From Gammaproteobacteria bacterium (GTDB lineage: Bacteria > Pseudomonadota > Gammaproteobacteria > Steroidobacterales > Steroidobacteraceae): 47,289 nt of DNA. The number at the start of each line of letters is the position of its first letter. The first letter of the stretch is position 1. The position numbers were made by a program, and so were the translations under genes. Below are positions 1 through 47,289 of the stretch, in pieces. The notes beneath the pieces were generated by a model. It was not told the origin of the DNA. It saw only the letters and a program-made list of their open reading frames with translations, and did no database searches. The stretch covers positions 1 through 47,289 of the forward strand of contig JANYFY010000030.1 in assembly GCA_025359565.1 (NCBI GenBank), read 5' to 3'.

Positions 1-97
1 GCCGGGTTCGACGACAGCGGAGCGTAAGCGACGATGGCGAGCGCCCAACGGGCGACCCCGCAGGGGCGAGGTGCACCGCACCGAGTAATCCCTCAGC
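1..97. repeat. 97-bp dispersed repeat, copy 1 (REP-like)
   Basis: This copy matches positions 183-279 at 96 of 97 bases; the one difference is G at 41 versus T at 223. It holds two GC-rich hairpins: CGCCC-AAC-GGGCG at 42-54 and CCCC-GCA-GGGG at 56-66. Short GC-rich repeats with hairpins between genes are typical of REP-type elements. The copy may extend beyond the left edge of the window. I see no open frame that looks coding in it. The 85 bp between the copies are AT-rich and hold nothing recognisable. Confidence 0.85.
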
Positions 98-182
98 CGG
101 CACCAAAACACAATTATTTTACAAAACAACTCTGGGGTAAATCGCAACAACAGTTTTAATTCGAACCCCCGACCGACAACAA

Positions 183-279
183 GCCGGGTTCGACGACAGC
201 GGAGCGTAAGCGACGATGGCGATCGCCCAACGGGCGACCCCGCAGGGGCGAGGTGCACCGCACCGAGTAATCCCTCAGC
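183..279. repeat. 97-bp dispersed repeat, copy 2, reaching into the ROK gene
   Basis: This is the second copy of the repeat at 1-97, with the same two hairpins. Its right end at 279 lies inside the last codons of the ROK kinase gene, whose stop codon (275-277 on the minus strand) is supplied by the repeat. The element has therefore either replaced the last codons of that gene or always formed its 3' end. It may also help terminate the minus-strand operon. Confidence 0.85.
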
Positions 280-928
280 GATGCTTCTGCCAAAGCCGAA
301 CGCCGCCCAGAAAGGCATTAGCATTAGTCCCCAATCGACAATGCGCCGGCAATTTTGCAAAATGCACAGCATTGCCGCCCCCGATGACGACCTCCTCAGG
401 CTCCAGTGCGTTAGTGAGTTGCACGATGACGTCTTTGCATACCTTGCGCCATTTTTTCTTGCCCAATTTTTTCAAACCTCGCAGCCCTACATAATCCTCG
501 TAAGTTTTTTTTAGATAAGGAAGGTGGCCGAGTTCCATAGGTTCAACCAACCCATTAACGACTAAAGCAGAACCAAGCCCAGTGCCGAAACCGAGGAACA
601 GCATTTTACGCCCCCTGTAGCTGCCCAGCGCCTGCATTGCCGCATCATTAATAACTTTCACTGGACGCCCAAACGCCCCCGCATAGTCAAAACCCACCCA
701 ACCCGCACCAAGATTGTGGGGTTCAGCTATGGGTCGATTGTGCAGAACCGGACCCGGATATCCGAGGGATACTTTCTGATATCGCCAACCTTGGGTCAGC
801 CCTTTGACACCACTGACCATATCCTGGGCGGTCAGCAATGGCCCCGAGTCGATCTCAGCCTTAACATGACCCGTCAGGTACACCTTTACATGACTGCCAC
901 CGACATCCACTACCAATACGTTCTTCAT
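275..928 (-). CDS. ROK family kinase, polyphosphate glucokinase-like
   Basis: The 217-residue protein is probably a cytosolic glucokinase that phosphorylates glucose released by the upstream glucoamylase. Seen: the phosphate-binding DVGGSHVK at residues 8-15, the catalytic ND at 94-95, GTGLG at 115-119, ELGH at 132-135 and a VIGGGN turn near 181. The cysteine-rich zinc motif of many ROK proteins is absent, as in the short polyphosphate/ATP glucokinases. I chose the ATG at 926-928 because the glycine-rich motif then sits about eight residues in; the upstream in-frame extension lies in the glucoamylase gene. It begins 2 bases after the GH15 stop codon, so the two are co-transcribed. Substrate and phosphate donor are inferred from family and context. 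The 3' end lies in a repeat. Confidence 0.85.
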   Translation of the reverse strand: MKNVLVVDVGGSHVKVYLTGHVKAEIDSGPLLTAQDMVSGVKGLTQGWRYQKVSLGYPGPVLHNRPIAEPHNLGAGWVGFDYAGAFGRPVKVINDAAMQALGSYRGRKMLFLGFGTGLGSALVVNGLVEPMELGHLPYLKKTYEDYVGLRGLKKLGKKKWRKVCKDVIVQLTNALEPEEVVIGGGNAVHFAKLPAHCRLGTNANAFLGGVRLWQKHR

Positions 929-930
929 CT

Positions 931-3300
931 TTAAGATCTTAGCACTACGCTTACTCGAAAATCCTCGCCCTGCCATTCGCCGCGAGTCAGCCAATAAAAA
1001 GTAAATTCAAGGGTATCGCCTTCCACAAGTGTCCGCGTGGGTAACTTAACGACATGGCCCAATCCCCAGTCCTCCGTAAATGCTTCCGCCGCGCAGCGCC
1101 AGCCGTTGATTCCCCAGTGCACTTGAGCAGGCTCAGGCAACAACAATCGCAATTCCTCGCCAGGCAGCAATTGCGACACTCGTTGACGCAACTGCCACAA
1201 TACGTAGTCTAGCTTTGGTGGCTTGGCTTGATAGCGAGCCCAGGTACGCGCCGGCCGATCCACCGGCACACCAGCCGCAAAACTCAAGGCCAACTTAATA
1301 AACTCTGCGTGCGCCCACACAAGCGGCATGGCAGACCCTGTCGGTCGACCCGGGTAAAGTCCACGCAAAGGGATAGCCTCCGTGTCCCAAACCTGCTCGG
1401 GCAATAAACCGCCTTCACCGGTCATCTGCGCCATAGCGTTGATATAAGGCCGTACATCCTCACCCGCTAACAAGGCGGCATGCCCTCGCTCACCGGTCAA
1501 CAATGGCCAACCTCGACCCTTTCCCCAACCGTTAAAAGGCATGCCATCGGCATGTTCACCATAGCCGTCGCCATTGTAGCGGTGCCACACCGGACCATTG
1601 GGGGTCTCGGTTTTAAGCGCAGTGTCAATTACCTTGACGCTAGCGACCATAGTTGGAGAATCCATTGCGCGCAGTCCGTAACGCGCAAGCTGCAAACAAT
1701 CAATCGCAATTTGTTCATCCGCAGCGGGTTTGAATGCCAACGCGCTATTCTTGATTGACAGTGCTTCATGTTTGGCCTCGTCGCACAGCAACACATGCTC
1801 TGGCGCACTGCGCATATAGTAGCCGGGCACTCCCAAGGTGAGCGCAAGTTGAGTGTTCGACGCCCACGTCCAGCGCTCCAAACTTGCATTCCAAACGTCT
1901 GCCAGCATCAGCGCACACTCCGCTTCATGCCCCTCGAGAAATCGGCTACCTTCAACTAACGCGGCTATTGCGATCGCAAGCGTAAAGGTATTGAGACCAG
2001 TATCCTCTTCCCAACGATCTTGAGAAGTCGCCGGACCCTCCTTTGCAACGAAGCGCAAAGCGCGCCGAATCATGTCGGTCACCTGTACGTTTGCAAGTGC
2101 GCTCTGCTCGGCTAACGCACTGGCCAGCAGCACAGGGAACGCGGTCTCATCAAGTTGAATACCTAGCCAGAAAGGCTTTCCACCGAGCCATTGATTTTGC
2201 AGCCAATGACCATCCGCCTGTTGGGTACCGATGAGGTAAATCAAAATATTACGTGCCTCCACCAGACATCCGAGCGCCACCAACGCACCCGCAGTTTCCA
2301 CAAGGTCGCGCGCCCACACCAAATGATATCCGCCGCGGCTATTGTTCGATTCACCCCAAGGAATCGAAAGACTGGCCACATATGCGCCGGGAAATGTTCT
2401 GTCTTCGTGACACTTGATTACGGCAGCTGAACGGCGCAACAGCACACGCGATTCCGAGGTCAGCCCGACCAGCGCATGCGGCCAAGTCAGTCCTTGCAGC
2501 CAATGCTGCCAACCATCGCAATATGCAAACCACGCGGCCTCGAAACCGCTGGCTAGCGATTGCAGAGCCAAAGTCGCGGCGGCCTCGCGGCTGCTTGATA
2601 GTCCAAGCGCCAGCGTGCCGATATGCACCAGCTGCGCGCTTAACGCGACTTCGCCGGGCCCCGCATTCGCATAATGCCAGCGCATAGCCCCGTGTTTATC
2701 GATATCCTGCCAACCGTCGCTCGCACCGACCAATCCCACCGATCGCTCTAAAAAACCGCTTGCCCCATCACGATCGGCCACCGCGATAGCGAGACCAAAG
2801 GGTCCTTGTTCCGCCCACAACACCGGACGGCCCGCCCACTCATCAGCCCACGCATAATTTCTGGTCGCATCCTCGCCGATTCGAGGAGCTGCCACTACAT
2901 AAAGGTGCAAATCGCCAACGCCGCTCAATGAAAAATCTACTAATAGAACATCACGTATTGGATCGACACAAATCTTCAGCGTCAGTGTAAAGCGCGAGTG
3001 AGAGTGGATAATTGTAATAGCCGGGACAGCCTCATCGAACCAGCTAACGGTGTAACTTGCCAGACGTCGGACTTCCACCCAGAAACCAGCTCCGTCCGCT
3101 ATGATAAAGCCCAAGTCTTTTAACTGCGGTATATCCGGCCGCGGATGGTACAGCTCGGTGATGATACCTTGCGCCACGGTAAACCATAGCCGCGACTTGC
3201 CAAGCGCAGTCCCTACTGCATCCTTCGATCCCGGCGACCAAGTCGGATCGCTGTTGATGGGTGCCGGTGCCGAACCCTCGCAACGAGGCGGTACATTCAT
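931..3300 (-). CDS. GH15 glucoamylase-like glycoside hydrolase
   Basis: The protein has 789 residues and resembles bacterial GH15 glucan 1,4-alpha-glucosidases, which release glucose from starch- or glycogen-type chains. Seen: an N-terminal beta-sandwich region (about 1-270) and an (alpha/alpha)6 catalytic region with WARDLVETAG (329-338), RWEEDTG (429-435, candidate general acid) and LPEQVWD (633-639, candidate base E635). No signal peptide is visible, so it probably acts in the cytosol, for example on stored glycogen or imported oligosaccharides. The ATG at 3298-3300 has a good AGGAGAG ribosome site just upstream. It precedes the ROK kinase gene in one operon, which fits release and immediate phosphorylation of glucose. 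Exact substrate is not certain; related GH15 enzymes include trehalases and isomaltose-type glucosidases. Confidence 0.88.
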   Translation of the reverse strand: MNVPPRCEGSAPAPINSDPTWSPGSKDAVGTALGKSRLWFTVAQGIITELYHPRPDIPQLKDLGFIIADGAGFWVEVRRLASYTVSWFDEAVPAITIIHSHSRFTLTLKICVDPIRDVLLVDFSLSGVGDLHLYVVAAPRIGEDATRNYAWADEWAGRPVLWAEQGPFGLAIAVADRDGASGFLERSVGLVGASDGWQDIDKHGAMRWHYANAGPGEVALSAQLVHIGTLALGLSSSREAAATLALQSLASGFEAAWFAYCDGWQHWLQGLTWPHALVGLTSESRVLLRRSAAVIKCHEDRTFPGAYVASLSIPWGESNNSRGGYHLVWARDLVETAGALVALGCLVEARNILIYLIGTQQADGHWLQNQWLGGKPFWLGIQLDETAFPVLLASALAEQSALANVQVTDMIRRALRFVAKEGPATSQDRWEEDTGLNTFTLAIAIAALVEGSRFLEGHEAECALMLADVWNASLERWTWASNTQLALTLGVPGYYMRSAPEHVLLCDEAKHEALSIKNSALAFKPAADEQIAIDCLQLARYGLRAMDSPTMVASVKVIDTALKTETPNGPVWHRYNGDGYGEHADGMPFNGWGKGRGWPLLTGERGHAALLAGEDVRPYINAMAQMTGEGGLLPEQVWDTEAIPLRGLYPGRPTGSAMPLVWAHAEFIKLALSFAAGVPVDRPARTWARYQAKPPKLDYVLWQLRQRVSQLLPGEELRLLLPEPAQVHWGINGWRCAAEAFTEDWGLGHVVKLPTRTLVEGDTLEFTFYWLTRGEWQGEDFRVSVVLRS

Positions 3301-3356
3301 AAACTCTCCTAAGTGCTCTATGATAACCCGTCAATGACTGCATTTGAGGATACCGC
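3301..3356. promoter_or_regulatory. Divergent intergenic region, two start signals
   Basis: Only 56 bases separate the start codons of the glucoamylase (minus) and the hydroxyacid dehydrogenase (plus). The minus-strand ribosome site AGGAGAG lies at about 3304-3310, and a GAGGA site at 3346-3350 lies 6 bases before the TTG start on the plus strand. Any promoters for the two genes must overlap each other or the coding ends. I did not find a convincing pair of -35/-10 boxes. Confidence 0.5.
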
Positions 3357-4304
3357 TTGCTAAGCGCCGAATTTCTGGATTTTGCCACTGTCGACTCGCT
3401 ACGGGTTCTTGACTTATCATCACTACGTTCCGTGCTGCCGAATTTGCGCTTATGGCCGTACACTAACCCAGATCAACTGCATCAACGAATTCGTGATGCT
3501 GAGGTCTTAATATTTAACGCACAGCGCATAGATCGTGCGGCATTCGCAGCGGCGCCACACTTACGCTGCATTGGCACGACCTCGACCGGCACCAATCACA
3601 TCGACCTTGACGTCGCCCGCGCACGCGGTGTGTCGGTTTTCAACATCACCGACTATTGCACGCCTTCTGTTGCCCAACACGTGTTTGCGGTATTGCTGGC
3701 GCTGACTCATCATTTAGTCGAATACGATCGGGACCTGAAAGCCGGCCTCTGGCAGCGCTCGCCGCGAGCGATTACCGACTATCCAATTCGCGAACTTGCT
3801 GGCCTCGTACTAGGTATCGTCGGTTACGGCCAACTTGGCCGTGCGGTGGCAAACCTTGCCGGGGCGTTTGGTATGAAAGTGCGCATTGCTAACCGCCGAG
3901 GCAGCAAGCCTGAACCCGGACGCCTTGATCTCGCCGATCTGCTGCCCGAGGTTGATGTGCTGAGTCTGCATTGCCCACTGAATGCGAACACGCACGGCAT
4001 GATCGGACGGGCTGAACTCGCACTCATGAAGAAAGACGCGATATTAATTAATACCGCGCGCGGCGCCTTGATCGACGCCGAGGCGCTGGCTGAGGCGTTA
4101 CGGGCGGGCCACTTTGGTGGCGCGGGCATCGACGTGTTGGCCGAAGAGCCGCCACTCTCCGGCAATCCGTTGCTCGCTCCGGATATGCACCGAGTAATTG
4201 TGACTCCACACGTTGCCTGGGGCGCCCGCGAATCACGCCAACGCGGCATCGATCAACTGGCCGGCAAGCTGCGCGAGTGGGCTAGCAACCAGTTACAGGC
4301 CTAG
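3357..4304 (+). CDS. D-2-hydroxyacid dehydrogenase (glycerate dehydrogenase-like)
   Basis: This 315-residue NAD(P)-dependent enzyme probably interconverts a 2-keto acid and a D-2-hydroxy acid, such as hydroxypyruvate and D-glycerate. Seen: the Rossmann motif GYGQLG ending at residue 161, the substrate-binding TARG with R235, E263/E264 in LAEEPP, and the catalytic H285 in TPHVAW. These are the Arg-Glu-His residues of the family. Length is normal. The start is a TTG with GAGGA 6 bases upstream, and it gives an N-terminus that fits the family. It stands divergent from the GH15 operon. The closest named type is HprA (glycerate dehydrogenase), but substrate cannot be read from sequence. Confidence 0.87.
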   Translation: MLSAEFLDFATVDSLRVLDLSSLRSVLPNLRLWPYTNPDQLHQRIRDAEVLIFNAQRIDRAAFAAAPHLRCIGTTSTGTNHIDLDVARARGVSVFNITDYCTPSVAQHVFAVLLALTHHLVEYDRDLKAGLWQRSPRAITDYPIRELAGLVLGIVGYGQLGRAVANLAGAFGMKVRIANRRGSKPEPGRLDLADLLPEVDVLSLHCPLNANTHGMIGRAELALMKKDAILINTARGALIDAEALAEALRAGHFGGAGIDVLAEEPPLSGNPLLAPDMHRVIVTPHVAWGARESRQRGIDQLAGKLREWASNQLQA

Positions 4305-4362
4305 GGTGATTGCAACGTAAGACCCGTCGGCGAGATGCTCGACCTCAAAGAAAAATTATGCG

Positions 4363-5046
4363 ATGCCTAGTCACGTCGCTATGTCGCGACGACTAATGGC
4401 CGCTGTGCAGTGGTCGCAAGTTACTAATAGTCTAAAAGAACCGCTCTGGATTGACCCAGTGCATCGATATGCAGTCTATCTGTCGATGAATTTGGCTCAT
4501 CCACAGGAAGGGCTGTGGCAACTGTCGCTGAGGAACGCGACCCAAACTCAGCTATTCTCTATCTGCTTCGCAGTGCTACCTGGACCCAGAATATTTATTG
4601 GATCAGTACAAGGCGGTCGATCTATCGAGAACGTAAACGTCGTTGATTTAATCCGGTTAGCGACAAAAGATTTTGAAGGCATGCGTCCACTTTTTCTTTT
4701 ATTCGATGTGGTTCGGACTCTGGCCGCAGTTTGGAAGATTGAAAAACTCACCGGTATCGCAAATCGAAATCAACTGAAAACTCATTCCAATAGCAAGAAT
4801 GCGCGAGCCGTTCAGTTTTCTTACGATAGTTTTTTCCAAGAGTTGGGCGGCAGTCGGATGCGGGATGGAAACTGGGATGTACCCGCGACACTACCAGTGC
4901 GCGATATATCTGACGCTCCTTGTCGAAAAAGAGCGATGTACAGGCGACGATTCGCTCTTATTGCTGGGTTACGTAACGCGGTAGGCCAGTTGCGCCAAAT
5001 CCCCAATCACCTCACAATTCCACACCGAGCCCACTCATGGCCGTAG
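4363..5046 (+). CDS. DUF535 (VirK/YbjX family) protein, 5'-shortened
   Basis: The 227 residues match the later part of the VirK/YbjX family, whose role is unclear and has been linked to envelope stress or virulence. Seen: the GLWQLSLRN block, a FIGSVQGGRS block, GMRPLFLLFD, YDSFFQELGG and a KRAMYRRR block near the end, in family order. Family members are usually near 300 residues, so about 70-90 N-terminal residues are missing. An in-frame stop at 4318-4320 blocks extension upstream, and there is no clear ribosome site before the ATG at 4363. The gene is probably truncated and may not be functional. It overlaps the longest reading of the next gene but not that gene's better start at 5067. Confidence 0.7.
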   Translation: MPSHVAMSRRLMAAVQWSQVTNSLKEPLWIDPVHRYAVYLSMNLAHPQEGLWQLSLRNATQTQLFSICFAVLPGPRIFIGSVQGGRSIENVNVVDLIRLATKDFEGMRPLFLLFDVVRTLAAVWKIEKLTGIANRNQLKTHSNSKNARAVQFSYDSFFQELGGSRMRDGNWDVPATLPVRDISDAPCRKRAMYRRRFALIAGLRNAVGQLRQIPNHLTIPHRAHSWP

Positions 5047-5066
5047 ATTTTCTAAGGGAGCCGACG

Positions 5067-7103
5067 ATGCGCCAGACGATATTTTTATGCTTCTTAGTTG
5101 GGATATTTCCCACGATATTGCGGTCCGAGGTCAGCGTTTCCGATCTTGCAAAACCGCCTGCGAATGCGCTCCACTTCATCATCGAGTCAGTGGGCGGTAA
5201 GCACGGTGATTCATGGAGCTGGACTTTAGCGAGTGGCGTTCGTATGGGCCGCGAAAGCTTGAACCTACGGGGTCAGGTCTGGGAAACCGACTATAGCGGC
5301 GCTGCGGGGTCGGATCAGATGCCAGCCAGCATCACTATTCGTGGTCAGACACCACAGGGCGATGCGGCCGAGAATTTCACTATTACAAGCGGCTCTGCAC
5401 GATGGCGTAGCCCAGTCGACGACGGGAAAGCCGCTTATTCGACCCCAGCTTTCTATACCTCACAAGGCGGACCCATCGACGCGACTGCCTGGTTCCTTGA
5501 GCGAATACTCGCAAGTCCCGATAAGTCTCTCGATCTGTTGCCGGGAGGTAAAGCGCGCGCTGTCAAATTAACAACTTTGCAAGTCGGCAGTCGCACTTCG
5601 AAAAAGACGATTAATTTGTGGGCGGTTTCCGGCATCAATAATTCACCTACCCCAATATGGGCCGACGCCAATGATCGATTTTTCGCAATCACGGGCGGCC
5701 TTGGTTGGCTGCCCGACGTTTATTCCGGTGAACAACAACGATTAGAAAAAGCTCAAACTTTAGCGATGGCGGCTCAAACTGCCAAACTCGCCAAGTCTTT
5801 GATACAGCCTCCTCTCGGTGCGGTAGCATTCGTCGACGTGCGAACATTCGACGCGGACGCGGTCCGATTCGTCACGCACCAAACAGTCATTGTCGACCAC
5901 GGCGTCATCGCTGCGGTAGGGCCCGCGGATACCGTCAAAGCGCCAATTGGAGCAAAATTAATTGAAGGACGCGGCATGACCTTGATCCCGGGTCTATGGG
6001 ATTGTCATATGCACGTCGGCGATGACTATACCGGTCTGCAGGAGCTTTCGTTGGGTGTTACGTCTGTTCGTGATCCGGGCAATAATGACGCCCTGACTAT
6101 TGACCGCAGGATTCGAGCGGCTGCCGGCCAATTGCTTTTCCCGAATGTATATCCATCCTCGTTGATTGATGGGAAGGGTCCATACACAGCACAGGTTGCC
6201 AATGTCGCGACTAGTCAGGCGCAAGCCATCGCGTGGGTAGATAAAGCCAAGGCTAATGACTTTACGGGCATTAAGTTCTACGGCACATTTAATCCCGCGT
6301 GGTTGCCGGCGACTATTGTGGAAGCGCATAAGCTCGGCTTGCACGTTCACGGACATATCCCTGCCGGAATTCGACCCATGGATGCGATCAACGCGGGGTA
6401 TGACGAAATTACGCATATCAATTGGATCATCATGCAGGCGATGCCCGACAGCGTGATTGCCGTCTCCAATGGAATAATGCGTTTCGAGGGACCCGGGCGC
6501 TACGCAAAAGATGTTGACCTTGACGCGCCTCCCATGAAGACGCTGGTCGATACGATGGCTAAGAAACATATTTATAGCGACGCCACTATGGTGGCATTCG
6601 AGAGCCTATATGTTCCGGAGAATGGCGACCTATCGCCGGCCTATGCGCCTTTTGTTGGCACCCTGCCACCCGTCACAGAGCGGGGATTTAGGACCGGTGG
6701 GTTTGCGGTGCCCAAGGACCTGACTCGCGCGGACTATCGCGCCAGCTGGGCTAAGATGGTCAACCTGCTGGACCGAATGCATCAGGCAGGTATTCCGATA
6801 ATTGCCGGCACGGATGGCTCAGGCATTGAAATTGTGCGTGAACTTGAGATTTACCAACAGGCGGGTTTTACCACCGCGCAAGCGCTCGAAGCCGCCACTC
6901 TTTTGCCCGCAAAACTGGTCGGCATGGACCTGCACACGGGGTCAATAAAGGTGGGTAAATCGGCTGATCTTGCCCTGATCGAGGGCGATCCTTCAACGCG
7001 CCTTAGCGATCTACGTCAAACCCGATTGGTTATGCTAGGGGGTCGTTTGCTGGATGCCGATGCACTGCGAACGGCTGCGGGTTTCTCGGGCCGACCGAAA
7101 TGA
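5067..7103 (+). CDS. Secreted metal-dependent amidohydrolase
   Basis: The 678-residue protein has an N-terminal signal-like hydrophobic stretch (about residues 2-17) and should be exported. The first 230 or so residues are an extra region I do not recognise. An amidohydrolase fold follows, with the metal ligands HMH (H314, H316), a candidate carboxylated lysine in IKFYG (K403), histidines in VHGH (about 428-430), THIN (H450) and GTDGSG (D583). Such enzymes hydrolyse amide or imide bonds in peptides or ring compounds; substrate is not predictable here. I chose the ATG at 5067 because AAGGGAG at 5054-5060 sits 6 bases before it and the signal peptide then begins properly; the in-frame ATG at 5037 has neither. 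Confidence 0.83.
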   Translation: MRQTIFLCFLVGIFPTILRSEVSVSDLAKPPANALHFIIESVGGKHGDSWSWTLASGVRMGRESLNLRGQVWETDYSGAAGSDQMPASITIRGQTPQGDAAENFTITSGSARWRSPVDDGKAAYSTPAFYTSQGGPIDATAWFLERILASPDKSLDLLPGGKARAVKLTTLQVGSRTSKKTINLWAVSGINNSPTPIWADANDRFFAITGGLGWLPDVYSGEQQRLEKAQTLAMAAQTAKLAKSLIQPPLGAVAFVDVRTFDADAVRFVTHQTVIVDHGVIAAVGPADTVKAPIGAKLIEGRGMTLIPGLWDCHMHVGDDYTGLQELSLGVTSVRDPGNNDALTIDRRIRAAAGQLLFPNVYPSSLIDGKGPYTAQVANVATSQAQAIAWVDKAKANDFTGIKFYGTFNPAWLPATIVEAHKLGLHVHGHIPAGIRPMDAINAGYDEITHINWIIMQAMPDSVIAVSNGIMRFEGPGRYAKDVDLDAPPMKTLVDTMAKKHIYSDATMVAFESLYVPENGDLSPAYAPFVGTLPPVTERGFRTGGFAVPKDLTRADYRASWAKMVNLLDRMHQAGIPIIAGTDGSGIEIVRELEIYQQAGFTTAQALEAATLLPAKLVGMDLHTGSIKVGKSADLALIEGDPSTRLSDLRQTRLVMLGGRLLDADALRTAAGFSGRPK

Positions 7104-7223
7104 GTGGCGCCTACAGGCGCGCCTGAGACATGAAGTGGTCAGTGCTCAAGACATTGCTATACGCGACTCGCTTCTACTCGCACAGGATTGCGACGCACTG
7201 GCGCGAAAGTTCGCTCTCAAGGC

Positions 7224-8543
7224 ATGACGCTCTTCCTATGTATTATTGGCGGCCAAGTTTGGGCTAAGTTGAAAATCTTATTGCTATTATTGGCCTTTAG
7301 TTTCACGCAATTCGCGGCGGCGACCGACGCAGAGCGGGCATTACGTACGGAAATCAACAAGGGTCTTGCGAAAGGACTGCCGAGTATCTCCGCGGCAATC
7401 GCCACTCGTCAAGGGGTGATTTGGACCGGCGCGGTCGGTTTCGCCGACTTGCAAACGCAACGTCGCGCACACCCAGCGTATTTTTATGGCATCGGCAGTA
7501 TTACCAAGACCTTCATTGCCTGTGTGGTGCAGCAGTTAGTGGATGAGGGCAAGCTAAATATCGATTCAACTGCACTTGAATTGCTCGGACCCAAGGTCGC
7601 AGGTGGCATTCCTAACGCCGACATTGCGAACATCCGGCAACTCTTGAGCCATACCAGCGGTATCCCTACTTGGGAGTTTGACGCCGAATGGATGCACCGC
7701 GGACGCGGTGAACTCATGACGATTGCGCATGTATGGGACAAGGCCGAGACGCTACGTTACATTCGTGACGGTCGGCATGCGGCTACCAACGTACCCGGCG
7801 CAGGCTATGCCTATTCCAATTCCAACTACACGCTGCTGGGTCTCATCGTCGAGAAAGTGACTGGCATGGATGCGCTCGCGGCGATACGCCAGCGCGTGTT
7901 AGTACCACTGGGCTTGAATGAAATAAAACTTGAGGGCTTCGAGCGCGTTAGTCCGTTGCGGGTACCGACGCGCTATCATTTTGCCACTCCAGAATTTCTA
8001 CGTGATGTAGGTGTGCATCCCTCCTTCAAGTGGGTGTCGCGGCAACTGATTGATGTGAGCGGCTCGAATCTGTCGACCGAATGGGTTGCCGGCGGCATGC
8101 TAGCGAGCGCTAGAGATTTGGCGGAGTTTGCGCGCGCTCTGAGAGACGGAGAAGTGGTGGGACCCATTGCCATGAAACGTCTGTTAACTTTTCAACCCAC
8201 CGGCGAAACCAGTGGCGGCGAGCAAGAAGTCAGCGAAGGGTTATTTCGGGGACGCTACGGCAGCGATGTCTTGATCGGTCACACGGGTGATGTGCTGGGC
8301 TTTAGCGCCACTATGGGCTGGCTAGAAGGCGAAGATATGGTTCTCGTATTGCTCGCTAATGCTGGCTCAATGCATTCCGGAACGGGTTCGTATTTTTTGG
8401 CACAGTTGTTGATGGACACTCAGGTCATCCAGCGGGCTAAAGAGTTGGCGCGAACTCTACGAGTGGAACCGCAGCCACAAAAATCATCCACCTCGCTAAA
8501 ATCTAAAACCGTTGTACCACTCCATCGCAGATTTGGCAGCTAA
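7224..8543 (+). CDS. Class C beta-lactamase-like serine hydrolase
   Basis: The protein belongs to the serine beta-lactamase/esterase/D-aminopeptidase superfamily. Counting from the ATG at 7224 (439 residues), the nucleophile motif SITK is at S92-K95, YSN at 197-199, and the third motif HTG at 353-355. An N-terminal hydrophobic stretch (LLLLLAFSF) followed by AAA suggests export to the periplasm. The start is uncertain: a TTG at 7188 is also in frame and the ribosome sites are weak. Such proteins are often esterases or peptidases rather than antibiotic-degrading enzymes. The 3' end overlaps, tail to tail, the FAD oxidoreductase remnant on the minus strand. Confidence 0.83.
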   Translation: MTLFLCIIGGQVWAKLKILLLLLAFSFTQFAAATDAERALRTEINKGLAKGLPSISAAIATRQGVIWTGAVGFADLQTQRRAHPAYFYGIGSITKTFIACVVQQLVDEGKLNIDSTALELLGPKVAGGIPNADIANIRQLLSHTSGIPTWEFDAEWMHRGRGELMTIAHVWDKAETLRYIRDGRHAATNVPGAGYAYSNSNYTLLGLIVEKVTGMDALAAIRQRVLVPLGLNEIKLEGFERVSPLRVPTRYHFATPEFLRDVGVHPSFKWVSRQLIDVSGSNLSTEWVAGGMLASARDLAEFARALRDGEVVGPIAMKRLLTFQPTGETSGGEQEVSEGLFRGRYGSDVLIGHTGDVLGFSATMGWLEGEDMVLVLLANAGSMHSGTGSYFLAQLLMDTQVIQRAKELARTLRVEPQPQKSSTSLKSKTVVPLHRRFGS

Positions 8544-8777
8544 CCAGCGGAAGGGTTCGTTGGGCACAAAATCAAACGACGCATTCACAAATGGAAAGTG
8601 GCTCCATGCTGCCGCGCGGCCCGCTTCAAGGTCGGCAATGATGCGCCCGAAAATTGAAGAGAGATTTACACCGTGGCCACTGTAACCGAGACCATAATAA
8701 ATATTATTATATTTACCTGTGCAACCAACTGAAGGAGCCTCATTCAAAGACCAATCCACAATTCCGTCCCAATGCAC
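8496..8777 (-). pseudogene. C-terminal remnant of FAD-dependent amine/amino-acid oxidoreductase
   Basis: The 93 residues match only the C-terminal end of DadA/PuuB-type flavoenzymes: the block YYGLGYSGHGVN near the middle is the FAD-contacting glycine-rich segment near the C-terminus of that family. Complete members have about 370-430 residues, so roughly three quarters of the gene, including the N-terminal FAD-binding site, is missing. Homology stops abruptly at about 8777, where PTS EIIB sequence begins on the other strand. No ribosome site or promoter is evident. It is a non-functional remnant. Confidence 0.78.
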
Positions 8778-9206
8778 ATCACCACACGGCTGCGCTTGGT
8801 ATTGGCGGACAACCGAGCAGTCGACGAGGTTAGGCTTAAGCGCTTAGGCGCACTCGGCACAGTACGCACAGCAACGCAAGAATTGCAGGTGGTGTTTGGG
8901 CCAATCGCCGACCAAGTCGCCGGCGAGATCCGCGCAGCGCTACGTTCGGCCTCGGCGATGGCCAAGTTTCCAGAGCACGATGCATCGGCATTACTCGCCG
9001 CGTTGGGTGGGCGCGTTAATATTATCGACATTGACTCCGGTGCAGGTCGTATTTTGATTCGTACAGCGCGACCGGAGTTAGTGGACCCATCAGCTTTAAC
9101 GAGGCTCGATATTCGTAGTATCGCCCACTCCGGCGCCGCTTCGATGCAATTACTGATAGCGGGCCCAGTTGAAGGCTGGATCACGGCACTGCACCGAAAA
9201 GGGTAG
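8772..9206 (+). pseudogene. Remnant of PTS EIIB domains (glucose/GlcNAc type)
   Basis: The 144 residues resemble the tail of a sugar phosphotransferase permease with two EIIB-like domains. The first begins at TTRLRL and continues through VDE..LGALGTVR and LQVVFGPIADQVAGEIR, which are EIIB blocks. The second (about residues 73-140) begins LLAALGGRVNI. In EIIB the phosphorylated cysteine lies two residues before TRLR; here that position is isoleucine and lies at the breakpoint. The whole EIIC membrane domain is absent. I infer a broken gene of the NagE/PtsG type. Family assignment is from motif resemblance only. Confidence 0.72.
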
Positions 9207-9231
9207 TCGGCGCGTATGAACTCATCTAGCG

Positions 9232-9257
9232 TCGCTGTCAGTGCATGCTGACAGCGA
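9232..9257. other. Hairpin, 10-bp stem
   Basis: TCGCTGTCAG at 9232-9241 and its exact reverse complement at 9248-9257 enclose a 6-base loop. It lies just after the EIIB remnant. There is no T-run on either side, so it is not a classic intrinsic terminator; it may be an old terminator or an mRNA-stabilising structure. Confidence 0.55.
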
Positions 9258-9336
9258 ACCTCCTGGCTGGCCGACCGAGGAAACACTCCAGAAGTCGCAC
9301 CGTCTAGCCGAATCTGTTGCACCTACCGACCACACT

Positions 9337-9388
9337 CGTGGACATCATTTGATCCACGTGCTGCAGTTTAATTGCTAACCCTTATAAT
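9337..9388 (+). promoter_or_regulatory. Candidate promoter and operator for the first RND operon
   Basis: A consensus -10 box TATAAT lies at 9383-9388, 53 bases before the chosen start of the adaptor gene. No good -35 box lies 16-18 bases upstream, which suggests activation or an atypical promoter. An inverted repeat CGTGGA (9337-9342) / TCCACG (9353-9358) with a 10-base spacer lies upstream and could bind a TetR- or MarR-like dimer. No regulator gene is adjacent. The -10 call is direct; operator function is inference. Confidence 0.45.
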
Positions 9389-9441
9389 CAGCGATACCGT
9401 GGACCTGGTGGGCGACACCCTTGTACAGAGTGAGTGATACT

Positions 9442-10593
9442 ATGCAAAGACTAGTGATTTGGTCTAGATTTTCGGCTTCGTTATTCGGATTGATGTGTGG
9501 ATTATCCGCTTGCTCGGGCCCTCAGGCCAGCCCACCGCCGATTATTGACGTCACGGTATTGCAGCTTAAAACCGCTCCGGCGACGGTGACGCTTGAGTAT
9601 GTGGCACGTACCGAAGCGTTTAACACGGTAGAAATTCGGCCGCGCACCGGTGGATTATTGGAGCGGGAGTTAGCGGTCGAAGGCAAGGCGGTACAGCACG
9701 GTCAATTGCTGTTTCGTATCGATCCACAGCCTTATCAGCAAGCGTTTGCCCAAGCTCGCGCGGCAACAGCTCAGGCTCGCTCAACTCTCCAGCAAGCGCG
9801 TCGCGATCAGGGACGAATCGCGCCGCTGGCGCAAATGGATGCGGCAAGCAAACAGGAATTAGACGCGGTCGTGGCGCGAGTGGAGGCCGGTGCCGCTGCT
9901 GTGTCTGCTGCGCAGGCGGCGGAAAAGACTGCGGCGTTGAATCTTGGGTACACCAACGTAACATCACCAATCGACGGGGTGATGGGTCGTGCGCAAGTTC
10001 GAGTGGGTGGTTTGGTGAGCGCTTATCAGACGCTACTAACAACCGTCTATTCCACCGATCCCATGTACATAAACTACAGCATCAGTGAGCAACGCTTGCT
10101 GGAATTGCAAAAATTGAGCGGTGCTACGGTGGATAATGGAGTCAAGAACCCGCCGGTATTTCATATCGTTCTGGCCGACGGATCAGTATATCCCCACGCG
10201 GGGACCCTTAATTTTGTCGACGCAGCGGTAGATGCGCGCACTGGCACCTTACCCGTGCGACTGACGGTACCGAATCCTGATCATCTGTTGCGCGCCGGAC
10301 AATTCGCACGCGTGGTGGTCGATGCGCAGAAGCTTCAAGATGCCTTGGTGCTACCTCAACGCGCAGTACAGGAAGTGCAAGGCCATAATTTTGTATGGTT
10401 GATCGATCCGCAAAATCACGCACAGCGACGCGATGTCGTTATGGGCGCCCGCATAGGCGAGGGATGGTTAGTGCAAAGTGGCTTGCGCGCCGGCGAATCG
10501 GTCGTGGTAGATGGAGCGCAGAAATTACGCACGGGTAGCAATTTAAAGCCAATGCCGTGGGTGCCTGCACCCAGCGCGGCGTCCAAAACATGA
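9442..10593 (+). CDS. RND efflux periplasmic adaptor lipoprotein (MexA/AcrA type)
   Basis: The adaptor links the inner-membrane RND pump to the outer-membrane channel. From the ATG at 9442 the protein has 383 residues with a lipoprotein signal ending LSAC, so C24 would be lipidated. The biotinyl-lipoyl half motif (PRTGGLLERELAVEGKAV), an alpha-helical hairpin (about residues 95-170), the second lipoyl half with LGYTNVTSPIDG, and beta-barrel segments follow in normal order. A TTG at 9421 is also in frame but would place six extra residues before the signal peptide. Its stop overlaps the start of the RND gene by 4 bases (ATGA). Substrates are unknown. Confidence 0.92.
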   Translation: MQRLVIWSRFSASLFGLMCGLSACSGPQASPPPIIDVTVLQLKTAPATVTLEYVARTEAFNTVEIRPRTGGLLERELAVEGKAVQHGQLLFRIDPQPYQQAFAQARAATAQARSTLQQARRDQGRIAPLAQMDAASKQELDAVVARVEAGAAAVSAAQAAEKTAALNLGYTNVTSPIDGVMGRAQVRVGGLVSAYQTLLTTVYSTDPMYINYSISEQRLLELQKLSGATVDNGVKNPPVFHIVLADGSVYPHAGTLNFVDAAVDARTGTLPVRLTVPNPDHLLRAGQFARVVVDAQKLQDALVLPQRAVQEVQGHNFVWLIDPQNHAQRRDVVMGARIGEGWLVQSGLRAGESVVVDGAQKLRTGSNLKPMPWVPAPSAASKT

Positions 10594-13500
10594 GCGATTT
10601 TTTTATTGATCGACCCGTATTTGCCACGGTTCTGGCGATCATCATTACATTGGCTGGAGTCATTTCGTTACGTCAGTTGCCGATTGCCCGGTACCCACAA
10701 ATCACGCCACCCTCGATTGTCGTGACCACTAATTTCCCGGGGGCCGATGCCGCCACCATTGAGCAATCTGTCGCGGCGCCGATCGAACAGCTAGTCAATG
10801 GCGTGCCCAACATGATTTATATGGACTCGAAAAGCGGCAATGATGGATCCTACGCTCTCACGGTAACTTTTGATGTGGGCACAAACCTAGACATTGCCGC
10901 GGTGGATGTGCAAAATCAGGTTTCGATCGCTCAGCGCAATTTACCGCAAGAAGTGGTTCGCCAGGGCGTTGTGGTTGCGAAGCGTCAACCGCAGGTGCTG
11001 ATGCTTGTATCGGTTCGCGCTACTGATCCGCGCTATGACTATTTGTTCTTGAGTAATTTTGCAAAACTCAACATCTACGATGGACTGGCTCGTGTCAAAG
11101 GAGTTGGTCAAGTCACAGTTTTTGGTGCCCGCGACTACGGTATGCGTATTTGGTTGGACCCGGACCGGATGGCACAACTGGGTGTGACTACTCAAGATGT
11201 CGCCACCGTCCTCAACGAGCAAAATCTAGTGGCACCCGCGGGCGTTATCGGCGCCGAACCCTCACCGCCGGGTCAGCAATTGCAATACGCCGTCAGTATG
11301 CGGGGGCGCCTGGTAAATGTCGCTGAATACCAAAATATAGTAATTCGCGGTCGGGCGGATGCCAGTAATGTACGTCTCAAGGATGTTGCGCGCGTGGAGT
11401 TGGCGGCTACCGACTACTCGCGATCGAGTCGACTCAACGGACAGAGCAGCGTGTTGATGGGCATCTATCAATTGCCGAATGCTAACGCACTGGATGTCGC
11501 TAACGCCGTGCGCCTTAACTTAAGCCAAATGGCAAAAAATTTTCCAGCGGGCATTGAGGCAAGCATTCCGTTTGATACGACTTTATTTGTTGCCGAGTCG
11601 GTGCGCGAGGTGGTTATCACTTTGGCGATCGCAGTTTTTCTGGTACTAGTTGTAGTATTTATTTTTTTAGGCAATTGGCGTACCACCTTGATTCCGATGC
11701 TAGCGATCCCGGTTTCATTAATCGGTGCATTTTCTGCGTTTTCTGTACTTGGGTTTTCGATTAATACGTTGACCTTGTTTGCGCTAGTGTTGGCTATTGG
11801 CCTGGTAGTTGATGATGCCATTGTGGTAGTGGAAGCAGTAGCGCACAAAATGGAGATCGAGGGCTTAGACGCCCACAGCGCGACTCGCGCGGCCATGCGC
11901 GATGTGCAAGGCCCAATTGTCGCAATTGCTTTGGTGCTTATAGCGGTTTTTATTCCCGTAGCGTTTGTCGGAGGAATTACCGGCCAGTTTTATCGACAAT
12001 TTGCACTGACCTTATCGGTGTCAGTCATGATTTCTTTGGTAGTCGCGCTAACCTTCACCCCCGCATTGTGCGCATTGCTGTTAAAACCAAATCAGAGCAA
12101 TGACTCACGATTTAATCGATTATTTCAACGCCTGACCGGCCGTTATGCCGCATTAGTCGGGACCATCATGCATAGGCGAGGTGCGGCGTTCGTTGTTTAT
12201 GCGCTGTTATTGGCGGCGACTTTTGCCTTGGTATTCACGCGGCCTAGCGGTTTTCTCCCGGATGAGGATCAAGGTTATTTATTGACATTTATCAATTTGC
12301 CACCGGGCGCCTCGCAGCAACGGACCGAACAAGTAGTACAGCGTTTTGTCGCCTTAGTAGGCAAAAATGCCCCTGAAATTAGCAACGTAGTGTCCATCAC
12401 CGGCTTTAGCGTACAAACTGGGGTCAGCTCTTCCTATGCAGCAACAGTGTTCTTAGTGTTCAAACCGTGGGGGGAGCGCAAAGGAGCCGATCATAAGGCT
12501 CAAGCGCTACGTACTCGCTTAAATAAACTAGCGAGTAACATTCCGGAAGCCAGTTTTTTAATCGTGGATCCGCCCGCGATACCGGGTATCGGACAATCCA
12601 ATGGATTTGAATTTGTACTTCAAGACCGTTCCGGCGGCGCAATCCCACGGTTCGCGGGAGTTATTCAAGACTTCTTAGGGCAAGCCAATCAGCGCAAAGA
12701 TTTATCGCGCGTCTTTACGCCCTTCACGGCAAACGTGCCGCAAATCGAGTACGTACTTGATCGAGAGCGCGCAAAGACGTTCGGAATTTTGGTTTCGGAC
12801 GTGTTTTCGACCTTACAGACTTTCTTAGGCGGCAGCTATATCAATGATTTTAATTTGTATGGCCGTACATTTCGCGTGACTGCGCAAGCTGAAGGATCGG
12901 CACGCACCACACCGGAATCGGTGGCTGGTCTCTACGTGCGCACCGCCTTAGGCGACATGGTGCCGTTATCGACCTTAGTTACCTTGAAAGCCAAGGAAGG
13001 GCCGGAATATATAGAGCGTTATAACGTGTATCGGGCCGCTACTATCAACGGCACGGCAGGGACAGGCATGAGTTCGGGACAAGGAATTAGCGCTATGGAA
13101 AATCTGGGATCAGCGCTTCCCGAAGGCTTTGACTATGAATGGACGGGCATTACATACCAAGAGAAGAAAGCCGGTGCACAAGCTCCTTACGTATTCGGTA
13201 TGGCGTTATTGTTTGTGTTTTTGGTGTTAGCAGCCCTATACGAAAGTTGGGTCGTGCCATTTGCGGTTATTTTCGGCGTGCCTCTAGCAATTCTGGGTGC
13301 CTTTCTCGCGCTTTGGTCGCGCGGCATGTCTAACGATATATACGCACAAATCGGCTTAGTGATGTTAATCGGACTTGCGGCAAAAAACGCCATTCTTATC
13401 GTGGAATTCGCCATGCTTGCGCACTCCCGTGGCGTGCCGCTGATAGAGGCAGCCATCGAGGGCTCAAAATTGCGATTGCGTCCGATATTAATGACTTCAT

Positions 13501-13685
13501 TTGCATTCATTTTAGGTTCTGTGCCGTTAGTGATTGCAAGTGGCGCAGGAGCGGGTGCACGGCAAGTCTTAGGTACTACGGTGGTATTTGGCATGTTAGC
13601 GGCAACGTTGCTGGGCATATTTCTAGTGCCATTTTTTTATGTAGTGCTTGAGGGACTGGCGCAACGCGTACGGGGCGCGAAGTGA
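10590..13685 (+). CDS. RND multidrug efflux transporter (MexB/AcrB type, HAE-1)
   Basis: The 1031-residue inner-membrane proton antiporter exports amphiphilic compounds. Seen: the N-terminal MSDFFIDRPVFATVLAI of this family, the proton-relay aspartates D408 and D409 in [14 protein letters not shown], the conserved lysine K932 in LAAKNAILIVEFA, and two sets of six membrane segments split by two large periplasmic loops. Length and motifs are complete. The ATG at 10590 overlaps the adaptor stop by 4 bases; a longer in-frame start at 10557 lies inside the adaptor gene and is not needed. The following channel gene overlaps by 4 bases, so all three subunits should be translated together. Confidence 0.95.
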   Translation: MSDFFIDRPVFATVLAIIITLAGVISLRQLPIARYPQITPPSIVVTTNFPGADAATIEQSVAAPIEQLVNGVPNMIYMDSKSGNDGSYALTVTFDVGTNLDIAAVDVQNQVSIAQRNLPQEVVRQGVVVAKRQPQVLMLVSVRATDPRYDYLFLSNFAKLNIYDGLARVKGVGQVTVFGARDYGMRIWLDPDRMAQLGVTTQDVATVLNEQNLVAPAGVIGAEPSPPGQQLQYAVSMRGRLVNVAEYQNIVIRGRADASNVRLKDVARVELAATDYSRSSRLNGQSSVLMGIYQLPNANALDVANAVRLNLSQMAKNFPAGIEASIPFDTTLFVAESVREVVITLAIAVFLVLVVVFIFLGNWRTTLIPMLAIPVSLIGAFSAFSVLGFSINTLTLFALVLAIGLVVDDAIVVVEAVAHKMEIEGLDAHSATRAAMRDVQGPIVAIALVLIAVFIPVAFVGGITGQFYRQFALTLSVSVMISLVVALTFTPALCALLLKPNQSNDSRFNRLFQRLTGRYAALVGTIMHRRGAAFVVYALLLAATFALVFTRPSGFLPDEDQGYLLTFINLPPGASQQRTEQVVQRFVALVGKNAPEISNVVSITGFSVQTGVSSSYAATVFLVFKPWGERKGADHKAQALRTRLNKLASNIPEASFLIVDPPAIPGIGQSNGFEFVLQDRSGGAIPRFAGVIQDFLGQANQRKDLSRVFTPFTANVPQIEYVLDRERAKTFGILVSDVFSTLQTFLGGSYINDFNLYGRTFRVTAQAEGSARTTPESVAGLYVRTALGDMVPLSTLVTLKAKEGPEYIERYNVYRAATINGTAGTGMSSGQGISAMENLGSALPEGFDYEWTGITYQEKKAGAQAPYVFGMALLFVFLVLAALYESWVVPFAVIFGVPLAILGAFLALWSRGMSNDIYAQIGLVMLIGLAAKNAILIVEFAMLAHSRGVPLIEAAIEGSKLRLRPILMTSFAFILGSVPLVIASGAGAGARQVLGTTVVFGMLAATLLGIFLVPFFYVVLEGLAQRVRGAK

Positions 13686-15130
13686 AACGAATCGGCGTCA
13701 CAGTTTTAATCCTCGTACTCGCTTCGCTCTTGTTAGCTGCCTGCGCGTTTGGACCTAACTACACGCGGCCCGACCTGAAGCTTCCCGAGCGGTTTCGCTT
13801 AGCACCTGATGATGCCGGTAGATTGACGCTTGGGGAAATGCAGTGGTGGGATTTGTATCAGGATCCGCGTTTGCGAGAATTAATAGGTATTGCGCTCACC
13901 GAGAATTTAGATATTCGGCTCAGTGCTGCAAGGGTACTTGAATCACGGACCGCGTTAGGGACCAGTCATCTGCAATTACTGCCGCAAATTTCTGCCAATG
14001 TGGGTGCAAGTCGTTCAAAAATTTCCGGCGATTTATTGCGTATCGGACAATCGCGTATGTCCGATACCTTTGATGGCCAAGGAAATCTTTCTTATGAGGT
14101 AGACATTTGGGGTCGCTTGCGGCGTGGCACCGAAGCGGCTCGGGCAGATTTGCTAGCAAGTGTATACGCTAAGCGCGCAGTGACTGTAGGTCTGGTGGCC
14201 GATGTCGCAACCAGCTACTTTGATCTTGTCACGCTGAAAGAGGAACTTGCAATCTCACAGCGGACGGTGGCGACACGGCTAAAACTTGTGGAATTGACGA
14301 AAGCCAAACATAGTCGGGGCGTGATTTCCGGGCTAGATGTGGCGGCCACAGAAGCTCAATTAGCAGCCGCCCGTGTGGCTATTCCGCAGCAAGAGCTGCA
14401 AATAGCCCGGACCGAAGATCGCTTAAGCATATTGTTAGGACGTTATCCTCAAGGGGTCCCATCCCAAGATTTAATCCCTGCTGTGCGGACAACGCCGATA
14501 CCTCCCGCAGGGCTTCCGGCGACACTTCTAGAACGTCGCCCCGACGTGCAGCAGGCCGAACAACAATTGGTCGCCGCGAACGCGCGGTTAGGCGTAGCTA
14601 AGGCATCTCTGCTTCCGGCTTTATCTTTGACGGGCGCCTACGGCGGAGTTAGTACCGAATTATCCCGATTGTTCATGCCCTCAACCCTGGCCTGGAGTGC
14701 GTCGGCAGCATTACTGCTGCCATTGCTAGACCCACAGCGGAGTATCTATCAGACGCGGGGCGCAGCTGCGAGGCGCGAAGCAGCGGCTATTAATTTTCAG
14801 CAAACCGTCCTACGCGCGTTGCAAGAAGTGGCTGATGCGTTGATTACACGCTCGAAACAAACTGAAATCGAGGCTGCCCAGCGAGATCAAGTGGATGCAC
14901 TGCGTCGTGCAAGCGTGATCGCGCATGCGCGGTATGATATTGGCACCGCTTCTTACGTTGATGTAACGAACGCCGATCGAGATCTTTTCAGCGCGGAACT
15001 TGCGCTGGCAACTGCCAGCGGGGATACCTTACTCGCGACGGTGCAACTGTATCGTGCGTTGGGGGGCGGTTGGCAAATTTCGCAAAAACCGGTGCAGCTG
15101 TTTGACCTGCCCGCAAACGAAGCCCGATGA
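13682..15130 (+). CDS. RND outer-membrane channel lipoprotein (OprM/NodT type)
   Basis: The 482-residue TolC-like protein should form the trimeric outer-membrane exit duct of this pump. It has a lipoprotein signal with LLAAC (C21), the family start FGPNYTRPDL just after it, and two repeated helical segments including the LPATLLERRPDVQQAE block typical of the family. The GTG start at 13682 overlaps the RND stop by 4 bases (GTGA), and its own stop overlaps the next gene by 4 bases. These couplings suggest one transcript for adaptor, pump, channel and DedA-rhodanese. Confidence 0.93.
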   Translation: MKRIGVTVLILVLASLLLAACAFGPNYTRPDLKLPERFRLAPDDAGRLTLGEMQWWDLYQDPRLRELIGIALTENLDIRLSAARVLESRTALGTSHLQLLPQISANVGASRSKISGDLLRIGQSRMSDTFDGQGNLSYEVDIWGRLRRGTEAARADLLASVYAKRAVTVGLVADVATSYFDLVTLKEELAISQRTVATRLKLVELTKAKHSRGVISGLDVAATEAQLAAARVAIPQQELQIARTEDRLSILLGRYPQGVPSQDLIPAVRTTPIPPAGLPATLLERRPDVQQAEQQLVAANARLGVAKASLLPALSLTGAYGGVSTELSRLFMPSTLAWSASAALLLPLLDPQRSIYQTRGAAARREAAAINFQQTVLRALQEVADALITRSKQTEIEAAQRDQVDALRRASVIAHARYDIGTASYVDVTNADRDLFSAELALATASGDTLLATVQLYRALGGGWQISQKPVQLFDLPANEAR

Positions 15131-16059
15131 GTTCGAATTTTTTTCTGCTCATGCAGCATCATGGAGTGCTGATCGTTTTTGTCGCAGTTCTCCTTAACCA
15201 ATTAAGTCTACCGGTTCCGGCGATACCGCTACTCATCTTGGCGGGTGCATTAGCAGCGGACAGTAAGCTCTACGCTCCAGGCATATTCACCTTGGCGATA
15301 CTAGCGTGTTTGATTGCCGACACTGCGTGGTACTGGGTAGGTCGCCGATATGGACTGCGGGTGCTGAAAACGCTGTGTCGTATCTCTCTAGAGCCCGATT
15401 CCTGCGTCAGTCAAACTCAAAGCCGCTTTGAGCGATGGGGCGTAAATTCATTAATCATTGCTAAGTTTATTCCGGGCTTATCGGTCATCGCGCCCCCCTT
15501 AGCCGGCGCACTAGGTGTCAACTGGCTACGATTCCTGTGGTTAAGCACGGTATCCGCGGTGCTTTGGGTCGCTGCGGGAGTAGGTGCCGGAATGGCATTC
15601 AAAACACAAATTGAGCGAATTTTAAAATATCTGGAAAAAATTGGCGGGATGGCAGTTATGGGTTTGATGTGCCTGTTAGCAGGGTACTTATTATACAAAT
15701 GGTGGCAGCGGCAGCGCTTTTATAGGCAATTGCGCATGGCCCGTATAACCGTGAATGATTTGTACGCTTTGATGGAGGCGCGCACCGAGCCAGTAGTTTT
15801 GGATGTCCGTTCACTGAGCGTTCGAAAGCTTGACCCCCAACGGATACCGACGGCAATCCACATACCGATTGATCAAATTACCCATCACGTTAAGGATCTG
15901 GCGCGCGACCGTGACATTATCGTGTATTGCGCGTGCCCTAACGAAGCGTCGGCGGCGTATGTTGCAAAACAATTGATGAATGAAGGATTCGCGCGAGTAC
16001 GCCCGCTGCTGGGCGGACTCGATGCCTGGATTGCAGCAGGTTACCCGCTTGAGCTCTAA
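15127..16059 (+). CDS. DedA family membrane protein fused to rhodanese domain
   Basis: The 310-residue protein has a DedA/SNARE-associated membrane domain (about 1-195) with several membrane segments and the F/Y-IPG-type motif KFIPGLSVIAPPLAG, then a rhodanese domain (about 207-310). The rhodanese loop is C268-ACPNEAS, with a candidate catalytic cysteine C268 and a second cysteine C270. DedA proteins act in lipid flipping and proton-motive-force homeostasis; rhodaneses move sulfane sulfur. The fusion is known in some proteobacteria. The start overlaps the channel gene by 4 bases, so it is part of the efflux operon. It may support pump energisation or membrane integrity, which is inference. 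Confidence 0.88.
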   Translation: MSSNFFLLMQHHGVLIVFVAVLLNQLSLPVPAIPLLILAGALAADSKLYAPGIFTLAILACLIADTAWYWVGRRYGLRVLKTLCRISLEPDSCVSQTQSRFERWGVNSLIIAKFIPGLSVIAPPLAGALGVNWLRFLWLSTVSAVLWVAAGVGAGMAFKTQIERILKYLEKIGGMAVMGLMCLLAGYLLYKWWQRQRFYRQLRMARITVNDLYALMEARTEPVVLDVRSLSVRKLDPQRIPTAIHIPIDQITHHVKDLARDRDIIVYCACPNEASAAYVAKQLMNEGFARVRPLLGGLDAWIAAGYPLEL

Positions 16060-16177
16060 GAGCACATTCCCCTCGTGCCGAACAGAAACTTTTGGTAACG
16101 TTAGTATTGAATTAATTTCGTTTTCGCAGGTCCATAACTCAAATCTATCAGCCTTTAGAAATCCCTAGGATGCGTCA

Positions 16178-17479
16178 TTGGAAACACAACAAATACACTC
16201 GGAAACGGCCCGAAGAGTCGCGCCACCCGGATTTTTCGCCAGATGGGGTCTAATCTTAGGTATTGTGATCGTAGTGCTCGCCGGATTGGGTATATACAAA
16301 TTCACGCATCAGAGTACCCAAAACGCGATGCTATTCCCAGGCGGAGGGATTGCAGGAGCGTCGGGTGCCGGGCCTGGCGGCCGCGCAGGTGGCGGGCCCA
16401 CTGCGGTCACCACAGCCACGGTAACTAAAGACGATATTTCAGTGCGTATTCCCGCCCTCGGTACCATCACTCCGCTTGCAACTGTCACGGTTAAAACTCA
16501 AATCAATGGTCAATTGCAAAAAATTGCGTTTACTGAAGGTCAAACAGTAAAAGCGGGCGAGTTTCTAGCGCAAATCGACCCGCGGCCCTACCAAGCCGCA
16601 TTCACTCAAGCGGAAGCCAACTTACATCGGGATCAAGCGCTATTAGCCAACGCAAAATTAGATTTGCAACGCTATGAAAGTCTCCTCAAGGAGGAGTCTA
16701 TCGCACAACAACAGTTAGATACCCAAAAAGCTCTAGTCATGCAATACGGCGGAACCGTCGAGGGCGATCAAGCGCAGATTCACACGGCGGCTCTTAACCT
16801 AGCCTACACGCATATAGTTTCCCCGATCGCTGGACGTATTGGCTTACGCCTTGTCGATCGAGGCAATTTCGTGACCGCGGGGGACGCCAACGGGATCGTA
16901 GTGATAACCCAGCTGCAACCCATTTCCGCGCTGTTTTCGATTCCCGAAGATAATATACCGGCCATTCTTAAGCGCCTACACGGGGACGCCTTAACAGTTA
17001 CAGCATTTGATCGCAGCCATAGCCATAAGTTGGCCGACGGAAAGCTTGCGACCATAGACAATCAAATAGACATTGGTACGGGCACATTCAAGCTGCGTGC
17101 GCTATTTGATAACACGGATGGCGTGCTATTCCCAAATCAATTCGTCAATATTGAACTACTGGTCGAGATACTGCATAACCAGCTCATCGTGCCGAATTCA
17201 GCCCTACATCGCGGCGCTCCCAATGGTATTGCGAGTTCGTTTGTCTATCTCGTCGATGCGTCTAGTACAAATGCCAAAGTGAAAGTACGCTCCGTAACCT
17301 TAGGTGCCATTGATGGCGAAAGAGTTGCGATTAGCGCAGGTCTAGCGGCGGGTGATATAGTCGTAACCGAAGGGGGAGATCGGCTACGCGACGGATCAGC
17401 GGTGATACTGCCCACAAGCACATTACCCCAGCAACCGCCGCCTGCTGGATCGCGCCATCATGAGCGAACACGCCACTAA
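16178..17479 (+). CDS. RND efflux periplasmic adaptor (MdtA-like)
   Basis: The 433-residue adaptor has an uncleaved or signal-like membrane segment (about residues 23-43), a glycine-rich linker, the lipoyl half motifs around KTQINGQLQKIAFTEGQ and LAYTHIVSPIAGRIG, a coiled-coil hairpin, and beta-barrel segments. This is the MdtA pattern, used with a pair of RND proteins. The start is a TTG at 16178 with CTAGGA 7 bases upstream; the nearby ATG at 16170 is out of frame. The C-terminus is proline-rich. The 118 bases upstream of the start hold no clear promoter. The RND gene follows after 30 bases. Confidence 0.92.
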   Translation: METQQIHSETARRVAPPGFFARWGLILGIVIVVLAGLGIYKFTHQSTQNAMLFPGGGIAGASGAGPGGRAGGGPTAVTTATVTKDDISVRIPALGTITPLATVTVKTQINGQLQKIAFTEGQTVKAGEFLAQIDPRPYQAAFTQAEANLHRDQALLANAKLDLQRYESLLKEESIAQQQLDTQKALVMQYGGTVEGDQAQIHTAALNLAYTHIVSPIAGRIGLRLVDRGNFVTAGDANGIVVITQLQPISALFSIPEDNIPAILKRLHGDALTVTAFDRSHSHKLADGKLATIDNQIDIGTGTFKLRALFDNTDGVLFPNQFVNIELLVEILHNQLIVPNSALHRGAPNGIASSFVYLVDASSTNAKVKVRSVTLGAIDGERVAISAGLAAGDIVVTEGGDRLRDGSAVILPTSTLPQQPPPAGSRHHERTRH

Positions 17480-17509
17480 GAGCCCGCGCCACAATGGCGT
17501 ACGCTGCGA

Positions 17510-20500
17510 ATGAATCCATCGCGAATATTCATACTGCGTCCGGTAGCAACAACGCTGTTAATGCTAGCAATCTTGGGCGTCGGCATCATTGCCTACTTCC
17601 AGTTACCCCTATCGGCATTGCCGGAAGTTGCTTACCCCACTATCCAGGTGCAGACCTTCTACCCAGGAGCTAGTCCAGAGGTTATTACCTCGGCTATCAC
17701 CTCGCCGTTGGAAAAGCAGTTCGGCCAAATGCCTGGCTTGGATCAGATGTCCTCCTCCAGTTCAGCGGGCGCATCTGTCATTACTCTGCAATTCAATTTA
17801 TCGCTTGCCATCGATATCGCGGAACAAGAAGTTCAAGCGGGAATAAGTGCAGCGCAAAATCTACTACCACAAGATCTACCCGCGCCCCCCATTTATGCCA
17901 AGGTTAATCCGGCTGACGCACCCGTACTTACTTTGGGCATCACCTCTACGGTAATGCCCCTGACTGAAGTCGAAGATCTCGCCGATACACGAGTGGCGCA
18001 AAAAATTTCGCAGCTTAAAGGTGTCGGTGTGGTGAGTATCAGCGGCGGGCAACGCCCCGCAATCCGAGTAAGGGTCAATCCACGCGCGTTGGCGGCATAC
18101 GGGCTGAATATTGATGATCTACGTACCACCATCAATGTTGCCAATCAAAATGGCCCCAAAGGCACTTTAGACGGTCCTTCGCTGGCTTACAGTATAAACA
18201 CCAACGATCAACTCAAAAGCGCTGCCGAGTACGCGAACATTGTCATTGCTTACAAGAATAACTCCGCAGTCCGCCTTAAGGACGTGGCTCAACTTATAGC
18301 AAGCGCCGAGAACACAAAACTCGGCGGTTGGATGAATTCCACATCAGCACTTATTCTCAACGTCCAGCGCCAACCAGGGGCCAATGTAGTTGATGTGGTC
18401 AATAGCATTCATCAGCTTTTGCCATCGCTTCGCGCTGCCTTACCCTCCGGAGTGGATTTATCGATCCTTACCGACCGCACCACGACCATTCGCGCCTCTA
18501 TTCACGATGTGCAATTCGAACTGACTCTCTCAGTGGCATTAGTTGTTTTAGTAATCTATCTTTTCCTTCGCAATCTTCCCGCCACGCTCATTCCAAGCCT
18601 GTCCGTGCCGCTATCCTTAGTCGGCACTTTCGCCATCATGTATTTGGCTAATTTCAGCCTTAACAATCTGTCGCTCATGGCGTTGACCATCGCCACTGGG
18701 TTTGTAGTCGACGACGCAATCGTAATGATCGAAAATATTTCCCGTTATATTGAAGCAGGTGAAAACCCACTCGAGGCCGCCTTGAAAGGCTCACAGCAAA
18801 TAGGCTTCACGATTATTTCTCTAACCGTTTCGCTAATTGCGGTGCTGATACCCTTGCTGTTTATGCAGGACGTGGTGGGCCGGCTATTTCGTGAATTTGC
18901 CGTGACTTTGGCTGTGACAATTTTGATCTCGGCGGTTGTTTCGCTGACGTTAGTGCCCATGCTGTGTGCCAAATTGCTCAAAGCGACCAAGGGAACGCGT
19001 AAAAATAACGATTCACCGCGCTGGCTGAGTGCACTTATCGATGGATATAGCCGCAAGTTGACCTGGGTACTCGACCATCAACGACTGACGCTCTATGTAG
19101 CCGCAGGCACCCTGGCACTGACTGCGCTACTGTACATTCTCATTCCTAAGGGATTTTTTCCTGACCAAGACACAGGTCTCATACAAGGCGTGTCGGCGGC
19201 AACCGAATCAGTCTCGTATGCAAAAATGGCAGACCGGCAGCAAGCCCTGGCAGCCGCAATCTTGACTGATGCGGATGTCGCCAGCTTATCGTCTTTTATA
19301 GGAGTCGACGGCAATAACGTGACGCTCAATAGCGGGCGTTTTTTAATAAATTTAAAACCGCGAAAAATACGCAGTGCCAATGCAGCCGACATCGCGCGAC
19401 GCATTCGCGGTGAGGTAGCGTCGGTCGTGGGCATCAATTTATTCCTGCAGCCTGCGCAAGATCTCACCTTAGATAGCACGATTAGTCGATCCCAATATCA
19501 ATTTAATTTGCAAAGTGCTGATCAATTGGCACTTTCTAATGCGACCCCTAAACTTGTCGCTGCACTCGCGAAGCGATCTGAATTCGCGGAGGTGACCAGC
19601 AATCAGGAGGACCACGGCCTAGCAGCTTATGTCACCATTGACCGCGATAGCGCCGCTCGTCTTGGGATTAGTGTCGGCACAGTAGACAACGCACTGTACG
19701 ATGCATTTGGGCAACGCATTGTCTCGACCATATTCACTCAATCCAACCAATATCGCGTCATCATTGAAGCTGATCCATCGACGTATCAGTCGGTTGATTC
19801 GATTAACTCTATCTACGTACCGTCTGCAGCGGGCGGCCAAGTCTCGTTATCGGCTATTGCAAAAATCAGCATTGAATCGCGGCCCCTCTTAATCAATCAT
19901 TTAGCCCAGTTTCCCGCAACTACGGTTTCGTTTAATTTGGGACCTGGAGCGTCTTTGGGGGCAGCGGTTGCCGCGATCGAACAAGTCGAACACGACCTTG
20001 AATTCCCGGCGAGTATTAGTACGACATTTCAAGGAGCTGCACTTGCGTTTAGAAATAATCTTTCAAACGAGCTGCTTTTATTAGTTGCCGCCGTTCTCGT
20101 GATGTATATCGTTCTAGGAGTGCTTTACGAAAGTTTTATCCACCCGATTACCATTTTATCGACGTTGCCGTCCGCCGGAATCGGCGCGCTCTTAGCCCTG
20201 ATCGTCGCTGGGCATGAACTGACCATCATCGCGATTATCGGAATTATTCTCTTAATCGGTATCGTTAAGAAAAACGCCATTCTCATGATCGATTTTGCGA
20301 TTGAAGCTGAACGTACGCAGGGCTTATCTCCTAAAGACGCAATTTACCAAGCATGTCTGCTGAGGTTTCGACCTATATTAATGACCACAGTCGCCGCTAT
20401 ATTTGGCGCACTTCCCTTAATGTTTGGCACCGGCACCGGATCAGAATTAAGGCATCCACTAGGGGTAAGCATTGTTGGCGGACTCTTAGTGAGCCAAATA

Positions 20501-20584
20501 TTAACTTTGTTTACCACCCCGGTTATCTACTTGGCTTTTGATCGCGCAGCCAAGCGATTTCGCCCCCGGGGCGCTGCGCCTTGA
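17510..20584 (+). CDS. RND efflux transporter, first of pair (MdtB-like)
   Basis: The 1024-residue inner-membrane antiporter has the family start [17 protein letters not shown], proton-relay aspartates D401 and D402 in [14 protein letters not shown], and [11 protein letters not shown] with the conserved lysine. It pairs with the next gene as in MdtBC, which form a hetero-trimer and export bile salts, novobiocin and similar compounds in enterobacteria. Both sequence motifs and length are complete. The ATG at 17510 follows the adaptor by 30 bases. Its stop overlaps the TTG of the next RND gene by 4 bases. Confidence 0.94.
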
Positions 20585-23500
20585 ATATTTCGGCGCCTTT
20601 TGTGGCGCGACCGGTTGCCACAGTTTTATTGACTCTGGGAGTCACTTTAAGTGGAATAGTCGCGTTTATGCTGATGCCGGTTGCTCCCCTACCCAATATA
20701 GACGTCCCCGCAATTTTTGTTTCCGCTTCACTACCTGGCGCAAGTCCTGAAGTTATGGCAAGCACAGTAGCGACACCGCTCGAACGCCATTTGGGCGCAA
20801 TAGCCGATGTCGATGATATGACGTCGAGCAACAGCGTTGGATCGACTAATATTCAACTTACCTTCGGCTTGAACCGTGACATTAACGGCGCGGCGCGCGA
20901 CGTCGAAGCGGCTATTCTTGCGGCTCGCGCGGATCTCCCCTCCTCGCTAACCAAGAATCCCACTTACCGAAAAATAAATAGCTCGCAGGCACCGATCCTA
21001 GCGCTCGCAATGACTTCCGATATCCTGACTCAAGGGCAAATCTACGACGCCGCTGATGCGGTAATTTCGCAACGTCTATCGCAAATCGATGGCGTAGGTT
21101 CGGTTAACGTGAGCGGGAGCGCTCTGCCTGCAGTTCGAATCGAAATCAATCCTCTTTCCTTGTCGAAGTACGGTATCGGATTACAAGATATCCGCGCCGC
21201 TATTTCAAACGCCAACGCCAATGCACCCAAGGGAGTCATAGAATCCAATCATTTACACTATCAAATCTACACCAACGATAATGCGCGAGATGCCGATCAG
21301 TATCGGAATTTAATTATTGCGAATCGCAATGGCGCCGTGATCCGTCTAAACGATGTCGCCGCGGTGAGCGATATGCAAGACGGTGCCACGGAAAATATCC
21401 GCACCTTTGGATTGTACGGGGGTCGATCTGATACTCGTGGAAAGCCCGCCATTTCAGTGCAAATTTCGCAACAACCCGGCGCTAATATCATTGCAGTGAT
21501 TGATGCAATAAAGGCAGAGCTACCGCACTTAAAAGCAGAAATAGATCCAAAGATAGATTTGAAAATAATAGCCGATCGCTCTATTACCATTAGGGCATCC
21601 CTGCGACAAGTGGAACAGACGCTGATTCTCGCGGTGGCGATGGTGATTCTGGTGGTCTATATTTTTTTAAATAGCTATCGAGCCGCACTGATCCCTGCCA
21701 TCGTAGTACCGGTATCCCTAATTGGTACCTTTGCGGCGATGTATCTTTTAGGGTATACGCTCGATAATTTTTCACTAATGGCATTGACGATAGCTACCGG
21801 ATTTGTGGTCGATGACGCGATCGTCGTCATGGAAAATACTTCTCGTCATATTGAAGCAGGCATGCCAGCGCTGCAAGCGGCCCTCCAAGGGGCGCGCGAG
21901 GTCGGATTTACCGTATTGTCAATGAGCTTATCCTTGATTGCCGTGTTTATTCCTTTTGAATTTGCCGGAGGCATGATTGGACGTTTATTTCGGGAATTCA
22001 CCAACACATTGTCAATTTCGATTTTAATTTCACTTGTTATATCTTTGACCGCCACGCCAATGATGTGCGCACGGCTACTGGGTCGCGACAGGATCTCCAC
22101 TCATTCACGCCTCAGTCAGTGGTTTGAACGCAATTTTCAAATGCTAAAGCAGGAATACGAGCGGACACTCGCAATCGCTTTAAATCATCCGCGACTAACA
22201 TTGTTAACCTTATTTTTGACTATCGTACTGAACGTGTTTTTGTATATCCTTATTCCAAAGGGATTTTTTCCACAGCAAGATACTGGGCTCATTCAGGGTG
22301 GCGTTCGTGGCGATGCAGTAGCCTCTTTTCAGCGTTTAAAACCACGACTAGAGCAAATCGTACAAATTATAAAAAATGATCCGGCGGTGGAGAGCGTCGC
22401 CGGTACCGTCGGCGGCGGCGGGGGTCCCGGATCCGGAAGTGGTGCGAGCGCCAATGTCACTATTTCGCTGAAACCCAGGAGCGAGCGCCATATCTCAGCC
22501 GATGGTGTTATCGCTAGGCTCCGCCCGCGATTGAACCAAGCCACCGGTGTCTCCGTATTTCTTCAAGCTGTCCAAGATTTGCGCGGCGGCGGCGGCAGGT
22601 CTGCTAATGCACAGTATCAATACACTTTACTAGGCGATGACCTTGCTTCGTTGCGCGACTGGTCGCAAAAACTCCGCGTTGCGCTCCAGAATGTTCCCGA
22701 GGTTACCGATGTCGATTCTGATTTACAGCCGGGCGGCCTTGAATCGGATCTGATTGTTGACCGAGACGCGGCATCACGCTTAGGACTCACCGCAAGTCAA
22801 ATCGACAATACGCTAGGAAATGCCTTCGCCCAATCCCAGGTGTCTACCATTTATAATCCCTTTAGCCCGCAGCAATATCACGTAATAATGGAAGTTGATC
22901 CGAAATTCTCGCAAAATCCCGATATCTTAAAACTACTATTTGTCAGCAAATCTGGGGGTGCAGTAAGCGGAACTCAGGCAACCCAAGCGGTGGCGGGCAC
23001 CACGCAATTCGGTACTAGCTCTACAAAATCAACTATAACCCAAGATACCGCGCGTAATTTGGCGGCGAATTCACTAGCTAACTCTGGACGCGGCAACACC
23101 TCGACTGGATCCGCAATCAGTGTCGCCACCGAGACCATGGTGCCTTTAGAGGCTTTTAGTCATTTTGCCACAGCCACTACGCCGGTCACGGTGAACCACA
23201 CCGGCATCGCAGTATCCACCTCCTTTTCCTATAATCTACCGGAAGGCGGATCCCTCGGTAGCGCGCAGGTCGCAATCCAGCGCACCATGGAGGCCATTCA
23301 TGTACCCATCAGCATCCAAGGCGGCGCGTATGGGACATCCAAGCTGTTTCAGCAGTCTATGGGAGCTTTACCATTGATGTTGGTAGCGACATTAATGGCC
23401 ATATATATAGTATTAGGCATGCTGTACGAAAGCTATGGCCAACCGATCACTATTCTTTCAACTCTCCCATCGGCGGGGGTTGGCGCGTTGCTAGCCCTCA

Positions 23501-23919
23501 TAATCACGAATACCGAATTCGGCATGATTGCATTCTTGGGCATTCTATTGCTAATTGGTATTGTCAAAAAGAACGCCATTATGATGGTTGATTTTGCGCT
23601 CGATGCCGAACGTCAGTTAGGTCATGACCCACGTACTGCAATTGCACGTGCCTGCTCATTGCGATTCAGGCCAATTATGATGACTACACTTGCGGCGATC
23701 GCGGGCGCGCTACCGCTTGCGATTGGCTCAGGCGATGGTACGGAGCTACGCCGACCCTTAGGAATTTCAATTGTCGGTGGCCTATTTTTAAGTCAGCTAC
23801 TCACCCTCTATACAACTCCTGTGGTCTATTTGTGTATACGACGTTTTGGGCAACGCAAGCAAAAATCGCAATCCATTACTAATTACCCGCGAAGCATTCC
23901 CCACGAGGCACTTTTGTGA
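20581..23919 (+). CDS. RND efflux transporter, second of pair (MdtC-like) with periplasmic insert
   Basis: This 1112-residue RND protein starts at a TTG (20581) that overlaps the previous stop by 4 bases. It has proton-relay D411 and D412, and [11 protein letters not shown]. It is about 85 residues longer than typical MdtC. Most of the excess is a Gly/Ser/Thr/Ala-rich stretch at about 792-850 in the second large periplasmic loop, before the [10 protein letters not shown] block; a glycine run near 609-620 and another near 667 add more. These regions lie in periplasmic docking or porter parts. The insert is in frame and the rest is intact, so the gene appears functional. Confidence 0.92.
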
Positions 23920-25322
23920 AGGCACATCCGCATTCAAAACCCCCTTTGACCCGTATGGCTGTACTATTTTTAGTTCTCACTGGCTGTGCCATTGGACCCC
24001 ATTATCGAAGACCCGGTATCGAACTTGCCAGCAGTTACAAAGAAGAAAAAGACTGGAAAGCTTCACAACCCAACGATGCGGCCAGTCGGGGGGAGTGGTG
24101 GAGTATTTTTAAAGATCCTGAGCTTGACCAACTTGAAAATCAAATTGAAATTTCCAACCAAAATGTGAAAGCTGCCGCTGCTGCGGTTGAGGAAGCGCAA
24201 GCCTTAGTACAAGAGGCTCAAGCGGGATTCTGGCCTACCCTAGCCGCCAATTTCGGAAGGCAACGAGGTCGAACCCGGCTCGCGGAAGTACAAACCACCA
24301 CGAGTGCCGGAATTACCGGGAGTTGGAACATTGATATCTGGGGTCAAATTCGCCGCAGTGCCGAAAGCAACAAAGCCTCAGCACAAGCCTCTACCGCAGC
24401 CCTCGCCGCCGCACGCCTATCGGCACAAGGCCAACTCGCGACAATTTATTTCCAATTGCGCGCCCAAGATCAATTGCAGTCCTTATTGAACGACACCGTG
24501 AGAGCCCAAGAGAAATCGCTAAAGATCGCTGAAAGCCGCTTTAGATTCGGTGTCGCAGCGAAAGGTGACCTCGTCAGCGCCCAAACACAACTGTTGACCA
24601 GCCAAGCGCAACAAATCAACGCCGGCATTCAGCGTGCCTTACTAGAACATGCCATAGCCGTGCTTATTGGACAATCGCCTTCCCTCTACTCACTCACCCG
24701 CGCAAGCATGCGCACCGACGTCCCAACCATACCACCGGGCGTACCGTCAGCGCTTTTGGAACGACGGCCTGACATTGCGGAGGCTGAACGTAAAGTTGCG
24801 TCAGCTAACGCACAAATCGGTGTGGCGCGCGCCGCGTTTTTCCCCACGCTCATCCTCAGTGGCTCGGCGGATTACAGTGGCGGCTCAATAGCTAATTTAA
24901 TTCGCGCCTCCAATCGAGTCTGGGCTTTTGGCCCTTCACTTGCACAAACTCTCTTTGCGGGGGGATTACATCGAGCCCAAGCACGCGCAGCTTCTGCGGC
25001 ATTTGACCTAAGCGTCGACAATTATCGGCAAAGCGTACTTAACGGTATACAGCAAGTTGAAGATCAAATCGCCACCTTGCGCATCTTAGAAAAACAGTCT
25101 GCGCTCGAAGATGCCGTTGTGAGCGCAGCGCAAGAAGCCGAAGTCCTCATATTAAACCAATACAAAGCAGGTACTGTGCCTTATAGCAGTGTCATATCTT
25201 CTCAGACGACTACTTTAAGCAGCCGCGAGACCGCCCTCACTGTTTTGCTCGATCGCTTAATCGCCAGTGTTAGCATGATAGAGGCATTAGGCGGTGGCTG
25301 GGAGGCGTCGGAATTACGATGA
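23916..25322 (+). CDS. Outer-membrane efflux channel lipoprotein (NodT-like)
   Basis: The 468-residue TolC-like channel has a lipoprotein signal with VLTGC (C24), IGPHYRRPG after it, and two repeat halves including PSALLERRPDIAEAERK. It should serve the MdtBC-like pump, so each pump in the window has its own channel. The GTG start overlaps the previous stop by 4 bases, and its own stop overlaps the next gene by 4 bases. The enterobacterial mdtABC operon lacks its own channel and borrows TolC, so this arrangement differs from it. Confidence 0.92.
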   Translation: MKAHPHSKPPLTRMAVLFLVLTGCAIGPHYRRPGIELASSYKEEKDWKASQPNDAASRGEWWSIFKDPELDQLENQIEISNQNVKAAAAAVEEAQALVQEAQAGFWPTLAANFGRQRGRTRLAEVQTTTSAGITGSWNIDIWGQIRRSAESNKASAQASTAALAAARLSAQGQLATIYFQLRAQDQLQSLLNDTVRAQEKSLKIAESRFRFGVAAKGDLVSAQTQLLTSQAQQINAGIQRALLEHAIAVLIGQSPSLYSLTRASMRTDVPTIPPGVPSALLERRPDIAEAERKVASANAQIGVARAAFFPTLILSGSADYSGGSIANLIRASNRVWAFGPSLAQTLFAGGLHRAQARAASAAFDLSVDNYRQSVLNGIQQVEDQIATLRILEKQSALEDAVVSAAQEAEVLILNQYKAGTVPYSSVISSQTTTLSSRETALTVLLDRLIASVSMIEALGGGWEASELR

Positions 25323-26350
25323 CGCAGTTATTCGGCGATTGGCTTCATATTTGGCCCACTCTACTGGCGTCGTTCATGGCATCTCTCGTCGAATTTGTTG
25401 AGGCGCTTACTGTAGTTCTAGCGATAGGTACGGTGCGCGGATGGCGACCCGCACTAGCCGGCTCGGGTCTCGCACTGTGCGCACTGCTAGTATTAGTCGC
25501 AATTTTTGGCTCTACTTTAAATAAGATTCCATTAGCGGCGGTGCAATTGGTTATCGGCACTCTGGTATTAATGTTCGGATTGCGTTGGCTACGTAAGGCG
25601 ATCTTAAGATCGGCAGGTGTATTACCGCTGCATGACGAAACAGCTGAATTCGCCAAACAAGCGGCATTAATGGGAAACACCGCGCGCACCCGCACCTGGG
25701 ACCGAGCCGGTTTTGCCGCCGCCTTTAAAATCGTGATGCTCGAGGGCGTGGAAGTGGTATTTATTGTAATCGCCATCGCAGCAAGCGGCAAAGCGCTGTG
25801 GGCTGCCACCATCGGTGCCATGTCGGCACTCATTCTGGTGATTTTTCTAGGGGTCGTGATACACCGACCGCTTGCCAAGATTCCAGAGAACGCCTTAAAA
25901 TTTGGGGTAGGGCTTTTATTAACGACTTTCGGCACCCTATGGGTCGGCGAAAGTGTGCAAATACAATGGCCCTGGGGCGACTTCACTTTACTGTTGCTGT
26001 TAAGCGGATATTTTTTAGTTGCTCAAGGGTTAGTTTTTCTGTGTCGATCGCGCTTCCGCGCGGGCTTGCGTTCCAAGAAGGCAACGGCTTACCCAAAACC
26101 TAGTAAGAGAATCGCTGCGAGTCCGGTCGGGGTGCTAGCAACCGTGATGCACGAAATGATTAGTTTGTTTGTAGATGACGGCGCACTAGCCAGCGGAATA
26201 CTGGTATGGGTGACGATCAATAAAGGCGGCAATCTAGTAGGCATCCAAACCGGAGTTATTGGCGGCGCAATGTTCTTCTTGGGATTTGTCAGTCTTTTAG
26301 GATTTAGCGCAACTCGCTCTTGCGCAACTCAAGCTAGCGAAACCCAGTGA
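25319..26350 (+). CDS. Multi-pass membrane protein with two FTR1-like ExxE motifs (COG4280-like)
   Basis: The 343-residue protein has about 8 hydrophobic segments. Two are similar in layout: VEFVEAL with E25 and E28, and LEGVEVV with E142 and E145. Paired ExxE motifs on helices are the metal-binding signature of FTR1 iron permeases and related LysE-superfamily proteins, so a metal or cation role is possible. It resembles proteins grouped as COG4280, function unknown. The ATG overlaps the channel stop by 4 bases, so it is the last gene of the second efflux operon. The last 17 bases overlap the convergent serine hydrolase. Confidence 0.7.
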   Translation: MTQLFGDWLHIWPTLLASFMASLVEFVEALTVVLAIGTVRGWRPALAGSGLALCALLVLVAIFGSTLNKIPLAAVQLVIGTLVLMFGLRWLRKAILRSAGVLPLHDETAEFAKQAALMGNTARTRTWDRAGFAAAFKIVMLEGVEVVFIVIAIAASGKALWAATIGAMSALILVIFLGVVIHRPLAKIPENALKFGVGLLLTTFGTLWVGESVQIQWPWGDFTLLLLLSGYFLVAQGLVFLCRSRFRAGLRSKKATAYPKPSKRIAASPVGVLATVMHEMISLFVDDGALASGILVWVTINKGGNLVGIQTGVIGGAMFFLGFVSLLGFSATRSCATQASETQ

Positions 26351-27392
26351 CCAAGGAAAACACTTCACGCGCTATTTTTTCGGCTGGGGCTTCCGCAAGA
26401 TTAGCGAGCACCACCACGGTCACTTGACTATCAAAATCACGCTCGATGGCAGATCTGAATCCTTGCCACGAGCCGTCAAATTCCAGCACCGGGTGCCCGC
26501 CTACTACGCCTTGGTCCCATCCAAATCCGTGGGATTTAAGGTTAATACTCGTTTGATCACGTCCCCAGAGAGCAGCATACGAGGCACTCGACAACAACGC
26601 GCGGCGATCAAGCGCCGCGATCCACGCGCTCCAGTCATCCAAGGACAAATAAAGGCTGCCATCGGCGGTCGCATTGAGCGCTGCCGATACAAAGTCCTGA
26701 TTTCGAATACCCTTCGACGTTCGTATATATCCCGCAGCACGATTAGCAACGATGTCGGTATCACTGATCACACGTGCGGTCCGCATTCCTAAAGGCTTAA
26801 ATACTTCACGGGCCAGAAAGTCACCATAAAACATACCGCTGACTCGAGTCGCAATAATTCCTGCCAGAATGTACCCCGTATTATTGTATTTCCACTGACT
26901 ACCCACCGGGAAATCTAAAGGAAATGAGTGCGCTAGTTTAATGATCTCATCGTCGCTATATTCGCGCCGATTGTCGAACAGGGCGCCCTCCTCGGTGTCC
27001 CTGATTCCCGACGTATGGTTAAGTAAGTGGCGGATAGTGATCGCCTCCCAGCCCGGCGGTCCCGCAGGCAAATACTTATCAATTCGATCATCTAGACGCA
27101 GCGCCCCACGCTCCACCAGCAAAAGGATCGCTGTAGCGGTAAATTGTTTACCCAAGGATCCACTTTGAAACATCGTCAGGCGCTTTACGACAACCGCGTG
27201 TTCAACATTAGCTAGGCCGTAGACCCCTATGCGCACAATCTTTTGATTGCGCATGACCAGTAACGCTAGGCCCGGAATTCGCTCGCTGCGTTGTGCTACG
27301 AGCATCGCATCATCAATAGCATCGCTCCACGCAGCAGCACCTATCAATGTAGTGACTAGTGCAACCAAGATCTTAAGGTGTATAGTTTTCAC
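26334..27392 (-). CDS. Class C beta-lactamase-like serine hydrolase, exported
   Basis: The 352-residue protein has a signal-like N-terminus (KILVALVTTLIGAAAW), the nucleophile motif SLGK (S79-K82) and YNN (169-171). The third motif, usually HTG or KTG, appears as FDGSWQG, so the usual basic residue is replaced; this is seen in some esterase-like members. It belongs to the same superfamily as the gene at 7224 but is only distantly similar to it. The gene converges on the efflux operon with a 17-base overlap. Substrate is unknown. Confidence 0.82.
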   Translation of the reverse strand: MKTIHLKILVALVTTLIGAAAWSDAIDDAMLVAQRSERIPGLALLVMRNQKIVRIGVYGLANVEHAVVVKRLTMFQSGSLGKQFTATAILLLVERGALRLDDRIDKYLPAGPPGWEAITIRHLLNHTSGIRDTEEGALFDNRREYSDDEIIKLAHSFPLDFPVGSQWKYNNTGYILAGIIATRVSGMFYGDFLAREVFKPLGMRTARVISDTDIVANRAAGYIRTSKGIRNQDFVSAALNATADGSLYLSLDDWSAWIAALDRRALLSSASYAALWGRDQTSINLKSHGFGWDQGVVGGHPVLEFDGSWQGFRSAIERDFDSQVTVVVLANLAEAPAEKIAREVFSLVTGFR

Positions 27393-27460
27393 TGGCTTCG
27401 ACTACTTGGACTTTATAGGTCACTGCTACAGCGTTTAAGGCTACTTCAATAGCATAGTAC

Positions 27461-27507
27461 AACTTAAATCACTTAAGTTTGCCGCCCCGCTACAAATTCA
27501 TTACAAT
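27461..27507 (+). promoter_or_regulatory. Promoter with palindromic operator for the APC permease operon
   Basis: A -35 box TTGCCG (27479-27484), a 17-base spacer and a -10 box TACAAT (27502-27507) form a good sigma-70 promoter. A perfect inverted repeat AACTTAA (27461-27467) / TTAAGTT (27473-27479) with a 5-base spacer abuts the -35 box and looks like an operator for a dimeric regulator, possibly the GntR protein encoded at 33184. Transcription would begin near 27514, only about 5 bases before the ATG at 27519, so the mRNA may be nearly leaderless. Boxes are seen; regulator pairing is inference. Confidence 0.6.
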
Positions 27508-27518
27508 GACCTAATGTT

Positions 27519-28934
27519 ATGAATATCGCTCACCCAAATCCTCGCGCAAATAGTGTCGGCTTGGGCGACGCCATTATCATGGGACTATCGAGTTCCGGTC
27601 CCTCACAAACGATAGCAGTAAGCCTTGCAGGACTAGTGGCCGTCAGCGGCTATGCCTCCATCATTCCCATCCTTATCTGCTTCCTCCCTATGATAGGAAT
27701 CGCAATTGCCTACCAGCGCCTTAATCGCTGGGATCAAAGTGCGGGAGCAACCTACACCTGGGTCGCAAAGGTATTTCATCCTTACCTGGGTTTTTTGTCA
27801 GGTTGGATGATTCTTTTGTACTACACCCTTGGTACCACCACACTGACTATACCCGCAGGTATTTATACGCTCGAACTAGTAGCACCCTCGTTGGTTGAAA
27901 ACCACGCCGCCATTTTCGCTGTCGGTGCGCTATGGAATGTGCTGGTCACGGCGCTGGCAATTTTGGGGCTCAAAATGGTGGCGCGATTTGAATGGCTCGT
28001 GGTCATATTTGAATATGTCGTATTGTTAACCGCCGCAAGTATCGCCGCGGCGGCTTTGTGGCATGGCAACACCGCGTCGCCATTTTCTTGGGGATGGTTT
28101 TCTTGGGACAGCGTCGGACACATGAAGGGCTTAATGGGGGGAATATTAATTGCTTGTTTCATGTACTCAGGCTGGGATGCGTCGGTGTATGTCAACGAAG
28201 AAACAACTGACCGCGCGAATAATCCGGGCAAAGCCGCGATTGCCAGCGTGGTGATGCTCGCACTCGTGTATTCCCTCACCACGTTCAGCTTTCAAAGCGT
28301 GCTCTCACCGCAAGCACTACAGGCTCACGCTGGAAATGTACTGGCGGCGATCGGTACGAAATTATTCTCTCCCCCTTGGGACGCTGTTATGGCTCTGGTT
28401 GTACTTACCGGTACACTTGCATCGCTTCAATCAGCAGTGGTTTCAGCGGCACGCATGGGTTTTGCAATGTCACGCGACCGAGTTATGCCGCGATGCTTTC
28501 AACAACTCACCGCCCGCAGCGCAAGTCCCTGGATCGCGACGCTTGCCATGAGCGCGCTTAACTTAAGTTTGCTCGCATTGGCACTCAGCACTACTACGAT
28601 CGCCACCGCCTTAACCACGGCTGCAAGCAGCTTGGGTCTTATTTCAATAATATTTTACGGCATTACAGCAGCAACCGCCGTTTGGCACCAGCGTAACGTG
28701 TTGACCCATAGTGCGCAGGACTTCTTATTAGGCGGTCTATTGCCATCAATAGGTGTTCTTTTCAGTTTTTGGGTCCTTGTCGAATCTAGCTTAAGCGGAG
28801 CTGTAAGCAACACCGTATTGGTATACGGCTTAGGGTCCATAGGATTAGGCGTTTTAATCATCCTGTTTTTACATAGAATAAAAGCCATCCCATTTTTTGT
28901 CTCGCAAAGGATCGACCATGAGAAAATACAATAA
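27519..28934 (+). CDS. APC superfamily amino acid/amine permease
   Basis: The 471-residue protein has about 12 membrane segments and APC features, such as SSSGPSQTIAVSLAGL in the first helix and GGILIACFMYSGWDAS in the middle. APC permeases import amino acids, amines or conjugates; E. coli FrlA, a fructoselysine permease, is one example. No ribosome site precedes the ATG, which fits the near-leaderless mRNA predicted from the promoter. Its end overlaps the aminotransferase start by 17 bases. It heads a four-gene operon with an aminotransferase, a sugar kinase and an aminosugar-phosphate deaminase, so the cargo probably has an amino group. Confidence 0.87.
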   Translation: MNIAHPNPRANSVGLGDAIIMGLSSSGPSQTIAVSLAGLVAVSGYASIIPILICFLPMIGIAIAYQRLNRWDQSAGATYTWVAKVFHPYLGFLSGWMILLYYTLGTTTLTIPAGIYTLELVAPSLVENHAAIFAVGALWNVLVTALAILGLKMVARFEWLVVIFEYVVLLTAASIAAAALWHGNTASPFSWGWFSWDSVGHMKGLMGGILIACFMYSGWDASVYVNEETTDRANNPGKAAIASVVMLALVYSLTTFSFQSVLSPQALQAHAGNVLAAIGTKLFSPPWDAVMALVVLTGTLASLQSAVVSAARMGFAMSRDRVMPRCFQQLTARSASPWIATLAMSALNLSLLALALSTTTIATALTTAASSLGLISIIFYGITAATAVWHQRNVLTHSAQDFLLGGLLPSIGVLFSFWVLVESSLSGAVSNTVLVYGLGSIGLGVLIILFLHRIKAIPFFVSQRIDHEKIQ

Positions 28935-30261
28935 TCCAGCACGCTCAGTGCATAGCGCAGAACTGTTCGAGCAGGCCTGCAAGTTAATTCCGGGAGGCGT
29001 CAACAGCACGGCTCGTGCCACCTGGTCGGGCTGGGATCCGTATCCGCTATTCGTCGATCGAGGCGAAGGCGCCTATTTATTCGATGCCGATGGCCACCGA
29101 TACATCGACTACTTACTCGGACTAGGTCCCATGATTCTCGGCCATCGCCCAGCGAAGGTCACCGCCGCGGTGATCGAACAAATCACAACACGCGGCACGG
29201 TGTTCGCGCTTCCTACAGCTCAAGAGGCGATACTTGCCGAAAAGATTATTGCAGCAGTGCCCAGCATCGACCAGGTACGCTTGTGTAATACCGGCACCGA
29301 AGCCGTGATATACGCGCTGCGTCTAGCACGCACCTTTACGGGGCGGGAAAAAGTGATTCGTTTTGAAGGGATGTATCACGGATTTTCTGAAGGTGTCTAT
29401 TGGAGCAAGCACCCAGCCCTTGAGACGGCGGGCTCCGATAACCGACCTATTGCAGTGGCACAAGGACCCGGGTTGTCTAAAAATTCCGGCGATCAGCTTA
29501 TAATTTTGCCGTGGAATGATATCGACGTATTGCGCGAGACCGTCAAACGTAACCCGCATTCCATTGCTGCAATCCTGACCGAACCTGTGATGTGCAACAC
29601 CGGCTGTATTTTACCCAAACCAGGATATCTGCAAGCGATGCGGGAAATCGCTGACGCGCACGACATTGTATTAGTCTACGACGAAGTCATTACGGGCTTT
29701 CGGCTAGGCTTCGGAGGCGCCCAGGGTCATTATCACATTAAGCCCGATATCTCTGTGTTCGCCAAAGGGTTAGGCGGCGGATATCCCGTGGCTGCACTTG
29801 GCGGACGACGTGACATTATGCGATTGGTGGCCACCGGAACCGTGTCGATGGCGGGCACTTACAGTGCCAATGGTATTGCTGTCGCCGCCGCTATTGCGGC
29901 TCTCGACGAGCTGAGTGTGCCAGGCAAGTATGAGGCGCTGTTTGCGCGGTGTTCGCGATTCTATGATGGCCTAAGCGCTATATTTTCACGTCACGGATTA
30001 CCCGCTTACGTCGTTGGCTTAGGGCCAGTTCTGCAAGTATGGTTCGCCGAGAAGCCCATACATAATTACCGCGATGCCGCGCGCTATGCCAACCATGAGA
30101 TTTTTCGGCGTTGGTGGGAAGGAATGCTGGAGCGCGATGTACTCTTTCATCCGGGCGCTTTCGAAAATTTATTTGTATCATTTGCACACTCGGAGGCAGA
30201 TATTGCCACAACGCTTATTGCGGCCGACGAAGTTGCCGGACAATTAAAGGCCCATGTCTAA
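28918..30261 (+). CDS. Class III PLP-dependent aminotransferase (glutamate-1-semialdehyde aminomutase-like)
   Basis: The 447-residue enzyme has the class III features: MYHG near 152-155 for PLP stacking, D255-E256 in VYDEVITGF, and the PLP lysine K283 in FAKGLGGGYP. The N-terminus IPGGVNS is typical of glutamate-1-semialdehyde aminomutase relatives, but the genome context is catabolic, so a transaminase or mutase on a different substrate is more likely than heme synthesis. I chose the ATG at 28918 because AAAGG at 28906-28910 lies 7 bases before it; the TTG at 28897 is a weaker choice. It overlaps the permease by 17 bases and the kinase by 8. Confidence 0.85.
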   Translation: MRKYNNPARSVHSAELFEQACKLIPGGVNSTARATWSGWDPYPLFVDRGEGAYLFDADGHRYIDYLLGLGPMILGHRPAKVTAAVIEQITTRGTVFALPTAQEAILAEKIIAAVPSIDQVRLCNTGTEAVIYALRLARTFTGREKVIRFEGMYHGFSEGVYWSKHPALETAGSDNRPIAVAQGPGLSKNSGDQLIILPWNDIDVLRETVKRNPHSIAAILTEPVMCNTGCILPKPGYLQAMREIADAHDIVLVYDEVITGFRLGFGGAQGHYHIKPDISVFAKGLGGGYPVAALGGRRDIMRLVATGTVSMAGTYSANGIAVAAAIAALDELSVPGKYEALFARCSRFYDGLSAIFSRHGLPAYVVGLGPVLQVWFAEKPIHNYRDAARYANHEIFRRWWEGMLERDVLFHPGAFENLFVSFAHSEADIATTLIAADEVAGQLKAHV

Positions 30262-31735
30262 TCCGACATCACTAGAATCAATCACAGTCGGTATCGATCT
30301 CGGAACATCATCGATCAAGGTTGTAGCCCTTAAAAATACTGCACCGATTGGCGAGGCGGTCGCGCCATTCCCAACGCTTAGCGAACTGCCTCATCAAGCG
30401 GAGCAAGAGCCGCAAGATTGGTTAGACTCCACCTCGAGGGCAATGCACGCGCTAAATTCCGAAGTGACGCGCCAGCAAGGACCCCGTTGGACTGATCAAG
30501 TTTCCGCTATCGGTCTGACCGGTCAATTACCAACCCTGGTGTGTCTATCAAGCCACGGCCCCATCGCACCGGCGATCACTTGGCGCGATGGTCGTGCTGA
30601 CGCCTGGGGCACTCAAAAAGTGCAAGCCCGGGCAGCCATGTACGCAACCACTGGCATGCCCATTGATGCTCGCTATCTTGCGCCCATGTTTGAATTTCAT
30701 TTTGCCAAACATCGTCATCAGGTGCGTCGGATTTTATCGGCCAAAGATTACTTGCTCTGTTGCCTGACCGGACTTGAAATCACAGAACCCTCGACGGCAG
30801 CCGGTTTCGGCGTATATGATTTACATACGCATGAATTCAGCGAACAATTATGTGAATTCTGGAATTTACCGACTGCCATACTGCCAAAAATTCGGCCTGC
30901 AAACTCATTGGCTGGGCCCCTCACCGAGCAAGGCGCGAGACTACTCGGTTTAAGCGCCGGCATTCCCGTTAGCACCGGAGCCGCAGATTCCGTATCCGCA
31001 GCTTTTGCCCTCGCAGGTTTAGACGAACATTGTGTATCCATCAGTTTCGGCTCAAGCACAGTGATGGTAAGCGCATGCCCTACAATCAAGCTCGATTCGA
31101 GCGCACGCTACTTAGTCACCCCGCACGTTATCGACCGCTGGTATGGCCGTGAAATGGATTTGCTAGCGACCGGAACCGGCTATCAATGGTTAAGTAAATT
31201 ATTCGGTTGGAACGACCACCAAATCGATACCCACGCGGCGCGCTCACCCCCAGGTGCCAACGGACTAGTGTTCCCGCCCTATCTAGCAGGTGGCGAACAA
31301 GGCGCATTATGGAATCCCAAACTTAAGGGCGCGCTATTCGGCTTAACCCTACACCACACTCAGAGCGATATCGCACGCGCCTATCTAGAGGGCGTATTTT
31401 TCGAAATTAGACGCTGTATCGACGTGTTAGCTGAATGCGGCGCAATTAGTCTAATAAAAGCCAGCGGCAACCTTACGGCGTCCCCGACCAGCTTGCAGTT
31501 ATTAGCCGATATCTTACAGCGCCCCGTTAGCGGCTCCACCAATCGCTCACCCGCCGCCATCGGCGCAGCACTACTCGCTCAGAAACTAGTTGCTCATAGC
31601 ACCGGCGCTCACGATCCTGCCGCAGCCGCAGGGACGGCCACTTCAGCTGCCGTAAAACACCATTCTGCAAACGCTGATTTATACAACAACTTATATCAAC
31701 GATATTTAGAAAGGTCGGCCCTATGCGAGTACTAA
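30254..31735 (+). CDS. FGGY family carbohydrate kinase (xylulokinase-like)
   Basis: The 493-residue kinase has the ATP-binding DLGTSS at 15-20, WRDGRAD at 109-115, the GAADS motif with candidate catalytic base D244, and the C-terminal FGGY signature ASGNLTASPTSLQLLADILQ. FGGY kinases phosphorylate sugars, ketoses or polyols. Xylulokinase is the nearest named type, but the substrate is probably different because the next gene encodes an aminosugar-phosphate deaminase. It overlaps the aminotransferase by 8 bases and the deaminase by 13. AAAGG lies just before its ATG. The sequence looks complete and intact. Confidence 0.87.
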   Translation: MSNPTSLESITVGIDLGTSSIKVVALKNTAPIGEAVAPFPTLSELPHQAEQEPQDWLDSTSRAMHALNSEVTRQQGPRWTDQVSAIGLTGQLPTLVCLSSHGPIAPAITWRDGRADAWGTQKVQARAAMYATTGMPIDARYLAPMFEFHFAKHRHQVRRILSAKDYLLCCLTGLEITEPSTAAGFGVYDLHTHEFSEQLCEFWNLPTAILPKIRPANSLAGPLTEQGARLLGLSAGIPVSTGAADSVSAAFALAGLDEHCVSISFGSSTVMVSACPTIKLDSSARYLVTPHVIDRWYGREMDLLATGTGYQWLSKLFGWNDHQIDTHAARSPPGANGLVFPPYLAGGEQGALWNPKLKGALFGLTLHHTQSDIARAYLEGVFFEIRRCIDVLAECGAISLIKASGNLTASPTSLQLLADILQRPVSGSTNRSPAAIGAALLAQKLVAHSTGAHDPAAAAGTATSAAVKHHSANADLYNNLYQRYLERSALCEY

Positions 31736-32427
31736 CAGAGCATTCACCACACGGTTTCACAATTACAGCGGCTAATTGGGTAGCCAACCATCTTAAGTCG
31801 AAGCCGCAATCGACGCTGGCATTGCCCACTGGACAAACTCCATTGAGTCTGTACGCCGAATTAGTCGCAAGAACAAAAATGCGCCAAATGAGCTTAAACT
31901 CAGCCTATATTTTCAACCTCGACGAATATTGTGGATTAGGCAAGGCTGACCCGCACAGCTACTCAGCTTTCCTACACCAACATCTGATCGATCCATTGAA
32001 CTTACACTCGAAGAACGTGCGCCTACTACAGGGCGATGCTCCAGACTTACAAGCAGAATGCCAATCGTACGACGCCGAAATTGCGCACCACGACGGAATC
32101 GACCTATGCATTCTAGGTCTCGGCACCAACGGCCATATCGGCTTCAACGAGCCACAATCCGCTTGGAACTTGCGTACCCATCGAGTTAATTTGTCCGAAG
32201 AAACCCGCGCCGTACACGCCCGCCAGTCGCCCCAACCATGGGCTATACCAACTCATGGGTTAACGATGGGGATCCAAACTGTCCTAGAGGCTCGAAACGT
32301 TCTACTACTAATCGCGGGCGCCAACAAACGCGGCGCCCGTGATGCACTGCGCGGTCACGCTGACCCAAAATGGCCAGTCACGAGCCTGTTGTCGCATCCT
32401 AATTTGACGATTGTCGAACTTTCTTGA
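31723..32427 (+). CDS. Glucosamine-6-phosphate deaminase/isomerase-like protein
   Basis: The 234-residue protein matches NagB enzymes, which convert glucosamine-6-phosphate to fructose-6-phosphate and ammonia. Seen: LPTGQTP near 34-40, FNLDEY with D67 (equivalent to E. coli D72), GTNGHIGFNEP with H138 and E143 (equivalent to H143 and E148), ETR near 170 and a lysine in the GANK block. The position of E. coli D141 is N136, as in shorter Bacillus-type NagB. The active site thus looks intact. It is the last gene of the operon and overlaps the kinase by 13 bases; its 3' end overlaps the convergent regulator by 29. Acting on an N-substituted or different aminosugar phosphate is possible. Confidence 0.85.
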   Translation: MRVLTEHSPHGFTITAANWVANHLKSKPQSTLALPTGQTPLSLYAELVARTKMRQMSLNSAYIFNLDEYCGLGKADPHSYSAFLHQHLIDPLNLHSKNVRLLQGDAPDLQAECQSYDAEIAHHDGIDLCILGLGTNGHIGFNEPQSAWNLRTHRVNLSEETRAVHARQSPQPWAIPTHGLTMGIQTVLEARNVLLLIAGANKRGARDALRGHADPKWPVTSLLSHPNLTIVELS

Positions 32428-33184
32428 TACGCGATGTATTCGCAAGTTCAACCGCCTCCACAAAAAAACTCGGCGCCGTCTCAAGGCGAAATGCAAAAGC
32501 TTTCGCGACAAATATCATTTTAAAGGCATCAATCGGTTGATGCTGCGCGGAAAGGCTAACTCCGGCCACTTCAACGACCCATTCGAAGTTCATCAAATTT
32601 AATAACTCGTGTTCACGCGTCAAAGCGGGCCGCGATAAAAGGGTCTGTTCTTCACGCGCTTCTTTAAGGCCGTAGACAGTATCGAGTAATTCATAAAGCG
32701 AACCTTTTTCCAGCCGTCGCAAATACGCTCCAAGATCGGGAGCCAATATCTTGGGGATCACTGATAACTCCCAGATTACGGGTCGATTATTTAAGATGCG
32801 CAACCGTGACACCTCCCAAACCATTGCCCCCGCAGACAAACCCAACCGCCTGGCTTCCTCGACTAACGACACCCGTGCCACACAGCCCAATACACGACTC
32901 TGTAACTTGGAACGCGCGTCTAAATGCAAGCCATTACGCAAGCTTCCGATCTTTGTAGTCTCGGCATTGACCCGCGGACGCGCAACGAAAGTTCCCCGAC
33001 CTTGCTCACGCCGCACTACTGCCTGCGCGGAAAGTTCTGATAGAGCACGCCGCACAGTGACAAGACTAACCCCCGCCAATGCCGCAAGCTGCGCTTCAGT
33101 GGGCAATTGATTGCCTTCACTCAATTTTTTTTCGTCTATGTATTGCAGAACGAAGGCGATTGTTTTTTCGTATAAAGATTTCAC
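32399..33184 (-). CDS. GntR family (HutC/UTRA) transcriptional regulator
   Basis: The 261-residue protein has an N-terminal winged helix-turn-helix (about 1-68, with LPTEAQLAALAGVSLVTVRRALSEL) and a C-terminal UTRA ligand domain (about 85-245). UTRA regulators respond to small metabolites such as sugar phosphates, for example NagR and FrlR. Start is a GTG at 33184 with no strong ribosome site. It lies between the permease operon, on which it converges, and the TonB receptor, from which it diverges, and is the obvious candidate regulator for both. The inducer would then be a sugar-phosphate intermediate. Targets and ligand are inferred. Confidence 0.88.
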   Translation of the reverse strand: MKSLYEKTIAFVLQYIDEKKLSEGNQLPTEAQLAALAGVSLVTVRRALSELSAQAVVRREQGRGTFVARPRVNAETTKIGSLRNGLHLDARSKLQSRVLGCVARVSLVEEARRLGLSAGAMVWEVSRLRILNNRPVIWELSVIPKILAPDLGAYLRRLEKGSLYELLDTVYGLKEAREEQTLLSRPALTREHELLNLMNFEWVVEVAGVSLSAQHQPIDAFKMIFVAKAFAFRLETAPSFFVEAVELANTSRIKKVRQSSN

Positions 33185-33278
33185 TGGTGAATTCTACGTC
33201 GATATGCGTACATAACGCGATCTATAGCCACAATACTTCCACAACCGGCCACTTTGCACCATCACAATATTGAGTATG

Positions 33279-33310
33279 TCATTGCAATGAATAGGCTATT
33301 TAGCTATATT
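33279..33310 (+). promoter_or_regulatory. Promoter with palindromic operator for the TonB receptor
   Basis: A -35 box TTGCAA (33282-33287), a 17-base spacer and a -10 box TATATT (33305-33310) form a good sigma-70 promoter upstream of the TonB receptor. The -35 box lies inside a perfect 12-bp palindrome TCATTGCAATGA (33279-33290), so a bound dimer would block RNA polymerase. A second short palindrome CAATATTG is at 33265-33272. The palindrome differs from the AACTTAA/TTAAGTT repeat before the permease, so one regulator may not control both. Boxes are seen; operator role is inference. Confidence 0.58.
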
Positions 33311-33339
33311 CGTAAAGGCAATCAATGGGAGATTTCACT

Positions 33340-36153
33340 ATGCGTCGATCCCTCGTCCATTACTTCCCCGCCTGTTTATTCATCGCACCGTTGTGCGCGG
33401 CGCAATCAAGCGGACCACCCGTAAGTAGCCCGCAATCGAATGCGCCCCTCGAAACTATTGTGGTAACGGGTTCCTATATCCGCCGTACCGATACTGAATC
33501 GCCCTCACCCGTTATGCTTTTGAACGCTGATGACATCCTCAAACAAGGCTTTAATAACCTTGCGGACGCCATCCGCTCTATTTCTGCCGACAGCAGTGGC
33601 ACCCTCACTCAGGCCTTTAGCGGTGCGATGGCCGGCGGCGCCAGCGGTGTTTCGTTGCGCGGTCTTTCCGTCGATGCAACTTTAGTTCTTCTGGACGGAC
33701 ACCGCCTAGCACCTTATCCACTGGCTGATGACGGGCAACGACCCTTTACGGATATCTCATCGCTACCGCTCGGAATCGTCGATCGGGTTGAAGTACTGCA
33801 GGATGGCGCCTCCGCAATTTACGGCTCAGATGCCATTGCCGGCGTGGTAAACGTGATTACAAAGAAACAATTCACCGGATTGGATCTCACCGGCGGTATC
33901 GGTTCAACTTACCGATGGGACGGGCAATCGCAACGATTCGCAGCGACATTCGGTATGGGTGACCTGGCCGCCGACGGTCACAATTTTTATTTTAATGTGG
34001 AGTTCCGTCATCAAGAAGCCATTTCTCAAGAAGCGCGTGGCTCTTACATTAAAGCACTTGACCTAACACCCTATGGAGGGCCCGACCTACGGGGCGGAGT
34101 AATTAACGGCAATTTACCTCTAGCGGGAACGACCTACACCGTCCCAGGTCAAGTGGCCCCGCTCGTAGGCGGTCAGGCCGCTGATGTTTTTTATCAATTG
34201 CCAGGCTGCACACCGCAGAATCTCATCCCCAATAGCGGTGGATGTGCGTGGGACACGAATCTCTACAAAAAATTACAACCACGCACCGAAGGCGTTAATC
34301 TTTCCGCTCATTGGACCCAAACCCTCGCAGGCGCTTGGGTAAATGCACTCAGCGCTAATTTTTTCTTATCGCAGTCTGAGCAGTACCGCCAGCCCGACGC
34401 TTACAATGTCGGAATTCCGTTAGTACCCTTCGTATGGTCGGGATCGAAATCCGGCATCGTCAATCAATTTGACACCAGCAACACGCAAATTGTGTTGCCT
34501 GCTAATTCGCTCGACAATCCTTTTAATCCGTCCAGCCCTTATGCGGCCGCAGCGCAAACTTTTTACGGTGCCAATTACGCCGGTTACCTAGGTCAACCCG
34601 CACTATTTTACGGAGCACTCACTGAATTTCCGCCGCAGCATACTTTGTATTACACCGATGTCTATCGCATCGTCGACGATCTAACCGGTAGCGTCGGTAA
34701 GTGGGATGTGTCCGCAGCAGCCGGCTATGTGCGCGACGAAACGCATATCACCTATCAAGGCTTTGTCAATGTCACTGCACTGAACGCGGCGTTCGCGAGC
34801 GGCACCTTCCGCGTGGGTCAAAACGCGAATTTAAATTCTCGAGCCACTATCGCAAGTCTTGCGCCTGAAACTCACGATGTTGCGACCTCCGATATTGCCT
34901 TCATTTCAGCGACCGCCTCGCGCAAGCTCTTTCCACTACCCGGTGGTGATTTCGCCGTTGCCGCGGGCGCCGAAGCACGCATCTGGCAAGAAAATAACCC
35001 CGGTCAACCCGGTGCTCCTGAAGGCAATATCCTCATGGACGGCAGCTTTTATGCGAGCGGTTCACAAACGGTGCAAGCCGCATTCGTAGAATTCTCCGCG
35101 CCCTTTTTAAATTCCCTTGAAATGGATGCCGCAGCTCGCGTCGACCACTACCAAACCGCTGGCACTTCACTCACGCCGAAATTTGGTTTTAAATGGAAAA
35201 TCCTGCCGCAACTTGCCTTGCGCGGAACTTACGCACGCGGTTTTCGAGCGCCGGGAATCTCCGAAAGTGGCAATGCAGGCACCGCTACCAGTGTCGCACC
35301 GGCTCCCGTTGATCCGATCCGTTGCCCCATCACCGGGTTGGCGGCCGATTGCAGCGGTCAAGGCAGCGCGGTCGCATTACTTACGCGCAGCAACCCGAAT
35401 TTACGCCCCGAAAAATCGCGCAGTTTTACGCTCGGCGTCATCATAGAGCCAACCAAACAAGTCAACCTAACCTTTGATTATTTCAATATCCGACGTACTA
35501 ACGAAATTACCACCGCTCCCTATAGTTCCGATAATGCGATACGTACACCGGTCCCCGCCGGCTCTGCACTGCCTGGGCAAATCATCGAATATATTGTTCC
35601 CTACATAAACGCCTCGTACTCATTGGTTTCTGGAGTCGATGCCGAGCTTAAAACTGCGATTAGACTGGGAAGCTACGGAAAGCTCAGCCTACGACTGGAT
35701 GTCAATCATCTTATTCAATCGGAACAAACTGTGGACGGCACCACCTTTCATTGGGTGGGCACTGTAGGTCCCACTGCGCTTGGCGGATCCGTCGGCACGC
35801 CCGCCACACGCGGTTCGGCGACTATTGACTGGTCATTGGCTTCGTTGTCTATCGGCACAACCTACAATTACCGCAGTCAAATGCGCGGTATTGATGAATC
35901 GATTGGGGGTACATGTTTACAATTAACCGATCCTAATCCGCATTGCTACGTAGCAGGCTTTGGTTACGTCAATGTTTACGCGCAATACCAATGGAACTCC
36001 CATCTAGATGTCACTGCGACGATTGCCAATATTACCAACCGATTGCCGCCACTCGATACAGTGACCTACGGCGGCCAGAATTACGACGCATCGCTCGACC
36101 AGGCCGGAGCAATTGGACGATACATGGAAGCTGCGTTTCACTACCGATTTTAG
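33340..36153 (+). CDS. TonB-dependent outer-membrane receptor
   Basis: The receptor (937 residues from the ATG at 33340) has a signal peptide MRRSLVHYF..LCAAQ, a TonB-box-like ETIVVTGS, a plug domain (about 30-160: SLRGLSVDATLVLLDGHR, VEVLQDGASAIYGSDAIAGVVNVITKK), and a beta-barrel ending in the aromatic HYRF. Such receptors take up large or scarce substrates using proton-motive force. This one belongs to the type common in Xanthomonadales-like bacteria and is not obviously a siderophore receptor. Two in-frame starts are possible (33325 and 33340); I prefer 33340, with GGGAG 8 bases before and a better signal peptide. It is divergent from the GntR gene and 15 bases before the M61 gene. Confidence 0.9.
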   Translation: MRRSLVHYFPACLFIAPLCAAQSSGPPVSSPQSNAPLETIVVTGSYIRRTDTESPSPVMLLNADDILKQGFNNLADAIRSISADSSGTLTQAFSGAMAGGASGVSLRGLSVDATLVLLDGHRLAPYPLADDGQRPFTDISSLPLGIVDRVEVLQDGASAIYGSDAIAGVVNVITKKQFTGLDLTGGIGSTYRWDGQSQRFAATFGMGDLAADGHNFYFNVEFRHQEAISQEARGSYIKALDLTPYGGPDLRGGVINGNLPLAGTTYTVPGQVAPLVGGQAADVFYQLPGCTPQNLIPNSGGCAWDTNLYKKLQPRTEGVNLSAHWTQTLAGAWVNALSANFFLSQSEQYRQPDAYNVGIPLVPFVWSGSKSGIVNQFDTSNTQIVLPANSLDNPFNPSSPYAAAAQTFYGANYAGYLGQPALFYGALTEFPPQHTLYYTDVYRIVDDLTGSVGKWDVSAAAGYVRDETHITYQGFVNVTALNAAFASGTFRVGQNANLNSRATIASLAPETHDVATSDIAFISATASRKLFPLPGGDFAVAAGAEARIWQENNPGQPGAPEGNILMDGSFYASGSQTVQAAFVEFSAPFLNSLEMDAAARVDHYQTAGTSLTPKFGFKWKILPQLALRGTYARGFRAPGISESGNAGTATSVAPAPVDPIRCPITGLAADCSGQGSAVALLTRSNPNLRPEKSRSFTLGVIIEPTKQVNLTFDYFNIRRTNEITTAPYSSDNAIRTPVPAGSALPGQIIEYIVPYINASYSLVSGVDAELKTAIRLGSYGKLSLRLDVNHLIQSEQTVDGTTFHWVGTVGPTALGGSVGTPATRGSATIDWSLASLSIGTTYNYRSQMRGIDESIGGTCLQLTDPNPHCYVAGFGYVNVYAQYQWNSHLDVTATIANITNRLPPLDTVTYGGQNYDASLDQAGAIGRYMEAAFHYRF

Positions 36154-36168
36154 AAAGAGCCTAAAACA

Positions 36169-36240
36169 ATGCCACTCACCTCGATGCCACTTGCCTCGAT
36201 GCCGCTCGCCACCACGCCGCTCGCCTCGATACGACTCGCC
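36169..36240 (+). repeat. 15-bp tandem repeat at the 5' end of the M61 gene
   Basis: Nearly five copies of a 15-base unit encode MPLTS, MPLAS, MPLAT, TPLAS and IRLAA. The first copies are most alike and the later ones diverge. The repeat carries several in-frame ATG codons. In-frame copy-number change would alter only the length of the region before the signal peptide. Confidence 0.8.
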
Positions 36241-38205
36241 GCACGATCGACACCTCGGCGCGCGCAATATCGCCACGCTTCTCAGTGCATCGTTTTCAGT
36301 ATTCTGCTGGCAGCCACACTGTTGCCTAGCAACTTCGGTTTGGCCGCCGAGTCTACGGTAACCACGATAAGCGTCGATGCCACGCAGGCACCGCGAGGCA
36401 TTATGTCGGCTCATATGGACATTCCCGTCAGCAGCGGTCTCGTGACATTGGTATATCCCAAGTGGCTCCCGGGTCGGCATAGCCCAGCTGGACCCATAAC
36501 CTCGCTGGGTGCTCCACGCTTCAGTGCGAATGGTCATCCGCTGCTATGGCATCGTGACGCGATCGATCTTTACGCTTTTCACGTGGAAGTTCCTGCAGGC
36601 GTCACGCAGCTCAATGCAGACGTGGAACTATTGACGGCACCGGCACCCGATGGCGTGGTGCAGGGTTTGGAAACACCGCGTTACGCGACAGAAGCTTTAC
36701 TAGTTCTTGAGTGGAATCAGCTCATCTTGTATCCGGCGGGAATAGCCAGCGATGATCTTGTCTATCGCGCATCGGTACGCCTACCTCCAGATTGGAAATT
36801 CGCGACGGCGCTTAAAGCCGCGTCTTCAAAGCATGGTGAAACAGACAACAGTGTGAATTTTGAGCCCGTCTCACTAACCACTCTAGTTGATTCAACACTA
36901 TTAGCCGGACGCTTCTTTCGTGAACTAACCTTGGGTGGGCCTCCCAACGTGACATTGCACATAGCAGCCGACACGCCTGTTGCGCTCAATATGTCACCCG
37001 ATACGGAAGCGCACTATAAACGCCTCGTCCATGAAGCTACCGCATTGTTTGGCGCGACCCACTACGACCATTATGAGTTTTTGTGGTCTCTCACTGATCA
37101 AATCATGCCCGATGGCTTGGAGCATCATGAGTCCAGTGATAATCGTTCGCCTTTACGCGCGCTACTCGATGATCCCACGCGTCGCGCGGAAGCGAACCTA
37201 CTACCACACGAATTCGTTCATTCTTGGAACGGCAAATATCGACGGCCCGCGGGCCTAGCTACGTCTAACTACCAAACTCCCATGCAAGACGAAATGCTAT
37301 GGGTCTATGAGGGACTAACAGAGTATCTAGGCGACGTACTGGCGACCCGTAGTGGACTCCTCACCGAGGCAGAGTTTCGCGAGGAACTTGCCCGTATTTC
37401 GGCCGCAATGAATTCCCACAGTGCGCGCGAGTGGCGCTCGTTACAAGAGACGACTATAGCCGCGCCATTACTCTACTATCAGTCACGCGCCTGGGCGGCT
37501 CGCCTGCGACGACAAGATGATTTCTATCAGGAATCAGCGTTGCTGTGGCTCGAAGCGGATACCCTAATTCGCCAAGGATCCCAGGGAAAACATAGTCTTG
37601 ACGATTTTTGCAAGCTGTTCTACGGGGCACCGAACTCTTCACCCCAGGTAGTCACGTATGATTTCACCGCTCTTGTCAAAACACTGAATAGCGTATTTCC
37701 TTACGATTGGGCGAAATTCTGGACTGTTAGACTCAATCGCTTGCGAGCCGAAGCGCCTTTAGAGGGATTGCAAGCGGCTGGTTGGCACCTTGAGTTCACG
37801 GCGATGCCTTCAACGATGCACCTCGCTCATGAGGCCGATGACAAAGATTTAGACCTGCGCTACTCGCTAGGGTTTTACGTTGACGACGAGGGAGCTACCA
37901 TCGGCGATGTTATCCCACGCTCTCCGGCCGATCTTGCCGGCGCAGCACCCGGCAGCCATATAGTCGCGCTGAATGGTTACAAATGGTCCAAAGAATTATT
38001 GCATGACACGCTTGCCGCACAAGCAGCTCCGCCATCGCCACAAGGCTCACTCTCACCGCTCACATTTTTGGTAGAGAAAGATAATATATTTAAAACGCTG
38101 AACATTAAGTATGCGAGTGGCGAACGCTATCCAAATTTATCGCGCATACCACAAACCAAGGATTTACTTACCGAAATAGCGCGGCCACTATTTCATTTGC
38201 GCTAG
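36169..38205 (+). CDS. M61 family metallopeptidase (glycyl aminopeptidase-like) with PDZ domain
   Basis: The 678-residue peptidase has a zinc site HEFVH (H347, E348, H351), a third ligand E381 in WVYEGLTEYLGD, and a C-terminal PDZ-like region (about 560-640) with a GATIGDVIPRSPADLAGAAPGS block. M61 enzymes remove N-terminal glycine or alanine from peptides. An unusual N-terminus made of five degenerate MPLAS-like units precedes a signal segment (about 38-63), so export to the periplasm is likely. Several ATGs inside the repeat (36169, 36184, 36199) could serve as starts. It follows the receptor by 15 bases and should be co-transcribed, which suggests a peptide-derived substrate. Confidence 0.87.
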   Translation: MPLTSMPLASMPLATTPLASIRLAARSTPRRAQYRHASQCIVFSILLAATLLPSNFGLAAESTVTTISVDATQAPRGIMSAHMDIPVSSGLVTLVYPKWLPGRHSPAGPITSLGAPRFSANGHPLLWHRDAIDLYAFHVEVPAGVTQLNADVELLTAPAPDGVVQGLETPRYATEALLVLEWNQLILYPAGIASDDLVYRASVRLPPDWKFATALKAASSKHGETDNSVNFEPVSLTTLVDSTLLAGRFFRELTLGGPPNVTLHIAADTPVALNMSPDTEAHYKRLVHEATALFGATHYDHYEFLWSLTDQIMPDGLEHHESSDNRSPLRALLDDPTRRAEANLLPHEFVHSWNGKYRRPAGLATSNYQTPMQDEMLWVYEGLTEYLGDVLATRSGLLTEAEFREELARISAAMNSHSAREWRSLQETTIAAPLLYYQSRAWAARLRRQDDFYQESALLWLEADTLIRQGSQGKHSLDDFCKLFYGAPNSSPQVVTYDFTALVKTLNSVFPYDWAKFWTVRLNRLRAEAPLEGLQAAGWHLEFTAMPSTMHLAHEADDKDLDLRYSLGFYVDDEGATIGDVIPRSPADLAGAAPGSHIVALNGYKWSKELLHDTLAAQAAPPSPQGSLSPLTFLVEKDNIFKTLNIKYASGERYPNLSRIPQTKDLLTEIARPLFHLR

Positions 38206-39093
38206 CCAATGCTCACCATCTGGCCATTCGGGCAGCGACTTAGCGCAACGAAAGCCACTATCCTCATCGGCACGACTAGCGAGTTCGTAGCGACAGGTGG
38301 CCACCCATGCCCGCCACAGGGCCGTCGTTGGCTGAAGGGGGGCTGGTCGCGGAGATTTTCGCTGGGCTTAGGTCCTCACCCCAAGGAAAAGTGTGACGTT
38401 CAGGGCTGCGAGCGATATATTCCCATTCATCTTCAGTGGGCAAGCGCTCGCCCTTGAAGCGGCAATAAGCCATGGCGTCCTGAAAACTCACTGCCACTAC
38501 GGATGCGTCATCATTGGCCGAAGCCCGCTTCACAGCGTTGCGCCAGTTACCACCCTTGATCGGTTGCAACTTACCCGCCAGCACGGCGTAAGCGAATTCA
38601 GCAGACTCAGCTTGGGTGCAGCCACAGAATAATTGTGCGTACTGTGCATTGGACGCAGGATTGTTAGCAGCAATCGCAGCGCTGCTCACTTCCGACGCTC
38701 GCCTAACGGGCGCAGCGAAATAAAAACCACCTGTGAGCGACGAGGACTCCCAAGGAACCTGCTTGCCGCCGCCACCGCGCCTGGCGCCGTCGAATACGCG
38801 ATCAGAATTCCAGCCGGTGCATCCATGGTGGCTAGTCCGTGATCCACTGAGCGCATGCTGCGAGTGAACGGATTATTGCGGCGGACGATAATTTCAAAGC
38901 TTAGCTTATGGAGTGCGTCACCGATTAAGGCCGCATCATTGGCAGGATTCGGTAGCGGACCACTTTCGTATTCAGTATTGCCGATCACCAAGGCTAGCCG
39001 CGGCTCTGCCGCCTGCGCGAGTAGCATCGTTATTATGAGTATGAGGCGTGCGCTTGCCGTGAATCTCGGTAGTTTTTCAACTACGCGCGGCAT
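38206..39093 (-). pseudogene. Caspase (peptidase C14)-SUMF1 fusion protein, decayed
   Basis: The gene once encoded an exported caspase-like domain followed by a formylglycine-generating-enzyme (SUMF1) domain. Seen on the minus strand: a signal-like start at 39093, LALVIGNTEYE and LPNPANDAALI (caspase start), RNNPF and AGILIAYSTAPGAVA (late caspase), then, in another frame, GKQVPWESSSLTGGFYF and the SUMF1 blocks RLPTEDEWEYIAR and PWGEDL, and finally DEDSGFRCAKSL. At least three deletions are visible, near 38880 (removing the region with the catalytic His and Cys), 38768 (frameshift) and 38300 (frameshift). With the catalytic dyad missing it cannot be an active protease. It shares its 5' end with the opposite caspase remnant. 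Confidence 0.8.
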
Positions 39094-39865
39094 CGATCTG
39101 ACTACCACCGATCAAAACCTAGTCATTCTCGCGGCAGCCCGTAAAAACGAAGTTACCTGGGATACTTCTAAGGGAGGTGCTATGACCTACAATTTTGGAA
39201 AATGTCTGGCCGGAGAGGCCAAGGACTCGGATCACAGCGGATCGATCTCTATGCAAGAGCTCACCGACTGCGTTCAGGCACGATTAGACAAGACTCAAGA
39301 AGCCACAGCGTTACAGCACGCCACTTTGGTAGGAAACACTGCCTTGGTCCCGGTGTTTGCTGCGACCGATGATAGTGCTAAGCCCCCTACCGATACACCC
39401 AGCGCGCCTGCCGATAAACCAAACCCGGCGGATACGCTTGCGACCCTCCACGACATTTTTCAGCAACGCGACGACCGCTGGGAAGTACAAGTAACGCTCG
39501 CTCAACCGACATTAAAAATTGGCGGTAATCTGAACATGTCGATTCGCTCGCAGCGCAATGGCTTTGTGTATGTTTTTTATCGGGGTACTCAAGCGGATAG
39601 TTTTTACTTGCTATTCCCCAACCAACTGGATGCCTCTGACACCATAAGCGCCAACCAAGAACTGGCGCTGCCACGCCAAGATTGGAGTGTGACAGGCCTA
39701 GGGCCACGCGGCACTGATCACTTGCTAATTATGGTCTCTGAGACGCCCCGAGATTTTTCAGCCCTAGCGCTACCCGCTGAATACGTCAGCCAATCGGGTC
39801 CCTTCGACAAAATTACCCCTACTACGCGGGCTGCGCAGCGTATCAGCGAGATTGCAACACTGTAA
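39086..39865 (+). pseudogene. C-terminal half of second caspase-like protein with EF-hand and DUF4384
   Basis: The plus-strand frame matches the last part of a caspase-like domain (LVILAAARKNEVTWDTSKGG), an EF-hand-like loop (DSDHSGSISMQE at 39224-39259, all ligand positions suitable) and a DUF4384 domain (NGFVYVFYRGT..FYLLFPN..GTDHLLIMVSETPRD). The first half of the caspase domain and any start region are missing; homology begins close to 39086, where the opposite caspase remnant starts. The open frame continues upstream to 38855, but that part is antisense to the other remnant. It is probably a 5'-truncated pseudogene, though expression from an internal ATG cannot be excluded. Confidence 0.68.
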
Positions 39866-39927
39866 GCGGCTGCCGGCAGCACCGATTGTCGCCGCAACGG
39901 TAAGCGTGATTTAGGGATCGCCCGACG

Positions 39928-40632
39928 TTGCTCGCGGTTTGCTCACAGCACGATCCTCAGATCGCAACGCCGACTGTGCAATCTACGACTGCTGCACCTT
40001 CAACTCTTCCACCGGCCAGCACGCGCAGCCTCGCCACCAAACATTTACCGCCGGGTGCTATACGCTTTGATCGAGCCGTCGTTGTTGATGCCAACGGTTT
40101 TGCCCAGCCGATTGCCTCCTCGACATTATTTATTCTCCATGGTTGGCATACCAAGGGCGGAGTGCAGTGGGGCTACGAGCATTTATGTACTAACGGCTAT
40201 AATTTTAAATGGAGCGCGACTTCGCCCGACGGACTTATGCGCATAGCAATTCTTCCGCAAACTCGCTGGGAAAATAACAATTATGGCGCACCGTCATCGT
40301 CGCCCGGTTGCCAGATAGCGCCCTACACCAACGCCCAAGCGTATTTAGTGCATCTCGTCGAGCGCTGGCACCCCGGCGCCCGAGTTCTCGATTACCAGCG
40401 ACGCAAGGATCTTGAGCAACAATTCGCACAGTACAACTCCTCTACACCGATGCCCTTGGGAAGGTCCCGCACGCACGCCGAAAGCGGCGAGATTTTATTC
40501 AGCTTCGACGATCAAGGGCATGAAATGCGTGGCTCCATCGCTGCGGTGGTCATATTCGCCACCATGCGTACTAACGCTGGAATGGGTGAAATGAAAGCGC
40601 TGCGTTTCGATAGCTATATCCACGCCTTTTGA
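39928..40632 (+). CDS. Conserved-looking protein of unknown function, possible lipoprotein
   Basis: I do not recognise a family. The 234-residue frame starts at a TTG with LLAVCSQ right at the start, which looks like the end of a lipoprotein signal whose first part is lost; an in-frame stop at 39907-39909 prevents extension. The C-terminal half holds several aromatic and cysteine positions (LCTNGYNFKW, WENNNYGAPSSSPGC) that look structured. No domain function can be claimed. It may be 5'-damaged like its neighbours. It precedes the secreted protein gene at 40675 by 42 bases. Confidence 0.5.
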   Translation: MLAVCSQHDPQIATPTVQSTTAAPSTLPPASTRSLATKHLPPGAIRFDRAVVVDANGFAQPIASSTLFILHGWHTKGGVQWGYEHLCTNGYNFKWSATSPDGLMRIAILPQTRWENNNYGAPSSSPGCQIAPYTNAQAYLVHLVERWHPGARVLDYQRRKDLEQQFAQYNSSTPMPLGRSRTHAESGEILFSFDDQGHEMRGSIAAVVIFATMRTNAGMGEMKALRFDSYIHAF

Positions 40633-40674
40633 TAGGATACGCACCAGCAGAGTCGGTGCACAGGAGCATTTAAT

Positions 40675-41946
40675 ATGATTTTCAAACACCCATTTTTTAA
40701 TCGACCCTACCTCATTGCGCTGGCGGCACTGACATTCTCGGTTTCGGCACGCGCCGACGTCACTGTCGACCAGAAAATGACACTCGATGTAGCCTCAATG
40801 ATCCGCATGCACGGCACCTCAACCCTAAGTATTGCCGGAGACAAACAACGTAATGATTTTGAGTCGCATTGCGAGGGCATGATGTCCTTGTTCTGTGGAA
40901 ATCTACAGAGCGGTGAGATCATCCGCTTAGACAAAGATCTAACCTGGAACTTAGAGCCGTCGAAGAGCCGGTATCGCGAAGAGCAATTCGCCACGCCCGA
41001 GCAATTAGCCCAGATGCGTGCCAAAATGCAGCGAAATATTGAAAAAATGCGCGCGTGTCCCATGCCAAGTGGGGTGCCGAGCGGGCCACCGGATCAATCC
41101 AAATGCACCATGTCAGCACCCAAAATCGACGTTAAAAAAACCGATGAAAAGACCTCGATCGCTGGCCACGATGCACAACGCACGCTCGCTACCCTGACGC
41201 AGTCTTGCACAGACAAACAAACAGGCGATGTGTGCGACACCGTGATTGCAATGGATGTCTGGCTTACCCAGGACATTTTGCCCGGTGCTACCGATCGTGA
41301 AGCCTTTCAACGCGCTTATGCGAAGAAGCTCGGCCTGGATGATGCACAAGGCGCAATGCGCGGTGCTGCCCTAAAATTCCTTGCGCCTTACCAAGCGCAA
41401 ATGAAACAACTGGCAGCAAAATCAAGCGATCTAAAAGGACAACCGCTCAGTACCTCATTCCGGATGCTATTCGGAGGTCCTCAATGCGGAGCCGCGACAA
41501 AAATGCAACAGAGTAATTCCGCCGGCGGCAACCTCATGGGTGACGCGGGTCAGGCAGGCGTGGACGCAGGCGTTAACTCCACTCAAAACGTCGCCAATGG
41601 CACGGCTCAGGATGCAATTAGTCGTGTAACTGGAACGAGCATTGGCGGAGCCATCGCCGGTTCTGCCGTGGGCGCATCAGTTGGCAAACTGATGGGCGGT
41701 TTGTTCAGCAAGAAAAAATCGACCTCCCCTACAGCTGACAGCGTTGCGCCCATTTCGACTGTTGCGGGCAAAGATGCATTTCCGAAACTTGTACAGATGG
41801 CTAGTTTTACGGTTGAAACTGTAACCATCAAAACCGATCCGCTTCCAGCAAATCATTTTGAAGTACCGCCAGGCTGGAAAAAATTAGCGCCGAAAGTCAG
41901 CAAGGACGGCAATGAAGATTTTGTCTGTCCGAAGTCGGGTGGTTAA
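40675..41946 (+). CDS. Secreted protein of unknown function
   Basis: The 423-residue protein has a clear signal peptide (LIALAALTFSVSARAD) and a good AGGAG site at 40662-40666, 8 bases before the ATG. The mature part has six or more cysteines in the first 260 residues, suggesting disulfides and a periplasmic or extracellular place. A glycine/alanine-rich stretch near 290-345 (DAISRVTGTSIGGAIAGSAVGASVGKLMGGLF) could be membrane-interacting, as in glycine-zipper segments. I cannot name a family. The frame and signals look intact. Confidence 0.75.
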   Translation: MIFKHPFFNRPYLIALAALTFSVSARADVTVDQKMTLDVASMIRMHGTSTLSIAGDKQRNDFESHCEGMMSLFCGNLQSGEIIRLDKDLTWNLEPSKSRYREEQFATPEQLAQMRAKMQRNIEKMRACPMPSGVPSGPPDQSKCTMSAPKIDVKKTDEKTSIAGHDAQRTLATLTQSCTDKQTGDVCDTVIAMDVWLTQDILPGATDREAFQRAYAKKLGLDDAQGAMRGAALKFLAPYQAQMKQLAAKSSDLKGQPLSTSFRMLFGGPQCGAATKMQQSNSAGGNLMGDAGQAGVDAGVNSTQNVANGTAQDAISRVTGTSIGGAIAGSAVGASVGKLMGGLFSKKKSTSPTADSVAPISTVAGKDAFPKLVQMASFTVETVTIKTDPLPANHFEVPPGWKKLAPKVSKDGNEDFVCPKSGG

Positions 41947-42087
41947 GCGCTGAGCTGTCGCGGCGATAGTGCGATCAGGGACTGACTAGGGCCGTCCAGG
42001 CCCTCGCCCTGCGGGCGCGCTACGCGCGTCCAAAATCGCTACTGCGATTTTGTCGAACCGGTGCGTTCGTCCACACACCCCATAGCC
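41947..42087. other. Hairpin-rich intergenic region with REP-like character
   Basis: The region holds a perfect hairpin AAAATCGC (42032-42039) / GCGATTTT (42044-42051) with a 4-base loop, which could terminate the gene at 40675 because the second arm ends in T's. GC-rich palindromic stretches precede it. The segment GTCGAACC at 42052 on is the reverse complement of GGTTCGAC near the start of the 97-bp repeats at 1 and 183, so it may be a diverged relative. No gene seen. Confidence 0.5.
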
Positions 42088-42130
42088 CCAAAATAACAAA
42101 GGACCTGATGCAGGTCCTTTGTTATTTTGG
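42088..42130 (-). terminator. Terminator hairpin of tRNA-Ser, 20-bp perfect stem
   Basis: Bases 42088-42107 are the exact reverse complement of 42111-42130, with a 3-base loop at 42108-42110. The stem is long and starts with the CCA end of the tRNA at 42128-42130 (minus strand). The structure would end tRNA transcription; because the stem is perfect it should also work in the other direction. Confidence 0.8.
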
Positions 42131-42220
42131 CGGAGAAGGTGGGATTCGAACCCACGTGCCGGAATTACCCGACCATCCGATTTCGAGTCGGCGCCGTTAT
42201 GACCACTTCGGTACCTCTCC
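42128..42220 (-). tRNA. tRNA-Ser, anticodon CGA
   Basis: The 93-base minus-strand sequence begins GGAGAGG at 42220, ends with the encoded CCA at 42128-42130, and forms a cloverleaf with a long variable arm as expected for tRNA-Ser. The anticodon loop contains CTCGAAA, so the anticodon is CGA, which reads UCG codons. The T-loop GTTCGAATCCC is standard. The acceptor pairs GGAGAGG with CTTCTCC through one G-U pair. The mltF-like gene downstream is transcribed the other way. Confidence 0.95.
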
Positions 42221-42346
42221 TATTAACTTATGCCTTTTCTGCCTGTGATGGCCTAAGCACCTACACCAAAAAAGGCTTTGTCCGATCAGGGGCAAAACTC
42301 ACTCTGTTATTATAGCGTATCGAAATTAGCCTAAGGAGCCCAAATT

Positions 42347-43090
42347 ATGGCCCTGCGACTTAAATTGACTTTAGCGGCATTTGTGCTTCTAGGGACGAGT
42401 TCAGCATCGACGATGATTATAAGGCCTCTGGTGTCTTTAGCAGACGTTCCTGAGCCTATTACGACTAACATGCAAGGTAATAGCATTTCCGACGCGATGG
42501 CGGACGGCGATTTAAGTGACGTTTCCGATCGCGGATTTGTTCGGCATTTACATAATCGGCTACCGCGCTATCGCCAGTGGTTCGAGGAAGCGGCCAATCA
42601 GAGTAGTCAAGATTGGCAGCTATTGGCCGCTATGGGCTATCAAGAGTCTAAATGGAACCCTAAAGCGACCTCTTCTCAAGGCGCTATAGGGCTCATGCAA
42701 TTGACCCAAAAAAGCGCTGGCGAGTCCCGGGTTACCAACCTGACAGATGCACATGAAAGTATCATGGGCGGTGCACGCTATTTTCAACGCATGTACAAAA
42801 CCATTCCGACACATGTCCCAGAACCCGATAGAACCTGGCTGGCGCTAGCCGCCTACAATATTGGCTACGGACATTTAGAGGATGCGCGAATACTCGCACA
42901 AAAAGCCGGACGCAATCCAGATTCATGGACCGACGTCAGTGAATTCTTGCCGCTGCTGTCACAGGAACACTGGTACGCCCAAACTGCAAACGGCTACGCC
43001 CGCGGATCTGAACCGGTTCATTACGTAGAGGGCGTTCGCAGTTATCGAGACCTGCTCGATCGCATATCAACAGACGTATCACTCAATTAA
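42347..43090 (+). CDS. MltF-like lytic transglycosylase, SLT domain only
   Basis: The 247-residue protein matches the C-terminal catalytic half of MltF, which cleaves peptidoglycan glycan strands. Seen: a signal-like N-terminus, the catalytic glutamate E100 in MGYQESKWNP, GAIGLMQLT, and LAAYNIGYGHLEDA. Typical MltF has about 460-520 residues because an SBP_bac_3 (amino-acid-binding) domain precedes the SLT domain; that domain is absent here. The start has AAGGAG at 42333-42338, 8 bases before the ATG, and its own signal segment, so the short form looks expressed, not broken. It is convergent with tadA, with a 12-base overlap; in E. coli these genes are also neighbours. Confidence 0.85.
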   Translation: MALRLKLTLAAFVLLGTSSASTMIIRPLVSLADVPEPITTNMQGNSISDAMADGDLSDVSDRGFVRHLHNRLPRYRQWFEEAANQSSQDWQLLAAMGYQESKWNPKATSSQGAIGLMQLTQKSAGESRVTNLTDAHESIMGGARYFQRMYKTIPTHVPEPDRTWLALAAYNIGYGHLEDARILAQKAGRNPDSWTDVSEFLPLLSQEHWYAQTANGYARGSEPVHYVEGVRSYRDLLDRISTDVSLN

Positions 43091-43564
43091 TTTATCAACC
43101 CATCGTACATTTCGTCGCGTTTCAAAAAAACTTCGCAATAAAATCCCGCTCTCTTCGCTACACACACCACCGAATATATCCATCCGATGCGACAAGCGAA
43201 GATCCCGAGGTAGATCCAACAAACTTCCACAGGCCCCCGCTTTCAAATCCCACGCTCCAAACACTACTCGCGCCACCCGCGCATTGATTAATGCCCCAAT
43301 GCACATCGCGCAGGGCTCTAAAGTCACATACAAAGTGGTCTTACCCAATCGATAATTTAATTCGCGCAAACCCCCAGCCCGCAGCGCCACAACTTCCGCA
43401 TGCGCGGTAGGATCATGGGTGCTTACAGGGCAATTCCACCCCTCAGCAATAACCTCATTGCTCCGCACTAACACCGCCCCGACCGGAACCTCTGCCTCCG
43501 CCCCTGCCCGTCTAGCGAGCTCGAGCGCCCGCTGCATAAAATCAATGTCTCTCCATGAATTCAT
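43079..43564 (-). CDS. tadA: tRNA-specific adenosine deaminase TadA
   Basis: The 161-residue enzyme converts adenosine 34 of tRNA-Arg(ACG) to inosine. Seen: the zinc motif HAE (H55, E57) and PCAMC (C85, C88). Length is normal. The ATG at 43564 gives the full N-terminus. It is convergent with the mltF-like gene (12-base overlap). The gene is essential in many bacteria and appears intact, which contrasts with the debris beside it. Confidence 0.95.
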   Translation of the reverse strand: MNSWRDIDFMQRALELARRAGAEAEVPVGAVLVRSNEVIAEGWNCPVSTHDPTAHAEVVALRAGGLRELNYRLGKTTLYVTLEPCAMCIGALINARVARVVFGAWDLKAGACGSLLDLPRDLRLSHRMDIFGGVCSEESGILLRSFFETRRNVRWVDKLIE

Positions 43565-43744
43565 CGGCCTAGTGTAGCGTCAACGTTCGCCTCCAACACC
43601 AACAGTTGCACTGCCAGCTGTTCGCAAAAAAACCTATCTAACGCGCCGACGGCACGCCAATGATCAACTGGCTGTCGCGGTGACTACTTGCCTTAACCCA
43701 CCGCTGTGTCGACCGGGTAAAGCTAGCCTCGGTGTCGCTGGGCG
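43565..43744. other. Intergenic stretch without recognised gene
   Basis: These 180 bases lie upstream of tadA. One minus-strand frame stays open for about 50 codons (about 43635-43788) and ends in a stop, but its residues match nothing I recognise. It could be the end of a decayed gene of the neighbouring polysaccharide remnants. I see no RNA or promoter. Confidence 0.4.
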
Positions 43745-44128
43745 CTACCAGCGTGTATATAACGCCCAATATCGCAGCAGGGGGTGGCAGCCTGCATTAT
43801 ATTTGCCAATGTAGTCACTAACGATGAAGCATGCTGCCGCAAATTGCTGGTCACGTAGGATTGGCGCGGCGTGAACAAGGTCGTCCGCATACCCATCATC
43901 GAATGTGATCGCAATACATCCGGCGGCTTTGCCCGCCCTTAGCCTGCGCATTCCTGCGGACAGCGTGACGCCGGTCACTCCTACGCGTCGCAACCATCTC
44001 ATCTGTTGTGCGAACTGGCGGAGCGATACATAAAGCTGTGGCATACGCATGCCGTCTGGAACGCGCGCCACGTTGTGATAGTTTAGGATTGCGAGCATCG
44101 GATGCTTAGCATAAGGTAAAGCGCGCAA
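43745..44128 (-). pseudogene. Polysaccharide deacetylase (NodB domain), N-terminal remnant
   Basis: The 127 residues match the beginning of NodB-type deacetylases that remove acetyl groups from chitin-like or peptidoglycan-like polymers. Seen: LAILNYHNV and the metal/catalytic motif ITFDDGYADD, then FIVSDYIGKYN, after which the remaining two thirds of the domain, including the expected histidine metal ligands, are missing. The frame ends in residues that do not fit the family. I infer a truncated pseudogene. Next to it lies a glycosyltransferase remnant, so both probably come from an exopolysaccharide cluster. Confidence 0.75.
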
Positions 44129-44181
44129 AAGTATCGCTCGCGCGACCGCCTACGTATGCTTCTAGTATTGTAGTTGCGGTG

Positions 44182-44700
44182 TCAATGCCGGAATGAATTC
44201 TTTTGCGATCTTGAGAGAGGCGAAATCATCGCGCACGTAGTGATTATTCCCCCCATATGTGTGCCTATGACCGCAAGCCGCATGGCTTGCGCCTCCGCCA
44301 CCACCCGACAAAACGTCTCGGGCACGACGCTCTTGACGCGCCGGATCAATTTTGGTTTGACCGAAGGTTGACCGCCATGATGCGCGGTTTTCAGCAATTC
44401 TGGCAGCGTGAGCAGCTTCGGTCATTTGCGGCGAGAAATTTCTTCCGCGAAGTGGATAAGGCGCTCGTCGAGGCACGTATCGCACACTAGTTCCGTAGTT
44501 TTGAGTAGAGATGGAAACGCTCGGATGATGTCGGAATTCGCCAATTCATATCGACTATGCAGCCGGACGCGTTCAGCGTTGCCACCAGACGGCAGGGCGA
44601 AACTTGATCGGCGGAATTCGGCGAGCCAAATTGCTATAAATGTCCATGAGGCCCAACCGGCTAAGGTAGACCTGAAAGCGCACTCGGCGCTACTGCTCCT
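44182..44700 (-). pseudogene. Possible glycosyltransferase family 4 remnant
   Basis: One minus-strand frame contains PETFCRVVAEAQAMRLAVIGTHMGGI at about 44230-44310, similar to the donor-binding E-x7-E region of GT4 enzymes. Upstream, after a stop codon near 44430, the same frame stays open for about 90 codons (about 44430-44708). The rest of the enzyme is not recognisable. The frame has an internal stop and no start signals, so it is decayed. The GT4 identification rests on one motif and is moderate to weak. Confidence 0.45.
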
Positions 44701-44763
44701 GCCGATCTAGTCACGTTTGTGCTATAGTGTGTACAAATTAACACAAGCTTGGAGCCTGTTCAT

Positions 44764-45009
44764 ATGTCCTCGACAACTATCACCGTACGGCTCGAGGAAG
44801 AAATCAGGGATCGACTTGGTCAGATCGCCGAGTCGACGCAGCGAAGCAAGTCGTTTTTAGCGTCCGTAGCGATCTGCGAATTCGTCGAAAGAAATGAGTG
44901 GCAGATTGCTGAGACCCGTGCAGCGCTCAAAGAAGCCGACGCGGGCGATTTCGCGAGCACTCTCGCTGTGCAGCGGTTGCGCAAGAAATGGAAGGTAGAT
45001 GCCGATTAG
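44764..45009 (+). CDS. RHH-type antitoxin (CopG/ParD-like)
   Basis: The 81-residue protein has an N-terminal ribbon-helix-helix (TTITVRLEEEIRDRLGQIAESTQRSKSFL), with a flexible C-terminus that should wrap the toxin. The ATG at 44764 has GGAG 9 bases upstream; the TTG at 44749 is a poorer start. A -10 box TATAGT lies at 44723-44728, and an imperfect repeat TTGTG/CACAA spans 44717-44746, likely the self-regulation site bound by the antitoxin. It overlaps the toxin gene by 11 bases, as is usual in type II modules. Confidence 0.9.
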   Translation: MSSTTITVRLEEEIRDRLGQIAESTQRSKSFLASVAICEFVERNEWQIAETRAALKEADAGDFASTLAVQRLRKKWKVDAD

Positions 45010-45283
45010 GTGGCTGCGCAAGGCGCTCCGCAACCTTGACGAGGAGGTCGCATATATCGCAGCCGACGATACTTCTGCCGCCCGGCTGGCGGCACAGCGC
45101 ATATTCACAGCGATAGATCAGCTCACGGAACAGCCGAATGCCGGTCGGCCTGGGCGGGTGCCCGGCACACGCGAGCTCGTGGTGCGAAATACACGCTACA
45201 TCATTCCTTATCGGGTGCGAGCCGACACTGTAGAAATCTTGCGAATGTTCCACACCTCACGCCACTTACCAACACGCTGGTAG
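44999..45283 (+). CDS. RelE/ParE-superfamily toxin
   Basis: The 94-residue protein fits the RelE/ParE fold: an N-terminal helix pair (LRNLDEEVAYIAADDTSAARLAAQRI), then GRPGRVPGTRELVV and YIIPYRV strands and a C-terminal RMFHTSRHLPTRW. Both mRNA-cleaving and gyrase-inhibiting members exist; the residues present do not decide between them. It is coupled to the upstream antitoxin with an 11-base overlap. The module lies among remnants of other genes and may stabilise this segment. Confidence 0.9.
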   Translation: MPIRWLRKALRNLDEEVAYIAADDTSAARLAAQRIFTAIDQLTEQPNAGRPGRVPGTRELVVRNTRYIIPYRVRADTVEILRMFHTSRHLPTRW

Positions 45284-45495
45284 TCTGTCGGAATTGAGTA
45301 AGCATGTTCCCCAAAACCGCCAACCCCGTCGCCTATGGCCATGCACAACCAACCGTATGATTGCGGCATGCAACGCCACCGGATGCCAGCAACTTAGCCG
45401 TCCAGATGAATTGCGCTTCGCCCGCCCCCGCGTTGCGAAATTATTGGGATCTTGCATCAGGTAAACTCGCCCTCTGGCAACCAGGGGAGCATTGC

Positions 45496-45987
45496 ATGAT
45501 TAAGCCCATTATGAACATCGACGAGGTCCGTTTCAACGACGTCGAAACCAACGGCTTCTACACTTCTAGCCGCGGCCAGATTAGCGATCATATTGGCGCC
45601 AAAAAACTTGGCTACAACCTGACAGTGCTGCCGCCCGGCAAAGCCCAGTGTCCCTTCCACTGCCATCATGGCGAAGAAGAAATGTTCTTTGTTCTCGAGG
45701 GCAGCGGTGAGCTGCGCTTTGGCGATCAACGCTACCCACTGCGCACCCACGACGTCATCGCCTGCCCTCCAGGTGGGCCTGAGGTCGCGCACCAGATCAT
45801 TAATACCGGCAACACCGTTATGCGCTATTTGTCACTATCGTCGTTGGTGGAGATCGAGGCCTGCGAATACCCTGACTCTGGCAAAGTGATGATCGTGGCC
45901 GGACCGCGAGGAGCGCGCATACTGCGCAAAATATTCCGCGCCGACACCACGGTGGACTACTATGATGGTGAGACGACCAAGACTTAA
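45496..45987 (+). CDS. Cupin domain protein
   Basis: The 163-residue protein has a single beta-barrel cupin. The metal motif is FHCHHGEEEMFFVLEGSGELRFGD, with two or three histidines and a glutamate, followed by the second motif PPGGPEVAHQIINTG. Similar proteins include small regulatory or dioxygenase-like cupins; the reaction is not predictable. I chose the ATG at 45496 because AGGGGAG lies 6 bases before it; the in-frame ATG at 45361 has none and adds residues that do not fit. The 212 bases between the toxin gene and this start hold nothing I recognise. Confidence 0.85.
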   Translation: MIKPIMNIDEVRFNDVETNGFYTSSRGQISDHIGAKKLGYNLTVLPPGKAQCPFHCHHGEEEMFFVLEGSGELRFGDQRYPLRTHDVIACPPGGPEVAHQIINTGNTVMRYLSLSSLVEIEACEYPDSGKVMIVAGPRGARILRKIFRADTTVDYYDGETTKT

Positions 45988-46075
45988 TCGGCCGACTCGT
46001 TCATTTTCAGCAACTTCAAGGTATTTACGTTGGGAACCCTCGGACCTTGATTAAATTTCGAGATATTTTTCCGGG

Positions 46076-46107
46076 AGGCGGCCTAATGAGTGCAATATTG
46101 GCCGCCT
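46076..46107. other. Inverted repeat after the cupin gene
   Basis: AGGCGGCC (46076-46083) and GGCCGCCT (46100-46107) form an 8-bp stem with a 16-base loop. The loop is AT-rich, and no T-run follows. It may end cupin transcription weakly or be part of a repeat. The region from 45988 to 46205 holds no gene I can support. Confidence 0.45.
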
Positions 46108-46205
46108 GTGCCAATTAACTGACAATTGCCGGGAAGTCAGCCCAGGATATCTTCAAGGACGAGGGAGTGGTTAGGTTAATTAAGGCGGCCGTTGATCGCA
46201 AAGTG

Positions 46206-46640
46206 TCAGTGGCCAAACAACTGATCGCCACTCGGCAAGTACACGCCAGCGAGAAAGACCATGTGGAAGTGCACGTTCAGGTTCAGGGCTGAACTGAAGC
46301 GCTGAATCAGCACGACGGCGCCGGTGTTGCCCGTGGTTCGAGTGACACCGGCCATCTTCAACAAGTGAGCCGTGATCTCCGCGATCACCGCCCGCAGACG
46401 CTCCATTTGCGCCTTGTGCCGAACCTCCGGATCATCCTTGCGCGGCGTGCGTTGCGCATCGCGCTTGAGCGCCACCGCCGAGCCGCCCTGGGCCACTGCC
46501 CGCCAGCGATAAAACACCGACACTGCCAACGCATGGCGCGGGCACACCTCGCTCACGGTCACCCCGGGCTGATCCGCCTCCTCCAAAATCTCCAGTTTCT
46601 GCTCCGCCGTAAATCGTCGAATTTCGGTTTGCTCATCCAC
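46206..46640 (-). pseudogene. Chimeric transposase fragment (OrfA-type HTH joined to IS91-like end)
   Basis: The first part, about residues 1-90, resembles the OrfA helix-turn-helix transposase of IS3- or IS66-like elements (RRFTAEQKLEILEEADQPGVTVSEVC, FYRWRA). The last part has VVLIQRFSSALNLNVHFHMVFLAGVY, the conserved core of IS91-type (Y2) transposases. The join is near 46370. Neither element is complete. The GTG start has a GGGAG site about 6 bases upstream, so a short fusion protein could be made, but it lacks the catalytic parts of both. No terminal inverted repeats or target duplications were recognised. Confidence 0.75.
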
Positions 46641-46878
46641 ATCGCTCCCTTTTCCGGGGCACCCGCAGCAGATCGAAGTCTCTCATTTCCACGCTAGCAT
46701 TTTGTCCAGAAGTCGCTGAAGCTACACAGGGATGACCAACAATATGCGGGAGGATGCACCCCACAACGGATGGCGATCTACTAGCTCGCGTTTTAAACGG
46801 ATTCACTAATCTACTATTGTTTGCGGCAAAGCACGGCGAAGGTAGAACGGAAACCATCGGATGCAATGCGATCTTTCT
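46641..46878. other. Gene-free stretch between transposase fragment and small membrane protein
   Basis: About 240 bases before the promoter of the small membrane gene hold no recognisable gene, RNA or repeat. The segment probably includes the 5' end of the broken insertion sequence. A minus-strand open frame of 77 codons spans it, but it looks like chance. Confidence 0.4.
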
Positions 46879-46908
46879 TTGCGATTAAAATGCTAACATT
46901 TGTACTAT
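46879..46908 (+). promoter_or_regulatory. Candidate promoter for the small membrane protein
   Basis: TTGCGA (46879-46884) and TACTAT (46903-46908) with an 18-base spacer resemble a sigma-70 promoter. Transcription would start near 46914, before the GGGAGAG ribosome-site-like run at 46922. Confidence 0.45.
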
Positions 46909-46946
46909 GACTGGCGTATTTGGGAGAGATCAATGGCGACGGAGCT

Positions 46947-47228
46947 GTGAATTACGTCGTAATAGGGCTAGGCCTCCTAGTTTTGGGTGGCTACGCAATC
47001 ATATGGTTTCTAAAGCTTGTAATTGAAATCTTCTCCGCTGGCGCCAGCGTTGTTGCCGCCACTGGACATGCGGCATCGAGTGGCGCTCGATCTACTGCGC
47101 AAGCACTACGCCAATATCTACGACAGCGACTACACCCTCGGATAACCCAATTCATACCAAACGATATCGATGAATGTGAACAATCTATTATTGCTACCGA
47201 GGCGTCAGTCACTACTGCAACGAATTGA
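46947..47228 (+). CDS. Small membrane protein of unknown function
   Basis: The protein (93 residues from the GTG at 46947) has one hydrophobic segment (about 2-33) and a basic, helical soluble part with RQYLRQRLHPR. I recognise no family. The start is uncertain: a TTG at 46920 is also in frame. A 5-codon mini-ORF starts at ATG 46933, with GGGAG-like sequence upstream, and its stop overlaps the GTG (GTGA), so translational coupling is possible. Confidence that the gene is real is moderate because of its promoter and hydrophobic segment. Confidence 0.5.
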   Translation: MNYVVIGLGLLVLGGYAIIWFLKLVIEIFSAGASVVAATGHAASSGARSTAQALRQYLRQRLHPRITQFIPNDIDECEQSIIATEASVTTATN

Positions 47229-47231
47229 AAG

Positions 47232-47289
47232 ATGCTGAAAGTGGTTCTTGATGATTTCAGGCCACCTAAATTTCAGCAACCTAATCTCC
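47232..47289 (+). CDS. Possible start of a gene cut by the window edge
   Basis: An ATG at 47232 opens a frame that continues to the end of the window (19 codons). No clear ribosome site precedes it, and the fragment is too short to identify. It follows the small membrane gene by 3 bases. Confidence 0.25.
   Translation, partial: MLKVVLDDFRPPKFQQPNL

Follow-up and report, generated by a model that had tools for sequence, protein, structure and literature searches.

The window (the whole stretch of 47,289 nucleotides that was analysed) carries an operon of overlapping genes for a permease, a class III aminotransferase-like PLP enzyme, a kinase and a NagB-like deaminase, which converges on a gene for a GntR/UTRA regulator. 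A first-pass annotation had described this arrangement from the sequence, and it is real: the open reading frames lie where it placed them, its gene family calls are borne out by Pfam, and the scores of all five operon genes exceed the curated cut-offs. The genes and sites considered here are the following.

26334..27392, - strand: S12 (beta-lactamase-like) hydrolase; PF00144, 208.3 bits
27498..27509, no strand: palindrome TCATTACAATGA, candidate operator, before the permease gene
27519..28934, + strand: APC-family permease, 471 aa; PF13520 (AA_permease_2), 116.4 bits
28918..30261, + strand: HemL-like class III PLP enzyme; PF00202 (Aminotran_3), 203.2 bits
30254..31735, + strand: FGGY kinase of a distinct clade, 493 aa; FGGY_N 130.7 bits, FGGY_C 80.2 bits
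31723..32427, + strand: NagB-like glucosamine-6-phosphate (GlcN6P) deaminase, 234 aa; PF01182 (Glucosamine_iso), 80.9 bits
32399..33184, - strand: GntR/UTRA regulator, 261 aa; PF00392 (GntR) 58 bits, PF07702 (UTRA) 69.9 bits
33279..33290, no strand: palindrome TCATTGCAATGA, candidate operator, in the gap separating the GntR gene from the TonB receptor gene
33325..36153, + strand: TonB-dependent receptor; PF00593 142.6 bits, Plug 71.2 bits
36169..38205, + strand: M61 peptidase; PF05299, 110.2 bits

The PLP enzyme gene ends at 30261 and starts at a TTG at 28897 (454 aa) or an ATG at 28918 (447 aa). Counted from the ATG, successive forward genes overlap by 17, 8 and 13 bases, and the NagB gene and the convergent GntR gene share 29 bases. 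The S12 hydrolase starts with what, judged by eye, resembles a signal peptide. Because the neighbourhood is conserved and a palindrome is shared, the unit is wider than five genes and takes in the S12 hydrolase on the left and the TonB receptor and M61 peptidase on the right. The Pfam matches of the genes between positions 26334 and 38205 include none of NagA, NagK or NagX type, and none of the five operon genes matches a sugar dehydrogenase.

Models of specific function were also scored. The NagB-like protein reaches 196.7 bits against the nagB equivalog TIGR00502 (cut-off 236.9) and has the motifs FNLDEY and GTNGHIGFNEP when aligned with 2bkv and 1jt9. It is the only NagB-like protein encoded in its genome, the other PF01182 match being 6-phosphogluconolactonase-like. 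The kinase departs from xylulokinase in two ways. It scores 251.4 bits against TIGR01312 (cut-off 380.25), and the Met-His pair of XylB, which forms part of the sugar site and is found in 2itm and 5vm1, is replaced by [LMI]-P in all 30 kinases of the survey described below. Among the specific NCBIfam equivalogs, none was reached by the permease (best 82.2 bits, cut-off 556.8). The likeness to FrlA suggested in the first-pass annotation holds only at the superfamily level and fails against the FrlA model NF008466 itself (23.2 bits, cut-off 800). The regulator reached the cut-off of no equivalog model and is assigned at the family level only.

To place the operon among its relatives, we compared the window with the best 80 of 134 relatives of the PLP enzyme. 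All counts in these 81 loci rest on homology assignment of the neighbours, and they are not independent, since both members of the near-identical pairs L039/L041 and L040/L044 were counted. L040 and L044 come from Mesorhizobium soli. Of the 81 loci, 30 place a kinase beside the PLP enzyme, 44 place a HAD phosphatase there, none has the two together and seven have neither. The kinase is paired with the PLP enzyme in 30/30 cases, in a set picked by the PLP enzyme and hence containing it throughout. These 30 loci span five phyla, and the association of PLP enzyme and FGGY kinase exceeds chance. Phosphatases of type 3 beside the PLP enzyme belong to PF12710. Azospirillum and Labrys have phosphatase loci.

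Among the window and the best 80 relatives, an importer is found in 30/30 kinase loci versus 1/44 phosphatase loci, and an S12, M17 or M61 peptidase in 23/30 versus 1/44. Homologues of the APC permease (18/30), the GntR/UTRA regulator (21/30), the S12 hydrolase (21/30), the TonB receptor (10/30) and the M61 peptidase (10/30) are confined to kinase loci in this comparison (0/44 each). NagB is present in 18 of the 30 kinase loci, and both NagB and the kinase are absent from all 44 phosphatase loci. Two of the 12 kinase loci without NagB (L034 and L103) end at or near a contig end. S12, M17 and M61 peptidases are absent from seven of the 30 kinase loci, two of which (L101 and L102) have an M20-like gene when inspected by eye.

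A palindrome resembling TCATTRYAATGA is common to 20 of the 30 kinase loci, and in the window it stands before the TonB receptor gene as well as before the permease gene. The 30 kinase loci hold 33 matches, 25 of them preceding pathway genes, compared with 4.6 and 0.65 in block shuffles and 5 and 1 in the phosphatase loci. No match is found in 10 of the 30 kinase loci, including every non-proteobacterial one. Exact TCATTRYAATGA sites occur in 9 of 16 genomes (1 of 16 for the reversed control). Eight exact sites outside the loci were inspected: six are inside open reading frames of at least 184 aa and two precede open reading frames, namely 30 bases before a threonine-dehydratase-like one (G021, L186) and 8 bases before one of 106 aa (G435, L189). 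These eight sites point to no clear further regulon member. The unit is probably under GntR control.

HemL, or glutamate-1-semialdehyde aminomutase (GSAM), exchanges an amine between adjacent carbons; that is, it is a 2-amino-aldehyde/1-amino-ketone mutase. The window enzyme passes the HemL-like subfamily model NF000818 (441.9 bits, cut-off 398) but misses the hemL equivalog TIGR00713 (418.6 bits, cut-off 527.3), and it scores 403.6 bits against the model of the transaminase GntE. Its closest solved relatives are GSAM enzymes (2gsa, E 6.7e-99). Aligned with 2gsa, it retains Ser29, Arg32, Thr305 and Glu406 and has Leu for Trp67 and Ser for Tyr301. Its gating loop carries a seven-residue insert relative to GSAM, with Trp, Lys and His invariant in all 81 loci; the loop includes Lys162 and His163, counting from base 28924. 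The structure analysis drew on 20 of the 25 members of its cluster. Substrate pocket and gating loop therefore do not match those of GSAM. In addition, the enzymes of this group, unlike HemL, have a neighbouring gene for either a sugar kinase or a phosphatase, and the window's genome has a second HemL-like gene (at G000:C24). In databases the PLP enzyme is often labelled glutamate-1-semialdehyde aminomutase, as in several plasmid matches of 67-68% identity.

The active site hardly changes between the two kinds of loci. Of 19 selected active-site and loop columns, 18 are invariant in the 81 enzymes and one has a single deviation, and the sole column that separates the kinase group from the phosphatase group at the 85% level is 413 of 445. 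Given this common active site and the split between kinase and phosphatase neighbours, which places the handling of phosphate on one side or the other of a single enzyme, the PLP enzyme probably acts on a phosphorylated compound, and a phosphorylated sugar is a strong candidate.

The deaminase allows the next compound to be proposed. In the window's branch, a relative of NagB-II is encoded in 6/6 genomes without an operon NagB and in 3/8 genomes with one, all of these matches scoring under the curated 430-bit cut-off of the NagB-II model. The Fisher value is 0.031, or 0.028 when L034 is added (3/9); in this locus (G434/G483), which is kept outside the 3/8, the contig stops past the kinase, and part of NagB is found on a different contig. 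Four of the six operon-NagB-free genomes fall within a sample of 150 genomes, where NagB-II relatives occur in 41/139 family genomes without the kinase (4/4 versus 41/139, Fisher 0.009); all these Fisher values overstate the case, as the loci are related. In two genomes inspected, NagB-II relatives adjoin NagA-like genes. No such exchange is seen in the rhizobial group, where operon NagB and NagB-II coexist in 8/9 genomes. In the genome of L105, nothing NagB-like was found, and its SIS matches are all weak. In the window's branch, a GlcN6P deaminase of either type seems to be required. NagB is apparently replaceable by NagB-II, and GlcN6P is therefore a likely intermediate through which the pathway would run.

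Altogether, the gene set is probably a catabolic unit for an amino sugar taken up as an aminoacyl or peptidyl conjugate. This agrees with the first-pass idea of an operon that degrades aminosugars or amino acid-sugar conjugates, given the importers and peptidases of the kinase loci and the deaminase apparently needed in the window's branch. More likely than not, the substrate arrives as an amide-like conjugate. The TonB receptor would let the conjugate across the outer membrane, S12 and M61 hydrolases, both exported, would release the amino compound, and the APC permease would import it. For the rhizobial loci, the corresponding steps would be uptake of the conjugate by a peptide ABC importer and its cleavage inside the cell by hydrolases lacking signal peptides. 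The FGGY kinase would then phosphorylate a ketose-like amino sugar, for which 1-amino-1-deoxy-D-fructose is the simplest candidate, and the HemL-like enzyme would shift the amine from C1 to C2 to yield GlcN6P. This would be the GSAM reaction type, in the direction aminoketone to aminoaldehyde. Its effect would be to convert 1-amino-1-deoxyfructose, the Amadori sugar of ammonia, into glucosamine, the corresponding Heyns sugar, with the two compounds in the form of 6-phosphates. Finally, NagB, or a NagB-II encoded elsewhere in the genome, would convert GlcN6P into ammonia and fructose-6-phosphate. We put the probability of this whole scheme (conjugate hydrolysis, kinase, HemL-like mutase, NagB) at roughly 40%. 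The 1-amino-ketose aminomutase step is itself tentative, falling somewhat short of even odds; a mutase is not proved, because HemL-like enzymes include plain transaminases. Neither free 1-amino-1-deoxyfructose nor its aminoacyl conjugates are known to be common natural substrates.

Several other readings were weighed. In one, the kinase, from a family that includes glycerol kinases, would phosphorylate an aminopolyol (2-amino-2-deoxyhexitol, serinol or similar), and the PLP enzyme, as an ordinary transaminase, would turn the product into a ketose phosphate. NagB would then serve a related amino sugar, and the phosphatase loci would run the transaminase reaction for synthesis. There is precedent for this chemistry in two papers: the three-gene azasugar clusters have a PF00202 aminotransferase acting on a phospho-ketose, in one case with a PF12710 HAD phosphatase like those of type 3 here (PMC8382821), and RtxA forms serinol phosphate from DHAP (PMC3222319). 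These systems resemble the 44 phosphatase loci in placing a PLP aminotransferase for a phospho-sugar near a phosphatase, whereas the window enzyme is partnered with a kinase. Its translation, read by eye, also has no SGN, part of the azasugar aminotransferase consensus (SGNXFR..., PMC8382821). An aminopolyol route does not call for a GlcN6P deaminase, whereas 18 of the 30 operons carry NagB and all six window-branch genomes that lack it encode NagB-II; we consider this route unlikely.

A plainer route, in which the FGGY enzyme is a glucosamine kinase, NagB acts next and the PLP enzyme breaks down whichever amino acid or amine had been joined to the glucosamine, has the textbook order of kinase then NagB, and importers and peptidases suit a glucosamine conjugate. 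We nevertheless regard it as rather improbable: the constant partner of the kinase is the PLP enzyme (30/30) and not NagB (18/30), the near-unchanged PLP active site in 44 phosphatase loci with neither NagB nor kinase goes unexplained, and we know of no FGGY glucosamine kinase. The order kinase, PLP enzyme, NagB could also reflect epimerisation at C2, with the kinase acting on another 2-amino-hexose (e.g. mannosamine) and the PLP enzyme epimerising the phosphate to GlcN6P. The class III fold does include racemases, but the sequence carries no racemase sign (GSAM is the nearest solved relative and the NCBIfam matches are mutases or transaminases), and the substrates of FGGY kinases are ketoses and open polyols, not aldoses; we consider this very improbable.

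The first-pass scheme itself had NagB splitting a phosphorylated Heyns product into an amine and fructose-6-phosphate, with the aminotransferase using the amine. Its gene families match those found and the importers fit amino acid conjugates, but its chances now look slim. NagB is missing from 12 of the 30 kinase loci and NagB-II can seemingly take its place, a sign of plain GlcN6P and not of an N-substituted product. The aminotransferase is common to the 44 phosphatase loci too; its constancy beside the kinase and its near-identical active site beside phosphatases make a phosphorylated sugar its more likely substrate. What survives of the Amadori/Heyns idea is an altered form, the proposed step from 1-amino-1-deoxyfructose-6-phosphate to GlcN6P. 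Other substrates were also considered. Serinol was rejected for the kinase loci, despite the FGGY glycerol kinases and RtxA, as it offers no explanation for NagB. Also provisionally set aside were D-glucosaminate, polyoxamic acid, muropeptides and inosamines, either because a GlcN6P deaminase would have no part in their breakdown or because a marker enzyme expected for them is missing.

One of the closest known parallels is the frl operon of E. coli and B. subtilis, which imports and phosphorylates its substrate and splits it into an amine and a sugar phosphate of glycolysis, under a GntR-UTRA regulator in E. coli. The window operon, as proposed, shares this logic and, at the Pfam family level, the regulator. 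On the other hand, it has an FGGY kinase and NagB (PF01182) instead of the PfkB kinase FrlD and the SIS deglycase FrlB, and adds a HemL-like enzyme (PF00202), peptidases and a TonB receptor. With GlcNAc/glucosamine catabolism it shares the NagB motifs and the probable end point, fructose-6-phosphate and ammonia; in place of NagA, NagK and NagX types it has the FGGY kinase and the HemL-like enzyme.

Among the papers listed in literature searches on the gene set and the reaction, in a collection short of subscription papers, none gives a description of it. A broader proposal, speculative and unlikely to hold in full, is a new aminosugar-phosphate aminomutase drawn from the heme-pathway family, which would convert 1-amino-ketose phosphates and GlcN6P into one another and be used on two sides: producers, which would combine it with phosphatase, FemAB-like transferase and exporters to build and release an aminoacyl amino sugar, and consumers, among them the host of the window, with importers, peptidases, a new FGGY amino-ketose kinase and NagB. 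Separating the PLP enzyme from glutamate-1-semialdehyde aminomutase matters for annotation. If the scheme is right, it would provide a new entry route to glucosamine-6-phosphate and a new activity for both the HemL fold and FGGY kinases, and it would predict an exported amino-sugar conjugate made by one set of bacteria and consumed by another.

The first-pass annotation had placed an APC permease, a class III aminotransferase, an FGGY kinase, a NagB-like deaminase and a convergent GntR/UTRA regulator together. Open reading frames lie at all five positions and Pfam matches bear out the family names. The host genome comprises 3.14 Mb in 33 contigs, and the features used below are:

26334-27392, minus strand: S12 hydrolase gene, left of the operon and divergent
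28918-30261, plus strand: HemL-like class III enzyme gene (PLP enzyme)
30254-31735, plus strand: FGGY kinase gene
33325-38205, plus strand: TonB receptor gene, then M61 peptidase gene, right of the operon

The permease has no close match to any characterised transporter (best NCBIfam model 82.2 bits, cut-off 556.8; FrlA model 23.2 bits, cut-off 800). NagB passes its Pfam cut-off and keeps the NagB motifs, and misses the nagB equivalog (196.7 bits against 236.9). The kinase is xylulokinase-like, scoring 251.4 bits against the xylulokinase cut-off of 380.25. At the position of the Met-His pair of 2itm and 5vm1, both solved xylulokinases, all 30 kinases from the loci described below (the window and the best 80 of 134 relatives) carry [LMI]-P (QLP 20, QMP 7, QIP 2, MIP 1); the unassigned structure 3ifr has Leu-Pro, like the kinase clade. 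The kinase of the window's clade is probably not a xylulokinase.

Among 60 genomes including its own, the kinase clade occurs beyond the window in three (G021, G003, G034), each with the PLP enzyme adjoining the kinase. In the class sample only one of 369 genomes has it, the window's own; in the family sample 11 of 150 genomes do, again counting the window's own. Scanning a genome collection with the PLP-enzyme alignment gave 134 relatives; the best 80 and the window form 81 loci, selected by the PLP enzyme. Its partner is an FGGY kinase in 30 of these, an MtnX-like HAD-IB phosphatase in 44, neither in seven and both in none. The kinase loci look catabolic: all 30 have an APC permease or a peptide ABC importer, 23 have S12, M17 or M61 peptidases, 21 GntR and 18 NagB. 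The phosphatase loci look biosynthetic or exporting: of the 44, 23 encode a FemAB-like transferase, 23 encode an arginase-fold protein and 18 encode a MacA-like exporter component, and importer and peptidase homologues occur in one locus each. That the PLP enzyme pairs with a kinase in the first set and with a phosphatase in the second suggests that it acts on a phosphorylated compound in both.

On a tree, the kinase and phosphatase labels are clustered (four changes against a shuffled mean of 32.2); deep branches are weak, however: the branch that sets off the phosphatase group is supported at only 64/28, the kinase label requires three changes and the outgroup branches are saturated. The active site is nearly constant: 18 of 19 chosen active-site and loop columns are identical in all 81 loci, the remaining one showing a single deviation, and just one of 445 columns splits the two kinds at the 85% level (413, Phe or Tyr, adjoining Glu414).

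Other observations concern the surroundings of the PLP enzyme. A protein at L077:7979-8893 (minus strand) matches no Pfam or NCBIfam model. It is conserved together with the phosphatase and the FemAB-like transferase, 23 of the 44 phosphatase loci having a homologue, and its predicted fold is arginase/ureohydrolase (pLDDT 93.1; best Foldseek match 3pzl, E 9.5e-9). By eye, ketoacyl synthase-like and acyl carrier protein-like reading frames lie near phosphatase loci L054, L070, L075, L088, L090, L095 and similar rhodanobacterial loci, so the product there may be acylated. In Caulobacterales (L043, L045, L048 and, weaker, L042), a GMC-type oxidoreductase-like gene (by eye) precedes the PLP enzyme and neither kinase nor phosphatase was found, a third setting.

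The PLP enzyme passes the glutamate-1-semialdehyde aminomutase (GSAM) subfamily model (441.9 bits, cut-off 398) and does not reach the hemL equivalog (418.6 bits, cut-off 527.3). A second HemL-like gene of the host, at G000:C24, is 39% identical to it. A further one (L020, G000:C7:516066-517310) is 38% identical and adjoins, by eye, a Rieske-type oxygenase-like frame on the opposite strand. GSAM converts a 2-amino-aldehyde to a 1-amino-2-ketone, and the same relation links open-chain glucosamine (the aldehyde) to 1-amino-1-deoxyfructose (the ketone). In an alignment with the GSAM structure 2gsa, Ser29, Arg32, Thr305 and Glu406 are retained in the enzyme; Trp67 is replaced by Leu and Tyr301 by Ser, and the gating loop is lengthened by a seven-residue insert. 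The insert's Trp, Lys and His, invariant in the 81 loci, could hold a phosphate. We infer a mutase from this; the enzyme might instead be a plain transaminase, since such enzymes belong to the same family and the GntE model gives 403.6 bits. The amino-sugar idea of the first-pass annotation is supported; the roles it gave to NagB (releasing the amine) and the aminotransferase (using it) fit less well.

Glucosamine-6-phosphate (GlcN6P) is the likely intermediate of the pathway. The window NagB is the sole NagB-like gene of its genome, the other PF01182 match being 6-phosphogluconolactonase-like. Operon NagB is absent from six kinase genomes of the window's branch (G003, G424=G534, G425, G426=G487, G514, G564). 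Each of these has a relative of NagB-II, the SIS-type alternative GlcN6P deaminase, at 299.6 to 344.9 bits; none of the NagB-II matches counted here reaches the curated cut-off of 430. In the two of the six that were inspected, the relative adjoins a NagA-like frame (by eye). NagB-II occurs in three of the eight branch genomes with operon NagB (G000, G021, G034, G436=G524, G437=G467, G439, G440=G501, G441), in 41 of the 139 family genomes that lack the kinase and in 21 of 369 in the class sample. Two-sided Fisher tests of the six give 0.031 against the eight and 0.0009 against the 139 (0.009 with only the four of the six that belong to the family sample). Two results count against the GlcN6P reading: eight of nine rhizobial genomes have operon NagB and NagB-II together, and the L105 genome has only a 6-phosphogluconolactonase-like match and weak SIS matches. 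For the non-proteobacterial L101, L102, L103, L107, L108 and L109, NagB-like genes were seen at other sites of the genome, some of them no more than 28-33% identical. A candidate deaminase is present in 31 of 32 kinase genomes examined, a count that is weak taken alone because such deaminases are common.

The starts of the hydrolases bear on where a conjugate would be cut. By eye, loci of the TonB/APC kind have signal-peptide-like starts in S12 (11 loci inspected) and in M61 (4 loci), and those of the peptide-ABC kind show none in S12 (8 loci) or M17 (4 loci, in one of which the alignment begins at an internal position). Either order, external cutting followed by product import or whole import followed by internal cutting, would be compatible with an amide-like conjugate. 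Kinase loci L105, L107, L108 and L109, all acidobacterial, additionally encode a member of the enolase superfamily, of the o-succinylbenzoate synthase/N-acylamino-acid racemase type. The one member scanned exceeds the cut-off of TIGR01928 (340.9 bits against 200.65), a family that includes N-acylamino-acid racemases. In three of the four no GntR gene was detected, and an RpiR-like SIS protein takes its place.

A common palindrome, TCATTACAATGA and TCATTGCAATGA, is found in the gap ahead of the permease gene and in that ahead of the TonB receptor gene. On the two strands of the window together, TCATTRCAATGA has six matches with at most one mismatch where 0.45 are expected; none of 100 shuffles reaches six. 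With one mismatch allowed in ten positions, 33 matches fall in the 30 kinase loci, and 25 of these (in 20 loci) lie -40 to 260 bases ahead of a pathway gene's homology start, where 200-base block shuffles give 4.6 and 0.65; the consensus derives from the window, itself the source of two of the 25. The 44 phosphatase loci hold five, one ahead of a pathway gene. The palindrome lies 5' of the PLP enzyme gene in rhizobial L037, L039, L040, L041 and L046, and of permease, S12, TonB receptor or GntR genes in the other kinase loci that have it; it is absent from ten of the 30 (L044, L072, L073, four acidobacterial, three other non-proteobacterial). It is a candidate operator that the GntR protein would bind, which would tie these genes into one regulon. 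At L186 (G021:C19:9026), in one genome only, an exact copy stands 30 bases 5' of a threonine-dehydratase-like frame (named by eye), a candidate additional member of the regulon and a clue to the partner amino acid.

The proposed chemistry of the pathway is a reasoned guess, to which we give a probability of roughly 0.4. Our strongest results are the pairing of a single active site with either a kinase or a phosphatase, the shared palindrome, and the presence of NagB-II in genomes that lack operon NagB.
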